Origin: Photobacterium sp. TLY01
GTDB taxonomy: Bacteria > Pseudomonadota > Gammaproteobacteria > Enterobacterales > Vibrionaceae
Assembly (NCBI RefSeq): GCF_021432065.1
Contig: NZ_CP090364.1
Coordinates: 1,874,601 to 1,938,600, forward strand
DNA length: 64,000 bases
Direction: 5' to 3'
The position numbers were made by a program, and so were the translations under genes. Under the pieces are notes generated by a model. It saw only the letters and a list, made by a program, of their open reading frames with translations. It ran no database searches and was not told the origin of the DNA. This document shows, piece after piece, positions 1 to 64,000 of the stretch. The first letter of the stretch is position 1, and every line of letters starts with the position of its first letter.

Positions 1-168
1 CATCCATTCATAAGTTGATGACCCCATAGCCAAGGCTCCAACTTCGGAAATGAACTCTGGATAGCTAGAGCTATTAATATCTCCAAGAGGAAAAAGCCAA
101 TCAAGAGAGTCTTCTTCAGTAGCGAGAAATCCATCAAGGCTTGTAGCTGTGTAATATTGTGTTTTCAC
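1..168 (-). CDS. DHFR/RibD C-terminal family reductase, 5' part only
   Basis: The first 56 residues of a protein run off the left edge. The start MKTQYYTATSLDGFLA and the following DSLDWLFPLGD are typical of the bacterial dihydrofolate reductase-like (RibD_C, YyaP/YwjB) family, where the opening beta strand and SLDGFIA loop shape the NADPH and substrate pocket. The start is a GTG at 168 with AGGTGG upstream on the minus strand. The C-terminal two thirds are outside the window, so completeness cannot be judged. The substrate is unknown; members of this family are often not true folate enzymes. Confidence 0.7.
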   Translation of the reverse strand, partial: MKTQYYTATSLDGFLATEEDSLDWLFPLGDINSSSYPEFISEVGALAMGSSTYEWM

Positions 169-565
169 TATTTCCACCTATTCAATTGTGTTCGCCTAAC
201 ATTTTATTCAACGACATCAGGTCGTCTATCTCGCTTTTGTATCAACTTCTATGTAACTGATTCACATATGATTTCATCATTCATGTTCGTTGTATCGCCA
301 ATCAGCGACAAGTGATTCGAAATAATAAAGCGATATTCTATCGTCTCAGATCTGTTCTTCATCAGACACGCTACCGCCCTTCACATTGAAGTGAATCGCA
401 TGATGGAAATTTGACGCTTTGGCATGATATTCAGATATGGCCGCTGTTTCACGCTTTGATGAGGTTTTGATTGCATATCTGTGCGTTGGGACAGGTTCTG
501 CGACGAGAAAAAAGGAGGCAAAGCCTCCTTGAGTAGGTAGCGTTCAAGCTGTTGATAGAGTTGAA
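169..565. other. Intergenic region, about 400 bp
   Basis: No convincing gene is seen. It lies downstream of the copper operon and upstream of the DHFR-like gene, both on the minus strand, so it should hold the promoter of the DHFR-like gene. The operon's terminator hairpin is at 512-530. A single GTTAGGC heptamer (minus strand, 194-200) resembles an integron core site but has no partner. Confidence 0.5.
512..530 (-). terminator. Rho-independent terminator of the copper operon
   Basis: An 8-bp stem (AAGGAGGC / GCCTCCTT) with a 3-nt loop lies 36 bp past the cupredoxin stop codon. On the minus strand it is followed by a T-rich run (TTTTTCTC), as expected for an intrinsic terminator. Confidence 0.75.
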
Positions 566-1114
566 TTACTGCACCATGATGCTCTTCACCATACCGGCTT
601 CGGCATGGCCGGGGATATTGCAGGCGAGCTCAACATCGGGTTCACCGTGAAAGTGCCAAAGCAGGGTTTTGGCTTTACCCGGTTTCACCGTCACGGTCGA
701 GCCGCTGTCGTGGTCATGGCCCGATGTCATGTTGCGCATCATTTCCCTGTGTTTCAGTTGCTCTTCCATTGAACCGATGGAGAACTCGTGGTCGATTTTG
801 CCCGTGTTCATCACCACAAACTGCACCACATCGTTCGCTTCGATCTGCACCTCTTTCTTGAAGCGGATCTTCATGTCGTCTGACAACATCACGTGAACCA
901 CTTTGTCGGGTTTGGCGCCTTTGGCGGGCATGCCGACGGCAGACATGCCTGCCATGTTCATACCATCCATACTCATCCCCGAATGATCCATTTTACTGTG
1001 GTCCATTTTTGAATGATCCATCGAACCGTGGCCCATTGAGCCATGATCCATTTCGTCGGCAAGGACAGTCGTCGAGGCCAGTGCCATGATGAGTGCGAGT
1101 ACTGTTTTTTTCAT
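566..1114 (-). CDS. copI: CopI-like periplasmic cupredoxin
   Basis: Secreted copper protein of 182 residues, last gene of the copper operon. Residues 1-19 form a signal peptide. Residues 21-57 are a Met/His-rich tail with repeated MDHS units, a likely Cu(I)/Cu(II) binding arm. The C-terminal half is a cupredoxin domain with a type-1 copper ligand set visible as H109, C165, H170 and M175 (CNIPGHAEAGM). CopI-type proteins are linked to periplasmic copper tolerance. The start at 1114 is chosen because the signal peptide begins there; the open frame continues 60 residues upstream, into the 3' end of cusA, but that stretch is not protein-like. A copper role is strongly supported by motif and operon; electron-transfer function is not shown. 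Confidence 0.85.
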   Translation of the reverse strand: MKKTVLALIMALASTTVLADEMDHGSMGHGSMDHSKMDHSKMDHSGMSMDGMNMAGMSAVGMPAKGAKPDKVVHVMLSDDMKIRFKKEVQIEANDVVQFVVMNTGKIDHEFSIGSMEEQLKHREMMRNMTSGHDHDSGSTVTVKPGKAKTLLWHFHGEPDVELACNIPGHAEAGMVKSIMVQ

Positions 1115-1199
1115 CTGTATTTCCTTTCTGTTCAGCAAAATAATTCGGATGTGTTGACGTTGGGTCCTTCTCCCGCCAGGCGGGAGAAAGGCCAGAGAA

Positions 1200-4100
1200 T
1201 TAACGATTGGGCGCAACTTCGCGTTGCTTCCAGAGCTTGAAAATGGCTGGTAACACCAGCAAGGTAAGGAGCAAGGCAGACGCCATGCCGCCAATCATGG
1301 GCGCGGCAATCCGCTGCATGACTTCCGAGCCAGTCCCCGAGCCATACATGATGGGAATTAAGCCGATGATGACGGTGATGACTGTCATCATCACAGGGCG
1401 GACACGCAGCCCGGCCCCTTCCCGGATGGCGTCGGTGAGATCCTGTGCCTGCAAGTGATTTTGCTGCTCTTCTGCCTGTAATTTACGCCCGTGCCAGGCC
1501 TGATTGAGGTACACCAGCATGATGACGCCAATCTCTACTGCCACGCCTGCCAATGCGATAAACCCGACGCCGACTGCAATCGAGAAGTTGTATTGCAGCA
1601 GATACATCAGCCAGACGCCGCCGACCATCGCCAGCGGCAGCGTGGCCATGATGACCAGCACTTCCCCTACCCGACGGAAGCTGAAATACAGCAGCAGCAT
1701 AATGATCATCAGCGTGACAGGCGTGACCAAACTCAGTTTGGCTTTTGCCCGCTCCATGTATTCATACTGCCCGGACCAGGTCAGTGAATAACCCGCCGGC
1801 AAAGACAATTCTCTTGCAACCCGGTCTCTGGCTTCGGCCACATACGAGCCCAGATCGCGATTTTCAATATCCACAAACACCCAGCCGTTGGGACGCGCAT
1901 TTTCTGTTTTGATCATCGGCGGGCCGTCTTCATAGCGGATATCGGCCACATCGGCGAGGGCAATTCGTGCGCCGCTGGGCGTGACCAGGGGCAGATTCTG
2001 CAGTTTCACCACAGAATCCCGGTAATCCTGTGGGTAGCGGACATTGATCGGGTAACGCTCCAGCCCCTCAATGGTTTCACCAACATTCATGCCGCCAATG
2101 GCAGAAGCAATCACCTGCTGAACGTCCTGGATATTCAAGCCGTAACGCGCCGCCTGTCGGCGCTTGATATCAATGGTGACATAGCGCCCGCCGGCAACCC
2201 GCTCGGCATAAACCGACGCCGTGCCCGGAATCGCGTTGAGAATCGGCTCAATCTGCGCGCCTACCTTCTCAATCACTTTCAGATCCGGCCCGGCAATCTT
2301 GATCCCGATTGGGGTTTTAATCCCGGTCGCCAACATATCGATGCGGGTTTTTATCGGCATTACCCAGGCATTGGTCAGGCCGGGAAACTGCACCAGATCG
2401 TCGAAGGTTTTCCGCAGTGACTCCGTTGTCACACCTTCACGCCACTGATCACGTGGTTTGAGTTGAATCACGGTTTCTATCATGGTCAGCGGCGCCGGAT
2501 CGGTCGCGGTTTCCGCCCGGCCAATCTTGCCCCACACGGTTGCCACTTCCGGTACGGTTTTGATCAGCTTGTTGGTTTGCTGTAGCAACTCCCTTGCCTT
2601 GCCAATTGAAATACCCGGATAGGTAGTTGGCATGTACATCAGATCTCCCTCATCCAGCGGCGGAATGAACTCACTGCCCATTCTGGAGGCTGGATAGTAG
2701 GCTGATGCCAGCAGTGCCAGCGCCACTACAATCACGGTTTTAGGATAACTCAGGCTGAGATTCAGCAACGGCCGATACAAAGCCACCAGCCCACGGTTGG
2801 CCGGGTTTTTGTGCTCCGGCAACACCTTACCGCGAATAAAGTAACCCATTAGAACCGGCACCAGCGTAATCGCCAGTCCGGCGGCGGCGGCCATCGCATA
2901 GGTTTTGGTGTAGGCCAGCGGCGAGAACATCTTGCCTTCCTGTCCTTCCAACGCGAACACAGGTACAAAGCTCAGGGTAATAATCAGCAACGAGAAAAAC
3001 AAAGGCGCCCCGACTTCTTCGGCCGCTTTGCCGATTACCTGCCAGCGGTTCTGATCGGTCAGTGGTGTGCGCTCGATGTGCTTGTGGACATTTTCAATCA
3101 TCACAATCGCGCCATCGACCATCGCCCCAATGGCAATCGCAATCCCGCCAAGCGACATGATATTGGCGTTGATCCCCTGCCAGTGCATCACAACAAAGGC
3201 CGCTAAAATACCGACCGGCAAACTGATCGCAATCACCAGAGATGAGCGAAGATGAAACAGAAAGATGGCGCAGACAATCGCAACCACGATGAATTCTTCC
3301 GCCAGTTTCTGCCACAAATTCTCAACTGCGGCGTTAATCAGGGTGGAACGGTCATAAGTGGGCACGATCTCAACACCATCCGGCATGCTGCGCTGCAGTG
3401 CTGCCAGCTTGGCTTTCACCGCATCAATGACCTGACTGGCATTCTCGCCATAGCGCATCACAATCACACCACCGACCGCTTCCCCTTCACCGTTCAGCTC
3501 TGAAATACCGCGTCGCATCTGCGGGCCAATATTGATATCGGCGATATCTCCCAACAGCAAGGGCGTACCCTTGGCTGTGGTTTTCAATGGCAACGCTTTG
3601 AGATCGTCAACGCCGGTCAGGTAACCACTTGTTCTGACCATGTGCTCAGCTTCAGCCACTTCGATAACCGACGCACCGACTTCCTGATTGCCCCGCTGAA
3701 TGGCGCTATTGACCTGCTGGAGCGTTAAACCGTAAGCGCGCAGCTTGGCTGGATCAATCTGTACCTGGTACTGCTTGACCATGCCGCCGACTGTGGCCAC
3801 TTCTGACACGCCGTTGACGGTTTGCAGTTCATACTTCAGAAACCAGTCCTGCAGACTGCGCAGCTCAGCAAGATCGTGCTGGCCGGTTTTATCCTGCAGC
3901 ACATAGCTGTACACCCAGCCCACGCCGGTCGCGTCCGGGCCCAGAGTCGGTTTTGCATTTGCCGGCAACTTAGGCGCAACCTGGCTGAGGTATTCCAGCA
4001 CCCGCGAACGTGCCCAGTACATGTCGGTACCATCGTTGAAAATGATATAAACGTACGAATCACCAAAGAAGGAATAGCCGCGAACCGTGTCAGCACCCGG

Positions 4101-4328
4101 CACAGCCAGCATGGCGGTGGTCAGAGGATAAGTCACCTGATCTTCAACCACCTGCGGTGCCTGTCCCGGGTAGCTGGTTTTGATGATCACCTGCACATCG
4201 GATAAATCCGGCAGTGCATCGACCGGGGTATTTTTGACGCTGTACAGGCCCGCCAGTGTCAGGAACAGGGCTGCGATCAGCACCAGAAACCGGTTGTGCA
4301 GTGACCAGCGAATAATGGCAGCTATCAT
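1200..4328 (-). CDS. cusA: CusA/CzcA-type heavy-metal RND efflux pump
   Basis: Inner-membrane proton/metal antiporter of 1042 residues, close to E. coli CusA (1047). It should form the trimeric pump of a CusCBA complex exporting Cu(I)/Ag(I) from periplasm and cytosol. Visible features include the N-terminal helix, the DALPDLSDVQVIIKT signature (residues about 38-52), the TM4 segment GAMVDGAIVMIENVHKHIE near 400 that carries proton-relay acids, and the porter-domain stretches APLTMIETVIQLKP and RIDMLATGIKTPIGIK, whose methionines match two of the three CusA Met-triad positions. That favours monovalent copper/silver over Zn/Co/Ni. The ATG overlaps the cusB stop by 4 nt (ATGA), indicating translational coupling. 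Confidence 0.95.
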   Translation of the reverse strand: MIAAIIRWSLHNRFLVLIAALFLTLAGLYSVKNTPVDALPDLSDVQVIIKTSYPGQAPQVVEDQVTYPLTTAMLAVPGADTVRGYSFFGDSYVYIIFNDGTDMYWARSRVLEYLSQVAPKLPANAKPTLGPDATGVGWVYSYVLQDKTGQHDLAELRSLQDWFLKYELQTVNGVSEVATVGGMVKQYQVQIDPAKLRAYGLTLQQVNSAIQRGNQEVGASVIEVAEAEHMVRTSGYLTGVDDLKALPLKTTAKGTPLLLGDIADINIGPQMRRGISELNGEGEAVGGVIVMRYGENASQVIDAVKAKLAALQRSMPDGVEIVPTYDRSTLINAAVENLWQKLAEEFIVVAIVCAIFLFHLRSSLVIAISLPVGILAAFVVMHWQGINANIMSLGGIAIAIGAMVDGAIVMIENVHKHIERTPLTDQNRWQVIGKAAEEVGAPLFFSLLIITLSFVPVFALEGQEGKMFSPLAYTKTYAMAAAAGLAITLVPVLMGYFIRGKVLPEHKNPANRGLVALYRPLLNLSLSYPKTVIVVALALLASAYYPASRMGSEFIPPLDEGDLMYMPTTYPGISIGKARELLQQTNKLIKTVPEVATVWGKIGRAETATDPAPLTMIETVIQLKPRDQWREGVTTESLRKTFDDLVQFPGLTNAWVMPIKTRIDMLATGIKTPIGIKIAGPDLKVIEKVGAQIEPILNAIPGTASVYAERVAGGRYVTIDIKRRQAARYGLNIQDVQQVIASAIGGMNVGETIEGLERYPINVRYPQDYRDSVVKLQNLPLVTPSGARIALADVADIRYEDGPPMIKTENARPNGWVFVDIENRDLGSYVAEARDRVARELSLPAGYSLTWSGQYEYMERAKAKLSLVTPVTLMIIMLLLYFSFRRVGEVLVIMATLPLAMVGGVWLMYLLQYNFSIAVGVGFIALAGVAVEIGVIMLVYLNQAWHGRKLQAEEQQNHLQAQDLTDAIREGAGLRVRPVMMTVITVIIGLIPIMYGSGTGSEVMQRIAAPMIGGMASALLLTLLVLPAIFKLWKQREVAPNR

Positions 4329-6034
4329 TGCTCACCCCCGGCCGCATCCAGTTGCTTCAGGGTGTAATCGCTGCCGTTGCGTGCAATCAGAAAGCGGACG
4401 GTCTGTCCTTCGGTAAACGCAGACAGATCGATACTGTCATCCACAGTGAAGTTCATTTCGCCCGGCTGCCATTGCCATTCGGGCACCGCTGCGTGAGACA
4501 GGGTGATCATGCCGAACTCTGCCATTAGCATGGTAATCTCGCCTTGTACCCAGATATCCCGGGCGGCAGCCTGATCCTGCACCTTGTAATCCACCACCTG
4601 ATACTGGCCGGATTCTAACTTGGCAATTTCGAACTTTAGTGTCTGTCCTGCTTGCAGCGGGGCCATTTCCAGACGGTCTGCCAGGGTGAAATTCATCACC
4701 ATGCCCGGCCAGTCCCATTCAGGTACCGGCTGATGATTGATCGTCAGCATCTGGTGATCAGCCATCACCTCGGTAATTTCACCGGTCGCCCAGACGGTGG
4801 CCTGTTCAGGCTCAATCCCGTTAATCCGGGCCAAGTCGGCCGACTGGCTGGATTCTGAATCCAGCAAGAAGTGAGCCGAGGTCACAACGCGATCCTGCAA
4901 GCTTAACCCTTGCAGAACTTCAATGTATTCTGCCGCCTGACGTCCCACCGCTATACGTGCAGAACGGTATTTCCCCTCACCTTCAGACAGCACCACGCGC
5001 GTCATCCCGCCGGATCGAATCACCGCAGAGGCCGGAATCGTCATCACCGCTTTGTCTGTCTCAGGCTCCAGCACAATATTGGCGAACATATTGGGTTTGA
5101 GCTCGCCCCCTGCATTGCTGAAATTCAACCGCATCCGCAAAGTGCGGGTGGCTGGGTCAAGAATGGGGTACACATAATCCACCTGCCCCTGCCACGTTTT
5201 ACCCGGCAGAGCGTCCAGCGTCATGGTGGCTTGGCTGCCTGCCGTAATCCAATGTGCCTGGCGTTCAAACACCTCGGCATCGACCCAGACAGTATTCAGC
5301 GGCCCGGCACTGATCACTGACTGCGCCGGTGACAGATACGCCCCTTCACGGACATCCAGGCTGGCGATCACCCCGTCCGCCGGCGCCTTCACTTTCACAG
5401 TCTGCAGTGCTTTACCACTTCTGGCGATGGCCTGAATTTGTGCCTTATCAACCCCTAACGTCAGCAAACGCTCATAGGCGCCTTTGAGCAGGCCATCGCG
5501 TTTGGTGCGGTATGCATTCAAAAGCTCTTCCTGCGCTTTAACCAGTTCCGGCGAATACAGGGTGAACAGCACATCCCCTTGCTTGACCTGCTCACCCACC
5601 GCATTGATGTAGAGGTTCTCCACCCAACCGCTGACCCGCACGTTGATTTGCCACAAGTGCCTTTCATCAAAAGCGACATAACCGACAGTTTCAATTCTGG
5701 GCGTCAGTGGCTGAACAGACACAGCGGCTGTTTTCACGCCGAGGTTATTCTCCACCGCCGGATCAATACGAACCGTGCCCGGTTTACTCTTCGCACCGCC
5801 TTGGTCTTCTTCATAAACCGGGATCAAATCCATCCCCATCGGCGACTTTCCCGGCTGATCCCGCCGGTAGTTCGGGTCCATTGGTGCCACCCAGTACAAC
5901 GGGGCTTTCACTTTATTCTCTGAGGAATCGCTGCTGCTGGCTGACTGCGCATGACCGCTGAGGTATTGACTACCGACATAGCCCATTGCACTACCCACCA
6001 ACAACGCCATTAACGTGATTGTGATTGTTTTCAT
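4325..6034 (-). CDS. cusB: CusB-type membrane fusion protein with two C-terminal CusF-like domains
   Basis: Periplasmic adaptor of 569 residues linking the pump to the outer-membrane channel. Order: signal anchor (1-25), small heavy-metal binding domain (about 46-76, YWVAPMDPNYRRDQPGKSPM), HlyD-like hairpin, lipoyl and barrel domains (about 115-400), then two CusF-like domains at about 413-486 and 493-565. CusF is normally a separate periplasmic Cu(I)/Ag(I) chaperone binding through one His, two Met and a Trp. Copy 1 has all of them (H434, W442, M445, M447). Copy 2 keeps H514, W522 and M527 but has G525 in place of the first Met. E. coli CusB has about 400 residues and no CusF domain. The fusion probably delivers copper directly to the pump. 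Confidence 0.93.
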   Translation of the reverse strand: MKTITITLMALLVGSAMGYVGSQYLSGHAQSASSSDSSENKVKAPLYWVAPMDPNYRRDQPGKSPMGMDLIPVYEEDQGGAKSKPGTVRIDPAVENNLGVKTAAVSVQPLTPRIETVGYVAFDERHLWQINVRVSGWVENLYINAVGEQVKQGDVLFTLYSPELVKAQEELLNAYRTKRDGLLKGAYERLLTLGVDKAQIQAIARSGKALQTVKVKAPADGVIASLDVREGAYLSPAQSVISAGPLNTVWVDAEVFERQAHWITAGSQATMTLDALPGKTWQGQVDYVYPILDPATRTLRMRLNFSNAGGELKPNMFANIVLEPETDKAVMTIPASAVIRSGGMTRVVLSEGEGKYRSARIAVGRQAAEYIEVLQGLSLQDRVVTSAHFLLDSESSQSADLARINGIEPEQATVWATGEITEVMADHQMLTINHQPVPEWDWPGMVMNFTLADRLEMAPLQAGQTLKFEIAKLESGQYQVVDYKVQDQAAARDIWVQGEITMLMAEFGMITLSHAAVPEWQWQPGEMNFTVDDSIDLSAFTEGQTVRFLIARNGSDYTLKQLDAAGGEQ

Positions 6035-6053
6035 GATGATTCTCCTTGATCTG

Positions 6054-7436
6054 TCAGTGGCGTGGCGCTGGCTTGAGCAATGACGGGGCGATGGACTGTA
6101 AAGCCTCTCCGCCCAGCAAAAACGCCAGATTGCTGCTGGTCAGGCTGAGATCGACCGTTAAACGTGCCCGCTCCAGCTCCAGTGCCAGTTCATCGCTGGC
6201 GGCATTGATCACATCACTGAATTGCGCGGTGTTATTTTGATAGCCACGTTCCACGGCCTGAGTCCTTTCTTTCGCCTGTGGCAGTAAACTGTTCTGATAA
6301 CGTGCCAGCCGCTCGGCCAGGCTCTGTCTGTCGGCCAGCAAGGCATTGACCCGGGCGTTCATCTGCGCAAGGAGTAAATCTTTCTGAGATTTGGCCGCAC
6401 CCACCTGATAGTGCGCAGCGGCGCGGTTTCTGTCCTGCCGGTTGTCCGTAAACAGCGGAAGATCCACCGTCAGATAAGCACTGAGCAGATCCGAAGCCGG
6501 TTCACCCCGCATGTTATTGGCCTGCCGATAGCCATACATGACTTCGACCGCAAACTGAGGCTGATAGGCTTCGCCCGCGATATCAGCCTGGGTCTGGCTG
6601 GCTAAGATCGCCGCGTCCGTCATTGCCACCATCGGGTGCTGAACCAGCAACGGGTAAAACTGACGCGTGCCATCGTGCGACTTCAGCACAGCATCTAACG
6701 CTGCCCCGTCGAGCTGATAACTGGCAGCCAGTGAAGCATTCGCCGACAACCACTCCGCTCCCAGCCATTCAGACATCTGCGAGATCAATTTACGCTGGGT
6801 CTGTCGGCTGGCCTGAAGCTTATCGTCCAGCCGGCTTACCTGAAGCTGCGCCTGAAGTAAGTCCTGAGTTTCACTTTTGCCAATCGCATAATTGGTCCGG
6901 ATAAACCCAGCCATTTCTGACATCAGGCGCTGATTTTCCCTGAACACACGTTCGGCATATTGCTGATAGCCCAATTCAAGCCACAATTGGGTGATGCTGT
7001 TGGCGACTTCCCTTTGCCGGGCCTGAATTTGCCAGTCCACGCCTTCGGCTTGCTGACGCGCTTTTCTGGCCAGCAGTTCGAGCGTGTCTCCGCGCTCGAA
7101 CTGCTGCATCAGCCCGACTGAAATATTGGTCATGGGATCCTCGTCAAACTGAAAGCTGTCTACTGGCAAGCCACCGACACCGACTTTCAGTTTGGGATCC
7201 ATTTGAGTGGCACTGGCAACCGCCGTTTCACGTAACGCACTGGACTGCGCAGCGAGCTGTGCCTGACTGGCGTCATTGCGTAAAGCCAGCGCGATCAATG
7301 ATTGTAGCGTGTCCTTCCGGGCAGAAACGACAAGTGTGTCTGCGGCCCAGGCCGTAGCCTGCCATGCCGGGGACAGCCAGACGGCACTGAGACTCAGCGC
7401 CAAAGCATACAACTGTTTTTTCACCGTATGATCCAT
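6054..7436 (-). CDS. cusC: TolC-family outer-membrane channel of the Cus system
   Basis: Protein of 460 residues with a signal peptide (cleavage near AWA-AD, residue 31) and two repeats of long amphipathic helices flanking short beta segments, as in the TolC/CusC family. It should form the trimeric outer-membrane exit duct for CusBA. Unlike E. coli CusC it has no lipobox cysteine after the signal peptide, so it is probably not lipid-anchored. It lies 19 bp upstream of cusB in the same operon. The name cusC reflects context; sequence divergence in this family is high. Confidence 0.88.
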   Translation of the reverse strand: MDHTVKKQLYALALSLSAVWLSPAWQATAWAADTLVVSARKDTLQSLIALALRNDASQAQLAAQSSALRETAVASATQMDPKLKVGVGGLPVDSFQFDEDPMTNISVGLMQQFERGDTLELLARKARQQAEGVDWQIQARQREVANSITQLWLELGYQQYAERVFRENQRLMSEMAGFIRTNYAIGKSETQDLLQAQLQVSRLDDKLQASRQTQRKLISQMSEWLGAEWLSANASLAASYQLDGAALDAVLKSHDGTRQFYPLLVQHPMVAMTDAAILASQTQADIAGEAYQPQFAVEVMYGYRQANNMRGEPASDLLSAYLTVDLPLFTDNRQDRNRAAAHYQVGAAKSQKDLLLAQMNARVNALLADRQSLAERLARYQNSLLPQAKERTQAVERGYQNNTAQFSDVINAASDELALELERARLTVDLSLTSSNLAFLLGGEALQSIAPSLLKPAPRH

Positions 7437-7513
7437 TCTGTTTGCTGCCGAAAAACGGCAGAAAAACGATACTCACCGTCGATTCACGGCGAGACAACTT
7501 GCGAAGAATGGAT

Positions 7514-7897
7514 TCAGGCGATTGGAGGACGGTAAAGAGACTGAGCCGTGTACACCACAGAAACAACGCTCTCTGCGGGTCTTAAAGCAAACTGGCTCTT
7601 CAGAGGAAAAGGTTGATACTGAACGGGCAGCACAAAAGCTGTACTACAAGTTGCGGTACAACAGCTGTGAGCCATGGTCATCTCATGATCGCAACCAGAT
7701 GGCTGCTGCGCGCTGTGTTCGGCGTGTTCCGTGTCAGCCGTGTGAGACATACCGGCACAATGAGGTTCAGCCGTGACCATGCTGTCACTCAACATACTGA
7801 AGGTCATGAAAGGCGTGCTATTGACCACACTCGATACGATGAGTACCAGTGAGGTCAAGAAGGTTAACCAGATTGTCCGGTGCGATTTCCGACGCAT
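7514..7897 (-). CDS. Small Cys/His/Met-rich exported protein, first gene of the copper operon
   Basis: Protein of 127 residues with an N-terminal hydrophobic signal or anchor (residues about 9-27). The middle (about 46-86) is rich in possible soft-metal ligands: HCAGMSH, HAEHS, CDHEMTMAHSCC and TATC. The C-terminal third is ordinary and ends SLYRPPIA. I do not recognise a named family. As first cistron behind a CueR-type promoter, 77 bp ahead of the TolC-type channel gene, it is likely a periplasmic or membrane-tethered copper-binding or sensing accessory. Start: ATG at 7897, about 23 nt after the predicted transcription start, with only a weak AGG-type ribosome site. Confidence 0.72.
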   Translation of the reverse strand: MRRKSHRTIWLTFLTSLVLIVSSVVNSTPFMTFSMLSDSMVTAEPHCAGMSHTADTEHAEHSAQQPSGCDHEMTMAHSCCTATCSTAFVLPVQYQPFPLKSQFALRPAESVVSVVYTAQSLYRPPIA

Positions 7898-7926
7898 AAC
7901 CAGCCTATAAATGTCTGAACGGCTAC

Positions 7927-7957
7927 ACCCTAAAGCTTTCCCTTAGGGGAAGGTCAA
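7927..7957 (-). promoter_or_regulatory. CueR-type copper-responsive promoter
   Basis: On the minus strand TTGACC (-35, 7952-7957) and TAGGGT (-10, 7927-7932) are separated by 19 bp, the overlong spacer of MerR-family promoters. The spacer carries a dyad of the form ACCTTCCCC-TA-AGGGAAAGCT, very like the E. coli copA operator. It points into the Cys/His/Met-rich gene and the cus genes. cueR itself is not in the window. Confidence 0.85.
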
Positions 7958-8118
7958 TACGGGTGGGCTTTCTCTCATAAAAAAATGATACCTGTGGCAA
8001 AAAAGATCAATCACACCCCACAGGCACTTGGGCCTTTTTCTGCACTTTCTTATCCTTGCAACAACTGCGGCGTCCGTCTGGTCATACTAAAGAGAGTGTA
8101 GCTACCGGATTTCAATCA

Positions 8119-8661
8119 ATGCGCAAATGGTCAGTGCCTACCTGGATACTCGTCGCCACAGGGCTGTTGCTCAATATCGTTTCGGCGCTGATGACCAACG
8201 TTTATATCGATGGTGCAACAGTCGATGCGAATCAACTCGTCCAACAGCAAAACAACAATGAAAAGCTCATCAGCCTGACCTGGCAACAGATTGAAGGGAT
8301 TGAAAGAAAACGGGAACTGGTGCTGAACTTAGTCTCAATCAGTGAGTTAAACAACGCGCCTCTTCCCGTACCGGTTGAGCAAGAAATACAGGATCAGCTG
8401 GCACCATTGCACAATGCAGCATTGTCCGGTCTGGCAACAGACAAACTGCCAGGACTCATGGCTGCCTTCAATACCGAGCAGGAAGGGTACAGAGAAAAGA
8501 TCAATCAGCTCTATATCGATAATCTCTCAATGGCAGAGAAGCACACCCAACTGATGACACACATCTCCGGGTTAAGAAATCTCGCGCTATTTCTGCAGAT
8601 CATTGGGCTGGCGCTGATTTTAGCCAGAGATCTCAGCCGTCGGCAGGATGTGTCCCGATAG
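8119..8661 (+). CDS. Hypothetical two-TM membrane protein with a periplasmic helical domain
   Basis: A protein of 180 residues from the ATG at 8119. It has one TM segment near the N terminus (VPTWILVATGLLLNIVSALM), a long mostly helical, Gln/Asn-rich outer part (residues about 30-150) and a second TM near the C terminus (LALFLQIIGLALILARDL) followed by a short basic tail. The layout resembles the sensor half of a receptor with no output domain. An upstream TTG at 8056 is in frame, but the residues before 8119 do not look like a membrane N terminus. No family was recognised. Confidence 0.6.
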   Translation: MRKWSVPTWILVATGLLLNIVSALMTNVYIDGATVDANQLVQQQNNNEKLISLTWQQIEGIERKRELVLNLVSISELNNAPLPVPVEQEIQDQLAPLHNAALSGLATDKLPGLMAAFNTEQEGYREKINQLYIDNLSMAEKHTQLMTHISGLRNLALFLQIIGLALILARDLSRRQDVSR

Positions 8662-8728
8662 CAAAAAGCCTGCCGACCGAAGCGGCAGACAGGCTTTCAA
8701 ATCGATGCACCTCAGTTGAACCCAAGTC

Positions 8729-9247
8729 TCAGCTCAGCCAGATCCTTGCCAGTAAGCCCGGTGGTGTGGTGATGCCACTGGTGATAAAAGTGACCTTGCC
8801 ATCACGGACAATGAACACGGTTGGCGTAAACGCCACACCCCATTCCCGGCCCAGCACATTTTTTTCATCATTCACATTCTGAAAATCCAGCCCTTTATGG
8901 GCAAAATACTGCTGCAGCTTTTGATCAGTACCGGAGGTCAGAGAAATACCCACGGTTGGATAATACTGACTCAGCCAATTGACACTCGGGGTGACAAAGC
9001 GGCACACGCCGCACCAGGTGGCCCAAAAATACACCACCACAGGCTGCGCTTGACTGAGCGCCGCGATATCAACCGGCTCACCCTGTATATCCAGCGCTTG
9101 CAGGGTAAAAGGCGCGTCATCTGGCACGGACTGGCTCCGCCAGAGATCGACTCCGACGGAAACGACTGTCAGCAGCACAGTAAAAAAGAGGATTTCTTTC
9201 AGCCACTTTTGCCATTTCCCCGGGCGTTTTTCGTTCTGTTCACTCAC
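8729..9247 (-). CDS. scsD: ScsD-type membrane-anchored thioredoxin-like protein
   Basis: Protein of 172 residues, TlpA/DsbE-like. One N-terminal TM anchor (about 18-36), then a periplasmic thioredoxin fold with the redox motif WATWCGVC (C79, C82) and a cis-Pro loop in FTPTVFIV. It should take electrons from ScsB and act on oxidised or copper-damaged periplasmic thiols. The GTG at 9247 is preferred because GGGAGGA sits 8 nt upstream; the earlier ATG at 9280 would overlap scsB and has no ribosome site. Last gene of the scs operon, separated from scsB by 4 nt. Confidence 0.85.
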   Translation of the reverse strand: MSEQNEKRPGKWQKWLKEILFFTVLLTVVSVGVDLWRSQSVPDDAPFTLQALDIQGEPVDIAALSQAQPVVVYFWATWCGVCRFVTPSVNWLSQYYPTVGISLTSGTDQKLQQYFAHKGLDFQNVNDEKNVLGREWGVAFTPTVFIVRDGKVTFITSGITTPPGLLARIWLS

Positions 9248-9251
9248 TGGT

Positions 9252-11351
9252 TTATCCTCCCTGAGCCTGTTGAATGGCAAGCATCACATCCTCGCTGGTG
9301 TAAATCACAGGTAACGCAATCCCCTGAGGCGCACCCGGACCGTAAACAATATTAAATGGCACGCCAAACCGGCCATTGGCCTGCAAATAGGCAGTCACGG
9401 CATCATTCGGAATGGTCCAGTCTCCCTGCATTCGCACCAGACCGGGCTGCTGAATGGCGTCATAAACCGGTTGCTGCAGCAGAACGCGAACCTTGTTGGC
9501 TTTACAGGTGATGCACCAGTCTGCGGTTACATCGACAAATACGGTGTTGCCCTCGGCCACCTGCTGACTGATATCAGCAACATTCAGCGGCTGCCAGCTT
9601 GGCTCCGGCGGCAAAGGTGTCGCCCACTTAGCCGCGGTCAGACTGGCGGTGAGCAGGGCCGCAGCGCTGAACAGTAAAAACACGCTGCTCAGTACGCCCA
9701 CTGGCCTGCCGCCAAACACCTTGACCGAACGCCACACAATCAGGCTCATACCCGCAATCCCCGCCAGCCAGAGTAACCAGACAGGCCAGTGTGGTGCCAG
9801 CAGCGTCAGCAGCCATAGTGTTGTCGCCAGCATCATGAGCCCGAACAGGACTTTCATTTTGCCCATCCAGGCACCCGGCTTGGGTAACCATCGCACCATG
9901 AACGGGAACAAGGCAATCGCCATCCAGGGCAGTGCCATGCCCAGCCCCAGACCGGTAAAGATCACAGCCAGATTGCCCACACTGCCCGCCAGTGCAAAAG
10001 CGACCGCCGTACCGAGAAACGGCGCGGAACAGGGCGTGGCAAGGAAAGTAGCAAACATGCCTTGCGCATAGTGCCCGGCATAGCCTTTGCCGCCTTTGGT
10101 GCCGAGCCAGGTATTGATACCCGACGGCAGGCTGATGGTGAACAACCCCAGCATATTGGCACCAAACATGAAGGTCACCAGGACCATCACGGCAAGGAAG
10201 GCCCCGCTCTGGAACTGGATCCCCCAGCCGATAGCCTGACCAGACAGCTTCAGCGCCACCAGTGCCAGTGCAATCAGCCAGAATGCGCTGATGATCCCGC
10301 CGGCCGAGGCCAGAAACTGCAGTCGGATTTGTCGCTTTTCCTGCTTTTCTGCTGTCAGCACAGTCGAGAGTTTCATCCCCAGCACCGGCAGCACGCACGG
10401 CATGATATTGAGGATCAGCCCGCCCAGCAGTGCCAGGCCGAACATCACCAGCAAACCATGACCTGTCTGAGCGCTCATGATGCCGCTTTGCACCTGGACA
10501 CTGTGCTCAGACAGCACCGCATTGTCTGTCACGGTGACCGTGAGCGCTTGCTGGGCGAGATCCGGCTGACCGAACCAGCTCGACACGCCTATCTGCGCCG
10601 TCAGGGTTTCCCCCGCTATGCTGATGTCCGGACGCGAGAAATGGCTGTCTCTGACCGCATCAGAATCGCCATCAATGAACAGATCAGGCTTGTCCCAGCC
10701 TTGTGCATTGCTCAACACCAGTTGCAGTGTGCTTTGGTCCGCATCCCAGATCGCAGACTCGATCACTGCCAGCGAAGAGGCTTGCGGCACAGTGCTCAAC
10801 GCTTGCGCATAGCGGCGCATGTCAGGCTCTGAAGGGGTCAGCTTGGATGGAATAAAGGACAAATCAATCGGATAATCGGTGATCACACAGACCGTCGAGC
10901 ACGAAGACAGACTCAGAGTCGCCAGCAAAATCACTGGCTGAGAAAAATCTTCCGTCTTGATGGTCATCGGAAAAATGACATCCTCAGCATAGCCGATGGT
11001 TTCCACACCGAGTACGTCATACCTTTGCGGCACAGGCCACTGCCAGTCCAGCTCAGCAATATTCGCTGAATCCTGCCAGTTGATGCTGGGTGCCACGCCC
11101 CCTTCTCCGGGAGAGCGCCAGTAGGTTTTCCAGCCCGGTTGCAAGCGCACTTCCAGATAGCCAGCCACAGTGCCATTCGCAGCATCTGTCTGCCCGGTTA
11201 ACACAAAACGTGTTTCAACCGGCGGATGATGAGGGTCGCTCAGCCAGCCCGTAGTGACAACTGATGCCTGGGCAACAGACATCCACAACAGGCACATCCA
11301 TAGCCCGCTGCTTGCCAGCCATTTGATGGTCAATCTTTGATTTTTTTGCAT
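9252..11351 (-). CDS. scsB: ScsB, DsbD-family protein-disulfide reductase
   Basis: Transmembrane electron carrier of 699 residues. Order: signal peptide; large periplasmic alpha region (to about residue 290) with a cysteine pair in SSCSTVC near 155-160; eight-TM beta domain with the two redox cysteines in NIMPCVLPVLGMK (about 319) and ATPCSAPFLGTA (about 440); C-terminal thioredoxin domain with DWCITCKANK (about 612). All three redox centres of a DsbD-type relay are present, so it can move electrons from cytoplasmic thioredoxin to periplasmic partners. In Salmonella the scs (suppressor of copper sensitivity) locus links this relay to copper tolerance. Confidence 0.93.
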   Translation of the reverse strand: MQKNQRLTIKWLASSGLWMCLLWMSVAQASVVTTGWLSDPHHPPVETRFVLTGQTDAANGTVAGYLEVRLQPGWKTYWRSPGEGGVAPSINWQDSANIAELDWQWPVPQRYDVLGVETIGYAEDVIFPMTIKTEDFSQPVILLATLSLSSCSTVCVITDYPIDLSFIPSKLTPSEPDMRRYAQALSTVPQASSLAVIESAIWDADQSTLQLVLSNAQGWDKPDLFIDGDSDAVRDSHFSRPDISIAGETLTAQIGVSSWFGQPDLAQQALTVTVTDNAVLSEHSVQVQSGIMSAQTGHGLLVMFGLALLGGLILNIMPCVLPVLGMKLSTVLTAEKQEKRQIRLQFLASAGGIISAFWLIALALVALKLSGQAIGWGIQFQSGAFLAVMVLVTFMFGANMLGLFTISLPSGINTWLGTKGGKGYAGHYAQGMFATFLATPCSAPFLGTAVAFALAGSVGNLAVIFTGLGLGMALPWMAIALFPFMVRWLPKPGAWMGKMKVLFGLMMLATTLWLLTLLAPHWPVWLLWLAGIAGMSLIVWRSVKVFGGRPVGVLSSVFLLFSAAALLTASLTAAKWATPLPPEPSWQPLNVADISQQVAEGNTVFVDVTADWCITCKANKVRVLLQQPVYDAIQQPGLVRMQGDWTIPNDAVTAYLQANGRFGVPFNIVYGPGAPQGIALPVIYTSEDVMLAIQQAQGG

Positions 11352-11411
11352 TGTTTTTCCTAAGTAATAAATACACAGACTTTTTTGGCATCACGCCAGG
11401 TCGCCTGTGTG

Positions 11412-11792
11412 TCATTCCCGGAAAATACACAGTGTCAGGTGAATACGCCTTTTGGGGACTTTCGGATCGCGGGACGGGGGCGGAGACAGGCAGCCTGTAC
11501 CGAACAGACCGGCCAGCATCAGCGTCAGTAACAAAATGGGGATCAGGAAGAGCGTATCAAGCTGCTGAAACTTCAGCTGCAGCAGCTGTTCCGATAAATC
11601 GCATTCAGAGGAATCTGCCGTTGCTTCATGTTCAGCCAAGTCACTCAAAGAAAGGATTTGCACGACTTCAACCGATTGATTCGGGCAAAGCGTCAGCACA
11701 GCCGTGTTTTTCGACAGACACACGAACACCACCCAGACGGTTAACAGTAACGCCCAGTGTGCTAAGGATTGTCGTCGGAAAAAATGCTGCAT
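11412..11792 (-). CDS. scsA: ScsA-like small membrane protein
   Basis: Protein of 126 residues, first gene of the scs operon, 60 bp ahead of scsB. It has an N-terminal TM segment (about 12-27), a cysteine- and acid-bearing loop, a second TM (LIPILLLTLMLAGLFGTGCL) and a basic, proline-containing C-terminal tail ending HLTLCIFRE. ScsA is the least characterised Scs component; the assignment rests on size, topology and position, not on a strong motif. Start at 11792 is the first ATG of the frame. Confidence 0.6.
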   Translation of the reverse strand: MQHFFRRQSLAHWALLLTVWVVFVCLSKNTAVLTLCPNQSVEVVQILSLSDLAEHEATADSSECDLSEQLLQLKFQQLDTLFLIPILLLTLMLAGLFGTGCLSPPPSRDPKVPKRRIHLTLCIFRE

Positions 11793-11837
11793 GATCGATT
11801 GTCTGTCCCGAAGCCTGACCCGTAAAACGCTGATACC

Positions 11838-11855
11838 GCTGACTTAGGTGTCAGC
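11838..11855. promoter_or_regulatory. Dyad upstream of scsA
   Basis: GCTGAC-TTAGGT-GTCAGC, 6-bp perfect arms with a 6-bp centre, 46 bp upstream of the scsA-like start codon. Possible operator; the regulator is unknown. It does not fit the CueR spacing. Confidence 0.35.
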
Positions 11856-11941
11856 CGTATTCAGATAAAAACAATAGGAAAATACCACGAAATCGCCTCA
11901 GGGAAACCTGCAGAATGTTACCAGGCATGTCCGGCTGATAC

Positions 11942-12331
11942 TTACATCGCCATATGCCCCATGCCCGTCTCATCTTTCGGATTCGGGCCATGTTCATTGG
12001 TGCCGGGCTGTCCCGCTCTGGCGAAGAAAAAGAGCAGGACAACAAAGCCGATGACCGGAATCAGGCTCAGCAACATCCACCAGCCAGACTTGCCAATATC
12101 ATGCAGGCGCCTGACCCCGACCGCAACAGAAGGGATCAATACTGCCAGCGAGTACACACCGCCCAGTAATCCTGTTCCTTCCCCTGTACCCGGTGTATTG
12201 AGCAGATTATCTACAATACCCAGCGCCAGCGTGATGACCAGGTTGATCAAAAAGAAATACCAGTACTCTTGTCGCTGCGCACGGCCTGTGAAGACCGCGT
12301 ACTTTCTGAGTGCGTACAAATACCAGTTCAT
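11942..12331 (-). CDS. DUF805 inner-membrane protein
   Basis: Protein of 129 residues of the DUF805 (YhaH/YhaI) family. The start MNWYLYALRKYAVFTGRAQR and the motif VGVRRLHDIGKSGWW are family hallmarks. Three to four TM helices fill residues about 25-105, and the tail is polar (NEHGPNPKDE). The family's function is unknown. The ATG at 12331 is chosen over an upstream ATG because GGGAG lies just before it and the family begins there. Confidence 0.9.
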   Translation of the reverse strand: MNWYLYALRKYAVFTGRAQRQEYWYFFLINLVITLALGIVDNLLNTPGTGEGTGLLGGVYSLAVLIPSVAVGVRRLHDIGKSGWWMLLSLIPVIGFVVLLFFFARAGQPGTNEHGPNPKDETGMGHMAM

Positions 12332-12613
12332 GCTCGCTCCCTTGGCTTGGAGGCTGTCAGGTAAATTTTGCAGGTGACCAGGGTCAGTTACACTCAAGTA
12401 TAGAGTCAGATCACAAATTTATAGTTTTTCTCTTTTGATAATCAGGAAAGCGATGGGGTTCACACCCTTCAAACAGAACGGTCCCTGCGCAGTTAAAGCT
12501 GAGATCAAGCGCAAAGTCTGTTCACTGTGACGCGCTACACTCAAAGTATCCTCATGATTCATCAATAGAAGAATCAGACGACTCCACTTTTTCGCCTACG
12601 AGCAAGGGCAACG

Positions 12614-15430
12614 ATGACTGACAACTATCAACAGCTGATCCAGCAACTCAGCACCTTCCTTGATGCCGGACAAATCATTACAGACGAAGCCAGACGCCTT
12701 GCCTATGGCACCGATGCCAGCTTTTACCGCCTGCTCCCAAAAATCGTGCTTCGCCTGCACAGTCAGCATGAAGTCATTGCGGTGATTCGCGCCTGTGCCG
12801 AGCTAAACATTCCCTACACCTATCGCGCAGCAGGCACCAGCCTGTCGGGACAGGCGGTCTCGGATTCGGTCCTGATCACTCTGAGTGATCAGTGGCGAGG
12901 GCATATCATTGAAGACAACGGGCTGAAAATTACCCTGCAACCGGGTGTAATCGGCGCGGATGCGAACCGCTATCTGGCCCCTTACGGACGTAAGATCGGA
13001 CCGGATCCCGCTTCCATCAATACCTGTAAAATTGGCGGGATCGCGGCCAACAATGCCAGCGGTATGTGCTGCGGTACAGCGCAGAACTCTTATCGCACCG
13101 TCGATGGCATGACAGTGATCCTGACCGACGGCACGGTCCTGAACACCCGCGATGAAGCCAGTAAAGCCGCATTCCGCCGCAGCCATGCCTCATTGCTCAG
13201 CGATTTGACAGAACTCAGGAAAGAGGTCGACACCAACCCGGCACTGAAAGATAAAATCCAGCATAAATACCGGCTCAAAAACACCACAGGTTACGCACTG
13301 AATGCGCTGACCGATTTCAGTGATCCGATAGATATTCTGGAGCATCTGATGATCGGCTCAGAAGGTACGCTGGGTTTTATTGCCGACATCACTTATAAGA
13401 CGGTTATCGAACACCCGCACAAGGCATCAAGTTTGCTGGTCTTCAGCACGATTGAACAAGCGAGTGAAGCCACGTCCATACTGGCAACCACACCGGTTTC
13501 CGCCGTCGAAATGATGGACGGCCGCGCCATGCGCTCTGTTGCCGATAAAGCGGGCATGCCCGAATTTATCGCTCATCTGGATCTGGAAGCCGCTGCCTTA
13601 CTGGTTGAAAGCCGGGCAAGTACCCACGACGAACTGCTCAGCCAGTGCGAGACCATCATGGCCAGTTTGTCTGCGTTTGCCGTCATTGCGTCTGTCCCTT
13701 TCACCTCTGAGCCGGCCACTGTCAATACCCTGTGGGCGATCCGCAAAGGCATGTTCCCCGCGGTGGGCGCGGTACGAGAAACCGGCACCACAGTCATCAT
13801 TGAAGATGTGGCTTTTCCTGTTGCGGATCTGGCTCAAGGTGTTCGTGATTTACAGGCTCTGTTTGCGCAGTTTCGTTATGACGAAGCCATTATTTTCGGC
13901 CATGCGCTGGAAGGTAATTTGCACTTTGTGTTCACCCAGGGGTTTGACGCGCAGAGTGAGATCGACCGCTACGGCGCTTTTATGGATGCTGTCGCCGAGT
14001 TGGTGGCCGTCAAGTATCAGGGTTCGCTGAAAGCCGAGCATGGCACCGGCCGCAATATGGCACCTTACGTCGAGCTGGAATGGGGCAAAGCCGGCTACCA
14101 GCTGATGCAGCGCATCAAGCGGCTGTTCGATCCGCAAGGGCTGCTGAATCCGGGCGTGATCATCAATGACGATCCGCACGCCCACCTGCGACACCTGAAA
14201 CCCATGCCTGCGGCCGACGATCTGGTGGATCGCTGTATAGAATGCGGATTTTGTGAGCCTGTTTGTCCGTCGCGGACCCTGTCCTTATCCCCGCGTCAGC
14301 GCATTGTGTTATACCGCGAGCTGCAACACCGCCGTCGCAATGGTGACACAGCCGGTGCAAAAGCACTGGACACTGTTTTCCAGTATCAGGGAATCGACAC
14401 CTGTGCGGCCACCGGGCTGTGTGCAGAACGCTGTCCGGTGGGGATTAACACAGGGGATCTCATCAAAAAACTGCGTACCGACAAATATCAGCGCTTTTTG
14501 CCGATTGCGCGCTGGACCGCCGATCATTTTGCTACCACAACCCGCTTAATAAAAACCGGGCTGGGTATGGCGCAGTCTGCACAGTCTCTGCTTGGTGAGC
14601 ACAGAATGACAGCGCTCAGCGACACGGCCAGACGCTGGAGTCACAATCGCACACCGCAATGGCTGCCCGAGTTGCCGACAATCAATCACCATCAATTAAC
14701 GGAAAGCGGCAACAGTCAGGCCCACGGCGAGAAAAAAGTGGTGTACCTGCCCACCTGTGCCAGTCGTACGATGGGTCAGCAGCCAGATAACCCCGATCAG
14801 CGCCCGCTGACCGAGGTGACACTGTCACTCATCACAAAAGCCGGGTTTGATGTTGTTATCCCTCAGGCGCCCAACGATCTCTGTTGTGGGATGCCCTACG
14901 ACAGCAAGGGGATGACCGAGCCTGCCGCGCAGAAAAGCCAGCAGCTGGAAGAAGCACTCTGGCAAGCCAGCGAACAGGGTAAATACCCGATTCTGATTGA
15001 TGCCAGCCCCTGCGCTAAACGCAGCGTGGAAAGTTTCAGCCGGCTGATGAATATTGTCGAGCCCGTAGGACTGGTGCTGCATTATCTGCTGCCCTATCTG
15101 GAGCTGAAACGTCTGCATGAAACGGTCATGCTGCATGTCACCTGCAGCAGCCGCAAGATGGGGCTTGAAAATGACATGCTGGAACTGGCCAAAGCCTGTG
15201 CCAGCACAGTGATTGTACCCGAGCACATTCAGTGCTGTGGCTGGGCGGGCGATAAAGGGTTCAGCGTGCCTGAACTGAATGCAGCCTCGCTGGAACCCTT
15301 GAAAGATCAGGTTCCGCCGGACTGCCGGCGTGGTTTCAGCAACAGCCGTACCTGCGAAATCGGCCTCTCGCACCACAGTGGCGTGCCTTATCAGTCGATA
15401 TTGTATCTGGTAGATGAAGTCGCTCGTTGA
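12614..15430 (+). CDS. FAD- and Fe-S-containing D-lactate (2-hydroxyacid) dehydrogenase, Dld-II-like
   Basis: Membrane-associated, quinone-linked oxidoreductase of 938 residues that fuses a GlcD-like half to a GlcF-like half. FAD-binding domain: YRAAGTSLSGQA (about 74-85), KIGGIAANNASGMCCG (about 139-154) and IGSEGTLGFI. Substrate/FAD C-domain: HALEGNLHFVF and KAEHGTGRN (about 475). Fe-S domain: CIECGFCEPVCP (about 541) and CAATGLCAERCPVG (about 597), eight cysteines for two 4Fe-4S clusters. Then paired CCG motifs (CCGMPYD about 757, CCGWAGDKG about 874). Size and layout match Shewanella Dld-II; E. coli YdiJ is a longer relative. D-lactate is the most likely substrate, D-2-hydroxyglutarate an alternative. 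AAGGGC precedes the ATG. Confidence 0.87.
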   Translation: MTDNYQQLIQQLSTFLDAGQIITDEARRLAYGTDASFYRLLPKIVLRLHSQHEVIAVIRACAELNIPYTYRAAGTSLSGQAVSDSVLITLSDQWRGHIIEDNGLKITLQPGVIGADANRYLAPYGRKIGPDPASINTCKIGGIAANNASGMCCGTAQNSYRTVDGMTVILTDGTVLNTRDEASKAAFRRSHASLLSDLTELRKEVDTNPALKDKIQHKYRLKNTTGYALNALTDFSDPIDILEHLMIGSEGTLGFIADITYKTVIEHPHKASSLLVFSTIEQASEATSILATTPVSAVEMMDGRAMRSVADKAGMPEFIAHLDLEAAALLVESRASTHDELLSQCETIMASLSAFAVIASVPFTSEPATVNTLWAIRKGMFPAVGAVRETGTTVIIEDVAFPVADLAQGVRDLQALFAQFRYDEAIIFGHALEGNLHFVFTQGFDAQSEIDRYGAFMDAVAELVAVKYQGSLKAEHGTGRNMAPYVELEWGKAGYQLMQRIKRLFDPQGLLNPGVIINDDPHAHLRHLKPMPAADDLVDRCIECGFCEPVCPSRTLSLSPRQRIVLYRELQHRRRNGDTAGAKALDTVFQYQGIDTCAATGLCAERCPVGINTGDLIKKLRTDKYQRFLPIARWTADHFATTTRLIKTGLGMAQSAQSLLGEHRMTALSDTARRWSHNRTPQWLPELPTINHHQLTESGNSQAHGEKKVVYLPTCASRTMGQQPDNPDQRPLTEVTLSLITKAGFDVVIPQAPNDLCCGMPYDSKGMTEPAAQKSQQLEEALWQASEQGKYPILIDASPCAKRSVESFSRLMNIVEPVGLVLHYLLPYLELKRLHETVMLHVTCSSRKMGLENDMLELAKACASTVIVPEHIQCCGWAGDKGFSVPELNAASLEPLKDQVPPDCRRGFSNSRTCEIGLSHHSGVPYQSILYLVDEVAR

Positions 15431-15587
15431 CTAGTACACAATCGGCGAATACGCAATCAAGACGACCTAGTGTGTTGATGCAGATATTCAATCGTGTTAA
15501 CCCGAACCCAGATCTCAGCATTAAGACAGAAAAAGCCAGCCGCTGACACTACTATAAAGAGGCCTTTAGGTCTTACATTGCACGAAA

Positions 15588-15617
15588 AAACCCGCCAATA
15601 ATGGTATTGGCGGGTTT
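15588..15617. terminator. Bidirectional terminator
   Basis: Perfect 13-bp stem (AAACCCGCCAATA / TATTGGCGGGTTT) with loop ATGG between the convergent dehydrogenase and chemoreceptor genes. A and T runs on both sides allow use from either direction. Confidence 0.85.
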
Positions 15618-15673
15618 CTTATTTTATCTGCTTTCAAGACGTTGCGTTTTTTCTTTGCGTTATCTCCGCTTCT

Positions 15674-17338
15674 TCAGCTGGCCTTGATACTGTAACCTGC
15701 ACTCGCGTTAGCGACCTGAAAAAAGCTGACCTGCTCAACCACTTCCTGACTGACACGGTGCATGTCATCGCTGCATTGTACGGTTTCCGAGGCAATGGAT
15801 GAGGTCTTGTCCGACAGCGCCTGGACCGTATGAATATTCTGGCTGATATCGGCGGCAACCGCGCTCTGCTCTTCTGCTGCCGTCGCAATCTGCTGCGTCT
15901 GCTCATTGACCTGATTGATCATACTCATGATGTCAGCCAGGAGCTGATTGGTTTCCGACATCCGGGCTTCGGCCTGATCGGCCTCTGTGGTGCTGTCTGC
16001 CATCATATCGACCGCACTGCTGCAGGCTTGCTGTAGCTGGGACAGCATCTGCTCAATTTCATTCACCGAGGTTTGTGAGCGCTGTGCCAGCCCGCGCACT
16101 TCATCCGCTACAACCGCAAAACCACGCCCCTGCTCACCAGCACGGGCCGCTTCAATCGCTGCGTTCAACGCCAGCAGATTTGTCTGTTCGGCAATTCCGC
16201 GAATCACTTCCAGAATACTCTCAATTTTACGGGATTCACCCTGCAACTCGTTCACCACCCCCGAGGTATCTTGCAAAGTGGCAACCAACCGCTGAACCAC
16301 AGACTGGGTGTGCTCAGAAGATTCAATGCCTCTTTCCGCCAGTTCCATCATCTGATCCGATGCTCTGGCTGAATCTGAGGTATTGACCGCAATACTCTTG
16401 CTGGTGGTTGAAAGCTCTTCAATCGCCGTCACGGCCTGAATGGTGTGCTCTGATACCTCTCCTGCCGCAACCTGAATATTGTTGTTGGCATCCTGCAGAA
16501 TGCGGCTGTTTTCAGTCACCAGGGTACTGGAACGCACGATGCCTTCAACGGTACTGTTCAGACGGTTGACCGTGCTGTCAATGGCGCTGCTCAGCTGGGC
16601 CACTTCGTCTGTCCCTTTCACATTGGACAGTACATCCAGATGACCGCTGGCCAGAGCTTCGGCCGTGGCCTTCACCCGGCTGATACCGCCAACCAGACCC
16701 CGCGCAATCCAGTGACTCAATCCAAACGCAATCAGCACCGCCAGAATAATGGAGACGTAAAAAACAGTATTAGCGGTTTTAATCGACTGCAAGGTGTCCT
16801 GATTGGCCTGGATTGCCATCTCAGCGCTGGCCTGCTGAATCTTATCGAACTGCAGGTTCAGGGCTTCATAACTGTCTACAAAGGCTCTGAATACAGGGTA
16901 AGGTGCCTGATGATTGGGTGCCGATTCCATATCCGACACAAACTGATGGGTATTCGCCTGATAAACAGACAGCTTCTGCTCAAAGTCGGCCAGCAGTTGA
17001 GGATCACCGCTATAGTCTTGCTTCAGCTCTTTCACCAGGTCTGGGGTGATCGCACTGTTTTTATCAACAATCGCATTAAATTCGGGTACTTGCTCATACA
17101 AACCCAGCAGATACACAACCTGCAAGCCCCGCACGTTTCCGATAATATCGGCCTGCGCCTGGCGAATCTGGCTGATCAATTGCGAGACTTTGTAGTTATG
17201 CTGGTAAAACTCACTGAAATTACTGCCAATGCGGTCATTGGCTGATTTAATGAATAACATTGCAATCACGAACATCAGTGAAACTGCACCACCTAAAACC
17301 AGAATTTTATTGCGGATTGATAAATGACTAAGCTGCAT
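15674..17338 (-). CDS. Methyl-accepting chemotaxis protein
   Basis: Transmembrane chemoreceptor of 554 residues. TM1 at about 10-30, a periplasmic helical sensor of about 160 residues, TM2 near 195-212, a HAMP domain ([20 protein letters not shown]), and a cytoplasmic signalling domain with the highly conserved hairpin [20 protein letters not shown] near 375-395. It signals to CheA/CheW. No terminal CheR-tether pentapeptide is seen at the C terminus (SAGYSIKAS). The ligand cannot be predicted. The ATG at 17338 (GGGGCG upstream) is preferred; the upstream frame extension lacks membrane-protein character. Confidence 0.92.
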
Positions 17339-17481
17339 TGACGCGCCCCAACAACGATTTGATGTAATTTTGTCCTCACTATTCACAAAAAGAAAAATAA
17401 AGGCAAATAAATGCCACAAGGGAATGACAGAATGTCACTCAAGCTCAAATTTTTGCATAAATATTACGAATAAATTTAATT

Positions 17482-17497
17482 TTGACTTGCAAGTCAA
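17482..17497. promoter_or_regulatory. Perfect 16-bp palindrome upstream of the chemoreceptor gene
   Basis: TTGACTTGCAAGTCAA, with no mismatches, in AT-rich DNA 144 bp ahead of the chemoreceptor start. A likely operator or overlapping promoter element; no regulator is assigned. Confidence 0.4.
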
Positions 17498-17558
17498 CCC
17501 AAAAACCCCTTAATGAATTTCATGCCCTGAATAATTAAACTTATGCAACGGAGACATA

Positions 17559-17580
17559 AAAGCCGCAGGCATGCGGCTTT
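17559..17580 (-). terminator. Terminator of the THxN PEP-CTERM gene
   Basis: Stem AAAGCCGCA / TGCGGCTTT with loop GGCA, 26 bp past the stop codon, with a T run following on the minus strand. Confidence 0.75.
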
Positions 17581-17605
17581 CTGTGCGGCTCGGATCAATG
17601 CAGTC

Positions 17606-18388
17606 TCAGGTGTTCCGACGCTTTCTTCTGCGAATCATACCGAGACCAGCCAGCATGGTGCCCAGGATGGCTACGCTGGCTGGTTCGGGGACAGGCACCT
17701 CAGTCAGGGCTGAAATATTGGCCTGAATGAAGGCCTGATTCGTGCTTTGCTCCACGGTTTCAAACCTATCGGCAAAGACGCCGTCAACCAGAAACCCCTG
17801 AATATTCAACGTATATTTGATGCCGTTGACCGTTGTGACATCAGTGAACTGCGAGGTGGAAACCGTAATAATGTCGGCACAACCGTTCACGTTCACCCCA
17901 ACGCCATTCGCTTCCCCGTTTGCGCAGGGATCCGCGCTGTTGCTGGTCTCGTTATGGGTAAAGTTAAACACAAACTGCACATCTATCGGGGTACCGCCAT
18001 CGATAGTCACGGTTGTATTCAACTGCAAGTCGACACTTTGCAGGCTGGCACCTGTACTCAGAATGACATTATTTAGATGGGTAAAGGTGCCCAACTGAAA
18101 ATCATCGCTGGTGCCGGTATCCGTATCAAAGGTGGTGTCGAAGCTGTTGACAGACGAAAAGTCATAACCGCTCTGCGGACCCGAAGACGGCGATGGCAAC
18201 CCCCAGCGCAACATCGGGTTATCCGAAGTATTGCCGATCGTCACGGGCTGCCCACTGCCTGAATCTGCCACGGCGTTCACCCAGGAACCGGTAAAGGCGC
18301 CAAACTCCACAGTGACTAATGCGGCGTTGACATGGGCACTTGCCAGCAGCGCCAGACTGAACATCGTTATTTTTGTCACAGGTTTCAT
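17606..18388 (-). CDS. THxN-family PEP-CTERM exported protein
   Basis: Secreted protein of 260 residues. Signal peptide (1-22, ending HVNA-A), a beta-rich body with the NFTHNETSN signature of THxN-type proteins, and a C-terminal PEP-CTERM sorting tag: VPEPASVAILG, a hydrophobic helix and a basic end RRRKRRNT. The tag is normally processed by an exosortase and links such proteins to surface or biofilm matrix; no exosortase is in the window. Start at 18388 fits the signal peptide and has GGGGGTG upstream. The body function is unknown. Confidence 0.87.
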   Translation of the reverse strand: MKPVTKITMFSLALLASAHVNAALVTVEFGAFTGSWVNAVADSGSGQPVTIGNTSDNPMLRWGLPSPSSGPQSGYDFSSVNSFDTTFDTDTGTSDDFQLGTFTHLNNVILSTGASLQSVDLQLNTTVTIDGGTPIDVQFVFNFTHNETSNSADPCANGEANGVGVNVNGCADIITVSTSQFTDVTTVNGIKYTLNIQGFLVDGVFADRFETVEQSTNQAFIQANISALTEVPVPEPASVAILGTMLAGLGMIRRRKRRNT

Positions 18389-18931
18389 TGCACACCCCCA
18401 ACCCAACTTTATTGTCGTTATTGTGTTCGGAAAAAGTGCATCAAGTTCTGTGCCATCGCAGTCTGATCCAAAGACAGTGCAATCCAGAAAGCCGGACAAA
18501 CCGGGATATAGTCCCAATAAATCAAAGCGATAACGCTAACAAACCTGTATAGGGATTTTTCGGGTCATTTTACGTTTTTTTCAGACCAGCATGCCCAGAA
18601 CCCTTTACGTCATTCTGTGTAAAAAAAGGTGACACCAGAATTTCTGACTCTCCGTTCCGAGATGACAGGCCCGAAGCTTTATTGAGAAATGCCTTCCAGA
18701 ATTCATTGTGCATTCAGGCATGATCAATACCTAAGGCGTATCTTTGAAGGCCTTTGATCAATCTTAGATTTCATATTCGCCACGATTTTTGATGTATATC
18801 AGCCACTTAGTTTCATCTTCATAGAGTGTTCAATAAACTGCAACAAACCTGTCATAAAACTCTCCTAACCTGTGCCTCGTTCGTTAAACAACTGATTGGC
18901 AATTCCGCCAAATTCGAAAGGATATGGAAAA
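18389..18931. other. Intergenic region between divergent PEP-CTERM and pstS genes
   Basis: About 540 bp without a convincing gene. It should hold the promoter of the PEP-CTERM gene at its left end and the Pho box of pst at its right end (18849-18866). The remainder is AT-rich with no recognisable riboswitch or small RNA. Confidence 0.5.
18849..18866 (+). promoter_or_regulatory. Pho box (PhoB-binding site) of the pst operon
   Basis: CTGTCATAAAACTCTCCT matches the E. coli Pho box consensus (CTGTCATAWAWCTGTCAY) at 16 of 18 positions and lies 65 bp ahead of the pstS start codon. Phosphate starvation induction is expected. Confidence 0.8.
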
Positions 18932-19750
18932 ATGAAAGCAAAGGTTATCGGTGCTATCACACTGGCTGGCTCAATGATGTTTAACCCGGCTATGGCGGCT
19001 GAAACAATTTCTGTTGTTGGCTCTTCTTCTGTAACGCCACTGATGGAAGTATTCGGCGAAACTTACGCAAAAACACACGATGTTGTGGTTGAAGTTCAGG
19101 GCCCGGGTTCTTCTGCCGGTATCCGTGCAGCACACGACGGTTCTTCTGATTTGGGCATGAGTTCCCGTGATCTGAAATCGTCTGAGAAAGCATCAGACAT
19201 TCAGGAAGTTGTGATTGCCCGCGACGGTATCGCCGTTGTTGTTCACAATTCCAACCCAGTCAAAGACCTGAGCAAAGAGCAGGTTTCTCAAATCTATAAA
19301 GGCGAAATCACGAACTGGAAACAAGTTGGTGGTGAAGACAAGCCTATCGTTGTAGCGACCCGCGATACCGCTTCTGGTACACGTGGTGCTTTCGAAGACA
19401 TCATGTCTCTGAAGCGTAAAGTGAACGGTAAATCCGTTTCTGCGATTTCTCAGCGTGCACAGGTGGCGAGCGGTAACGGTCAGCTGAAAACCATGGTTGC
19501 CAGCAACCCATTCTCGATTGGTTACATTTCGCTGAGCTCAGTGGACGACTCTGTGAAAGCACTGTCTATTGAAGGCCATGAACCATCTGTGGAAGCCATC
19601 AAAGCGGGTGATTACGGCGTACAGCGTCCATTCCTGGTGGTCTATAAAGACGGCCGCCCTTCTAAAGAAGCACTGGAATTCCTGAACTGGATGAAAACAG
19701 CTGACGCACAAAAAATCGTTTCTGAGCAAGGTTTGATTTCAACTCACTAA
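18932..19750 (+). CDS. pstS: Periplasmic phosphate-binding protein PstS
   Basis: Protein of 272 residues: signal peptide (1-24, AMA-AE), then a PBP-like phosphate receptor. Phosphate-contact loops are visible: VGSSSVTPLME, GPGSSAGIRAAHDGSSDLGMSSR and RDTASGTRGAF. It captures Pi for the PstCAB importer. The length fits the shorter PstS type common in Vibrionaceae, not the 346-residue E. coli protein. The ATG at 18932 is chosen because AAAGGA lies 9 nt upstream and it opens the signal peptide. Confidence 0.95.
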   Translation: MKAKVIGAITLAGSMMFNPAMAAETISVVGSSSVTPLMEVFGETYAKTHDVVVEVQGPGSSAGIRAAHDGSSDLGMSSRDLKSSEKASDIQEVVIARDGIAVVVHNSNPVKDLSKEQVSQIYKGEITNWKQVGGEDKPIVVATRDTASGTRGAFEDIMSLKRKVNGKSVSAISQRAQVASGNGQLKTMVASNPFSIGYISLSSVDDSVKALSIEGHEPSVEAIKAGDYGVQRPFLVVYKDGRPSKEALEFLNWMKTADAQKIVSEQGLISTH

Positions 19751-19764
19751 TCTGCAGTGCCTTT

Positions 19765-19787
19765 TCCGGCCTGGTATTCAGGCCGGA
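19765..19787 (+). other. Stem-loop between pstS and pstC
   Basis: TCCGGCCTG / CAGGCCGGA with loop GTATT, 15 bp past pstS. It lacks a strong U tract, so it is more likely an RNA-stability or partial-termination element giving more PstS than permease. Confidence 0.5.
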
Positions 19788-19842
19788 TATTTCGATTTCT
19801 CAGTACCTGAAGTTTTTGGTTCAGTGTCTGGAGTAATGCAAA

Positions 19843-20754
19843 ATGACCATCGCGAATAATATAGAAAGCGCGCAGAAGAAATCTCAGCTTGCTGCTGCAA
19901 ACAAAATTGACTGGCGCGAACTCTTTTTTAAATACCTTTTTCTGGCGAGTGCTGTTATCGGCATTCTGTCGCTGATCACCATTGGCTATTTCATTTTCCG
20001 TGAAGGCTTTGCGGCTTTCGAAGAGGCCGGCGTTGCCGGCATCGTTCTGGGTGATGAATGGCTGCCACCGGCACTGTTCGGTATCTTTCCGATGATTGTT
20101 GCCTCTGTGGTTTCGACCGCAGGTGCTGTCATTTTAGGTGTGCCCGTTGGTGTGATGACCGCGATCTTTATCGCTGAAGTGGCCCCCAAACGTCTGGCCG
20201 ACATCATTCGTCCCATGGTCGAACTGCTGGCGGGGATTCCTTCCGTGGTTTACGGTTTCTTCGGTCTGGTGATTATCGTGCCGCTGATCCAGAACGTATT
20301 CAATGTGCCGGCAGGAAACACGGTGCTGGCCGGTATCATCGTTCTGGCGGTCATGATTCTGCCGACGGTGATTACTGTGTCGGAAACCTCGATTCGTGCC
20401 GTACCGCGCAGCTATAAAGAAGGCTCACTGGCGCTGGGTGCGTCGCACATGTTCACCATCTTCAAACTACTGGTCCCGGCTGCCCGTTCCGGGATTATGA
20501 CAGGCGTCATTCTGGGGATTGCACGCGCCTTAGGGGAAACCATGGCCATCATCATGGTCATGGGGAACTCCCCGGCGATGCCTGAAGGCCTGCTGGATTC
20601 AGCACGTACCCTGACTGCCAATATCGCGATTGAAATGTCGTACGCCACCGGTATTCACGCCAGCGCCCTGTATGCCACAGGTATTGTGCTGCTGGTGTTC
20701 ATCATGATGCTGAATGCTGCCCTGCTCTACCTGAACCGTGAGCGCGCGAGGTAA
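19843..20754 (+). CDS. pstC: Phosphate ABC transporter permease PstC
   Basis: Inner-membrane permease of 303 residues with six predicted TM helices (first near 28-50). The BPD_transp_1 coupling loop is visible as RAVPRSYKEGSLALGAS, and conserved GIPSVVYGFFGL lies at the pore helix. It pairs with PstA to form the phosphate channel driven by PstB. GGAG lies about 10 nt before the ATG. pstA starts 5 nt after its stop. Confidence 0.95.
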   Translation: MTIANNIESAQKKSQLAAANKIDWRELFFKYLFLASAVIGILSLITIGYFIFREGFAAFEEAGVAGIVLGDEWLPPALFGIFPMIVASVVSTAGAVILGVPVGVMTAIFIAEVAPKRLADIIRPMVELLAGIPSVVYGFFGLVIIVPLIQNVFNVPAGNTVLAGIIVLAVMILPTVITVSETSIRAVPRSYKEGSLALGASHMFTIFKLLVPAARSGIMTGVILGIARALGETMAIIMVMGNSPAMPEGLLDSARTLTANIAIEMSYATGIHASALYATGIVLLVFIMMLNAALLYLNRERAR

Positions 20755-20759
20755 TCACA

Positions 20760-21644
20760 ATGACGCTATCAACAACCACACATCTGCAGGCGAGTAACCC
20801 TGCCAGACAACAACTCAAAGACAAAATCTATCTGGGGGTGATCTGGACCTCCGCCACAGTCACAGTCGGTTTTCTGCTGTGGGTGGTCTGGTACATCCTG
20901 AGCAATGGCCTGGCCTACGTCGACTGGACATTCATTTCCAGCAACTACACAACGCTGGGTGAAGAATCCGGTATCTGGCCGATGATCGTTGCCACGCTCT
21001 ACATGGTGCTGGCGTCGATTCTGGTGGCTGCGCCCATGGGGATCATGACCGCGATTTATTTGACAGAGTATGCCAAAGTCGGCAGCCGCCTGGTCAAAGT
21101 CATCCGCTTCTGTACTGAGTCGCTGGCCGGTATTCCGTCGATTATTTACGGCCTGTTCGGGATGACCTTCTTTGTGGTTGTGCTTGGCTTTGGGTTCTCG
21201 ATCCTGTCTGGTGCCCTGACCCTGAGCATTCTGATCCTGCCGGTGATCATCCGCACCACAGAAGAAGCCCTGATGGCGGTGCCGCAAACGTATCGTGAAG
21301 GTTCATACGGACTGGGCGCATCAAAAATTTACACTATCTGGCGTCTGATCTTGCCAAGTGCAATGCCAGGCATCGTGACTTCTATCATCCTCAGTGTAGG
21401 TCGTGTCATTGGTGAATCAGCACCCGTGTTCATGACAGCAGGCATGGTGGCCCGTCTCCCGGAAAGTCTGATGGACTCCGGGCGGACGCTCACCGTGCAC
21501 CTGTACAAGCTGACGCAGGAACTCTACACCATTCATGAATGGCATCAGGCTTACGCCACTGCCACCATTCTGATTGTGGTTGTTCTGATCATCAACTTGT
21601 GCACCAAACTGCTTGCGAAACGCTTTAACACTGCGACTTACTGA
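20760..21644 (+). CDS. pstA: Phosphate ABC transporter permease PstA
   Basis: Second permease subunit, 294 residues, six TM helices. Conserved [16 protein letters not shown] and the coupling motif [17 protein letters not shown] match PstA. It forms the heterodimeric channel with PstC. Tight spacing to pstC (5 nt) and pstB (17 nt) indicates one transcript. Confidence 0.95.
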
Positions 21645-21661
21645 TTTCGGGGAAATACATC

Positions 21662-22411
21662 ATGAACAAATTTAACATTGAAAATCTGGACCTGTTTTAC
21701 GGCGACAACCAGGCACTGAAAAAGATTAATCTGCCAATTCCAAACCGCCAGGTGACTGCACTGATTGGCCCGTCCGGCTGTGGTAAATCCACACTGCTGC
21801 GCTGCCTGAACCGCATGAATGACCTGATTGAAGGGGTGAAGATCAAGGGCAAGCTGTCGATGGACGGTGAAGACGTCTACGGCAACATCGATGTTTCCAG
21901 ACTGCGCATTAAAGTAGGCATGGTGTTCCAGAAGCCCAACCCATTCCCGATGAGCATTTACGAGAACGTGGCTTACGGCTTGCGTGCTCAGGGAGTAACC
22001 GACAAAAAACGTCTGGATGAAGTGGTCGAGCAATCGCTGCGCGGCGCAGCGCTGTGGGATGAGGTGAAAGATCGCCTGAAATCGCACGCCTTCGGTTTGT
22101 CTGGTGGTCAGCAGCAACGTCTGTGTATCGCCCGCACCATCGCCATGGAGCCAGAGGTCATTCTGATGGATGAACCCACTTCTGCACTGGATCCGATCGC
22201 AACCAAGAAAATTGAAGACCTGATGGAGTCCCTGAAAAAAGACTTCACGATCGTGATCGTCACTCACTCGATGCAGCAGGCGCGCCGTATTTCAGACCGG
22301 ACCGCTTTCTTCCTGATGGGTGAGCTGGTCGAACATGACGATACATTTGCACTCTTTAACAATCCGCGTGATGACCGTACTCGCGGCTATGTCAACGGTG
22401 ACTTCGGCTAA
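21662..22411 (+). CDS. pstB: Phosphate ABC transporter ATPase PstB
   Basis: Cytoplasmic ATPase of 249 residues. Walker [11 protein letters not shown] loop [19 protein letters not shown] (a PstB-specific stretch), signature [16 protein letters not shown], Walker [14 protein letters not shown] and the switch His in VTHSMQQ are all intact. It powers Pi import. GGGGAAA precedes the ATG. It is the last gene of the operon; phoU does not follow, unlike E. coli pstSCAB-phoU. Confidence 0.96.
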
Positions 22412-22511
22412 GCCCGGAGCCCAGACTGTTTCGCAGGCCGTGAAAACCGGCCTGTCCCCCGAAACAGCAGATCCCCGAAACGACAGATAATAAAAGCGAT
22501 GGTAAGTATTT

Positions 22512-22536
22512 GCCCCCGGATCGGGGGCTTTTTTTT
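22512..22536 (+). terminator. Terminator of the pst operon
   Basis: GCCCCC-GGATC-GGGGGC stem-loop followed by eight T residues, about 100 bp after pstB. A textbook intrinsic terminator. Confidence 0.9.
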
Positions 22537-22648
22537 GTGCTTTTTTTACCCATTTCTGACATTTCACACAACAACCGGACTTACACTTAAATGAACACTG
22601 ATTAATTCTATTGACGCCGGATATTCAGACCAAGGTCAGACAGGTGAG

Positions 22649-23029
22649 ATGATGCAAAAGAATCATGAAATTTCACATGCTAAATCCTGGATTAACAAGC
22701 TTGCAGCAATGGATGCTCACCCTAAACTCACAGGTATTCTGCAATCCTCGCGCATCATGACGCAGCAGTATGCCGCCTATTGCCGCTTACAAAACCTGAT
22801 GGCCTTTACCTATTCGCAAGTGAGCCACCAGCAACTGCTGGCTGACACCCTTGCGGCTTCAGGATGCGACGCCCTGATCTGCGACCAACGTCACTACCCC
22901 GCCCTCTGGTATATGCTGCATCAAATTCACCGACCGATGCTGGTCATTCTAAATCAGGAAGTGTGGACACCCGACTGGTGCTGGCAATTTGATCATCATC
23001 AATTCCTCTGCCAACAGGACTTACTCTGA
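22649..23029 (+). CDS. Hypothetical protein of 126 residues
   Basis: A soluble, Gln/His/Trp-containing protein with no signal peptide or TM. The centre alternates helix and strand (QQLLADTLAASGCDALICDQ, then MLVILNQEVWTPDW), suggesting a small alpha/beta fold. I do not recognise a family. AGGTGAG is close to the ATG pair at 22649/22652. It stands alone between the pst terminator and the MscS-type gene, with about 110 bp before the latter. Confidence 0.65.
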   Translation: MMQKNHEISHAKSWINKLAAMDAHPKLTGILQSSRIMTQQYAAYCRLQNLMAFTYSQVSHQQLLADTLAASGCDALICDQRHYPALWYMLHQIHRPMLVILNQEVWTPDWCWQFDHHQFLCQQDLL

Positions 23030-23141
23030 AGCCACCGGCTAGAATTCGCATGTTATAATCACTGCATTCATTCTCATCGCGGCACTCATGATTGCCGCGA
23101 TGTGCTGTTTTTATCTCCCTGAACCGGAATACCGCTCTACT

Positions 23142-24779
23142 ATGCGCAAGCTTTTACTCTTGATGACGTTGCTAACCTACAGCTTCAATGTGTTAGCTCA
23201 GACGGAAACACCCGCCTCTCCGCTTGATGAACTGTCGCAGTTAAATCAGGAAGTCATGGAACTGTATCAGGCCGGCCAGGACCGAACCGGTACCACACGC
23301 GATGTCCTTCGCATGCAAGTCCTGAATAAAAATAATGAATTGCGGGACCGGATCGGAGAATTCATCAACGAGCCGCCTGAAGGGACAGCCGCCACCTTGC
23401 TCGATTACGTGAAGCGGCAGGAACGCTATACCGACAATACGGCCAGCTATCTGAACAGTAAAATTCAGGCAGATGAAAAAGCGCTGGACAAAGCCTCGCA
23501 GGAAGAGCAGTTACTCAAGCTCAAACAGTTGAACGAAGATCGTATGCTGTCTGTTCAGATGCTGGGCGAGCAGTGGGAAAACTATCAGTGGATGGAACTG
23601 CTGGGTCACAATACAGATCAGAAAAAAGCCAAGCTGGCAAAAGCCATCGCCAACCGGTTAGAGTTTGTTTCTGCCTCACTGGAATACAATAACCAGCAGG
23701 AAAAAGTGCTGGCCAAGCAGCTCAAAGAAGCGTCAGAGAGTGAGAAAGCCACACTCCAGCTGATGCACATTCTGGCACAGCGCAAACTGGCGAGTGATAT
23801 TGACCGCCTGAACTACTTGATCAGCCTCGGTGATCAGGCACAGATCGATACCTCGAACTATAAAAAACAGCAGTTTGAAGTGACGGGTGATCTCACCAAT
23901 GACATCCTGAATCCTCAGGTGATCTACTCGATTGTTTCTGCCTGGGCCGAAAGTCTGAAAACCTGGCTGATTGATAATACGCCGCAGGTGTTGTTCAAGG
24001 TGTTTATCTTCGCCCTGGTCCTGTTACTGTTCCGGCTGTTAAAAAACCTGACACGAAAAGTGGTGAAACGCGCTGTGGCTTCCCCCAATCTCAAGATGTC
24101 GCAGCTGATGCAGGACTTCTTCATTTCGATGTCAGGTAAAGCGGTCTTTTTCCTCGGGCTGTTAATTGCCCTGTCACAGGTTGGGCTGAATCTGGCGCCG
24201 ATACTGACAGGTTTCGGTGTGGCCGGTGTGATTATCGGTTTTGCTTTGCAAGATACCCTGTCCAATTTTGCTTCAGGGATGATGCTGCTGATTTACCGTC
24301 CTTTTGACGTCGGTGATTTTGTCGAAGCCGGCGGCGTGTCCGGAAAAGTCAGCCACATGAGCCTGGTCAACACTACTATCCGTACCTTTGATAATCAGAT
24401 CATCATCGTGCCGAACAGTAAAATCTGGGGAGATACCATCAAGAATGTCACCCATGAGCGTGTTCGCCGTGTCGATATGGTGTTTGGGATCGGCTATAAA
24501 GACAGCATTGAGCAAGCCGAAGCCATTTTACATGACATCATTGATAACCATCCGGCTGTGCTGCGCACCCCGGAAAAAACCATCAAAGTCCATACGCTGA
24601 ATACTTCTTCGGTGGACTTTATTGTCCGCCCCTGGGTGAAAACGGACGACTACTGGGATGTGTACTGGGACGTGACGCGTGAAGTCAAACTGCGGTTCGA
24701 CAAAGAAGGCGTTTCTATTCCATTCCCACAGCAGGATGTGCATTTACACATGGTCAGCCCGGAAAAGAACGACACATAA
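23142..24779 (+). CDS. MscS-family mechanosensitive channel with periplasmic coiled-coil domain
   Basis: Protein of 545 residues. Signal peptide (1-19, VLA-Q), a charged coiled-coil-rich periplasmic region (about 25-260), TM helices from about 285, and a canonical MscS core: pore helix GVAGVIIGFALQDTLSNFA, then the beta domain with YRPFDVGDFVE, NSKIWGD and the C-terminal alpha/beta vestibule. It releases solutes on hypo-osmotic shock. Larger than E. coli MscS (286) but smaller than MscK. Start at 23142 fits the signal peptide; an earlier in-frame ATG at 23088 does not. Whether it opens at low or high tension cannot be told. Confidence 0.9.
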   Translation: MRKLLLLMTLLTYSFNVLAQTETPASPLDELSQLNQEVMELYQAGQDRTGTTRDVLRMQVLNKNNELRDRIGEFINEPPEGTAATLLDYVKRQERYTDNTASYLNSKIQADEKALDKASQEEQLLKLKQLNEDRMLSVQMLGEQWENYQWMELLGHNTDQKKAKLAKAIANRLEFVSASLEYNNQQEKVLAKQLKEASESEKATLQLMHILAQRKLASDIDRLNYLISLGDQAQIDTSNYKKQQFEVTGDLTNDILNPQVIYSIVSAWAESLKTWLIDNTPQVLFKVFIFALVLLLFRLLKNLTRKVVKRAVASPNLKMSQLMQDFFISMSGKAVFFLGLLIALSQVGLNLAPILTGFGVAGVIIGFALQDTLSNFASGMMLLIYRPFDVGDFVEAGGVSGKVSHMSLVNTTIRTFDNQIIIVPNSKIWGDTIKNVTHERVRRVDMVFGIGYKDSIEQAEAILHDIIDNHPAVLRTPEKTIKVHTLNTSSVDFIVRPWVKTDDYWDVYWDVTREVKLRFDKEGVSIPFPQQDVHLHMVSPEKNDT

Positions 24780-24878
24780 ACAAGCTGTCGAAATGCTTCT
24801 ACACTAAAAAAACACGGTTTACGGAATTTTTTGTCTTATCGTGAGTCAAAAATCTTCGAATCCATTTGGGGAAATACA

Positions 24879-25313
24879 ATGAAAAAACACCTGCTGACTG
24901 CCATGGGCACTGCCCTGCTGTTATCTGCCTGCGCCGGAACCGGTGGCAACACAACGGCTGACACTTCTGCTGATCTGACACAATATGAGTGGGAACTGTC
25001 CAAGATCGACAATCAGGCCGTCACTATCCCGAGCAGGGGCGCCGTACCGACTCTGGGATTTGAAAATAACACCATGGCACATGGGCATTCCGGCTGTAAC
25101 CGCTATTTCGGTTCTGCCGAGCTGAAAGACGGCCAGTTCCGCATTGAAAAAATGGGCATGACCATGATGGCCTGCCCGGATGATGCGATGAAACTGGAAC
25201 GTGTGATGAGTGATACTTTAAGCCAGTGGAGCAAAGCCGAAGTCAAAGGCAATACGCTGACGCTCAGTAATAATCAGCATACTCTGACTTTCACCGCCAC
25301 CCAACCCATGTAA
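24879..25313 (+). CDS. hslJ: HslJ-like META-domain lipoprotein
   Basis: Outer-membrane-type lipoprotein of 144 residues with lipobox LLSAC (about 15-19). The META domain shows SGCNRYFG and MTMMACPDDAMKLE, the two-cysteine pattern of HslJ. E. coli HslJ is heat-inducible and linked to novobiocin resistance; the molecular role is unclear. The ATG at 24879 has GGGGA upstream and begins the lipoprotein signal, so the longer frame from 24831 is not used. It follows the channel gene by about 100 bp, possibly with its own promoter. Confidence 0.87.
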   Translation: MKKHLLTAMGTALLLSACAGTGGNTTADTSADLTQYEWELSKIDNQAVTIPSRGAVPTLGFENNTMAHGHSGCNRYFGSAELKDGQFRIEKMGMTMMACPDDAMKLERVMSDTLSQWSKAEVKGNTLTLSNNQHTLTFTATQPM

Positions 25314-25334
25314 TCCGCACCATTCTGTCTGACA

Positions 25335-25364
25335 GCATCAACTGAGCGCCTGTTCAGTTGATGC
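25335..25364. terminator. Hairpin at the 3' end of the CHASE-GGDEF gene
   Basis: GCATCAACTGA / TCAGTTGATGC, 11-bp perfect arms with an 8-nt loop, overlapping the stop codon of the minus-strand gene and lying 22 bp past hslJ. A probable bidirectional terminator with poor U tracts. Confidence 0.5.
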
Positions 25365-27017
25365 TTGTTGCTGACGAACCTCCGCGCTTACCTTATTCAG
25401 TCCTTCCTGCTGTGCCTGATACAGCAAAGCTTCTGTTTGATGAAACAAAGCTTCAGCGGTAAATCCCTGAAGGTCAAAAACAGTTATCGCGCCCACAGAG
25501 ACCGTCAGATAAGGGTTGGCACTCATGTCACTGTTGGCCAGGTTCAGGCGCTCCGCAGCGGCACGTAAAAGCCGGGCAACGACTTCGCCATTGTTGGTAT
25601 TCGGCAAAACAGCAGCAAACCTGTCATCATCAAGCCGTGCCACCATATCGGCAGGACGTTTCAATGTTCTGCCCAGTTCATTAGCCAGCATCCTGAGGCT
25701 GGACTCATACATGTCCTGCGGACACTGACGGACAAAATCCGCATAGTCATCAATTTGGATCAGCACCACCACCAGTGGGGATTTCTCCCGCCGTGCAATT
25801 CTGACTGCTTTGTCGAGGCTTTCTTCAAACGCCCGCTGGTTCGCGATTCCTGTCAGCGGGTCGATCAGGCTCATGCGTTCCAGTTTTTCGTTCACAGCCA
25901 GCAATCTGTCATGTTGCTGATTCAGATTATCCAGATAGTGCTGACCCCGCTGGAACACAAAAAAACAGACCAAAGCGGCGACGGCAAAAAATGCGTTCAC
26001 GCCCCAGAACACCCACCAGGGTGTGGATGACTGATGCTGACGGATATAATCCTGCATCGGTGTGGCTTCAATCACCCAGCGTCGCCCGCCTTTGCTCAGG
26101 ACCTGATGAACGTAGCGATAATCAGGCGCATACTCGCGGGCGATCGCCTCCTGAGTCAGCGCTTTCTGGCTGTAGTGGTAATGCTTTTGCTGGCTAACCG
26201 GCCCGGTATCCGACACAGGGACCAGACTAAATACCAGCTTGTTTGACTGGGGGGCCTGTGTATCAATCAGTGTCAGTGCAAAGGGTTTGACCTGAGTTAA
26301 GCCAGGTGAGGAGAGAAAAATCTGTGCAGGATTAAACACCCCAGCCACAAAACCCAGCAGGCTGTCCTGCCGTTCAGTCTCCGACATCGGTTCAGGGAAT
26401 TCATACACGGGCAACAGGCTGAGGATACCCTGAGCAACCACATCATTGCGCTGGATCTGTAGCGGGACAGTCAGTTGCAGCTGGCCGGTATCTCTGGCGC
26501 GCTGAATCGCCTCAAAACGCAGTGAATGCGACCCCAGATCATAGCCGATGACGGCTTCGTTTCCGGTGACAGGCTCGACATAGTAAACCGGATAATAAAT
26601 CGCACGCTCGCTGGCCGTGACACGCTCACCGGATGCGACCTGTTCGGTAATCACATAGCCGGGCAGCCACGCATTCGCCCGTTGCTCCAAGCTGGCACGA
26701 TCGGCCTGTGCGACTTCGGGAATCCACTCCAGAGCCGTAATCGCCGGAAAACGGGCCAGAATTTTATCTGTCAGTGCCGTGAAACCTTGGGCGTCCGGAA
26801 TCCCATGCGTGTCCAGATTCAGTTGCAGGGTATACAGCGCTTCAAAATGACTGTTCATCGCCTGGATAAAAGCGTGTGAGGCTTCTGTAACATCCGATTC
26901 AAATTCCTGCTGAATGCGGCGTGTCTCCAGGTGAGAGAAAAAAAACAACATGACTATCGACAAGAGCAACCCGGCTGACAAGAGTAAGCCAATCAATGTA
27001 AGACGTTGTCGCTTCAT
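25338..27017 (-). CDS. CHASE-domain membrane protein with degenerate GGDEF domain
   Basis: Protein of 559 residues. TM1 (about 8-27), periplasmic CHASE sensor domain (about 45-300, with ALEWIPEVAQADR and YPVYYVEP typical of CHASE), TM2 near 345, a short coiled coil, and a GGDEF-fold domain from DPLTGIANQRAFEES (about 384). The active-site loop, normally RYGGDEF, reads RLDDDRF (about 459), and the metal-binding start, normally DIDHFK, reads QIDDYAD. Both changes argue against diguanylate cyclase activity; it may be a signalling scaffold or a GTP/c-di-GMP receptor. ATG at 27017 with AAGGGAA 5 nt upstream. Confidence 0.88.
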   Translation of the reverse strand: MKRQRLTLIGLLLSAGLLLSIVMLFFFSHLETRRIQQEFESDVTEASHAFIQAMNSHFEALYTLQLNLDTHGIPDAQGFTALTDKILARFPAITALEWIPEVAQADRASLEQRANAWLPGYVITEQVASGERVTASERAIYYPVYYVEPVTGNEAVIGYDLGSHSLRFEAIQRARDTGQLQLTVPLQIQRNDVVAQGILSLLPVYEFPEPMSETERQDSLLGFVAGVFNPAQIFLSSPGLTQVKPFALTLIDTQAPQSNKLVFSLVPVSDTGPVSQQKHYHYSQKALTQEAIAREYAPDYRYVHQVLSKGGRRWVIEATPMQDYIRQHQSSTPWWVFWGVNAFFAVAALVCFFVFQRGQHYLDNLNQQHDRLLAVNEKLERMSLIDPLTGIANQRAFEESLDKAVRIARREKSPLVVVLIQIDDYADFVRQCPQDMYESSLRMLANELGRTLKRPADMVARLDDDRFAAVLPNTNNGEVVARLLRAAAERLNLANSDMSANPYLTVSVGAITVFDLQGFTAEALFHQTEALLYQAQQEGLNKVSAEVRQQQASTEQALS

Positions 27018-27156
27018 CAAATTCCCTTCAATCATGTAAGCACAGCGGGTTTTAACCCTATTTTCAGTCAGGTGCCGTCTATTTACCAATTTGGTTTCAG
27101 ATAACAGAGACAAGATCACTATGCGACACTCATAACCCCTGAATGTAATCGATTAT

Positions 27157-27180
27157 AGACGTCTGGATGTTTACACTTCT
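27157..27180. promoter_or_regulatory. MetJ operator (three tandem met boxes)
   Basis: Consecutive 8-mers AGACGTCT, GGATGTTT and ACACTTCT match the met-box consensus AGACGTCT at 8, 5 and 6 of 8 positions. They end 50 bp before the metR start. MetJ-SAM repression of metR is expected, as in E. coli. Confidence 0.75.
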
Positions 27181-27230
27181 CTCGATAACCAGTACTCTGA
27201 GCAGCAGATAACGTCAGGGACTGAGTGAAC

Positions 27231-28142
27231 ATGATTGAAATAAAGCACCTTCGCACATTAGCGGTACTGAGAGACACAGGCTCCCTGACGGCAACGGCGA
27301 CGACGCTTTGTCTGACCCAGTCGGCGTTATCTCACCAGATTAAAGATCTTGAGCAACGGATTGGCGCGCCGCTGTTTTTACGCAAAACCCGTCCGGTCAG
27401 ATTCACCGCGGAAGGCGACATCCTGCTGAAACTGGCTGATGATTTGATGCCCCGTATCGCACGCGCCGAACATGAACTGGCCAATTTAAAAGAAGACGCC
27501 AAAGGCCGGCTGCATATGGCAATTGAGTGTCACTCCTGCTTTCAATGGCTGATGCCTGCACTGAAGGAGTACCAGATAAACTGGCCGGCAGTGAGCCTGG
27601 ACTTTTCATCCGGTTTCAGTTTTGAGCCGATACCGGCTCTGGCTGCCGGGGAACTGGACCTGGTGATCACCTCCGATATCAACCCGCGTGCGGAGGTACA
27701 CTATGAACCTCTGTTCGATTTTGAGATGCGCCTTGTGGTGTCACCACAGTCTCCGCTTGCCGAACTGAGCACCATTAAACCGGCTGATCTCGCCAGCCAG
27801 ACCATGCTGACCTATCCGGTGCAAAAAAATCGCTTGGATGTGGTGAAACATTTTCTGCAGCCTGCCGGCATTGAACCGAAAGTCTGGAAGCAAGCCGATA
27901 ACACCCTGATGCTGGTACAAATGGTGTCGGCTGGTTTGGGCGTCGCAGCGCTGCCCAACTGGGCGATTCATGATTTCGCACGCCAGGGATTAATCGCCAG
28001 TAAACCACTGGGACAGGGTTTGTGGCGACGACTGTATGCGGCGATCCGTGCATCAGAAAAAGAACGCCATTACCTTCAGGCTTTTTTTGCGACAGCCCGG
28101 CAACAGTGCCAGACCCACCTTGAAGGCATTAAAGCGGCCTGA
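27231..28142 (+). CDS. metR: LysR-type regulator MetR
   Basis: Transcription activator of methionine genes, 303 residues from the ATG at 27231. HTH at about 1-60 (IEIKHLRTLAVLRDTGSL, TQSALSHQIKDLEQR). The effector domain carries stretches close to E. coli MetR: AIECHSCFQWLMPAL, GELDLVITSDI, LTYPVQKNRLDV and GLWRRLYAA. Homocysteine is the co-effector in E. coli. metE is not adjacent here, unlike the enteric metE-metR pair. A GTG six bases upstream is in frame, but AGGGA is better spaced (10 nt) from the ATG. Confidence 0.94.
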   Translation: MIEIKHLRTLAVLRDTGSLTATATTLCLTQSALSHQIKDLEQRIGAPLFLRKTRPVRFTAEGDILLKLADDLMPRIARAEHELANLKEDAKGRLHMAIECHSCFQWLMPALKEYQINWPAVSLDFSSGFSFEPIPALAAGELDLVITSDINPRAEVHYEPLFDFEMRLVVSPQSPLAELSTIKPADLASQTMLTYPVQKNRLDVVKHFLQPAGIEPKVWKQADNTLMLVQMVSAGLGVAALPNWAIHDFARQGLIASKPLGQGLWRRLYAAIRASEKERHYLQAFFATARQQCQTHLEGIKAA

Positions 28143-28171
28143 AGCCCAAACAAAAGACACCTGAAAAACGA

Positions 28172-28192
28172 AGGGCACCGATACGGGTGCCC
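28172..28192. terminator. Terminator between metR and the DUF4250 gene
   Basis: AGGGCACC-GATAC-GGGTGCCCT stem-loop lies between the two convergent stop codons, with AT-rich flanks. It can serve both genes. Confidence 0.65.
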
Positions 28193-28197
28193 TGTGT

Positions 28198-28386
28198 TTA
28201 TTTAAACTGATTGGAAATGGGATCATAACGATAGCCCAGAGATTCCATTTTTTCTCTGAGCTGATCCTTATCCAGCTCATAGCGGCTGGAGAGATCATCA
28301 ATGGTATCGCATTCCAGGCGCAGCCTTTCATTGACGATGCCAAGTACAATATTCGCGTCCATGTTCAGCAAGTTACTGATTTCCAC
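28198..28386 (-). CDS. DUF4250 small protein
   Basis: A protein of 62 residues. SNLLNMDANIVLGIVNERLR and DDLSSRYELDKDQLREKMESLGYRYD-like helices match the DUF4250 family, a one-domain helical protein of unknown function usually about 60 residues long. The start is taken as the GTG at 28386 because GGAGGAGGGAG lies just upstream; an ATG at 28419 is in frame, but the strong ribosome site sits between the two and the extra 11 residues are not family-like. Confidence 0.8.
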   Translation of the reverse strand: MEISNLLNMDANIVLGIVNERLRLECDTIDDLSSRYELDKDQLREKMESLGYRYDPISNQFK

Positions 28387-28481
28387 TTCTCCCTCCTCCG
28401 GCGACTGCCGCTTGAACATCAGACAGAGTTAAAACAGCCCTTCTGTTGTTAGCATAGACGCTCAACCCGCCCTTCGACCAG

Positions 28482-29153
28482 TCAGATCACTGCAAGCTGA
28501 CACGCTGCTGAGGCAGACAGCAAGAAAAGCACACCGGATAATTGCCAGACTTTAACAGGTCGCGCCAATACAATATGGCCCGCCCATACCACCTGTGCGG
28601 TAATCAGCAATAACAGAGCGCCACAAATCATCAGCAACTGGCTTTCCACCTGCGCCTGAGGCACTGAATAGAGCTGACCTGAAAACAACAACACGCTCAG
28701 GATGGCACTCACCAGGCCAGCCGCCGGTAAGATCCGGTGAAAAGCCTGCAAACGTGTGCGTGACTGGGTCAGCAACAAGTGCGCAAGTGCAGCGCCAAAC
28801 ATCGCCACGGCGACCAGGCTCTGCCCCTTCTCTAACCAGGACAACAAAGACAGTGCCAACAGCCAGCTCAGAAACGCCATCGCGCACGATGCGTACAACA
28901 GCATCAACGGGCCCTGATCCCGCGTCTTTCCGGTTTTTACCTGGAAAGTGAACCCAGCTAACCCCAGAAGAGGCAAGAGTGCTATCGGCTGGTTGATACA
29001 CGCAATTAGCCAGCCCAGCATTAGTACGGGGAGCATCTTATGGACACGGCCCCGCTGACCAGGGCAAATCTCACCTTTAGTCAGAACCAGTGTCAGAATG
29101 ATCTGCGCGCCCAACAGCGCAGAGATGAGCAAAGTGGTATAGGTCATATTCAT
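28482..29153 (-). CDS. Hypothetical integral membrane protein
   Basis: A very hydrophobic protein of 223 residues with about seven TM segments and short loops (first TM about 5-23; last SGVLFLLSASAACQLAV). No catalytic or transport motif is seen and no family was recognised. The ATG at 29153 has no strong ribosome site. It is divergent from the diguanylate cyclase gene, with a 227-bp shared upstream region. Confidence 0.65.
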   Translation of the reverse strand: MNMTYTTLLISALLGAQIILTLVLTKGEICPGQRGRVHKMLPVLMLGWLIACINQPIALLPLLGLAGFTFQVKTGKTRDQGPLMLLYASCAMAFLSWLLALSLLSWLEKGQSLVAVAMFGAALAHLLLTQSRTRLQAFHRILPAAGLVSAILSVLLFSGQLYSVPQAQVESQLLMICGALLLLITAQVVWAGHIVLARPVKVWQLSGVLFLLSASAACQLAVI

Positions 29154-29380
29154 GAAGGCTACAAAAGACAGAGGAAAACGCCCGAAATTATATCAGAACA
29201 GTACTAAAAACATCCATTGCTCAAAATTTCCGACAATTAACCTGGTTTCACATGCATTATGTGAACCAAGATCACGGTTTTGCCACCCATCTTGTAGAAT
29301 AATTGTTCGATTATAAAAATAAAGGCGTTTACCGTCTGTTTTTTCTCACAAAACAGATGTCAGATGAGCTGGAAGCAAAG

Positions 29381-30586
29381 ATGATATCGACTGATAACCA
29401 CTACCATAGGCTGCTGTGCCATGCGCTCAAGCTCTATATTCCGGATCTGTGGAGTGCCAAAGCGCACACCCAAAGCTTCCAGAATACGCGAAGCGGATAC
29501 CTGCGCAGCCGAATTTCTCTGCTCTGTATTGTCTGGGCAGTACTGATCATTGCATGGATACCTTTTGATTTTTTTTACCTGAAAACAGGAGAAGATACCC
29601 GCATCGCCAGCGCCCGTTTAGTTCTGGCTTTATTTTTAATCGGTATTGCCAAAGTCAACGAGACGCACACCACCTTACGTCAGTCACAATGGTGCATGAC
29701 ACTCTTGGTGCTGGGACTGAACCTGTTTTACATCTATTGCATCTGGGTACTGGGTTTTCCCAAAGTGTACAGCGGTTTTGAATACGGCTATACACTGCTG
29801 CCGATTTTACATGTCGCTATTTTAACGATTCTGCCGATTACGCTAAAGGAAAGTCTGTGCCTGCTGGCCTTCACCGCGGTCACCGAAATCACCGTCGATT
29901 TACAGACAGGTACAGTCCTGATGCCGGAAACACTGGCCAACTACTGGTTACAGAATGTGCTGGCAATCGTCGTCATCTGGTCGCAACTATCCAAGCTTTA
30001 CATGTTGATGCGTTTGTACCGTCAGGCCACACTGGATCCGCTCACCGGTATTTACAACCGGCGCATGTTGCTGCAACAAGCTCAGAAAGCGATGGAAAAT
30101 TGTCAGGCCAAACGCCAGCCTTTTTCACTGCTGCTGTTTGACATTGATCGGTTCAAACGCATCAATGATACCTGGGGGCATGGCGTTGGCGACAAAGTGC
30201 TGCGGGGCTTTGCCAATCACCTGCAACTGGCTTCGCGAAAAACCGATCTGTTCGGACGTTATGGTGGCGAAGAATTTATTCTTTGCCTGCCCTGCTGCGA
30301 TACCTTAACAGCGCAAAAAATTGCAGACCGGATGTTAGCCGATATCCGCTCACTGAAACTGCCGACGGATATCGAAGAAACCCATGTGTCGATCACCGCC
30401 TGCATCGGCATTGCGACTTTTACCTCAGGCGACAGCCTGATGACCATGATAGACCGAGCTGACCGCGCATTATACGAATGCAAAGATGCCGGTCGCGACT
30501 GCTACCGTTTCCATCCTTACGGCTATCAGTACCGTGACAGACGCAAGCCATTAGAAGCTGTCGTTGAAGCCAACAGCGAGGCTTAG
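29381..30586 (+). CDS. Membrane-bound diguanylate cyclase
   Basis: Protein of 401 residues with about six TM helices (about 40-215) followed directly by a GGDEF domain. The catalytic features are intact: DPLTGIYNRRML, FDIDRFKRINDTWGHGVGD (metal and guanine contacts) and RYGGEEF (about 294). It should make c-di-GMP from two GTP, probably in response to a membrane signal. The product inhibition site RxxD is not seen before GGEEF (residues there are RKTDLFG, giving R-K-T-D), so an I-site is actually plausible. The ATG at 29381 has GGAAG at good spacing; upstream ATG 29357 and TTG 29303 do not. Confidence 0.88.
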   Translation: MISTDNHYHRLLCHALKLYIPDLWSAKAHTQSFQNTRSGYLRSRISLLCIVWAVLIIAWIPFDFFYLKTGEDTRIASARLVLALFLIGIAKVNETHTTLRQSQWCMTLLVLGLNLFYIYCIWVLGFPKVYSGFEYGYTLLPILHVAILTILPITLKESLCLLAFTAVTEITVDLQTGTVLMPETLANYWLQNVLAIVVIWSQLSKLYMLMRLYRQATLDPLTGIYNRRMLLQQAQKAMENCQAKRQPFSLLLFDIDRFKRINDTWGHGVGDKVLRGFANHLQLASRKTDLFGRYGGEEFILCLPCCDTLTAQKIADRMLADIRSLKLPTDIEETHVSITACIGIATFTSGDSLMTMIDRADRALYECKDAGRDCYRFHPYGYQYRDRRKPLEAVVEANSEA

Positions 30587-30607
30587 CGCACACTGACCGA
30601 TTTCGTG

Positions 30608-31852
30608 TCAGACCGCCACCGATGCGACCGGCTCGGTGGCCTGCTTTCTTCCAAGGCGCCAGCACAAGGCATACAGTGCCAGATACAACACAGTGCCGCC
30701 CACCAGCACCCCATACCAGCTCCAGTGCTGCCAGCAGGTGATCAGATAAAATCCGCCCAGGCTCCCGCCGACATAATAATGCACAAGGTAAAGGGCGGTT
30801 GCCGTGGCTTTGCCTGTTTTCGCTTTCTGGCTCACCCAGGCATACGCCAGGGAGTGGGTGAAAAATGCACCGGAGCTGATGAGCAGCAAACCGCTGAGCA
30901 TGGCCGACACAGAATCCAGCGCGGCAACCCACATGCCCAATGCACTGATTGTTGTCCCCAGTATCATGCCGCTCACCGGCTTATATCGGATACTCCAGCT
31001 GCCACTGAGTTTTGCAGTGAGCGTGCCGCTCAAATAACACAGAAATATCAAAGATGCCCAGCTGACCGGCAAGGAATAAGGCGGTGAAACCAGTCTGAAC
31101 CCCATCACGGAATACAAATTCACAAACAAGGCAAAGTTGATACCGCCAATCAGCATCGGGATCCACAAGACCGGTTGCTGTAAATGCCGGATCACGTGTT
31201 TTGTGTGATGCCTGAGCTGACCGCGCTGCGGGGTGAAATGTTGCTGCTGCGGCAATAATCTGGCGACCACCAGAGCGCCAATCAAACTGAAGATTGCCAT
31301 CCCCAGCACCGCCCCCTGCCAGCCCCAGGCATCAGAAGCAAAACCGCCAAACAGCCGCCCGGCAATACCGCCCAGTGAGTTGGCACTGATATAACCGCCG
31401 ACCGCCAGTGACAAAGCTTTCGGCGAAAACTCCTCAGCCATATAGGCCACAGCAACGGCAGCAAACCCTGCCAGCGAGGCCCCCATCAGGGCCCGGGCAA
31501 GACTCAATATCAACAAGCTTTCAGCCAATAGCATGAGCACACCGACAACCGGCAATAAAAACAGACTGATCAGCATGACCCTGCGCCGGCCAATCATTTC
31601 AGAGCTGACAGCCCATGGTACCAGTGTCAGTGCCAGCGCCAGTGTCCCGGCCGCCAGCAGCCAGTTCACTTTGGTGGCACTCACGGAGAAAGCCTCTGTC
31701 ATCACAGGCAGCAGTGGCTGAAAGAGATACAGATTACAAAACACCAGAAACGAGCCAAGTGCCAGCGCAAAACTGGCCCGGCGATAGGCAGAGCTATGGA
31801 TTTCTATCACAAACAGCCACCAGACGATGAAGAGTTGCTGGAACAGTAGCAA
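30608..31852 (-). CDS. MFS transporter, YnfM-like
   Basis: Twelve-TM major facilitator of 414 residues. The loop 2-3 signature appears as SSEMIGRRRVMLISL, and LARALMGASLAGFAAVAVAYMAEE is typical of the drug/sugar efflux branch that includes YnfM. The substrate is unknown. The frame opens with TTG at 31852 (AGGGA close by); an in-frame GTG at residue 15 is a possible alternative, since the conserved part starts at about residue 24. It is divergent from a LysR gene, 70 bp away, as ynfM is from ynfL in E. coli. Confidence 0.85.
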   Translation of the reverse strand: MLLFQQLFIVWWLFVIEIHSSAYRRASFALALGSFLVFCNLYLFQPLLPVMTEAFSVSATKVNWLLAAGTLALALTLVPWAVSSEMIGRRRVMLISLFLLPVVGVLMLLAESLLILSLARALMGASLAGFAAVAVAYMAEEFSPKALSLAVGGYISANSLGGIAGRLFGGFASDAWGWQGAVLGMAIFSLIGALVVARLLPQQQHFTPQRGQLRHHTKHVIRHLQQPVLWIPMLIGGINFALFVNLYSVMGFRLVSPPYSLPVSWASLIFLCYLSGTLTAKLSGSWSIRYKPVSGMILGTTISALGMWVAALDSVSAMLSGLLLISSGAFFTHSLAYAWVSQKAKTGKATATALYLVHYYVGGSLGGFYLITCWQHWSWYGVLVGGTVLYLALYALCWRLGRKQATEPVASVAV

Positions 31853-31868
31853 TTTCCCTGTAATAGTG

Positions 31869-31902
31869 AAAATATATAAAAAATATCGACTCCATATATT
31901 TT
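31869..31902. promoter_or_regulatory. AT-rich inverted repeat in the LysR/MFS divergent promoter
   Basis: AAAATATAT and ATATATTTT form 9-bp perfect arms 16 bp apart, centred between the two start codons. This is a reasonable position for the LysR operator of the pair. Confidence 0.4.
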
Positions 31903-31922
31903 ATTAATAGTCAGGGCCGCCA

Positions 31923-32816
31923 ATGGACATTCGCCAGCTTACTTATTTCATGACCATTGCAGAGAACGGCAGTTTCACGAAAGCCGCAGAAAAACTGCAC
32001 ATTGCCCAGCCGGCTTTAAGCATTGCAATTAAGAAATTCGAGCAACAGTTAGAGATGCCCTTATTTCACCGCAGTGATCGCCAGATCGTGCTGACGCACG
32101 AAGGCGAAGTACTGATTCAGCATGCCCGCTTAATTTTGCAACAGGTGGATGATGCAAAGATCGCCATGGCGGAACTGAAGGGATTACAAAAAGGTGAAGT
32201 CCGGCTGGGTGTGCCCAGTATGCTGGGGTCGTATTTTTTCCCCGACATTCTGATGGGGTTTAAATCCCGCTACCCCAATCTCAAACTAACGCTGGTCGAA
32301 GCCGGCACCCAGTCAATCCGTCTGATGCTGCTGAACGGAGAGCTGGATTTGGGTGTCATCCGAAGTGCCGATCTCCCCGACAGCCTTGAAGCTGAACCGT
32401 TACTCACGTCTGAAATGGTGGCTGTCGTCAGCCCGAACCACGAATTTGCCCGGCAGTCCTCGGTGTCGTTCGAACAATTCTTCAGCCAGGAGCTGGTGAT
32501 GTTCAAGCAAGGGTACTTTCATCGCGACTATATCGACCATGTCTGTCAGACACACCAGCTCAAACAGCACATTGCATTTGAAACGAACCTGTTACCTATG
32601 ATCCTGAGTATCATCCGGCAGGAATTTGCCATCTCCGCGTTACTGGAAATGGTCACCCGGCACGAATCCGGCCTGGCAGCCGTGCCTTTTGAGCAACCGG
32701 TCCAACTGAGTCTGGCTATCGCCTGGCGAAAAAATGGCTATCTGTCGATTGCTGACCGGGCATTCATGGAATTTATCAAAGACCATCAGCGCCATCGCCG
32801 ATGCCAATCCGTGTAA
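31923..32816 (+). CDS. LysR-family regulator, YnfL-like
   Basis: Protein of 297 residues, the usual LysR length. N-terminal winged HTH (MDIRQLTYFMTIAENGSFTK, then AQPALSIAIKKFEQ) and a periplasmic-binding-like effector domain with GELDLGVIRSADLP. It probably controls the divergent MFS gene. The effector is unknown. Confidence 0.9.
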   Translation: MDIRQLTYFMTIAENGSFTKAAEKLHIAQPALSIAIKKFEQQLEMPLFHRSDRQIVLTHEGEVLIQHARLILQQVDDAKIAMAELKGLQKGEVRLGVPSMLGSYFFPDILMGFKSRYPNLKLTLVEAGTQSIRLMLLNGELDLGVIRSADLPDSLEAEPLLTSEMVAVVSPNHEFARQSSVSFEQFFSQELVMFKQGYFHRDYIDHVCQTHQLKQHIAFETNLLPMILSIIRQEFAISALLEMVTRHESGLAAVPFEQPVQLSLAIAWRKNGYLSIADRAFMEFIKDHQRHRRCQSV

Positions 32817-32860
32817 CCCGGCACGGCCAGGTGTGTGTTTGAAAAGTTGCAAATTCGCAA

Positions 32861-32930
32861 TGTGATCAACCTCACATGAAAATTTCCATTAGATGATGTT
32901 TGTGTTTCATTTTCTTTTACAATGGTTGTT
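32861..32930 (+). promoter_or_regulatory. CRP site and promoter of aspC
   Basis: TGTGA-TCAACC-TCACA (32861-32876) has both CRP half-sites intact with the standard 6-bp centre. A TACAAT -10 lies at 32918-32923; a start near 32930 would put the site centre at about -61.5, the classical class I position. The -35 is poor, as expected for an activated promoter. The leader to the aspC start would be about 165 nt. Confidence 0.65.
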
Positions 32931-33096
32931 TGCTTGGGAGCCTGATCGCACCGGAATGTCAAAAGCCAGACCGGATTTCTGTCTGCCGGATCCTTGAAGG
33001 ACTGCAGAATTTCGATCAGAGTCACATGACCATTGAAAAATGATGGTCTTTCCAGGCACGTCGACCGTATCACTGACTAGCATGGATGATTCACGA

Positions 33097-34287
33097 ATGT
33101 TTGAAAAAATCGTTGCCGCACCAGCAGACCCTATCCTGGGACTGACTGAAGAATTCAAAAATGACACTCGCGCTGAGAAAATCAATCTGGGCGTTGGCAT
33201 CTACAAAGATGAATCGGGCCATACCCCGGTTCTGGCGACAGTGAAAAAAGCTGAAGCTATCCTGCTGGAAAAAGAAACCACCAAATCTTATCTGAGCATT
33301 CCCGGCACAGCAGAATACGGTCTGGCTGTTCAGGAACTGCTGTTTGGCAAAGATGCTGCCATTATTGCTGACAAGCGTGCTCAAACGGCTCAGGCGCCGG
33401 GTGGTACCGGTGCACTGCGCGTCGCGGCTGAATTCATTAAACGCCAGCTGGGCGATGTGACTGTGTGGATCAGCAACCCAACCTGGGCCAACCACTTTGG
33501 TGTCTTTGGCGCTGCGGGCCTGCAGACAGAACAGTATGCATACTACAATGCCGAAACCAAGAGCATGGATTTTGATGCGCTGCTGAGCTCTCTGGCAAAT
33601 GCCAAAGCGGGTGATGTGGTATTGCTGCACGGTTGCTGCCATAACCCGACCGGTATCGACCCGGATGCCGATCAATGGCTGGCACTCGCAAAATTCTGTG
33701 CCGAGAAAAACCTGCTGCCCATGTTCGACTTTGCTTATCAGGGCTTTGCCAAAGGCGTTGAAGAAGATGCAGCGGGTCTGCGTATTTTTACAGAGCACAA
33801 CAGTGAACTGCTGATCGCCAGCTCTTTCTCCAAGAACTTTGGCTTGTACAACGAGCGCGTGGGTGCCTTCACTCTGGTGGCGAAAACCGCTGAAGTGGCC
33901 AGCACGTCATTCAGCCAGGTGAAAAGCATTGCCCGTGTGATCTACTCTAACCCACCCGCTCACGGCGCAGCGATTGTGACTGAAATCCTGAACAATGCCG
34001 AACTGCGTGCAGAGTGGGAGCAGGAAGTCGCAGACATGCGTGACCGTATTCAGGAAATGCGTACCCTGTTTGTGCAGACCCTGAAAGATTTGGGTGTAGA
34101 CGCCGACTTCAGCTTTATTGAACGTCAGAATGGCATGTTCTCATTCTCTGGCCTGAATAAAGAGCAGGTCGCGCGCCTGAAAGAAGAGTTTGCGATTTAT
34201 ATCGTCGGCTCTGGCCGGATCAGCGTTGCGGGTATGACCAAAGATAACATGCAGCCGCTATGTAATGGCATTGCCGCTGTCCTGTAA
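33097..34287 (+). CDS. aspC: Aspartate aminotransferase
   Basis: PLP enzyme of 396 residues, the same length as E. coli AspC. It interconverts aspartate and oxaloacetate with glutamate/2-oxoglutarate. The Schiff-base lysine is K246 in [39 protein letters not shown] and the late Arg in [10 protein letters not shown] are also conserved. It may act on aromatic amino acids too, as family members do. The ATG at 33097 matches the usual MFEKI start; the frame extends 19 residues upstream without support. Same gene neighbourhood as in E. coli (next to the gloC-mepK-ldtD-muk block, opposite strand). Confidence 0.96.
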
Positions 34288-34310
34288 CCTTCGGGTTCAG
34301 TTATCTGCAC

Positions 34311-34338
34311 AGAAAGGGGCGCCCAGGCGCCCCTTTCT
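34311..34338 (+). terminator. aspC terminator
   Basis: AGAAAGGGGCGC-CCAG-GCGCCCCTTTCT stem-loop followed by TTTT, 24 bp after aspC. Confidence 0.85.
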
Positions 34339-34401
34339 TTTGGCTGTCTTTTGACTTTCTGTATGATGCGTTATTGCACTTTGCTGTATTTGTGCTTCAA
34401 A

Positions 34402-34707
34402 TCAACCGGATTTATCCAGCGGTAACACATTACAAAACAGCTCACGTTCATACTGTCGTTCCAGCTGATCGCGCCACGACTTTTTGGAAATATGGACCAG
34501 ATAAAAGTTTTCCCGCGATGTATCTGTAACGAATGCCATATCAAACTGCATCAGCTCATAGTGAATGTCATGCACAAATCCCAGCGAGAAACTTTGCCGG
34601 CCAGTCAGCTGATTAATGTCCTCCCGGGTTAAACACACACCCTGTTCGTCCTCAGCAAAACGGTTACGCAACCATTCGGAAAACTCTCGAGCACTGATCA
34701 TTGTCAT
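34402..34707 (-). CDS. Hypothetical protein of 101 residues
   Basis: A soluble protein with mixed helix and strand. The N-terminal part (ISAREFSEWLRNRFAEDEQG, then LTREDINQLTGRQSFS) could be a small helix-turn-helix-like unit, and the rest (HYELMQFDMAFVTD, FYLVHISKKSW) looks beta-rich. No family was recognised. The start at 34707 is favoured by GAGGTAAT directly before ATGACAATG; an upstream ATG at 34758 lacks a site. Confidence 0.6.
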   Translation of the reverse strand: MTMISAREFSEWLRNRFAEDEQGVCLTREDINQLTGRQSFSLGFVHDIHYELMQFDMAFVTDTSRENFYLVHISKKSWRDQLERQYERELFCNVLPLDKSG

Positions 34708-34932
34708 ATTACCTCGTCTGTGAGTGCCTACATCCGTGAATAATCCGATCCTCTTCAATAGGTATAGCAGAATCAGACTAATTCGTCAGACTGAAACGAA
34801 AATGCGCCATAAAATCGGCCATGAGTCATGAATGAGGAGTGTGGCTGGAAATACGTAAAAAAGGGAGATAAATGATTGAAAAAGGCAAGAAAGGTAACCC
34901 GCTCCTGATCATTCAGGAACGGGGAAGGACAA

Positions 34933-35325
34933 TTATAGCGTTTTATATACGACTTTATTGCCAGCAAGCTGAACTCGCTCGACAAGTCCTTCTTCAACCA
35001 GTTTTTTCAGTGCACCTGTTGCCCAGGAAGCGGCTTTGCTGTCTTCCTGACCGGCTTCAAGGCCAATGCTTTTCGGGTTAATGCCTTCAGCATTGTTTGC
35101 CACAATGCCCAGTACCTGCTGCTGCTTAGGGGTCAGCGAGACAGTCACTGCGGCTTTACCCGCTGGCGCTTCTGATTTTTTCACGTCAACCTGAGGCTTG
35201 GCTGCCGCTACCGGGGCTGCCTGCTTCACCGCTGCTTTGGTGACAGATTTTTGCGTCACTGCCGTGGCCGCTTTGATGCGTTTTTGCAGTTTAAGCTGTA
35301 CTTTACGTTTGTGAGAGATTCTCAT
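34933..35325 (-). CDS. Small basic protein with Ala/Lys-rich tail and putative winged helix
   Basis: Protein of 130 residues. Residues 1-20 are strongly basic (MRISHKRKVQLKLQKRIK), residues 20-60 are a low-complexity Ala/Lys/Val/Pro linker resembling histone H1-type tails, and residues about 62-130 look like a winged helix: LTPKQQQVLGIVANNAEGIN, ALKKLVEEGLVERV and NKVVYKTL. A nucleic-acid-binding or nucleoid role is inferred. GGAGTAGGAAG precedes the ATG. It is monocistronic, with about 350 bp upstream. Confidence 0.75.
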   Translation of the reverse strand: MRISHKRKVQLKLQKRIKAATAVTQKSVTKAAVKQAAPVAAAKPQVDVKKSEAPAGKAAVTVSLTPKQQQVLGIVANNAEGINPKSIGLEAGQEDSKAASWATGALKKLVEEGLVERVQLAGNKVVYKTL

Positions 35326-35678
35326 TAACTTCCTACTCCGTTGTACTACTTTCAGTCGCCAGTTTGGATGCCCAGCGGGAAAAAAGTAGCGCGAGTTATA
35401 TCAAGGATGTCAGAGGAATGCCAGCAAACGGCTATTTTAAGCACAATAAAAGCCATATTTTGCGTATTTTAAGCGACAAGATCTCATTTTTATCTTTTTC
35501 AACTTCATGCACTTAATAGAATAAATCGCGAGTTTCATGCAAACTAGCCCTTACGCTTTGCATAAACAGTCGCCAATGAATTGACACCCAAATCGCTCAT
35601 CGCAACCAGTGAGTAACATCCCTGAACAATTTGCCATACTTGATCAAGGTGAAATCTTCATGCACCTGTGGAGTTATT
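35326..35678. other. Divergent intergenic region, about 350 bp
   Basis: AT-rich DNA between the basic winged-helix gene (minus) and the DUF2982 gene (plus). It must hold both promoters, but no clear -35/-10 pair or known operator was found, and no small ORF is convincing. Confidence 0.45.
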
Positions 35679-36344
35679 TTGAATAGTGTTTATATTCAGT
35701 CGCCGCATCCCAAACCCGGCGCTTATCTGATTTGGTTAAGCCTGCTGGCGATATTCGCGCTGGGGCTGACAGTCTTTACCTTTCCCGACATTAACGGCGT
35801 CGCTGTTGGGCTCTTGCTACTCGCCATGACGACTGTGCTGCTCATCGGCATAAAGCTGAACCAGCAGTCACCCATTACCTTCACTCTCACTTTCATGCAT
35901 CTTCAGTACCACAGTCCGCACGGCGGCTGGCTGACCCGGTGGCAGAATGTCGCAGATATAGGGCGCGCGTCGGTCAGCACTCAGGGCTGGCACAAACCCC
36001 TGCCCTGGATTGGCATCAGACTCAAACATTACGATGAATTCCTGGACAGTATCTGTCCCCGTATCGCCAGTCAGATACTCATGGAACAGCGGGGTTTGAT
36101 GATCATGGCGTATAAACGCGCAGACAATCCGCCGCACGACATAGAAGACATGTTATTTGATGACAAACACTATGTGGGAGAAAACGGAAAAATCAACAAA
36201 GGATTGCTGGCGATGCTGGCAAACCGTATGCGCTACAACAGAGAGTTGATGGGGTATGATTTTTTTATTTCAGAAGATCTGCTCGACAGGCCGGCCGATG
36301 ACTTCATCGGCCTGGCGCGTCGTTTTCTGGCTCAGGCCAGATAA
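35679..36344 (+). CDS. DUF2982 membrane protein
   Basis: A protein of 221 residues from a TTG at 35679 with GGAG 6 nt upstream. Two TM helices near the N terminus (about 15-57, LIWLSLLAIFALGLTVF and VGLLLLAMTTVLLIGIKL) and a cytoplasmic domain with YHSPHGGWLTRWQNVADIGRA-like strands and an HYDEFLDSICPRIASQILMEQ-like helix. This matches my memory of DUF2982, a family of Vibrionales and relatives with unknown function. The longest frame starts at a TTG at 35631 with no ribosome site. Confidence 0.75.
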   Translation: MNSVYIQSPHPKPGAYLIWLSLLAIFALGLTVFTFPDINGVAVGLLLLAMTTVLLIGIKLNQQSPITFTLTFMHLQYHSPHGGWLTRWQNVADIGRASVSTQGWHKPLPWIGIRLKHYDEFLDSICPRIASQILMEQRGLMIMAYKRADNPPHDIEDMLFDDKHYVGENGKINKGLLAMLANRMRYNRELMGYDFFISEDLLDRPADDFIGLARRFLAQAR

Positions 36345-36349
36345 GCGGA

Positions 36350-37003
36350 TTACCAGAGCGGCATCGCATCCGCAACGTGCGGGTTACTGGCGCGCTCTTC
36401 ACCAAAAGTCGACATTGGACCGTGACCGGGAATAAAGCGCGTATCATTGCCCAGTGGCCATAACTTGGTTTTGATCGAAGCAATCAAAGTGCCATGGTCG
36501 CCACGCGGGAAATCGGTTCTGCCGATACTGCCGTGAAACAGCACATCCCCCACCGCAGCCAGCCCGGCTTCTTTACTGTGCAGAATCACATGTCCCGGTG
36601 TATGACCCGGCGTATGGTACACAGCCAGGCTCTGTTCACCGAAGTGGATGTCGTCTCCCTCATCGAGCCAGCGGTCAGGCTGAAACGCAGTCACAGGCGG
36701 AAAACCAAACATCTGGCACTGCTGCTGCAGCGAGTTCAGCCAGAACGCGTCGTCTTTATGCGGTCCCCATACAGGCACCTCAAGCTGAGATGATAAAGGT
36801 GCCGTGCCGCCAACATGATCCAAGTGACCATGCGTCAGAACGATCTTCACCACCCTGATGCCTAACGACGCAATACGGGCTGTGATACGGTCAATATCCC
36901 CACCGGGATCAACAACCACACCTTCCAGCGTTTGATCACACCACAGAATTGAGCAATTCTGCTGAAACGGTGTCACTGGCACGATTTCAAACTGCAGACT
37001 CAT
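36350..37003 (-). CDS. gloC: Type II glyoxalase-like metallo-beta-lactamase-fold hydrolase GloC (YcbL)
   Basis: Cytoplasmic hydrolase of 217 residues, close to E. coli YcbL/GloC (215). It hydrolyses S-lactoylglutathione in methylglyoxal detoxification. Zinc ligands: H58, H60, D62 and H63 in THGHLDHVGG, a His in HTPGHTPGH (about 131-139), Asp in GDVLFHGSIGRTD (about 153) and the C-terminal His in PGHGP. It converges with DUF2982 (5 bp apart) and follows mepK by 66 bp. Confidence 0.93.
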   Translation of the reverse strand: MSLQFEIVPVTPFQQNCSILWCDQTLEGVVVDPGGDIDRITARIASLGIRVVKIVLTHGHLDHVGGTAPLSSQLEVPVWGPHKDDAFWLNSLQQQCQMFGFPPVTAFQPDRWLDEGDDIHFGEQSLAVYHTPGHTPGHVILHSKEAGLAAVGDVLFHGSIGRTDFPRGDHGTLIASIKTKLWPLGNDTRFIPGHGPMSTFGEERASNPHVADAMPLW

Positions 37004-37069
37004 ACATTTGTCCTAACTGTTCCAAAACCGCGCCAGCATACCACACCCCTGCTGTTCTGCGTACTGTGC

Positions 37070-37621
37070 TTACCAGCGGCGCACCGGACCTGTGTCAATG
37101 TGCACAAACCCGCTGCGAGGATAATAACCCACACCACCCAGCTTCAGATCCAGCGCTGCACTGCGGACACGAGACAAAGAAATACCTTCCAGATTAAAAT
37201 CAATGGCTTGACCGGTCATGTGGTAGCTTTTCTTTGCCACGCCTTTGGTGGAGCCGCGCAGCATTTGATTGGTTTTGGGCGAACGGTAACCAGAGATGAT
37301 ACGAACCTGGCCTTTATGGCTCAGTTCTTCACGGATCTGGGAAATCGCATCGAACAGACGTCGGTCCATTGGCGCCACTTCATTCTGACGAAAGTCGCGG
37401 CAAATATGGTTCATGCGCTTTAACTCTTTGTCCAGATAGAACTTCCCGTCAAAGTAACGTGTTTCCAATTCTTCTTTGGTATGAATGTTACATAGGTACA
37501 GCTCACGAGCACTTTTCGCGCTGTATGGGCTCGCAATCGCCATTTTTGGCAACATAAAGGCGCCTAAAGTCAGCCCGCTCGCGATCAGGAGCTGACGACG
37601 CTTATTATCTACTTCTGACAT
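37070..37621 (-). CDS. mepK: Murein endopeptidase MepK (YcbK, DUF882/M15)
   Basis: Protein of 183 residues (E. coli YcbK 182). A Tat-like or Sec signal (RRQLLIASGLTLGAFMLP), then a peptidase M15-like domain with the zinc and catalytic pattern in SGYRSPKTNQML, YHMTGQAIDFNLEG and FVHIDTGPVRRW. MepK cleaves meso-DAP cross-links made by L,D-transpeptidases, which fits its place next to ldtD. The ATG at 37621 gives the family's usual start. Confidence 0.92.
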   Translation of the reverse strand: MSEVDNKRRQLLIASGLTLGAFMLPKMAIASPYSAKSARELYLCNIHTKEELETRYFDGKFYLDKELKRMNHICRDFRQNEVAPMDRRLFDAISQIREELSHKGQVRIISGYRSPKTNQMLRGSTKGVAKKSYHMTGQAIDFNLEGISLSRVRSAALDLKLGGVGYYPRSGFVHIDTGPVRRW

Positions 37622-37776
37622 CCTGAAAAACTCAACTGTAAAACACAAAAAACAAGCGCAAAAGCCTGTAAACGACTGCACGATAGCCGTGTGTTTTCGA
37701 TGAGTCAACGCACAAATGTCAAAAAACAGACACCAAAAAAGCCAACAAACTGACTAGTTATTGACGCACAAGGAAT

Positions 37777-39564
37777 TTAATTTTTGTAAATTGATGCAAA
37801 TTTTTCAGAGTCTGGTGAATTTTTATCCTGCTCGTCGTACTGATACACATCATTGCGATAATTCACCAATCCTTCGCCGTCAATCCAGGCTGTCTGATAA
37901 ATCAGGAACACTTGGATCTTCGGTTTCACACCCACAGTTCGGGTCGAAGTGCGCCCGGCCAGTTGATCAAAGCGCTGTTCGGATACCCCTGCATAGGTGA
38001 GCAGCACTTTTGCCATCTCATCCGCGCCCTGAACACGGATACAGCCTGAGCTGAATGCTCTGAAGTCTTTATTAAACAGACTTTTTGACGGTGTATCGTG
38101 AAGATAAATCGCCTGATTGTTCGGAATATTGAATTTAAAGCGCCCCAGCGCGTTATGGGCACCTGGCTTTTGCCGCAGACGATACGGGAAATTTTTCGCA
38201 TTGACATAGCGCCAGTTGATCGAGCTGATCGGTATTTTTTCGTTACTGTTCCAGCCGCGGAGCACGTCGTAATGATGACGATAGAGATAGCCGCTGTCAT
38301 AGCGGGCCTTCGGCAGAATATCTTTCCTCATAATGGAGTTCGGGACATTCCAGTAAGGATTAAAGACCACCGAGGATAAGCTTGAACTCATAATCGGCGT
38401 TGGGCGTTTGGGCTGTCCGACAATCACTCTGGCATCAAATACCATACGATTATCCAGCCACAAATTCAACGCAAAATCAGGAATATTCACCACCAGCCGG
38501 GAAGGAAAATCAGACGTCCACACCCGGCTGCGCTGGGCATTAAGTGCCAGCAGGCGGATGCGTTCCTGGGGCGTCACTGCGAGCCAGGCACGGGTTTGCG
38601 GGCCGATTGCACCGTCCACTTTTAGTCCATGCCGTTGCTGGAAGTGTTTCACGGCCTCGGCCAGATCGATATTGTAATGTTTTTTGCCCGCGGTTCTGAG
38701 TTGCTCCGCCTGATAGTCCGTTAAATCTCCCAAACGTTCCAGCATACTGATCAGAACATCAGGATCTCTCAGCCAGGCGCCCAGACGGATAATGCCGGGC
38801 TGACTGAACACAGGCCAGGGCTTCTCCGCTATCGCTTCCATTCGGTTGATGGCTTGCAGAAACTGGTTGTAATTTCGTCCGGTCGGTTTGAGCGATGCGA
38901 CAAAAGCACTCAACTGATCACGCTCCAGTACAGCCATCAACTCAGCCAGACGTTCATCCGAAGGCGCAGGCATGCGCGCTGGCACTTCCTCGCTAAACAG
39001 CCACTGCGTACGGTTATCCATGACATTTTCAATGAAACTGAGATACGCCAGCAAGGTGTCTGTCGCCAGCAGATCATACTGCCGCCAGTCGTTGCTTTGC
39101 TTAAGCTGTTTGAGGCGTTTCAGTCGCTGATTAAAATCCGGAGTCGTTTCTGCAAGCGTCAGTAGCCACAACTGCTGCTCAAAATCAGTCACGGTGAAAC
39201 TATCTTGCCAGAGCGGCACATATCCTAAACCGTGATAGAGCTGGGCAAGCTGTTGTTTATACCGCAGGTCCGGCAGTTGAGCAGACACATCATTGACCCA
39301 GGCCAGTGACTTTTGCCGGATCAACGCGAGTTCTTCCGCCTGTTTCTGAGCCTGAATCTGCTCCGGTGTTGGCGCGACAGCTGCTGCCTCGGCCACAGGG
39401 GCGGCTTCAGCGACAGCACTTGTTTGCGCTTCTGGTGCAACAGGCGCTTCGATGTCTGTACGGATCTCAGACTGAGGATCTGTGATTGACACGTCCTGTG
39501 CTTGCAGCATGTATGAAACACTGCTGGCTACCAGAAGAAGCCCGATACGACCTAGCCTCGTCAT
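37777..39564 (-). CDS. ldtD: L,D-transpeptidase LdtD (YcbB)
   Basis: Periplasmic enzyme of 595 residues (E. coli 615). Signal peptide (1-22, LQA-Q), Pro/Ala/Glu-rich linker, N-terminal scaffold, peptidoglycan-binding domain (HFQQRHGLKVDGAIGPQTR) and YkuD catalytic domain with the active-site motif SGCIRVQGA and the upstream His in YLHDTPSK. It makes 3-3 meso-DAP cross-links, a beta-lactam-resistant route. GGAG precedes the ATG. Upstream of mepK and gloC on the same strand, as in E. coli. Confidence 0.95.
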   Translation of the reverse strand: MTRLGRIGLLLVASSVSYMLQAQDVSITDPQSEIRTDIEAPVAPEAQTSAVAEAAPVAEAAAVAPTPEQIQAQKQAEELALIRQKSLAWVNDVSAQLPDLRYKQQLAQLYHGLGYVPLWQDSFTVTDFEQQLWLLTLAETTPDFNQRLKRLKQLKQSNDWRQYDLLATDTLLAYLSFIENVMDNRTQWLFSEEVPARMPAPSDERLAELMAVLERDQLSAFVASLKPTGRNYNQFLQAINRMEAIAEKPWPVFSQPGIIRLGAWLRDPDVLISMLERLGDLTDYQAEQLRTAGKKHYNIDLAEAVKHFQQRHGLKVDGAIGPQTRAWLAVTPQERIRLLALNAQRSRVWTSDFPSRLVVNIPDFALNLWLDNRMVFDARVIVGQPKRPTPIMSSSLSSVVFNPYWNVPNSIMRKDILPKARYDSGYLYRHHYDVLRGWNSNEKIPISSINWRYVNAKNFPYRLRQKPGAHNALGRFKFNIPNNQAIYLHDTPSKSLFNKDFRAFSSGCIRVQGADEMAKVLLTYAGVSEQRFDQLAGRTSTRTVGVKPKIQVFLIYQTAWIDGEGLVNYRNDVYQYDEQDKNSPDSEKFASIYKN

Positions 39565-39701
39565 GTGCGCTCTCCGCTACCATCACTATCATTATGGCAA
39601 AGCAAAGCAATTACCGCTTAAAATCAAGCGATAACTCGATGCTTTCCCTGTTTATAGTGATAAAGGTAGCGAGATCTTCGAAAGGCCGTTGTTTCAAAGT
39701 T

Positions 39702-40844
39702 TCAACTGAACAGCAATTTCCAGTGGTTGTCCCACATCACTGCGGATTGATCGATACGCCCGGGCTGGAGTGGTGTGCGGGTCAGAATTTTGCCCGCCCC
39801 GGATCCCACCAGCCATTGTCCCTGACTGACGGCCACCCCGGATGCATCCGTCAATGGCTGCAGATCCACCAGCGCACCTGTTGCTTCACGCCAGATACCA
39901 TAACAATTGCCTCGCGGCGAGGTCGCCAGCAGGTAGCCATCCAGGCTGGCAATACTGGCAATATAGTGGTTAAACCGCATCCAGTCCTCTTCATCCGCTA
40001 ACAACGGACGAAGCTCGCTGCCACGGGTATGCAGATGGACCAGCGGCGCGGCCTGATCTGGCAATCCCCGGTATTGCTGACCGCAGGCGATGTCACCGGT
40101 ATCTGTCACTGCAAGATGCCGGATACTCAGCCGTTTATCTGACAGCACAGCTTTCTCGACCACTTGCCCGCTCTCAATATCGAGATACACTAATGCAGGC
40201 TGCATGCTATCCAGATTGAACGGTTCGCGGCCCAAGGTATGGACGCCCCCGACACCTATCGCCAGGGTGTCCGGATCGGCCAGCACCACTTCATGCGGCC
40301 CAATACCAAATCCAGTATATTCAGCCACTTTTTGCAGCCCGGCTGTCGGATCATAAACGCCAATCACACCTTCACTGGTTGTGCTCACCCCTTCGGTGGC
40401 GAACAGGTAACGGCCGTCAGCAGAAAACGCGCCATGACCGTAATAATGGCGGTTCTGATCGGCACGGCGAAGCGGCAGCATCTCTCCCGTTGCCGGATAA
40501 AAAGCCTGCATATACGCCCCCGGACGACGGGCAAACGCCACCGCCAGTGCGCCGCCAGGCTGAATCGCTACCCCGTGACCGCGCTCAGGCAGGGCTATCT
40601 GATGAATGGGCTGGCCGTGCGCGTCTGCCACGACAACGGCATAACGGCCGTCAGCGGTTCTGCTGCAGCCGATGAGACGATCGCCGTTTTCTGTGCCAGT
40701 TAACTGCCCTTGAGTCAGCGATTCCCTGGCAATATCGGCTGAAGCACAGGCTGACAGAATCCCGGCAGTTGGAAGCAAAATAGCAGTGCCCAGCGCCTTC
40801 TTTAGCAGTGCACGTCTTGTTAGATCAGTCACCATCGGTTGCAT
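39702..40844 (-). CDS. DUF1513 protein with Tat-type lipoprotein signal
   Basis: Protein of 380 residues, last gene of the iron operon. The N terminus LTRRALLKKALGTAILLPTAG carries a twin-arginine and then a lipobox (ILSAC). The body is a beta-propeller-like DUF1513 domain (GHGVAIQPGGALAVAFARRP, YYGHGAFSADGRYLFATEG). DUF1513 proteins typically travel with imelysins and di-haem oxidoreductases; function unknown. Its start overlaps the preceding imelysin gene by 20 nt. Confidence 0.88.
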   Translation of the reverse strand: MQPMVTDLTRRALLKKALGTAILLPTAGILSACASADIARESLTQGQLTGTENGDRLIGCSRTADGRYAVVVADAHGQPIHQIALPERGHGVAIQPGGALAVAFARRPGAYMQAFYPATGEMLPLRRADQNRHYYGHGAFSADGRYLFATEGVSTTSEGVIGVYDPTAGLQKVAEYTGFGIGPHEVVLADPDTLAIGVGGVHTLGREPFNLDSMQPALVYLDIESGQVVEKAVLSDKRLSIRHLAVTDTGDIACGQQYRGLPDQAAPLVHLHTRGSELRPLLADEEDWMRFNHYIASIASLDGYLLATSPRGNCYGIWREATGALVDLQPLTDASGVAVSQGQWLVGSGAGKILTRTPLQPGRIDQSAVMWDNHWKLLFS

Positions 40845-41841
40845 TAAATCCTACGACAATACCTAAAGCAGGCGATACCTCATCATGGAGCGCGAAACGA
40901 ATGTACTCCATGCCGTTAAAAATATGGATAAGTTCGCGATACCCATCGCGTGTTTTCAGTAACGCGCCCATGCTGGCGCTTTGCGGCCAGCTGACGAGCA
41001 GGCTGTCGAACTGCCCGGCAATACGATCAGCCAGTTCGGCTTCTCCCTGCGCCCGTAATAAAGCATCCAACCCTTTCCCTTCTGCCAGATACAGCGATTG
41101 CATGGCCTGTACATTGGCTTTCAGATTGCGCATTGACGTTTGAGAGCGCCAGGACTCGGCCTGATAAGGACGCGGATGACCCGGTTTGCCCATCGGCAAT
41201 GTCAGCTTCTTCATGGCAAAGTCCAGCTGATTGGTCAGGGCGCCAACGTATTCGCCCAATGCCAGTTGCGGTGTCATTGCCTGCCAGGGATTGGCTTTCC
41301 AGGCATCCATCAGGGCTTCCCCACTCTGCGTCAGGCGCTGACCTATTGCCGTTGCCAACTCACAGCCCTGCGGCTGCTGCAACCGCTCAGGATGCGCGTA
41401 CAACAGCCATTCCATGGCACCCGCTCCCTGGACGGCGACACTTTGATCAGCAAGTAATGCCGCGTTCCAGTGTGTATTCTGAGCAAGAAGCTGTTCCATT
41501 TTCCGGCCGGTAATGTCTTTCTTATCCGGCCAGAATTGAATTTGCCAGGTCAGCACCAGTGCAGCTTCACTGCCTTTTTCCCGCCCCTGTAACACCATCC
41601 AGTCCTGCATCAGTACTTGCCATGCTGAGCGGCTTGCCGCCAGATGATCATCCGTGTTTGCCTGACAAAGCGTCTCGACGGCACTCTCCAACTCCCGGGC
41701 GGCTTCTGTAAATGCCTCAACAGCGTTCACGTGTTGCTGGTGAATCGTGGCACTGACTGTCTCTTGATCTTCCTGACACCCCGCCAGCCCGGTCACCCAA
41801 GGCATCAAGCACAGCGCAATCATCATTTTTTTCATTTTCAT
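40825..41841 (-). CDS. Imelysin-family lipoprotein (second imelysin of the operon)
   Basis: Protein of 338 residues with lipobox LAGC (C22) and an all-helical imelysin domain. In this family a GxHxxE motif is a candidate metal site; here the aligned segment is G139-A-G141-A-M-E144, so the His is replaced by Gly while the Glu remains. Typical framing motifs ARELESAVETL and FNGMEYIRFAL are present. A periplasmic iron-uptake role is likely from context. It begins 4 nt after the di-haem gene. Confidence 0.87.
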   Translation of the reverse strand: MKMKKMMIALCLMPWVTGLAGCQEDQETVSATIHQQHVNAVEAFTEAARELESAVETLCQANTDDHLAASRSAWQVLMQDWMVLQGREKGSEAALVLTWQIQFWPDKKDITGRKMEQLLAQNTHWNAALLADQSVAVQGAGAMEWLLYAHPERLQQPQGCELATAIGQRLTQSGEALMDAWKANPWQAMTPQLALGEYVGALTNQLDFAMKKLTLPMGKPGHPRPYQAESWRSQTSMRNLKANVQAMQSLYLAEGKGLDALLRAQGEAELADRIAGQFDSLLVSWPQSASMGALLKTRDGYRELIHIFNGMEYIRFALHDEVSPALGIVVGFNATDGD

Positions 41842-41845
41842 GTCC

Positions 41846-43288
41846 TTACAGAGAGTGCAGGAAAGCGATTAAGGCTTCCCGATCCGGTTTAGCCAGCTGG
41901 CGCACCTGATCACGGCTGGCCTGCGCTTCCCCGCCATGCCAAAGCACTGCTTCCATCAGATTACGGGCCCGGCCGTCATGCAGAAAATAGGTATGGCCAT
42001 TCACTTCTTCGGTATAGCCAATCCCCCACAGCGGTGCGGTTCGCCATTCCCGGCCGTTGGCCAGAAACTCGCCGCGACCATCCGCCAGACCTTCGCCCAT
42101 GTCATGCAGCAGCAGATCGGTATACGGGTGAATGGTCTGCTCAGACAGAGCCGGTAAACTGTCGACTTTGGCGGACTGCAGCTTGCTCTGGTGGCAAGAT
42201 CCGCACCCTACCTCAGCAAATACGCGCTCACCGCGTTTTACTTGCGGATCATCCAAATTACGGCGCACAGGCACAGCCAGATGACGGGAATAGAATTCAA
42301 CAAAATTCATGATCTTATCGCTGACTTCGGGGGAGCCGCCATTGGGCAGAGTCTGACAGACGTCCTGACCGCTGGTGCAGTTTTCAACCGGAAACAAACG
42401 ACTGGTCAGGCCCAGATCGCCGTTAAACGCGCCGGCGTTTTGCTGCATCAGTGTCGGCTGACCGGCTTTCCAGCCGAAGCGCCCGGCAACGGTTTGGTGT
42501 TTTTCAACATCCCATACCCGGTTCAGCCGGCCGGAAATCCCCTTCCCTTCTTCCTGCTGTGCTGCCGCAATGGATAGCAAAGTTTGCTCAGGGATCTGCT
42601 CAAGCAACCCCAGGCCGATCATGGGTGGCGCAATCCGCGCTGACATCATGATGTCCGGGTGCAGGTCGCCATAATTGAGGTGAGTGATCGCTAGCGCAGG
42701 TTTGCGCAGTGTGACGACCTCGCCATCCGAAAAAGTGACCGGCACATCTGTGTATGTCACGGCGATCTGACCTTCAGGCTTGGCATCAGGCAAAGCAAAA
42801 TCCTGCAACTGACCACCGTAGACAGGATCCGGAATCACACCATCGACAATCAGGGCTTTTTTCTGCTCCGGTGTCAGGGCCGGGATACTTAAGCGCACCA
42901 GCATAGACACAGCGTTGGTATCGCCTGCTTCCGGCGGGTGACCACGACCGTCTTTGATGTGACAATTCTGGCAACCGTTGGTATTGAACAAAGGCCCCAG
43001 TCCGTCACGCGCTTCGGTGGTCGCGGGGGCCTGCACCCAGGGGTTACGGAAAAAACTGTTGCCGACACTAAAATCCAGACGATGAACCAAAGGGAGATTT
43101 GCCGCTGGCATAGAAAACGCATTCGCGCCGGTTTTCGTGACACTGGTTGCGCCACCGGATTTCAGCAAAGAAAGATCAGCCGTAGCCGCAGTTTCACTGT
43201 TTTGCTGGGCTGCTGCTGGCAAAGCGATCACCAGCGGCAAAGAAAATGCAACCACCCTGGCTGCAAAGGACTTCAATTTCATGTTCAT
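41846..43288 (-). CDS. Di-haem oxidoreductase (DHOR, DUF1111 family)
   Basis: Exported c-type cytochrome of 480 residues. Signal peptide (1-27, AAA-QQ), two haem-binding CXXCH motifs: CQNCH (106-110) and CGSCH (about 361-365). Fold relatives are bacterial cytochrome c peroxidases and thiol oxidoreductases. In imelysin operons it probably handles electron transfer for ferric/ferrous conversion at the periplasm; the true substrate is not known. An alternative start at the second Met (residue 3) is possible. Confidence 0.9.
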   Translation of the reverse strand: MNMKLKSFAARVVAFSLPLVIALPAAAQQNSETAATADLSLLKSGGATSVTKTGANAFSMPAANLPLVHRLDFSVGNSFFRNPWVQAPATTEARDGLGPLFNTNGCQNCHIKDGRGHPPEAGDTNAVSMLVRLSIPALTPEQKKALIVDGVIPDPVYGGQLQDFALPDAKPEGQIAVTYTDVPVTFSDGEVVTLRKPALAITHLNYGDLHPDIMMSARIAPPMIGLGLLEQIPEQTLLSIAAAQQEEGKGISGRLNRVWDVEKHQTVAGRFGWKAGQPTLMQQNAGAFNGDLGLTSRLFPVENCTSGQDVCQTLPNGGSPEVSDKIMNFVEFYSRHLAVPVRRNLDDPQVKRGERVFAEVGCGSCHQSKLQSAKVDSLPALSEQTIHPYTDLLLHDMGEGLADGRGEFLANGREWRTAPLWGIGYTEEVNGHTYFLHDGRARNLMEAVLWHGGEAQASRDQVRQLAKPDREALIAFLHSL

Positions 43289-43333
43289 ACACGCTCACAT
43301 TCTTCAGACAACAAGAATCCGATATGACGGCAA

Positions 43334-43353
43334 AAGGGCTCAAATGAGCCCTT
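43334..43353 (-). other. Intercistronic hairpin after the first imelysin gene
   Basis: AAGGGCTC-ATTT-GAGCCCTT (minus-strand reading) followed by a short T run, in the 100-bp gap between the first imelysin and the di-haem gene. It could act as a partial terminator that keeps the downstream genes at lower level. Confidence 0.55.
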
Positions 43354-43388
43354 AATTTTTGTTTTTAATTGATTCATGCCAATACGGT

Positions 43389-44642
43389 TTAAAACTGGTG
43401 ATCTGCAGTATCCGGATTCAGATTTGTGACACCCAGAATGCTGGCAGCACGTTCAATCTCAGCGGTTTGCTTCACCAGCGCCATGATGGCGTCATTGACC
43501 AGCTGGTTACCGGCTTTGTTACCCGCAGCAATCAGCTGATCAAAATGCTGATTATTTTTTTCCGCTGACTCAACCAGGGTGTAGACCTGCGCACGGGCAT
43601 TGTCGAACTCAGTATGAATCGCCTTGGCCGCTTGCTGATCTTTCTCCGCCACCAAGTCATGGATGCTCGGCCCTGTCAGGGTGCTGCCATCAACACGCTT
43701 GTAAGTGCCGGTGTAGACGTTATAAATGCCCTGCTCATCATAGAAATGGGAGTTATGCGTATTGTCGGAGAAACAGTCATGCTCATCTTCAGTGGAGTTG
43801 GCTTCCAGTGCCACTTTCATGCGCTCACCAGCCAGTTCGCCCAAAGACAGGGATCCCATGCCGAACAGCATTTTACGTAAACCGTTATCTGGTGAATCTG
43901 CCAGCAGCTCGCTGCGATAATTGCCTTTTTCGGCCACAGACCATTGCTTGGCCATCCAGTCCAGATCGGTCATCAGCAGCTCAGACGCCGCTTTCAGGTA
44001 AGCCCGGCGGCGATCACAATGACCATTGGTACAGGCTTCACCGCTTGCAAAATCGGTATAAGCACGCTCACCGGCGCCTGCAGAGGTCCCGTTCAAATCC
44101 TGACCCCACAGCAAAAATTCAATGGCGTGATAACCGGTTGCGACGTTGGCTTCCGAACCACCAACTTCATTCATATCCGCCAGTAACTCAGGGGTAATTT
44201 TCACTGCATTGAGGGTTGCGTTACCGACCTGGATCGTTTCATTAGCAATGATATTGGCCGTTGCACCTTCATTACCCAGCTCATGGTGATAACCCTGAGC
44301 CACATAATCGATCAAACCTTCATCCAGAGGCCAGGCATTGAGTTGACCTTCCCAGTCGTCAACAACCGGATTCCCAAAACGAAACACTTCCGATTGCTGA
44401 TAAGGGATACGCGCCAGCTTCCAGGCCGCTTTGGCCTCAGCCAGCGTCTTTTCAGAAGGCGAAGCAATCAAAGCATCAATGGCTTTATCCAGGTTTTGGG
44501 CTGTTGTCCGGGCATCACTGAAAACATGAAAAGCAATATCTGCGTAATGGCTGACCACATCTTGCTTGGAGACTGCAGCATGTGCTGAAGCGGAGACCAC
44601 AACAGAAGCGGCCAGCAGCGTCAGGGAAAACGTCTTTTTCAT
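43389..44642 (-). CDS. Imelysin-family iron-regulated protein (IrpA-like)
   Basis: Periplasmic protein of 417 residues, first gene of the operon. Signal peptide (1-22, AHA-A) then a two-bundle imelysin domain. The GxHxxE motif is intact (G170-Y-H172-A-I-E175 in GYHAIEFLLWGQD), along with FGNPVVDDWEGQLNAWP and FGMGSLSLGELAGERM typical of IrpA-like members. It is thought to bind or process iron at the cell surface or in the periplasm. The start at 44642 begins the signal peptide; the frame extends 21 codons into the Fur box region. Confidence 0.92.
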   Translation of the reverse strand: MKKTFSLTLLAASVVVSASAHAAVSKQDVVSHYADIAFHVFSDARTTAQNLDKAIDALIASPSEKTLAEAKAAWKLARIPYQQSEVFRFGNPVVDDWEGQLNAWPLDEGLIDYVAQGYHHELGNEGATANIIANETIQVGNATLNAVKITPELLADMNEVGGSEANVATGYHAIEFLLWGQDLNGTSAGAGERAYTDFASGEACTNGHCDRRRAYLKAASELLMTDLDWMAKQWSVAEKGNYRSELLADSPDNGLRKMLFGMGSLSLGELAGERMKVALEANSTEDEHDCFSDNTHNSHFYDEQGIYNVYTGTYKRVDGSTLTGPSIHDLVAEKDQQAAKAIHTEFDNARAQVYTLVESAEKNNQHFDQLIAAGNKAGNQLVNDAIMALVKQTAEIERAASILGVTNLNPDTADHQF

Positions 44643-45197
44643 CTTGGGCGTATCGTCCTTGGTGAATTTAAAAACAATGAGGCTTATATTGAGAATTATT
44701 ATCATTCACGAAAAAGACAATAACAAGTAACAAATAGAAACAATTTGAAAAACAGTGACCAAAATCCGTACAAACATAAAAATGCGACGCTGGGTGGTCA
44801 GGTTTTCACCATTTTTCTCAGCGCACCTGCCGATTGTTCATATTGATTCCGTGTTTCTGGCATGGGTCCGATCACTATTCCTCTCATCTACAATAGAAAT
44901 GATCAGCAGGAATCGACAACGGGTCTGATTATCATGAAATACCGAAGTCGTTCGTCGCTGCCAGATGATGCCAGCAGCTGAAAAATCGTGCAAATCATGG
45001 TTTTGACAGTATTTTTGATAGCTGGCTGATTCACTGGCGTGCTAGAATTTTGGCTTTACTCAAGGTCTGACTGAAAAGATAAGCCATCACATCCGCTGAC
45101 TATTCAGACAACCTGAATCAATAAGTGCTTTTGCCGTTTCTATCACGCAACAATCCATCACCTGATGTTCCGTGCGGCAACAAGGTGGGAGAGCAAC
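44643..45197. other. Divergent intergenic region, about 550 bp
   Basis: Contains the Fur box (44691-44709) of the imelysin operon and, near the right end, an extended -10 (TGC-TAGAAT, 45040-45048) for the MarR gene. No gene is supported in between; a 15-codon frame at 44934 has no ribosome site. Confidence 0.5.
44691..44709. promoter_or_regulatory. Fur box of the imelysin operon
   Basis: GAGAATTATTATCATTCAC matches the 19-bp Fur consensus GATAATGATAATCATTATC at 14 positions. It lies 49 bp upstream of the imelysin start, so iron repression is expected. Confidence 0.75.
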
Positions 45198-45698
45198 ATG
45201 GACAAACATGAAGAAGTCCTCATCGCCCTGCGACAAATAATCCGAGCGATCGACCTGCATTCAAGACAACTGAACAAATCAACCGGTCTGACCGGACCGC
45301 AACTGGTATTGATGAAAGCCATCCGCGATTCAGGTGAAGTGACAATTCGCCAGCTTTCCAGTAACACCAATATGAGTCAGGCAACCGCAACGACCATTCT
45401 GGACCGATTGGAAAAACGCGGCCTCGTTGTCCGAGAAAGAAGCAAGCTGGATAAACGCAAAGTGCATGCGCATCTCACCGCGGAGGGCTTGGCGAATCTG
45501 GATAAAGCCCCGTTGCCGTTGCAGGAAAGTTTTGTCTCCCGTTTTCAGCAGTTAGACGAATGGGAGCAATCGCTGTTGCTCTCGTCGGTACAGCGCATCT
45601 CTTCCATGATGAATGCCGAACACCTGGACGTGGCACCGATGCTGGAAGTCGGCAGTATTACCCAGACCCATCCCGACGACACCTCAGGGCATCACTAA
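45198..45698 (+). CDS. cosR: MarR-family regulator, CosR/EctR-like
   Basis: DNA-binding protein of 166 residues. MDKHEEVLIALRQIIRAIDL and the winged helix (GEVTIRQLSSNTNMSQATAT, DRLEKRGLVVRERSKLDKRK) closely resemble CosR of vibrios, which represses ectoine and compatible-solute uptake genes at low salinity. GGGAGAG precedes the ATG. No ectoine or betaine genes are adjacent, so targets must lie elsewhere. The symbol is a by-eye assignment; a generic MarR is the alternative. Confidence 0.75.
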   Translation: MDKHEEVLIALRQIIRAIDLHSRQLNKSTGLTGPQLVLMKAIRDSGEVTIRQLSSNTNMSQATATTILDRLEKRGLVVRERSKLDKRKVHAHLTAEGLANLDKAPLPLQESFVSRFQQLDEWEQSLLLSSVQRISSMMNAEHLDVAPMLEVGSITQTHPDDTSGHH

Positions 45699-45715
45699 AC
45701 ATCCTTTCTTCTTAT

Positions 45716-45737
45716 CCGCCGGACAGATTCCCGGCGG
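45716..45737 (+). terminator. Terminator of the MarR gene
   Basis: CCGCCGG / CCGGCGG stem with an 8-nt loop, followed by GTTGTTTT, shortly after the stop codon. Confidence 0.65.
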
Positions 45738-45833
45738 GTTGTTTTGCCTTTATTCTGTTTGCTTATCGCCTCGTCACACTGACTTTGCTATTATCCATTC
45801 CTAAAATTCATTAATGATTCATCGGGACGATTT

Positions 45834-46700
45834 GTGCTGCTTGAAGGTGTGGAAACATTACTGGTACTCGCAAAAGAAGGCACCATGAGCCGTGCCGGCA
45901 GCCGTTTGTACATCAGTCAGAGTGCTGTGAGTAAACGCATCGCCAGGCTTGAACAAAAGTTAGGCAAAAAGCTGATTGTGCCTGATGGCCGGAATATCAA
46001 ACTAACCCCGGATGCACAGGCACTCGTGGCGCAGGTTGGTCCCGGTTTCAATGAATTAAAAGGCCAGATCTTCGATCAGCAGGCGATTCGGGATCATACC
46101 CCGATTATTCTGGCCTGTTCAGAAACCCTGGTGGCCGGTTATCTGGCCGCCCTGATGGGGCGTTTTCTGAAAGACGATCCGCATATCGTGCTCAATACCC
46201 ACCACACCCCTGTCATTGTTGAGCGCGTTCAGGCCGGTGATGCGACCGTCGGATTTTGTGCCGGTCATCTGCCCGCCCATCACGGGCTTCAGGCAAGGCA
46301 TTTATTTGATGAGCCTTTTACTGTGGTCTTCAATCAGCCATTGACTGAGACACCAGAGTGCCTGCTGACCAATGATCTCAGCAATCCGGCCAATGCCTAT
46401 CAGGCGGGCTTACTGCAGCAGGCGGGGATCCGTCCTTTGATGGAAATGGACTCCTACACTGCAGCCGCAAAACTTGCGCTGGGCGGCGCAGCCCCTGCAC
46501 TGGTGCCGCTTTCTGTGGTGAAGACACTGGCAATCAAAGAACAGGATTGCCAGCATTTTGCGTTTCTGGATGGTTTTGTCCGGCCCATTTATCTTTGCTA
46601 CCGCCAGCACAGCTACCGCTCAGAGCGCGTGAAGCACCTTATTGAAACCATTGCGGATTTTGTTCCCACAGCAGCTTTATTGCCATCAGCATCGACATAA
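45834..46700 (+). CDS. LysR-family regulator
   Basis: Protein of 288 residues starting at GTG (GGGA upstream). HTH: LLVLAKEGTMSRAGSRLYIS and SAVSKRIARLEQKLGKKL. The effector domain is divergent and His-rich in the middle (NTHHTPV, GHLPAHHGLQ). Its 3' end overlaps the 3' end of the convergent TSUP gene by 62 bp, which suggests a stable gene pair and possibly a transporter target. The ligand is unknown. Confidence 0.88.
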   Translation: MLLEGVETLLVLAKEGTMSRAGSRLYISQSAVSKRIARLEQKLGKKLIVPDGRNIKLTPDAQALVAQVGPGFNELKGQIFDQQAIRDHTPIILACSETLVAGYLAALMGRFLKDDPHIVLNTHHTPVIVERVQAGDATVGFCAGHLPAHHGLQARHLFDEPFTVVFNQPLTETPECLLTNDLSNPANAYQAGLLQQAGIRPLMEMDSYTAAAKLALGGAAPALVPLSVVKTLAIKEQDCQHFAFLDGFVRPIYLCYRQHSYRSERVKHLIETIADFVPTAALLPSAST

Positions 46701-47409
46701 TCACCACCATAGGACGGATGAGCTTTCGTCCGTTGCTGACCACCACTTTGGCCCCGATTCTGGCGCCGATGAATCCGCCGACCGCCATCACCAGACCAAT
46801 CTCCCAAACCGGCAGGCCTGCCATGATAAAAAACATCAGTGCCGCAATATTCGAGGTGAAATTGAGCACCTTAGTGCGAGCAGTCGCCTCCACGATACCC
46901 AGACCAGCCAAAGTCACAAAACAAATGGTAAACAGTGAGCCGGTCCCCGGCCCGAAGAAGCCATCATAAAAACCAATGCTGGTGCCGACAGTAAAGGCAA
47001 AAAGTCCGTCAGAAATCTTCGCTTTCCCGCCGTGAATACTGGCCTGGGGCGCGAACAGAAAATACAGAGAAATGACAATCAGCAAGGCAGGAATCATGGT
47101 TGTTAATACGCCTGCATCAATCACTTGTACCAGTTCCGCACCCACGGCTGAACCGACAAAAGTACAGAGGATTGCCAGCACCATTTGCCTGAGATCGACC
47201 AGGCCGTTACGCACAAAATAATAGGTCGCCGAAAAACTGCCAAAGGAGCTTTGCAGTTTATTGGTCGCCAGCGCCTGCGTGGGAGGGACGCCTGCTGCCA
47301 GCAAGGCCGGGACTGTCAGCAGCCCGCCACCACCGGCAATCGCATCAATAAAGGCAGCCAGCCCGGCCACGAAGAATAAAATCGCGAGAATGTCTAAAGA
47401 GATGTCCAT
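46639..47409 (-). CDS. TSUP (TauE/SafE) family transporter
   Basis: Inner-membrane protein of 256 residues with about eight TM helices. Two family repeats are visible: DAIAGGGGLLTVPALLAAG near the N terminus and FYDGFFGPGTGS in the middle. Members export or import sulfite, sulfonates and organic acids. The substrate is unknown here. A paralogue of the same family lies at 55.4-56.2 kb. It is convergent with, and overlaps, the LysR gene. Confidence 0.9.
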   Translation of the reverse strand: MDISLDILAILFFVAGLAAFIDAIAGGGGLLTVPALLAAGVPPTQALATNKLQSSFGSFSATYYFVRNGLVDLRQMVLAILCTFVGSAVGAELVQVIDAGVLTTMIPALLIVISLYFLFAPQASIHGGKAKISDGLFAFTVGTSIGFYDGFFGPGTGSLFTICFVTLAGLGIVEATARTKVLNFTSNIAALMFFIMAGLPVWEIGLVMAVGGFIGARIGAKVVVSNGRKLIRPMVVIMSMLMAIKLLWEQNPQWFQ

Positions 47410-47543
47410 ACTTCTTCCTGAAAACGATGGGGGCCTGTCCCCATGGCCGGAAAAATTAACATCCCTCAGAATCGGTTAACAGCGAAAGCTAAGATATCAA
47501 TTCATTCCACAATGGAATCAATAAGCACTTAAGCGCTCTTTAT

Positions 47544-47612
47544 GTCTGTCCCTGTAAGGCTAGTGTGTCTGTCCCTGTAAAGCTGTCGTGTCTGTCCTTT
47601 TAAGACTGTCAG
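47544..47612. repeat. Three 23-bp tandem direct repeats
   Basis: The core GTGTCTGTCCCTGTAA (with variants ATGTCTGTCCCTGTAA and GTGTCTGTCCTTTTAA) recurs with GTCTGTCC starting at 47544, 47567 and 47590, an exact 23-bp period. There are no spacers of CRISPR type. The array lies 45 bp upstream of a 40-codon ORF. Confidence 0.75.
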
Positions 47613-47656
47613 AAAATGACCCGACCGATCTACACTTAACTTGGAGGTAAAAGGTT

Positions 47657-47779
47657 ATGTCTATCAAGATGTCTTGCTCTGAGTGCACTCCCTCTTTATC
47701 GCAGGCTGAAAACTTACAGGAATGGGTCAAAGCTGCCATTCAGGCGCTGGAAGACTTATTGAAGTCTCCGCAAGATTAG
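47657..47779 (+). CDS. Putative 40-residue protein
   Basis: A short ORF (MSIKMSCSECTPSLSQ... ending KSPQD) with an excellent ribosome site, GGAGGT, 10 nt before the ATG. It has two cysteines in CSEC and an amphipathic helix (NLQEWVKAAIQALEDLLK). No family was recognised. It lies directly after three 23-bp repeats and 60 bp before the convergent PEP-CTERM gene end, sharing its terminator hairpin. A small regulatory protein or a fragment of a mobile element are both possible. Confidence 0.5.
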   Translation: MSIKMSCSECTPSLSQAENLQEWVKAAIQALEDLLKSPQD

Positions 47780-47796
47780 CGCTTTCACGCACAAGA

Positions 47797-47818
47797 AAAG
47801 GGAGCATAGGCTCCCTTT
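47797..47818. terminator. Terminator of the second PEP-CTERM gene
   Basis: AAAGGGAGC-ATAG-GCTCCCTTT stem-loop, 21 bp past the minus-strand stop, with TTTTCTT following on that strand. It may also end the small plus-strand ORF. Confidence 0.75.
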
Positions 47819-47839
47819 CCGACACAGTTGATTGACTGG

Positions 47840-48682
47840 TTATGCCTGATGGCGACGTCTGTACTGACGGCTTAGCAAGCCCAGTAAGCCGATCCCCAGT
47901 AAAGCTAAGCTGCCAGGTTCAGGAACCGGGGTTGGCGGATCGCCACCATCCGGATCAAACGCCACCTGGCCATGTGCCCACTCTTCATACCCTGAATCAA
48001 ACTCAGAGAAGCTGGAGTAGAGAACAAAATTGTTCTGACCGACGGGAATATTAGCGAAGTAATTCTCATTGATTAAGAACACCAAATCCGTCGCACCGCT
48101 ACCCGGGCCGTTGTTATTCTTACTGGTATCCAGACGCACTGAGTTATCCAGGAAAGCACCGTTGTCATCCCAGTCCAGACTCCAGAGCAAAGTACTGCTC
48201 TGCAGGTTGGCAATATCATCCACATTCTGACTGGCAACACTGGTTGAGAACAGCATCAGGTTCGTCAGTACAATCTCATTATTATTCCCGGTTTCATTGG
48301 CATCAAGAATAAAGGCGTAGAAACCATCCAGCGACTGCAGCTCAGAAAACGTTACATCACGGGTAAAATTACCCGACGGATGCTGATCCATCATATAGGG
48401 ATCTGTCGTACTGGTATTAAAACCTTCCTGGATACCGTTTCCATCCCCGTTGCTGTTCCCATTTCCGTTACCATTCCCACCTTCCTGAACTCGCAGGAAT
48501 GATCCCAGATTGCCCGATCCCGCCCCGGTTTGCTGGTAAACCGCAACATAACTGTCACCTTGGTTGCCCATCGTCAGAACGGCCTGATCCACACCCGGTG
48601 CAGCTAAATTGATTTCAGCCGCGTTGGCCGAAACACTCAGACAACACAGTGCTGTCATAGTTAAACCACTGAATAACTTCAT
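47840..48682 (-). CDS. PEP-CTERM exported protein with Gly-Asn repeat
   Basis: Protein of 280 residues. Signal peptide (1-21, ANA-AE), a low-complexity segment of alternating Gly/Asn (GGNGNGNGNSNGDGNG, about 68-83), a beta-rich body with Asp/Asn-rich loops, and a C-terminal sorting tag PVPEPGSLALLGIGLLGLL followed by RQYRRRHQA. It should be processed by an exosortase/PEP-CTERM system encoded elsewhere. The function of the body is unknown; a matrix or adhesion role is inferred from the tag only. Confidence 0.87.
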   Translation of the reverse strand: MKLFSGLTMTALCCLSVSANAAEINLAAPGVDQAVLTMGNQGDSYVAVYQQTGAGSGNLGSFLRVQEGGNGNGNGNSNGDGNGIQEGFNTSTTDPYMMDQHPSGNFTRDVTFSELQSLDGFYAFILDANETGNNNEIVLTNLMLFSTSVASQNVDDIANLQSSTLLWSLDWDDNGAFLDNSVRLDTSKNNNGPGSGATDLVFLINENYFANIPVGQNNFVLYSSFSEFDSGYEEWAHGQVAFDPDGGDPPTPVPEPGSLALLGIGLLGLLSRQYRRRHQA

Positions 48683-48829
48683 CCTTTGCCCCTCTGTCTA
48701 CTACATGAGTTACAGATTGATAAAGCAAAGATGAGGCCAAATGGTAAGTGTTTGTTTTTTATTTTAAAAATAGGCTGGATCAGGGAGGGGTGTAAAATTA
48801 TCAGACACGTCTGTGGTTGATCCTTCCTG

Positions 48830-49420
48830 TCAGTCCAGGGGCTGTTCATCCTGGCTTTTACGTGTCATTTCTGCCGACAAGGTTAACTGCACCATAACGT
48901 ACCGCTTAAACACTTCGCTGAGAGGCTGGGTATCCAGCGCCAGCTGCATACACCGAAGCCATGCATCTTTCTCGGCGCTGTTAAGACGTACCCGTCGCCG
49001 GTTGATATTGAGATAACGACGACCGTTGGATTTTGTGTAAAGCGGTACTTCACCCCGTATCCAGGTCAACAGAAAAGTCACAAGTGTTTCACGAAAATCA
49101 GTCAGATCGTCTGGGTATTTGGCCCGTATCACCGCCAGATCAGGGTGTGTGTCCATACAATGACAAAATGCATCAGCCAGTTTACGAATACCGGCCTCAC
49201 CACCCGCTGCATCCAGCCGGTTGTGTCCGGATGAGAAATCCAGAGTGCGACTACTGACAATATCTGAAATATCACGTTCGGGAGGTATCACAACATCGCC
49301 CACGACAAAAAATACAGCTATGCATTCATTATCGGCAAAATACTGCCAATTGATGGAAAAATCTGTATTCGAAATGGGACAAAAGAAAGCCTTCACCATA
49401 AGGTGAAGGCTTGAATGCAT
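48830..49420 (-). CDS. Group II truncated-haemoglobin-like protein without proximal histidine
   Basis: Residues about 73-165 of the longest frame match the truncated globin fold: GGEAGIRKLADAF, CMDTHPDLAVIRAKYPDDL, TFLLTWIRGEVPLYTKSNG and SAEKDAWLRCMQLALD. The proximal (F8) His normally lies 13 residues before the conserved Trp (W154); here that position is R141 in NINRRRVRL, and the B10 Tyr position is C86. Haem ligation is therefore doubtful. The start is uncertain: the longest frame begins at 49420, but a terminator hairpin covers its first codons, and no later start (GTG 49303, GTG 49291) has a good ribosome site. The longest frame is reported. Confidence 0.65.
   Translation of the reverse strand: MHSSLHLMVKAFFCPISNTDFSINWQYFADNECIAVFFVVGDVVIPPERDISDIVSSRTLDFSSGHNRLDAAGGEAGIRKLADAFCHCMDTHPDLAVIRAKYPDDLTDFRETLVTFLLTWIRGEVPLYTKSNGRRYLNINRRRVRLNSAEKDAWLRCMQLALDTQPLSEVFKRYVMVQLTLSAEMTRKSQDEQPLD
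49387..49412 (-). terminator. Terminator of the Sel1 gene
   Basis: AAGCCTTCACC-TTAT-GGTGAAGGCTT (minus-strand reading), 11-bp perfect stem followed by TCTTTT, 56 bp after the stop codon. It overlaps the 5' end of the longest frame of the globin-like gene. Confidence 0.75.
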
Positions 49421-49467
49421 AACAGGAGAAGAAATAACCGTTCAGGTGTTGTTATGCGAAAAGGGGA

Positions 49468-50292
49468 TTACAGTGAAGCACTGTAAATTGTCTGGTTTTG
49501 CTGATAGAGCCTTAAGCGTTGCGTAAACTTAGCAATGCGTTGCGCTTCTGCGTCCTGCTCTAATTTTTCAAGCGCAATTTCCTGTGCTCTAACCGCCTGG
49601 TTGAACTGACCACAGGCAGCATAAGCAGCCGCAAGATTGTCATAGTCTCCCGCATCTGCCTCAGACTTTTTGACCAGTTGTTTCGCCAGCTTCAGTGCCA
49701 AATGACCATCGCGCTCTTTTTCATCTGAGCAGGTTGCGTATAACCAGACCAGATTGCGCTTTGAATCCAGAGAACCGCCATTTGATGCCTGGGTAAACCA
49801 GTGGATTGCTTTTCCGCAATTCACTTTACCTTCAGCACCGGAGGCATAATAATTTCCCAGCTCGACCATGGCGGGAATATCTCCCTCTTTGGCAGCCTTG
49901 CTGTACCAGTTAAGGGCCAGCTCATTATTCTGCGGCAACAGCTGGCCTTTTTTGAACAAGTCACCAATCATTGTTTTTACTTCAGGCATATCCACTGCGG
50001 CTTTTTCCAGCCAATACAGCCCTTTCAGCGGATCAGCTTCAATGCCACTATTCCCTTCCAGGTACGCCCGGCCCAGGAAAAGCTGCATATTCTTATCACC
50101 TTCTTCCGCTTCAAGTTCGACGTATTTTAGTGTCGATTTCAGGTGATTGGTCGGCTTTGTGGTCACAGATGCCTGAACCGGATGTATACCATACGCCATC
50201 ACAGCAACACCAAATACTGAACTGAGTGCAATCTGTTTGAGTAGTGTGAGTCCATTCAACGCCGGTGAAAGCAATTTGCCACTGAAAGTCAT
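49468..50292 (-). CDS. Exported Sel1/TPR-repeat protein
   Basis: Protein of 274 residues. The N terminus carries a late signal sequence (about 20-42, VFGVAVMAYGIHPVQA-S). Four or so Sel1-like repeats follow: GRAYLEGNSGIEADPLKGLYW, GDLFKKGQLLPQNNELALNW, GNYYASGAEGKVNCGKAIHW, then a TPR-like pair (AAAYAACGQFNQAVRAQEIAL). Such proteins are periplasmic scaffolds. The partner is unknown. It may belong with the neighbouring globin-like or lipoprotein genes, but separate terminators suggest independent units. Confidence 0.82.
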   Translation of the reverse strand: MTFSGKLLSPALNGLTLLKQIALSSVFGVAVMAYGIHPVQASVTTKPTNHLKSTLKYVELEAEEGDKNMQLFLGRAYLEGNSGIEADPLKGLYWLEKAAVDMPEVKTMIGDLFKKGQLLPQNNELALNWYSKAAKEGDIPAMVELGNYYASGAEGKVNCGKAIHWFTQASNGGSLDSKRNLVWLYATCSDEKERDGHLALKLAKQLVKKSEADAGDYDNLAAAYAACGQFNQAVRAQEIALEKLEQDAEAQRIAKFTQRLRLYQQNQTIYSASL

Positions 50293-50614
50293 AGTTGTTT
50301 CTCTTTGGTTCCTTTACACGCAATGGGGAGAACTTTAATGAATGGCAGGTTAAAAAACAACCAGACCTATCTGGGCATTCACGACTAAAAACATCGACAT
50401 TATGGATAAACAGGACAGGAATCAAAGAGTTGTTCTGGCGAGACTGAGATTATTTTTGCGCAAAAATGAGATATTGATCTTGTGAAAAAAGCTAAAAAAC
50501 CGCATTTTCAGCATGATCGACTAGCTGTTCAGTAGCAATTCAAGCTTGTGACAAAAAGAAACCGGTCGAACAAAGTCGACCGGTTGTACATGTGTAAGTT
50601 CGCTAAATCAAAAT
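50293..50614. other. Intergenic region, about 320 bp
   Basis: Upstream region of the Sel1 gene plus the terminator (50560-50585) of the lipoprotein gene. AT-rich, no gene supported. Confidence 0.5.
50560..50585 (-). terminator. Terminator of the DUF4382-like lipoprotein gene
   Basis: AACCGGTCGA / TCGACCGGTT, 10-bp stem with a 6-nt loop, followed on the minus strand by TTTCTTTTTG. Confidence 0.8.
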
Positions 50615-51700
50615 CTATCTAGCTAGATAACCACTGTATCCCACATCATATCCACCTTCTGATTTTTCCGTCACTTTAACATCGTATTTGCCGTAACCGG
50701 AAAACTCAGGGATAGCGTCATCGACATCACACATGATTTCGAAGTCATAATAGCCTTTCGGAATACTTGCCATACCGTAAGAATAGGTCCCATCACCATC
50801 ATCATTTACAATAGTAATATAATCAGGCTCAGCACCTGAACTTGGGCCTTCAGAGTCGGATTTGAATAAATAAATCAATTTCATGGCATCTTCAATACAA
50901 GCTGAGTCCAAAACATCTCCCACAACTTGAATTGCATCTAATTGTTTATTCACCAGCCACATACCTTTACCAGTTATACTATATGTGCCATTTTGCAAAC
51001 TAAAAGCACTGTAGGGGTCTATCACCATAGAGTACGTGTAGTAATCAGCGTCATCTTTATACTTTTGATACGTATCTTTTAAGTTAAACCCAGCAAACTC
51101 CAGTTTACCGCCCAGATCCAATGATTTATAGTCTCCATCGTACTCCTGAACATATGAGTACGGACTACCAGAGCTAATATCAATATCACCATCACTGTCG
51201 ATATCCCAACCACCTTCACCATAGCTATCTTGATCGTTAATTTTCAGGGTTACACTGACATAATCATCAACCGGCAGGCGAACACCTTTGAGCAGAGAAA
51301 CCAAATCCTTGCTCATGTGCAGTAAATCAATCAGCACCATGCCTTCTGGCAGCGCATCATTAATGATTTCTGATGGTGGCACACAATTAGGATCTGACTT
51401 CAGCGCCTCTTCAATCACCTCATTGGTATATTCAATAATGTTGCCGGCACTACCTTTAATTTCCAGACCTGTAATAGCCAGGCACACTTTGCGTGGGCCG
51501 TCATAACCGTCTCCGGGATTACCGGGGCCGCCGGGATCACCAGGATCCGTACCCGGATTTTCAGGGACTTCAATCGTGACGGGCACTTCCTGCTGACCAT
51601 CTGAATCCAATGGTGTATTCGCAGCGTTATCCGCACTGTCTGAATCACTACAACCCGCCACTGCCATCATGGCGAGCATTAATAGAATTATACTTTTCAT
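50615..51700 (-). CDS. DUF4382-like lipoprotein
   Basis: A protein of 361 residues with lipobox VAGC (about 14-17) and an acidic, Gly/Pro-rich linker (GTDPGDPGGPGNPGDG). The body has the pattern of DUF4382 surface lipoproteins: VCLAITGLEIKG, EGMVLIDLLHMSKDLVSLLK and LPVDDYVSVTLKIN. DIDSDGDIDISSG looks like a calcium-binding Asp loop. Codon use is AT-richer than its neighbours. The ATG at 51700 has AGGGGTGATG upstream and starts the lipoprotein signal. The DUF assignment is by memory of the pattern and moderate. Confidence 0.7.
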   Translation of the reverse strand: MKSIILLMLAMMAVAGCSDSDSADNAANTPLDSDGQQEVPVTIEVPENPGTDPGDPGGPGNPGDGYDGPRKVCLAITGLEIKGSAGNIIEYTNEVIEEALKSDPNCVPPSEIINDALPEGMVLIDLLHMSKDLVSLLKGVRLPVDDYVSVTLKINDQDSYGEGGWDIDSDGDIDISSGSPYSYVQEYDGDYKSLDLGGKLEFAGFNLKDTYQKYKDDADYYTYSMVIDPYSAFSLQNGTYSITGKGMWLVNKQLDAIQVVGDVLDSACIEDAMKLIYLFKSDSEGPSSGAEPDYITIVNDDGDGTYSYGMASIPKGYYDFEIMCDVDDAIPEFSGYGKYDVKVTEKSEGGYDVGYSGYLAR

Positions 51701-52012
51701 GTCATCACCCCTACGACAAAACTTATTCATTCGTTATTCACTATTCACCCAACCCGGCCGCCACGCCTGAAACATGCATTGAGTGGTTAGTCAGATGGCC
51801 GACTCCAACACTAAAATTCTAGGCACTCTACCGAGCCCCAAAGCGCTATCGACTGTGACACTAACGATTGAGAAACAGGTCTTAGGAACAAGACAAAACT
51901 GACCGCATGATGATGCAAAAGAAGAATAAAAAGAGGCGAAGTGAACGCTCAGACAAGGCTTGATATAAAAGCCCTCAAGTCAGAGGGCTGGAAAGAACAG
52001 GATAAAATTAGG
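51701..52012. other. Intergenic region, about 310 bp
   Basis: Promoter region of the DUF4382-like gene on the left, terminator of the MocR gene (51970-51989) on the right. No gene supported. Confidence 0.5.
51970..51989 (-). terminator. Terminator of the MocR gene
   Basis: AGCCCTC / GAGGGCT stem with a 6-nt loop, then TTTTATA on the minus strand, 24 bp past the stop. Confidence 0.7.
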
Positions 52013-53353
52013 CTAAAAAGGGAACATTGTGTTCATTTCTGACTGGAGTAACACATTTAGTTTATGTAACCCTTCCTCCAGTCTCTGATCTGTAGACACT
52101 GACATCAACGATAACCGCACATGCCCGGACTCATTCGCATCAGGGCAAAAGTAACTGCCGCTACTCACGATTACATCGCGATTCTTTGCTTCCATGACAA
52201 ACCGGTCCGAGCGCCAGCCTTCGGGTAATGGGAGCCAGATGTGATAACCTTCACTTTCTCTGAATGACGAGCTCAATATCGACTTAGCAATCTTCTGTCT
52301 GCGCATCGCAGTGTGTTGTTGCTGACTGGCAAGGCTAAAAGCACTGCCGCTGGCAATCATCTCAGAGGCTGCAATGTAATTAAGTGGTGAAGAGAGCCAG
52401 ATATTAGCTCGGATGTGAGCATTAATCATCGTGACTTGACTATTAGGGACTTTAATGAAGCCACAACGTAACGCAGGACTGATTGCCTTTGACAAACTCG
52501 TAATGTGGAAGCATTGTTCCGGGATGAAATTGCAGATTGCAGGTATTGTTTCTATGTTCAAAAAACCATAGATATCGTCTTCAATCAACCACACGTTAGA
52601 TCCGGCAATAACCTCAGCAATTTGCTTGCGTCTTTCGTAAGGCATTGTTATCCCAGTTGGATTCTGATGTGAAGGGATGACAACCACCAACTTTGGCTTA
52701 TCTTCCCAAATCACAGCCGCCAGGCTGTCAGGGCACATACCATGATTATCCAGCGCTATGCCGACGACTCGCCTACCTAACAAGCTGCCAATGGCCAAAA
52801 TACCTGGGTATGTCAGGGTTTCAACAGCAATCGTATCCCCAGGTTTGGTCAAAGCGATGATGAGCAGAGATAAAGCGTGCTGGGCACCATCAACCAGCAA
52901 GGTATTCTCAGGTGTACCCTTTTCAAGCCCAAATCTGGCTGCCCACTTAACGCCTGATTCCCGATGTACCTTGTGCCCTGAAAACTCTGAATAACCAATC
53001 AGGTCTGCACTAAATAGCTTCGACACATTCGTGAAGGCTTCCTGTAGCACAGGTACACTTTGACTCAGGCAAGGCTGGAGAAGAGAAAAGTTAAAACACT
53101 CTTCGTGCTCAGGAGCCTGTATGACCTGCCCCAATGCAGTTTTACCCTTTACAAAAGTTCCCCGCCCGACAAAGGATTCTACGCAATCTTTCTCAGCGAG
53201 CATCTTATAAGCCTTAGCGACTGTCGCCGGTGTTGTATCCAGTTCTTCCGCTAACTCCCGATGAGTTGGCAGCCGTGAATTAGGGGGATATTGGCCACTT
53301 TCGATTCTTGATTCTATGGCACTGGCAATATGCCTGAATTTGGTTTCACTCAC
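52013..53353 (-). CDS. MocR-type (GntR-aminotransferase fusion) regulator
   Basis: Protein of 446 residues. GntR winged HTH at 1-70 (YPPNSRLPTHRELAEELDTT, ATVAKAYKMLAEKD), linker, then a fold-type I aminotransferase-like domain (about 95-440). PLP contacts are intact: NPTG (231-234), DD near 260 with Y262, and the Schiff-base lysine K289 in HITSLSKAISPALRCGF. MocR regulators sense PLP adducts with amino acids or similar amines, so the divergent operon probably handles an amine or amino acid. It lies 151 bp from the oxygenase gene. Confidence 0.92.
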   Translation of the reverse strand: MSETKFRHIASAIESRIESGQYPPNSRLPTHRELAEELDTTPATVAKAYKMLAEKDCVESFVGRGTFVKGKTALGQVIQAPEHEECFNFSLLQPCLSQSVPVLQEAFTNVSKLFSADLIGYSEFSGHKVHRESGVKWAARFGLEKGTPENTLLVDGAQHALSLLIIALTKPGDTIAVETLTYPGILAIGSLLGRRVVGIALDNHGMCPDSLAAVIWEDKPKLVVVIPSHQNPTGITMPYERRKQIAEVIAGSNVWLIEDDIYGFLNIETIPAICNFIPEQCFHITSLSKAISPALRCGFIKVPNSQVTMINAHIRANIWLSSPLNYIAASEMIASGSAFSLASQQQHTAMRRQKIAKSILSSSFRESEGYHIWLPLPEGWRSDRFVMEAKNRDVIVSSGSYFCPDANESGHVRLSLMSVSTDQRLEEGLHKLNVLLQSEMNTMFPF

Positions 53354-53431
53354 ACCAAAACTCCATGCAAGGACAACTCAATCTATAAGGTGCCTAGTGT
53401 AATGACAAATTGGGAAAATTCAAATTACACA

Positions 53432-53460
53432 TTGACATATGTCATCAAAGACAATTAAAT
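53432..53460 (+). promoter_or_regulatory. Candidate promoter and operator of the oxygenase operon
   Basis: TTGACA (53432-53437) is followed after 17 bp by TTAAAT (53455-53460). The -35 overlaps a perfect 12-bp palindrome TGACATATGTCA (53433-53444), a natural place for regulator binding in the MocR/oxygenase divergent region. Confidence 0.5.
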
Positions 53461-53504
53461 TATCTTATGCAACAAATGACACAACAGTTAATTGGAGAAA
53501 TTGA

Positions 53505-54524
53505 ATGCTAGAAATTGAGTCACATTATCAAGATGTTGAAAGTATTAAAGAGCTTTTCATTCCCTATGAGTCAACCAGAAGACTAAAAATCGCGTTTTCA
53601 GGATTGCGTTTAACGGATGATCAATCATGGCTCAATACCAAAACTTGGTTAGGTCATATGGTTAAATCATGTTTACCCAGTAATATTGCAAGACAAATTC
53701 AGTCATTCAAGGACTGTAATGATGTTAATGCATTAATAATCAGAGGATTACCACTCGATGAAAATTTAGCCCCAACTCCTTACCAAGGTTATGTTGAACC
53801 ATCAAAGCTTCCAGTAATTAGTGCAATTAATATTGGCATATATCATTTAGCAGAGATTGAGCCAATTTCGTTCCAAAACGAGAATAATGGATTTCTATTT
53901 AGACATGTCGTTCCTTCGCTAAATAGTCGAAATGACAAATCTTCACATGGCTCACTCCATACCTTTGGTCATCATGTCGATAACCCGGATCTACCCTTAA
54001 GCTGTGAGAAAATTTCCGATAAAAGTGGTTGTCCAGAATTCTTATCATTAATGGCAATTAGAACTGATCTCCGTGTTAGGTCTAATTTCGTTCTACTTGA
54101 TGATGTTCTAAACCAACTGAGCTCTGGCGTGGTAAAACAACTTACAAAACCACATTTTGAAATAAGCCGCCCAGATTCATTTTCACAAAGTACCACTTCG
54201 GTGCTGCCACTCATTGTTTACTCTAAATCTAATCAAGTTTATTGCAGATATGACAAAGAAAACACAACACCGCTCACTAAAGAAGCTGCTGCTGCACTAG
54301 TAATGTTCGAAGCAAAACTGCAAGCACCTGAAATGAAAAACTCAATTTTGTATCAACCCGGTGATTTTCTATTGATCAAAAATCAGAGGCTAATGCACAG
54401 CAGGGAAGGTTTCCTACCACGAGATGACGGCACTGACCGTTGGCTTATCCGATTATTTGGAATGAGCTCTTTAGAAAGAATCGTCCCAGTCAATTCAACA
54501 GATAACCACATCGGTAAAGATTAG
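53505..54524 (+). CDS. Fe(II)/2-oxoglutarate oxygenase, clavaminate synthase-like amino acid hydroxylase family
   Basis: Protein of 339 residues of the TauD/TfdA fold. Iron triad: H157 and D159 in FGHHVDNPD, and H298 in NQRLMHSREGF. R312 and R316 (DRWLIR) lie 14 and 18 residues after the distal His, the spacing seen in clavaminate synthase, VioC and AsnO and longer than in TauD (11). GDFLLIKNQRLMHSR is typical. This group hydroxylates free amino acids, often at C3. The substrate cannot be read from sequence. The gene is clearly AT-richer than its surroundings, suggesting transfer. Its stop is 9 bp before the dehydrogenase gene. Confidence 0.82.
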   Translation: MLEIESHYQDVESIKELFIPYESTRRLKIAFSGLRLTDDQSWLNTKTWLGHMVKSCLPSNIARQIQSFKDCNDVNALIIRGLPLDENLAPTPYQGYVEPSKLPVISAINIGIYHLAEIEPISFQNENNGFLFRHVVPSLNSRNDKSSHGSLHTFGHHVDNPDLPLSCEKISDKSGCPEFLSLMAIRTDLRVRSNFVLLDDVLNQLSSGVVKQLTKPHFEISRPDSFSQSTTSVLPLIVYSKSNQVYCRYDKENTTPLTKEAAAALVMFEAKLQAPEMKNSILYQPGDFLLIKNQRLMHSREGFLPRDDGTDRWLIRLFGMSSLERIVPVNSTDNHIGKD

Positions 54525-54533
54525 GATATTAAA

Positions 54534-55430
54534 ATGAAAGGAAAAAAAATTGCATTCATTGGCCTAGGTGTTATGGGATATCCGATGGCAGGACACCTGT
54601 CTGATTCAGGACACCAAGTCACTGTATATAACCGAACATCCAGTAAAGCAGAGAAGTGGACTAAAACGTTCAACGGGAAATCCGCCTCAACACCTCAGGA
54701 AGCCGCTCGCTTCAGTGATATCGTATTCATTTGCGTAGGTAATGATGATGATGTCAGAAGTGTAATTTACGGCGAAACGGGCGTTCTTTCCTCACTAAAA
54801 CCAGGCAGTATTGTCGTTGATCACACCACAACTTCCGCCGTGTTAGCCATTGAGCTTGCTAACGCCTGCAAAAATAAAGGGATACATTTCATTGATGCTC
54901 CGGTTTCTGGTGGTCAGGCTGGCGCAGAAAATGGGACGTTAACAGTGATGTGCGGTGGTGAACAATCCACTTACAATCACATCACTGAGGTGATCAGTGC
55001 TTACTCTAAACACTCCGTTTTACTGGGTGGTCATGGCCAGGGACAACGCTGCAAAATGGTTAACCAAATTTGCATCGCCGGTATTTTACAAGGACTCAGC
55101 GAGGCTCTGCTGTTGGCAGAAAAATCTCAGCTTGATATCGAGCAAGTGACTAGTGCGCTCAATCATGGTGCAGCGGGATCATGGCAGATGGCAAACCGGG
55201 CTGTCACAATGTCATCAGATCAATTTGACTTCGGCTTTGCTATTGACTGGATGCGCAAAGATTTACTTATTTGTCTGAATGAAGCTGAAAATCATGGTCT
55301 TACGCTACCAATGACACTGGATGTTAATCAACGTTATCAGCAATTAATACAGCAAGGACTTGGCCGTATGGATACATCTGTATTAATCAAGTCTTACGCC
55401 AATTCACAAAAGCCAGCACTGATCGCGTAA
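54534..55430 (+). CDS. Beta-hydroxyacid dehydrogenase family (3-hydroxyisobutyrate dehydrogenase-like)
   Basis: NAD(P)-dependent enzyme of 298 residues. Nucleotide motif GLGVMG (10-15), coenzyme-selectivity segment YNRTSSK (Arg after Asn, suggesting NADP), substrate loop DAPVSGGQAGAENGTL (S124) and catalytic lysine K174 in GQRCKMVNQICIAG with N177. It oxidises a beta-hydroxy acid or reduces the aldehyde/ketone. In this operon the natural substrate would be the hydroxylated product of the oxygenase. It is separated from its neighbours by 9 and 11 bp. Confidence 0.9.
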   Translation: MKGKKIAFIGLGVMGYPMAGHLSDSGHQVTVYNRTSSKAEKWTKTFNGKSASTPQEAARFSDIVFICVGNDDDVRSVIYGETGVLSSLKPGSIVVDHTTTSAVLAIELANACKNKGIHFIDAPVSGGQAGAENGTLTVMCGGEQSTYNHITEVISAYSKHSVLLGGHGQGQRCKMVNQICIAGILQGLSEALLLAEKSQLDIEQVTSALNHGAAGSWQMANRAVTMSSDQFDFGFAIDWMRKDLLICLNEAENHGLTLPMTLDVNQRYQQLIQQGLGRMDTSVLIKSYANSQKPALIA

Positions 55431-55441
55431 AGGAGTGACTT

Positions 55442-56224
55442 ATGGATCTTATGATGAATGACCTATCTTTGTGGGTTATTTCAGCCCTTATGGTCTCAGC
55501 ACTAGCCGCTGGCTTTATTGACAGTGTAGCTGGCGGCGGTGGATTGATACTTGTGCCTTCTTTCATACTCGCAGGGCTTCCGCCGCAGGTTGCTCTCGGC
55601 CAAGAAAAAATTGTCAGCACACTGGGTACGATTGCAGCGATCCGTAACTTTGTACAAAACAAAAAAGTTATCTGGACCGCAGTGGCTACGGGTATACCTG
55701 CAGGGCTAATTGGAGCCTATGCCGGAGCACAGGCCATTCTGTATTTTGATCCAGACACCATTGGCAAAATCATACTGGCAATGTTGCCATTTGGTATTCT
55801 TCTCTCTTTTATCCCAAAAAGAGATAAGGGAGTCACGGATGAAAAGGTCAATCCTGCCGTCATCTTATTCGGCGTGCCGAGTGCCGTCTTCGTGATTGGC
55901 TTCTATGATGGCTTTTTCGGTCCGGGAACAGGTAGTTTTCTTATTATTGCGCTGCATTATATGCTGCGGTTTGACTTAGTATCAGCTTCTGCAACCTCTA
56001 AGCTGTTTAACTTTTCGTCAAATATCGGTGCTTTGATCGCTTTCGTGGTCTCTGGGAACGTCCTGTACCTCCTCGCCATCCCTTTAGTGATCATGAATTT
56101 GCTCGGTAACCATCTGGGAAGCGTGTCCGCGATGAAATACGGGCCAACTATGGTACGCAGAACCCTGTCATTATCGCTCACGATTCTGATGTGCTCTCTG
56201 GGATATAAGTTTCTGGTTGCTTGA
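55442..56224 (+). CDS. TSUP (TauE/SafE) family transporter of the oxygenase operon
   Basis: Inner-membrane protein of 260 residues, about eight TM helices, with both family signatures: DSVAGGGGLILVPSFILAG and FYDGFFGPGTGS. Likely an exporter (or importer) of the pathway's substrate or product, possibly an organic anion. It is a paralogue of the protein at 46.6-47.4 kb but clearly distinct (for example ALGQEKIVSTLG versus ALATNKLQSSFG). Last gene of the operon. Confidence 0.9.
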   Translation: MDLMMNDLSLWVISALMVSALAAGFIDSVAGGGGLILVPSFILAGLPPQVALGQEKIVSTLGTIAAIRNFVQNKKVIWTAVATGIPAGLIGAYAGAQAILYFDPDTIGKIILAMLPFGILLSFIPKRDKGVTDEKVNPAVILFGVPSAVFVIGFYDGFFGPGTGSFLIIALHYMLRFDLVSASATSKLFNFSSNIGALIAFVVSGNVLYLLAIPLVIMNLLGNHLGSVSAMKYGPTMVRRTLSLSLTILMCSLGYKFLVA

Positions 56225-56233
56225 CTGTACGCA

Positions 56234-56289
56234 CCTGACTCAATAAAAAAACCAGCATGTTTCCATGCTGGTTTTTTTATTGAGTCAGG
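56234..56289. terminator. Bidirectional terminator with 26-bp perfect inverted repeat
   Basis: Arms at 56234-56259 and 56264-56289 are perfect complements with a TTTC loop. The inner part is CCAGCATG/CATGCTGG flanked by seven A and seven T residues, so it works for the TSUP gene and for mukB, whose stop is 3 bp beyond. The outer CCTGACTCAAT arms extend the match beyond what a terminator needs. Confidence 0.9.
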
Positions 56290-56291
56290 CT

Positions 56292-59200
56292 TTAGGCCGG
56301 ATCTAACTCGAGTTGCCTGCCTGGTTCCGGCTCACCTTTCGGTTCCTGGCCAAAACCACGTAAACCGACTACATGGACATGTTCCCGATCTTTAAAGATC
56401 TTACGCACAAGCTTGTAGGTGGTCCCTTTCTCCGGGCTGATGTTCTCTGGCGCAGCAATCAGCAACTGCATGTCCAGACGATCACACAGCTCAAACAGGG
56501 TCGCGATAGACTTGGCATCCAGTCGCGCGGCCTCATCCAGGAACAGCAGACGGCATGGGATAATATCTTTCCCGCGCAGACGGCGGGCTTCTTCTTCCCA
56601 GCTCTGCACAACCATCAGCAAGATAGCCTGACCGGTACCAATGGCCTCACCGGTTGACAAGGCGCCCGATTCCGCCTGCAGCCAGCCATCTGTACCACGG
56701 TTCACTTCAATGCTGAGCTCCAGATAGTTCCGGTAATCCAGCAGTTCCTCACCCAGGGTTTGCGGTGAACGCTGACCCATATCAATATGAGGGTTCAGTC
56801 GCTGGAACAGCTTGGCAATGGCCTCAGAGAAGGTCAGACGGTTATTGCCGAACAAATCCTGATGCTGATCCTGCTGATCGGCCAGGCCCGTCAGCAGGGA
56901 TTCATGGGTTTCACGCACGTTCACGTTCAGACGCACGCCTTTCACCTGACCAAAACTGATGTTCTGCAGGCCCTGGTTCAGCATCTTGATACGGTTTTGC
57001 TCCCGCATAATGGTTTTACGGATGATATTCGCCACGCTGTCTGAGCTGATCGCCAGACGCTTTTCACGCGCCGTCAGCTCTTCAGTCAGGCGGGCCAGCT
57101 CAACTTCCATCTCTTCGATGGCCTCAACCGGATCGTCGGTACGGATAATATCGTGACGAATACGCTCACGCAGATGCTGGTACACCGCGATGTAGAACAG
57201 TACTTTTCGTTCCGGACGTGATACGTCTTCGGAAGCACGCAACGCATCACGCAGCGTTTCATTATCGGCCACGGCCAGGCGTAGTGCCCCGAGCGCTTTG
57301 TCAGACAGCGAGCGCAGTTCGTCGGCCGTCATGTAGGCCATTTCGCGGCGATGCAGGCGACGTTCAACATCACTCTCCCGTGCCAGACGCAATACCGCGC
57401 ACCAGCCCGCTTTGGTATTCACCACCAGGGTGCGTAAGTCGATATAGTCTTTTTCGACCTTGCGCAGGCGCTTCACCAGATTGCGCATTTCCATATCCAG
57501 TGAGGTGGTGGCTTTTTCCAGCTCGCTGCGACGATTACGGGAACTGTGAAGACGTTCATGCAGCTCATCACGACGCAGGCGCGCGCGCTCTTCCGCCTCA
57601 AGATCGGCGCGGACACCCAGCTCCTGCAGCTCGCGCTCAAATTCCTGTACGGTTTCCTGCTTGGCCTGATGTGAGCTCTTCAGCGACGCCAGCAACTGGT
57701 TGTACTGGTTGCTCTGCGTCTGAGCCTGTTTCAGGCTCTCACGGTGACGGGTACGTTCACGTTCAGCCGTTTCCAGTTTGGACTTCAGTTGCTCGTTAAG
57801 CTCAGAGCTCTTGCTCAGCAGCTCAACGGCATCGGCGTAGCCAAAGTGGTGGCGCCGTTCGACCAAATCGGCCAGGGCAAAAATCTGACTTTTCAGTGTC
57901 TGAAGTGCCTGGTCCGCATCCTGATACTCAGCCTGCATAGCGTCAAACCGCTCAGGGTCTGTATCCAGTGCTGACACCAGAGTTTCCAGCTCTTCCAATG
58001 CCTTACCGTGGCGCTCAAGATAATGACGCGCTTCATCAATCTGGGAGAGCTGCTGCTCCACCTCTTCAAGACGGGCGGCGATCGTCTCATCTTCTAACAA
58101 GGCCACGACCGGCTGCAGTTTGGATAACAGCGACAAACCTTCACGTGCCGCGGTAAGCTGGCTGCGCTGTTGCTGCTCAGTGGCTTCGGTGTCGTTCAAC
58201 TGACGCTGAATCTGATTACGCTTTTCACGGGCGGCGCGAATTGCTTCTTCCGGATCGGGATCAAAAGCGACCGCCAGGTGACTGGCCACAAAAGCATTGA
58301 AGCTCTGGTACAAACGCTGAAGCTTCTGGGCATCAAAAGAGGCCTTGGCGTGATCCTCCACAATCTGATCACGCTCTTCGCGTAAAATTGCCAGACGCTG
58401 CTCGCGGGCGGCCCGGCCAAACAGCGGTACTTTCGGGAAACGGGAATAACGCAGCTGCTGCTGATTCAGCTGAACACACACTGCCCCTTCCAGTTCGTCG
58501 ACCACAAAACTGCTGTCATCAAACGAATCCGCTTCGCCTTCGATGATATACAGATCGTCCGGACAGTCATCCAGCCCGGAGAGTTTCTCGCGGACAGAAT
58601 CAATATCCTGCACCACGATGGCATGGCGTGCAGGGCCGTACATAGCACTGAAATACGGCGCATCATCAATCGTGATGTCGTCGTAAATCTCAGACAGTAA
58701 GGTACCGCCCAGCACATCGGCAATCACACGCAAACGGGAATCATCGCTACCGCCCGGCAAGGCCAGACGTTCGATTTCATTTTCAACATTTTGCTTGCGC
58801 ACCGCCAGTTTGTCTCTGGTGTGAATGGCTTCACGTTCAGACTCCAGCGTCTGGTGCATGGCCGTCATCACGGCCTGACTGTCGTACAGATCCTGGCCAG
58901 ATTGTTCAGCCAGTTTTTCCAGCGCATCACTGGCGGCAATCCAGGCCGGTGCTTTGCCTTCCTGCAGACTGATGTCTTTTGACAGTTGCTGTTCCTGACG
59001 GCGCAGTTCACTGCGTTTTTCCACCAGATCAGACTGATTCTGCTCCAGACTTTCCAGAGTCGCTTCATGACGGGCCTGTTCTTCAGCCAGTGCCAGTTCG
59101 CCATCAATCTCAACGGCAAAACGTTTCGCATAAGTGTCTGCCAGATCCTGGGCCTGACGCTGGTGACGCATACTGCGCTCCAGATCGCGATACTGCGCAC

Positions 59201-60752
59201 TCAACTGTTCACTGCGCTGAGCAATCATTCGCAACTCGCGGCCTGTCGCCAGTAATTCACGGGCTTTTTCGCCTGCCGAGGCTCTTTCCACTGCACCCGC
59301 AATCGTCGTCACTAGCTGCAGGCCGCGCTCAAATTGTTTGGCAGCGGCCGCTGACATATCCAGCTTGTGTTTCAGTGCCAGCAGTGCCGTGGTTTTACTG
59401 TCTTGCTGTTGTTTCAGGCTGGACAGCAGTTCAGCGGCATTTTCCTGATCCAGCGTGTCATCGGCCGAAATCTGACGGGCCTTTTCCAGCGCCTGAACGG
59501 CTTGCTGGTACTGTAAAGCGCGGGTTTGCTGCGCATCCAGCGCCTGCTGATAATCGGCCAGCTGAGATTTCAGGCTGTCGACCTCGTCTTCACTGAGCAT
59601 GGCCTGTTCTTCCGCCATGGCCAGTTGCTCGGCCGCTTCTTCAACAATCATGACCTGCTCTTCCAGACGCTCAGTCAGCTCCAGAAGATCATCACGGTAA
59701 CGCTCTATTTTTTCCTGCTGGCGAACGGCCGTCTGAACCAGTTGCAAGTGATCCGACGCCGCCTGATGATCCTGCTCCAGCGCGCTCTCGTTCTCTTTCA
59801 GCTCATCGAGCTCTTGCGACAGGTTGCCGAACACCTGCTGTTGATCAATCAGGCTCTGGCGCGAGCCGAGCAATTCGCTGCGCAGGCCAAGTGTCTGTTC
59901 CAGCTTGACACGGCGCTCATTGGCGTGACGCATGTAATCGGCCGCCACATAATTGGTCGCTTCGGTGATCAGATGTTTAAACAGGTCACGATCGCTCTGG
60001 GTAACCTTGATGGCTTCGAGCGTCATGCGGTTTTCACGCAGCGCCGCTTCCATATCCTGGAAGGCTTTCTTCACACCAGAGTTATGCGGCAGCAAGTAAT
60101 CGCGCAGCGAGCGTGTAATGGCACTGGAAATACCGCCGTACAAGGATGCTTCAATTAAACGGTAGAACTTAGACCGGTCGGTACTGTTACGCAGCTTCTT
60201 CGGCAAGACGCCGAATTCAAACATCTGCGTGTGGTAGTCGGTGACAGAAGAGAAGGTTTTAAACTGCACCCCTTCGTACTGAGACACAGCGTCTTTCACT
60301 TCATTGATCTGGCGCACCCGTGCCTGGTTCTCAGACAGAGTTTCCACCAGAATATCCGTCGGTTTCACCGCTGAAGGCAAACCTTGGATCAGGAAAGGTT
60401 TGATGTCGACTTTTTTGTCCCGGCCCGCAACCTGCTGCAGTTTCACTGCAAAAATAATGCGCTGGTTCTTGGAGTTAACGATATCAAGCGCAGAATAACA
60501 GGCGCCTGGCTTGAGCTTGCCGTGTAATCCCTTATCACGGGAAGCATTGGAGCTTCCCGCTTCTGTGGTATTCCGAAAATGCAGCAGGCTCTGATCCGGG
60601 ATCAAAGACGTGATAAACGCAGCCATGGTGGTGGATTTACCCGCACCATTACCGCCGGAAAGTGTGGTGACCAGTTGGTCAATATCAAATGTCCGGGCAA
60701 AGAAGCCGTTCCAGTTAACCATGGTCAGAGATTGGTACTTACCGCGCTCCAT
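56292..60752 (-). CDS. mukB: Chromosome partition protein MukB
   Basis: SMC-like condensin ATPase of 1486 residues, exactly the E. coli length. Walker A GNGAGKS (34-40), long coiled coils (about 290-640 and 800-1090), central hinge (about 650-780, [20 protein letters not shown]), ABC signature region [19 protein letters not shown] and Walker [14 protein letters not shown] near 1400. Dimers with MukE and MukF organise and segregate the chromosome. The ATG shares one base with the mukE stop (TGATG). Confidence 0.97.
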
Positions 60753-61480
60753 CAGGCGTGTTCCTCTTGCTCGGTTTCTTCATCACTTGCAGCGTCATTG
60801 GCTTGTTCTTGCTCAATCAGGCTGGATTGCGTCGGCAATTGCTGATGCACAATCGCTTCGCCGTCACGGATCAGGCGAAGCTGCGCTTCCCGGATATCGT
60901 CACTGTTCCGCACATCCGCACCAAAGCGGAACACCGCTTCACTGATCCGGAATTTACCGCTGTCACCCAGCATGATCACCATGCCCAGACGTCGCATACG
61001 GCGCAGGGAGGTTTTGACTTTATCAAACAGCTTTTCGCGATCCAGATCAGAGCCTGACGCCCGGTTGGTCACCAGCTTCATGAGTTTCTTTTCATCGGCG
61101 AGCGACAAAAGCTCATCAAACAGTTCCTGATTGGTAAATATTCCCTCATGGGCCAGACGTTCAGGGCTCAGGTACAGGAAGCACAGCACTTTTCCGACCA
61201 GCATATCGAGCTCAGACAGCACAGAGCGGCCAATCAGCGAGGTAGAGCGGGGACGCAGATAGAAGAAGCCTTCCGGTGCCCTGACCAGTTCTGCGTTATA
61301 GCGCTTGTAAAACAGCATCAGGTCCTGCTCAAACTCCAGCAAAAACGCATGATTATCCAGATCTTCGCTGGACACATGGCGACCCGAGCGCAGCGCATTA
61401 TCCAATGCCGGGAACAAGGGGTTGGCAATGGCTTTGGCCAGATTCTCTGGCATAAATTCTTCAATATTTGTCAATGACAT
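60752..61480 (-). CDS. mukE: Chromosome partition protein MukE
   Basis: Winged-helix KITE subunit of 242 residues (E. coli 234). [34 protein letters not shown] and [20 protein letters not shown] are characteristic. The C-terminal tail is acidic (EETEQEEHA). It binds MukF and the MukB heads. Its first 20 bp overlap mukF. Confidence 0.96.
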
Positions 61481-62789
61481 TGGCTTGTACCTTGGCTCCG
61501 TAGTCGTTGATCAGTTCCCAATCAGGCTGAACCGCACTGAAATCCGACTCGGAATAACCGAGCCTGACGGCCTGATCGACAATAATACGTGCTAAATCAA
61601 AATGTTGTGCGTGTGAATGCTGACTCAGGTATTCCCGAATCAAGCTGCCAAGATTGATGGCTGCGCCCTGAGATTTATGGATATCCAGCATTTCTGCAAT
61701 TCTTTCACTGAGCTGATCGTTCACCTGACTCAGTTCTTCAAATTCAAGGGTTTCCGGCACGATACCTGTCACTTCATCGTCGCGCAGGACCAGCTCTTCA
61801 TCACGCATGTCAAGCAAGCGGTCTGCATCGGCGTAAGTGAGCTGCCATGGTGCGTCGAAAAACTCGGCGACCGACTGGCGCAAACGCTGGCTGAAGGCAC
61901 GGTTTTTGTCCATATCAATGGCGGTACGGATAAACTTATGCACATGCCGGTCGTAGCCGATCCACAAGTCGATTGCCTGCTGGCCCCAGTTGATGATCCG
62001 GTCCAGCTTTGCCTGCAGGGAGTACACCATGCCTTCGACATATTCCAGCTCCAGATCCGAGGTCGTGCTTATTGCATCCTGAATGGCAAGCAGCTGGGTT
62101 TGCAGCTGATCCCCGGCGGCTTGCAGGGTGTCCTGAAGCTCGCGCAGGGTACTGGAGGTTTCATTGAGAAGACTTTCACAGTTGGTGATAGCCGCACGCC
62201 AGTCCTGATTGAGCAGTTCAGCAATGTCTTCTTTCACCTGCTGTTGCTGCTCATCCATGGTGCGCTGGTTCAGATCGATCCGATCAAAAATCTCGGCCAC
62301 TGAATATTTCAGTACCGCGTAGACGTTGATTTTCCAGTGCTGTTCATCACCGCCTTCATGGGCAGCCACCGCCGCTTTATTCAGCTCATCGGCCACCATC
62401 GCCAGTTGTATCGACAGTTTCATCGATGAGAACTCACGATGACGGGCGTAGTAATCGGCAATCCCCAGTGCCAGCGGACTGAGCCGGTAGATACTGGCCC
62501 CTTCTGTCATCTCACTGGTAAAACGGGAAATCAGACGCTGGCGGACCAGTTCGTTGATTGCGTTATTGGCGCGGAAAACCAGGGTGTCTTTTGACTGATC
62601 AAACATATCGCTCACGATTTTGAACGCATCGACCAGCTCACCTTCCCCCAGTTCCTCATCCAGACGCTCGCCGCTTAACACGGCAATCGCCAATAAAAAT
62701 GCCAGTCTTTCCGTTGGCAGGTTAAGGGCGAATTCATGTTGTTTCACCCAGGTCACCAGCTCAGGAACAGTCTGGGATTGGTCACTCAT
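61461..62789 (-). CDS. mukF: Chromosome partition protein MukF (kleisin)
   Basis: Kleisin of 442 residues (E. coli 440). N-terminal winged-helix dimerisation domain ([40 protein letters not shown]), a helical middle domain, an acidic linker and the C-terminal domain that bridges MukB heads. AAGGAC lies before the ATG. First muk gene of the operon, 50 bp after cmoM. Confidence 0.97.
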
Positions 62790-62839
62790 CCGTTGTCCTT
62801 ATTTGTTAGATTTATTACTTGCAACCGGCTTTAAGTTTC

Positions 62840-63634
62840 TTACTGCAACGGTTTCTGAGCGTATACATGGATATACCGCCCTAAAGATAAATACGGTTCC
62901 TGGCGGCAGAGGCGCTGCTCCATCGCCAGTAATTGTTCAAGACTGTACTCACCCACCCGGTCGGTACGCATGTAATCATGGAAAGTCCTTACACCGGTTT
63001 TGCCCAAAATGGTCAAACCGCCTTCCGTGAGCCATGCATACACCTCTTCCGGTGTCTGGGCCGACTGAGGCTGAAGTTTGAACCGCTTGCGGTGTGGCAT
63101 CCCTTGTTCGACGTGGGTTAGATTACCGCAAATCAGGTTCTTAAACAGCAAGCCATTATAGTTATAAAACATGACGGAGATGATCCCGCCCGGTTTCAGC
63201 TGTGTCATCAGGTGTTCAAGGGCTGCACGCGGATCGCTCAGCCATTCCATCACCGCATGGAACAAAATCAAATCGACCGGTTCATCCAGATAGTGATCCA
63301 CCTGCTGCACCGGACAATGAATGAGTCGATATTGCTCAAGCAGGCCATTTTTGGCAATTTCCGCACCTGCCAGTTTCAGCATTTCTCCAGAAAGATCACA
63401 TAAAGTGATTTTATGACCACGTTTCGCAATTAATTGCGACAACTGTCCCATTCCGCCGCCAGCATCCAGCACATGCAATACTGTGCCCTGCGGTGCTGAT
63501 CTCGCGTCAAGGGTATGTAAAATCTGCTCCAAATCTTGCCATACGACAGTCTGACGGATCAGCCCTTTTGCTGTACCGTAGATGTTTTCTGAGAACTTTT
63601 GGGCTAAATCATCAAAATTTCGATCTCTGATCAC
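62840..63634 (-). CDS. cmoM: tRNA 5-carboxymethoxyuridine methyltransferase CmoM (SmtA)
   Basis: SAM-dependent methyltransferase of 264 residues (E. coli 261), converting cmo5U34 to mcmo5U34 in tRNA. RNFDDLAQKFSENIYGTAKG start, SAM motif VLDAGGGMGQLSQLIAKRGH (about 54-73), LCDLSGEML, DLILFHAVMEWLSDPR and the C-terminal RQEPYLSLGRYIHVYA are close to E. coli SmtA. The start is GTG at 63634. First gene of the cmoM-mukFEB group, as in enterics. Confidence 0.95.
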   Translation of the reverse strand: MIRDRNFDDLAQKFSENIYGTAKGLIRQTVVWQDLEQILHTLDARSAPQGTVLHVLDAGGGMGQLSQLIAKRGHKITLCDLSGEMLKLAGAEIAKNGLLEQYRLIHCPVQQVDHYLDEPVDLILFHAVMEWLSDPRAALEHLMTQLKPGGIISVMFYNYNGLLFKNLICGNLTHVEQGMPHRKRFKLQPQSAQTPEEVYAWLTEGGLTILGKTGVRTFHDYMRTDRVGEYSLEQLLAMEQRLCRQEPYLSLGRYIHVYAQKPLQ

Positions 63635-63751
63635 GTCAGTTTTCGTTATGATAGTGGCCTAGTCAGATGCTTATTGTGTCACAAGCTTTAGAGTAATAAA
63701 GGCTTGGAGCACGTATTCAAGCTCAATTGCTGAAATTTCGGACGACCTGAT

Positions 63752-64000
63752 ATGTTTGAACTGAAAAAAATCTTGTCAGCTTTTTTGATGCCGCTTCCTT
63801 TGCTACTGATCGTGGGCATCACAGGGCTGATGATACTCTGGTTTACCCGCCGCCCTAAGTTGGCCGGGTACATGCTGGCCGTCTCCTTACTGGGTATTTT
63901 CCTGGTCGCCTTTCAGCCTGTCTCCAGCAGCTTGCTCACCCCTTTAGAGCGCCAGTATAAAGGCTATATCCCATCCGGTCAGCCGGTTGATTACATCATG
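63752..64000 (+). CDS. elyC: Envelope biogenesis factor ElyC (YcbC), 5' part
   Basis: The first 83 residues of a membrane protein: MFELKKILSAFLMPLPLLLI, two TM helices (about 12-32 and 38-56), then FQPVSSSLLTPLERQYKGY leading towards the DUF218 domain (VDYIM at the edge). The pattern and position (divergent from cmoM) match ElyC, which affects lipid carrier use in cell-envelope synthesis. The DUF218 catalytic part is outside the window. Confidence 0.88.
   Translation, partial: MFELKKILSAFLMPLPLLLIVGITGLMILWFTRRPKLAGYMLAVSLLGIFLVAFQPVSSSLLTPLERQYKGYIPSGQPVDYIM

Follow-up and report, generated by a model that had tools for sequence, protein, structure and literature searches.

The window (the whole 64,000-nucleotide stretch of Photobacterium sp. 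TLY01 DNA analysed here) raises the question of what a 2-oxoglutarate (2OG) oxygenase does in the company of a MocR-type regulator, a dehydrogenase and a TSUP transporter, and whether the four genes form one pathway. The cassette consists of four open reading frames. The regulator gene (52013..53353, minus strand) diverges from a row of three genes on the plus strand that encode an Fe(II)/2OG oxygenase (53505..54524), a HIBADH/beta-hydroxyacid dehydrogenase-type enzyme (54534..55430) and a TSUP/TauE-SafE family transporter (55442..56224), separated by gaps of 9 and 11 bp; reading frames and gaps are as given in the first-pass annotation. A likely two-way terminator lies between the TSUP gene and the next operon (56234..56289): an inverted repeat, perfect and with runs of A and T, which was read directly off the sequence and is missing from the scanner's listing. 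The reading that we prefer, at a probability of about 0.4, is that the oxygenase likely beta-hydroxylates a free L-amino acid, with tryptophan as the most likely one, and that the dehydrogenase and TSUP protein make up a predicted MocR-sensed protection module, retained by many relatives after oxygenase loss. The genomes compared here revealed conserved linkage, a swap of dehydrogenase, a second trpBA pair at four loci and recurrent loss of the oxygenase with the rest of the cassette mostly kept.

The oxygenase has a facial triad, H157-V-D159...H298, followed by R312 and R316 at +14 and +18, as had been noted before, and this combination of HxD/E...H with two arginines past the distal His marks the clavaminate synthase-like group. 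The same spacing is seen in CmnC (His295, Arg309 and Arg313; accessible part of PMC9513391). The Pfam TauD superfamily matched residues 222-317 with 39.5 bits. Six NCBIfam models matched at E<=0.001, the best being GntD, clavaminate synthase and VioC, with scores under their cut-offs (81.3 of 345, 64.7 of 450 and 53.2 of 418.6 bits, respectively). The AlphaFold2 model (mean pLDDT 91.1) was matched best in Foldseek by AsnO (2og7, E 5.8e-26), followed by KDO1, NapI, OrfP, CmnC and VioC. The oxygenase shares with these six enzymes the fold, the HxD/E...H motif, the +14/+18 arginines and aligned pocket residues, but it is only 18-23% identical to the best 50 structure matches and lies in a cassette with MocR, dehydrogenase and TSUP genes. 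Antibiotic clusters are the best-known source of free amino acid oxygenases of this group. Family profiles, residues and fold thus agree with the earlier assignment to the clavaminate synthase-like amino acid enzymes, and hydroxylation of a free amino acid would be its likely reaction.

Co-occurrence of the genes in other genomes, whose absence would have refuted the first-pass annotation, was confirmed in a species-level genome collection, from which 41 oxygenase loci were recovered. The hosts include Photobacterium, Vibrio, Marinomonas, Serratia, Pseudomonas and others. At 39 of the 41 loci the oxygenase gene had an adjacent, downstream TSUP gene; a divergent MocR gene was present at 34 and a dehydrogenase gene at 34. 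Because the TSUP gene stays with the oxygenase in Klebsiella (L081, L161) and Pseudomonas (L018-L021, L046), where MocR and dehydrogenase were not found alongside, oxygenase and TSUP are the tightest pair of all. The window's TSUP protein, a predicted exporter, matched PF01925/TauE with 143.7 bits (gathering score 32.6). The better-known cargo of the TSUP family is anions, a point against the preferred reading.

The window's dehydrogenase combines NAD_binding_2 (182.7 bits) and NAD_binding_11 (104.8 bits) Pfam domains with GLGVMG from residue 10, NRT from residue 33 and Lys174 at the catalytic lysine position, which places it in the HIBADH/beta-hydroxyacid dehydrogenase superfamily; in the alignment this residue corresponds to the 3w6u lysine that is Met in 3w6z. 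Its scores were under the NCBIfam cut-offs for tartronate semialdehyde reductase (238.6 of 340.75 bits) and HIBADH (162.7 of 291.6 bits). Only nine of the 34 dehydrogenases found at oxygenase loci are of this type. The other 25, found in cassettes of Pseudomonas, Serratia and Deefgea, are unrelated short-chain dehydrogenases (SDRs) closest to YdfG (363.6 and 321.1 bits in the two SDRs tested, against a cut-off of 411), and the two types never occur together. On the evidence of gene content, two non-homologous dehydrogenases are interchangeable in the cassette. Beta-hydroxylation followed by beta-oxidation is supported because SDR and HIBADH-type enzymes are both known to oxidise phenylserine, an aromatic beta-hydroxy amino acid, to 2-aminoacetophenone and CO2 (PMC2963168). 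The idea that a beta-hydroxy acid dehydrogenase is the oxygenase's partner is strengthened by the swap. The phenylserine operon of Pseudomonas syringae NK-15 likewise has SDR and HIBADH-type enzymes, a transporter and a divergent regulator, but these last two are of the MFS and LysR types, its six ORFs include no oxygenase, and both dehydrogenases are present together (PMC2963168).

The regulator carries GntR (57 bits) and Aminotran_1_2 (81.4 bits) domains, that is, a winged helix-turn-helix joined to a PLP aminotransferase-like domain, and with Lys289 in SLSK it belongs to the MocR subfamily, its PLP site being intact as the first-pass annotation had held. A predicted operator, ATTGACATATGTCATC (53431..53446; consensus palindrome ATTGACATATGTCAAT), overlaps a -35-like TTGACA. 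In 32 of 33 MocR-bearing loci, oxygenase-null loci among them, the palindrome recurs with at most three mismatches at a distance of 77-107 bp from the start of MocR; at the remaining locus, L043 of Halomonas, it was not found (best candidate, seven mismatches). EhuR and EnuR belong to one group of ectoine regulators. The best-scoring NCBIfam model for the window's MocR was EhuR (NF052286), although its cut-off was not reached (354.3 of 480 bits). PLP-based sensing of amino acid derivatives, predicted here, would be common to both, and EnuR senses ADABA/DABA (PMC8739950, accessible part); the ectoine genes, however, are not in the window's cassette.

A second trpB-trpA pair was present at four of the 41 oxygenase loci, in four genera, and all four genomes had a further trpB elsewhere. 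In Deefgea the order is OXY-TSUP-TrpB-SDR-TrpA on one strand. It is because of this second trpBA that tryptophan is the leading, albeit unproven, candidate for the oxygenase substrate. Against tryptophan stands the small number of such loci, two of which (L043 and L042) carry an oxygenase that is broken or shortened. That the cassette TrpBs form a single neofunctionalised clade is not supported, since their mutual identity (54-64%) is about the same as that to ordinary TrpBs, and their PLP and active-site motifs, searched as strings, look ordinary where found. Extra trpB genes of Vibrio hepatarius and Marinomonas communis are unlinked to the cassette and were left out of the count. For the beta-hydroxytryptophan of echinomycin, a P450 acts on carrier-bound rather than free tryptophan (PMC3578932, accessible part).

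The first-pass annotation had proposed a single linear pathway in which all four genes are needed. This was not supported by a survey outside the SDR clade, covering the family to which the window belongs and a few further ones. Deletion of the oxygenase recurred there, whereas MocR, its operator, the dehydrogenase and, above all, TSUP mostly persisted. Among 27 TSUP-bearing loci of 26 family genomes, the oxygenase was intact at 7, a fragment at 10 and undetected at 10; at the same loci MocR was intact at 23 and the dehydrogenase at 21. When the family was searched by oxygenase first, with no selection for TSUP, all 16 cassette-type loci had an intact TSUP. TSUP was also intact at all 24 oxygenase-null loci, where Lys174 was retained in 18 of 18 intact dehydrogenases and Lys289 in 19 of 19 intact MocRs, and the operator was retained wherever MocR remained, except in Halomonas. 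All three partners were intact at 16 of these 24 loci, and at least one more part was broken or lost at the other 8; the reverse pattern, an intact oxygenase with another part broken, was seen at none of 12 intact-oxygenase loci. On the tree, the oxygenase changes require a Fitch minimum of 10, or 16 losses in a loss-only model, several branches near the losses being weakly supported (58-83), and the breakpoints differ. In three pairs apparently sharing one loss, dN/dS was 0.035-0.149, indicating purifying selection. The oxygenase has thus been lost repeatedly with its partners mostly intact, and therefore the other genes are independent of it in cis; probably, they act on a compound that can also come from outside. 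We read MocR, dehydrogenase and TSUP as a MocR-sensed module that would handle the oxygenase product and export it; the oxygenase itself would be a dispensable producer. The candidate sensor, handling and pump genes outlast the candidate producer, as in a producer with self-protection, and this suggests that the product is likely something from which cells need protection.

Two other accounts of the cassette were considered. The linear route, in which an amino acid is beta-hydroxylated, oxidised and exported by one endogenous catabolic or biosynthetic pathway and oxygenase-less strains are merely decaying, would suit the tight gene order, the common operator, the frequency of the dehydrogenase at oxygenase loci and the further losses at 8 of the 24 null loci. 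It seems rather unlikely given the 16 null loci with all three partners intact, the low dN/dS after loss and genome G268, which carries an oxygenase-free MocR-dehydrogenase-TSUP copy on another contig in addition to a complete cassette. That dehydrogenase and TSUP primarily do a job of their own, such as handling an environmental hydroxy acid, with the oxygenase a loose accessory and no producer, agrees with the recurrence of oxygenase loss and with family loci in which TSUP alone (two of the 27, in G503 and G628) or MocR and TSUP alone (G603) remain. We regard it as quite unlikely, as oxygenase and TSUP are the tightest pair and stay together where MocR and dehydrogenase were not found alongside.

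Other alternatives concern the substrate. The same module might act on one of the basic amino acids (Arg, Lys, Orn or 2,4-diaminobutyrate) instead of tryptophan. In alignments, D250-x-E252 of the oxygenase coincides with the guanidinium-binding residues Asp247/Asp249 of CmnC (PMC9513391, accessible part) and with the D-x-D/E of VioC, KDO1 and clavaminate synthase; a basic side chain would fit this pair no worse than indole, and the nearness of the MocR to EhuR points the same way. E252, however, is not retained across the wider family, position 252 being His in L042, L081, L155 and L161 and Ala in L018, L020 and L046, so that the pocket was dropped as decisive for substrate, and a basic substrate leaves the second trpBA in four genera unexplained. 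We consider it possible but doubtful. A plain TauD/TauE pair releasing sulfite from a sulfonate is what the Pfam names would suggest. NCBIfam includes a curated taurine dioxygenase model. That model was absent from the six matches of the oxygenase at E<=0.001, and amino acid oxygenases are its closest structural matches, so the sulfonate reading is disfavoured on family and predicted fold and appears highly improbable. TauR taurine regulons, as far as described in the accessible part of PMC5320631, also join a MocR to a TauE-type exporter, with TauD in two Ralstonia, but the oxygenase there is of another subgroup and the window's cassette lacks taurine genes; the words Vibrio and tryptophan are absent from the main text of that paper.

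Under the preferred reading of a producer with a protection module, the oxygenase would place a hydroxyl on C-beta of a free amino acid, as family and residues suggest. The product, or a compound derived from it, would be harmful or reactive and would leave the cell. This compound may react with the PLP of MocR, which would work through ATTGACATATGTCAAT, the palindrome that covers the -35 box and was identified by its conservation. The dehydrogenase, HIBADH-type here and SDR elsewhere, would turn the beta-hydroxyl into a beta-keto acid, which by the phenylserine precedent would decarboxylate to an aminoketone, and TSUP would expel substrate or product. The cassette could yield a ligand for a MocR clade and a substrate for a TSUP clade. 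That the candidate producer has gone repeatedly from loci where sensor and pump mostly remain suggests an ecological game between producers and protected non-producers, centred on a metabolite. No paper on the cassette came up in word searches of an open-access library, in line with the earlier statement that no described pathway with the four-gene set was known; part of this searching covered single components, and the supplements of PMC5320631, with MocR regulons without an assigned role, lay outside it and may hold an in silico listing.

A bolder version, which we think unlikely, is a minimal small-molecule weapon-and-shield island: the oxygenase would convert free tryptophan, or an amino acid akin to it, into an exported antimetabolite, and dehydrogenase and TSUP, under MocR control, would confer immunity on their own and outlast the producer gene. 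If so, the second trpBA, the tRNA-editing proteins (PF04073) and an N-acetyltransferase found beside relatives would be further layers of self-protection; PF04073 had 4-6 matches in four Pseudomonas genomes, compared to 3 and 4 in two other genomes.

The four open reading frames described by the first-pass annotation were all borne out on the sequence, as were their strands and the gaps of 9 and 11 bp. A MocR gene (52013-53353, minus strand; GntR, 57 bits, and Aminotran_1_2, 81.4 bits, in Pfam) faces three plus-strand genes encoding an oxygenase (53505-54524; TauD superfamily, 39.5 bits), a HIBADH-type dehydrogenase (54534-55430; two Pfam domains, 182.7 and 104.8 bits) and a TSUP protein (55442-56224; 143.7 bits). 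The window genome consists of two contigs, and the nearest match to the oxygenase (96% identity) was found in a genome of the same genus (G011). A second TSUP gene, a YfcA-like paralogue outside the cassette, lies at 46639-47409 on the minus strand (312.7 of 383 bits against the PRK10621 model), beside a LysR-like ORF recognized by eye (45834-46700). A secreted-looking 280-aa protein (47840-48682, minus strand) ends in VPEPGSLALLGIGLLGLLSRQYRRRHQA, presumably a PEP-CTERM-like tail. On the other side, a perfect inverted repeat (56234-56289) separates the cassette from three minus-strand ORFs of 1486, 242 and 442 aa (56292-62789), which resemble a mukFEB condensin operon in size and order.

Aligning the window oxygenase with 27 relatives of 34-68% identity (28 sequences) showed the HxD...H motif and paired arginines noticed earlier to be invariant (H157-V-D159, H298, R312 and R316). 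An AlphaFold2 model (mean pLDDT 91.1, pTM 0.90) gave a predicted fold matching AsnO, KDO1, NapI, OrfP, CmnC and VioC. The account of CmnC in PMC9513391 describes 2OG held by Arg309/Arg313 and Thr174, the substrate carboxylate by Arg313/Ser138 and the guanidino group by Asp247/Asp249. On alignment, the last pair corresponds to D250 and E252 of the window oxygenase. Glu occupies position 252 in all but one of the 28 rows; because His or Ala replaces it in several more distant relatives, the substrate is not readable from this position. Profile scores placed the window oxygenase far under the curated cut-offs for GntD, VioC and clavaminate synthase.

Co-occurrence of the four genes was surveyed in 84,980 genomes, one per species, by a pattern-based scan with family alignment whose patterns detect fairly close oxygenase relatives only. 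It returned 41 oxygenase loci, of which 28 carry Pseudomonas in the record title, and their neighbours were scored with tblastn anchors. The proposed association held: TSUP was directly downstream of the oxygenase at 39 of the 41, and a divergent MocR was present at 34, including a weak partial match at L036. The two loci lacking TSUP belong to Amycolatopsis (L045) and a Burkholderiaceae MAG (L036); in the latter another membrane protein, BenE-like in appearance as we judge it, occupies the place of TSUP (2298-3491). The dehydrogenase was of the HIBADH type at nine loci and an SDR at 25, and the two never occurred together. The HIBADH version was found in Photobacterium, Vibrio, Celerinatantimonas, Parendozoicomonas, Marinomonas, Halomonas and Endobugula, and the SDR version in Pseudomonas, Serratia and Deefgea. 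The two cassette SDRs tested were nearest to YdfG (363.6 and 321.1 bits vs a 411-bit cut-off). This exchange between unrelated families suggests that the chemistry is kept rather than one particular protein. For Pseudomonas syringae NK-15, PMC2963168 describes a single operon with one SDR and one HIBADH-family enzyme, both converting phenylserine to 2-aminoacetophenone and CO2, by the authors' route via a beta-keto acid.

A predicted MocR operator accompanies the cassette. The palindrome ATTGACATATGTCAAT, with at most three mismatches, sits at a distance of 77-107 bp from the start of MocR in 32 of the 33 tabulated loci with whole or partial MocR; at the Halomonas locus (L043) it was not found within three mismatches (best 7). 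Scanning whole loci gave 65 sites in 548,319 bases from 36 loci, the 32 operator sites counted in. In the window the site (53431-53446) overlaps TTGACA, one element of a promoter-like pair whose end is at 53461; pairs of this kind are in themselves about as common as in shuffles (9 observed vs 7.7). In the SDR clade a related 16-mer, ATTGA(A/G)TCGATTCAAT, occurs with at most three mismatches in 24 of 25 MocR-oxygenase intervals; it was not found within that limit in the Deefgea interval. Inverted repeats are one usual structure of MocR sites (PMC5320631).

At four of the 41 loci (Parendozoicomonas L010, Deefgea L013, Endobugula L042 and Halomonas L043) trpB and trpA adjoin the cassette, in Deefgea on one strand in the order oxygenase-TSUP-trpB-SDR-trpA. 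The linked TrpB exceeded the TIGR00263 cut-off in all four and TrpA that of TIGR00262 in both cases tested. The first three genomes carry a truA-trpF-trpB-trpA-accD-type operon elsewhere (ORFs judged by eye), and Halomonas has a second TrpB close to a truA-like ORF. Among ten genomes searched, six had at least two TrpB over the cut-off, with extra copies unlinked to the cassette in V. hepatarius and M. communis, and four cassette-bearing genomes had one. Extra trpB or trpBA distant from the cassette was seen at L152, L153 and L154 (V. hepatarius, M. communis and Parendozoicomonas). The additional trpBA may supply substrate or may provide more tryptophan against an antagonist.

Within the window's family, an oxygenase-profile search was positive in 20 of 329 genomes, 16 with a cassette-type oxygenase and four with distant relatives only. 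At those 16 loci TSUP was intact in every case and the oxygenase in seven; the TSUP of L141, counted intact, ends at residue 246 of 260. A TSUP search of 324 genomes gave 27 loci in 26 genomes, all with intact TSUP by construction of the search: the oxygenase was intact at seven, a fragment at ten and undetected on first pass at ten, MocR was intact at 23 and the dehydrogenase at 21. A gene counts as intact when its ORF reaches 90% or more of the length of the window protein and gives one match; the 252-aa oxygenase ORF of L042 is accordingly scored as broken. In all, 36 HIBADH-type loci, some of them close kin, were tabulated in this survey, which covers that version of the cassette. None of the 12 with an intact oxygenase had another part broken. 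The remaining 24 kept intact MocR in 19, dehydrogenase in 18 and TSUP in 24; 16 retain all three, and eight have at least one further part broken or missing. Breakpoints in the oxygenase vary from locus to locus, and relics were recovered at three loci scored as absent (L191, L196 and L199). In genome G268 a complete cassette and an oxygenase-free copy lie on separate contigs.

On a MocR+TSUP tree of 31 loci (five of the 36, with MocR broken or absent, were omitted) the pattern requires no fewer than 10 changes and, under a loss-only model, 16 losses; the count is approximate because some branches are weak (58-83). The dehydrogenase was also intact in 13 of the 16 oxygenase-null clades by tally. 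For intact MocR, dehydrogenase and TSUP in three pairs, each of which appears to share one loss (L193/L194, L145/L146 and L196/L199; the frame-shifted L196 MocR left out), dN/dS was 0.035-0.149. Intact copies at null loci retain MocR Lys289 (19/19) and dehydrogenase Lys174 (18/18).

Further neighbours were seen among relatives. A PF04073 tRNA-editing family protein follows TSUP at five Pseudomonas loci (Pfam on one, tblastn on the rest). On two Vibrio plasmids (L078 and L079, 2197-7153, minus strand) a divergent set, possibly a biosynthetic cluster, adjoins the cassette: MFS, a PF14518 haem-oxygenase-like iron enzyme, a hypothetical protein and an ATP-grasp. Oxygenase matches occurred in 40 Klebsiella plasmid records; in the one examined in detail (L081, 8833-11151) an oxygenase of 37.8% identity is followed by TSUP and GNAT, close to a peptidase-domain ABC transporter and an HlyD gene. 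At L157 and L158 the cluster around a distant oxygenase includes genes of carbamoyltransferase-like, ATP-grasp-like and SDR type (judged by eye and from tblastn); L157 also has a LysE gene (PF01810). Other distant oxygenases neighbour LysE (L138), a PF03547 transporter (L144) or, by eye, a similar-looking one (L159), which suggests that oxygenase-plus-exporter pairing is a broader theme.

Every part of the cassette is a member of a known family. The arrangement, dehydrogenase swap, trpBA link and loss pattern appear to be new; no description of the cassette was found in the open-access literature, a scope outside which most subscription journals fall. We propose that the oxygenase would be the producer, and that MocR, the dehydrogenase and TSUP would form an inducible unit for handling and exporting its product; the hydroxylation site, substrate, harm, MocR effector and transport direction are steps that we infer. 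The PF04073, GNAT, LysE and PF03547 neighbours fit this reading and prove nothing. Once a first step is gone, the genes that act after it would be expected to decay as well; those of this cassette mostly do not. Since MocR, the dehydrogenase and TSUP largely outlast the oxygenase, the compound on which, or against which, this sensor, oxidizing enzyme and pump act may have a second source in other cells.
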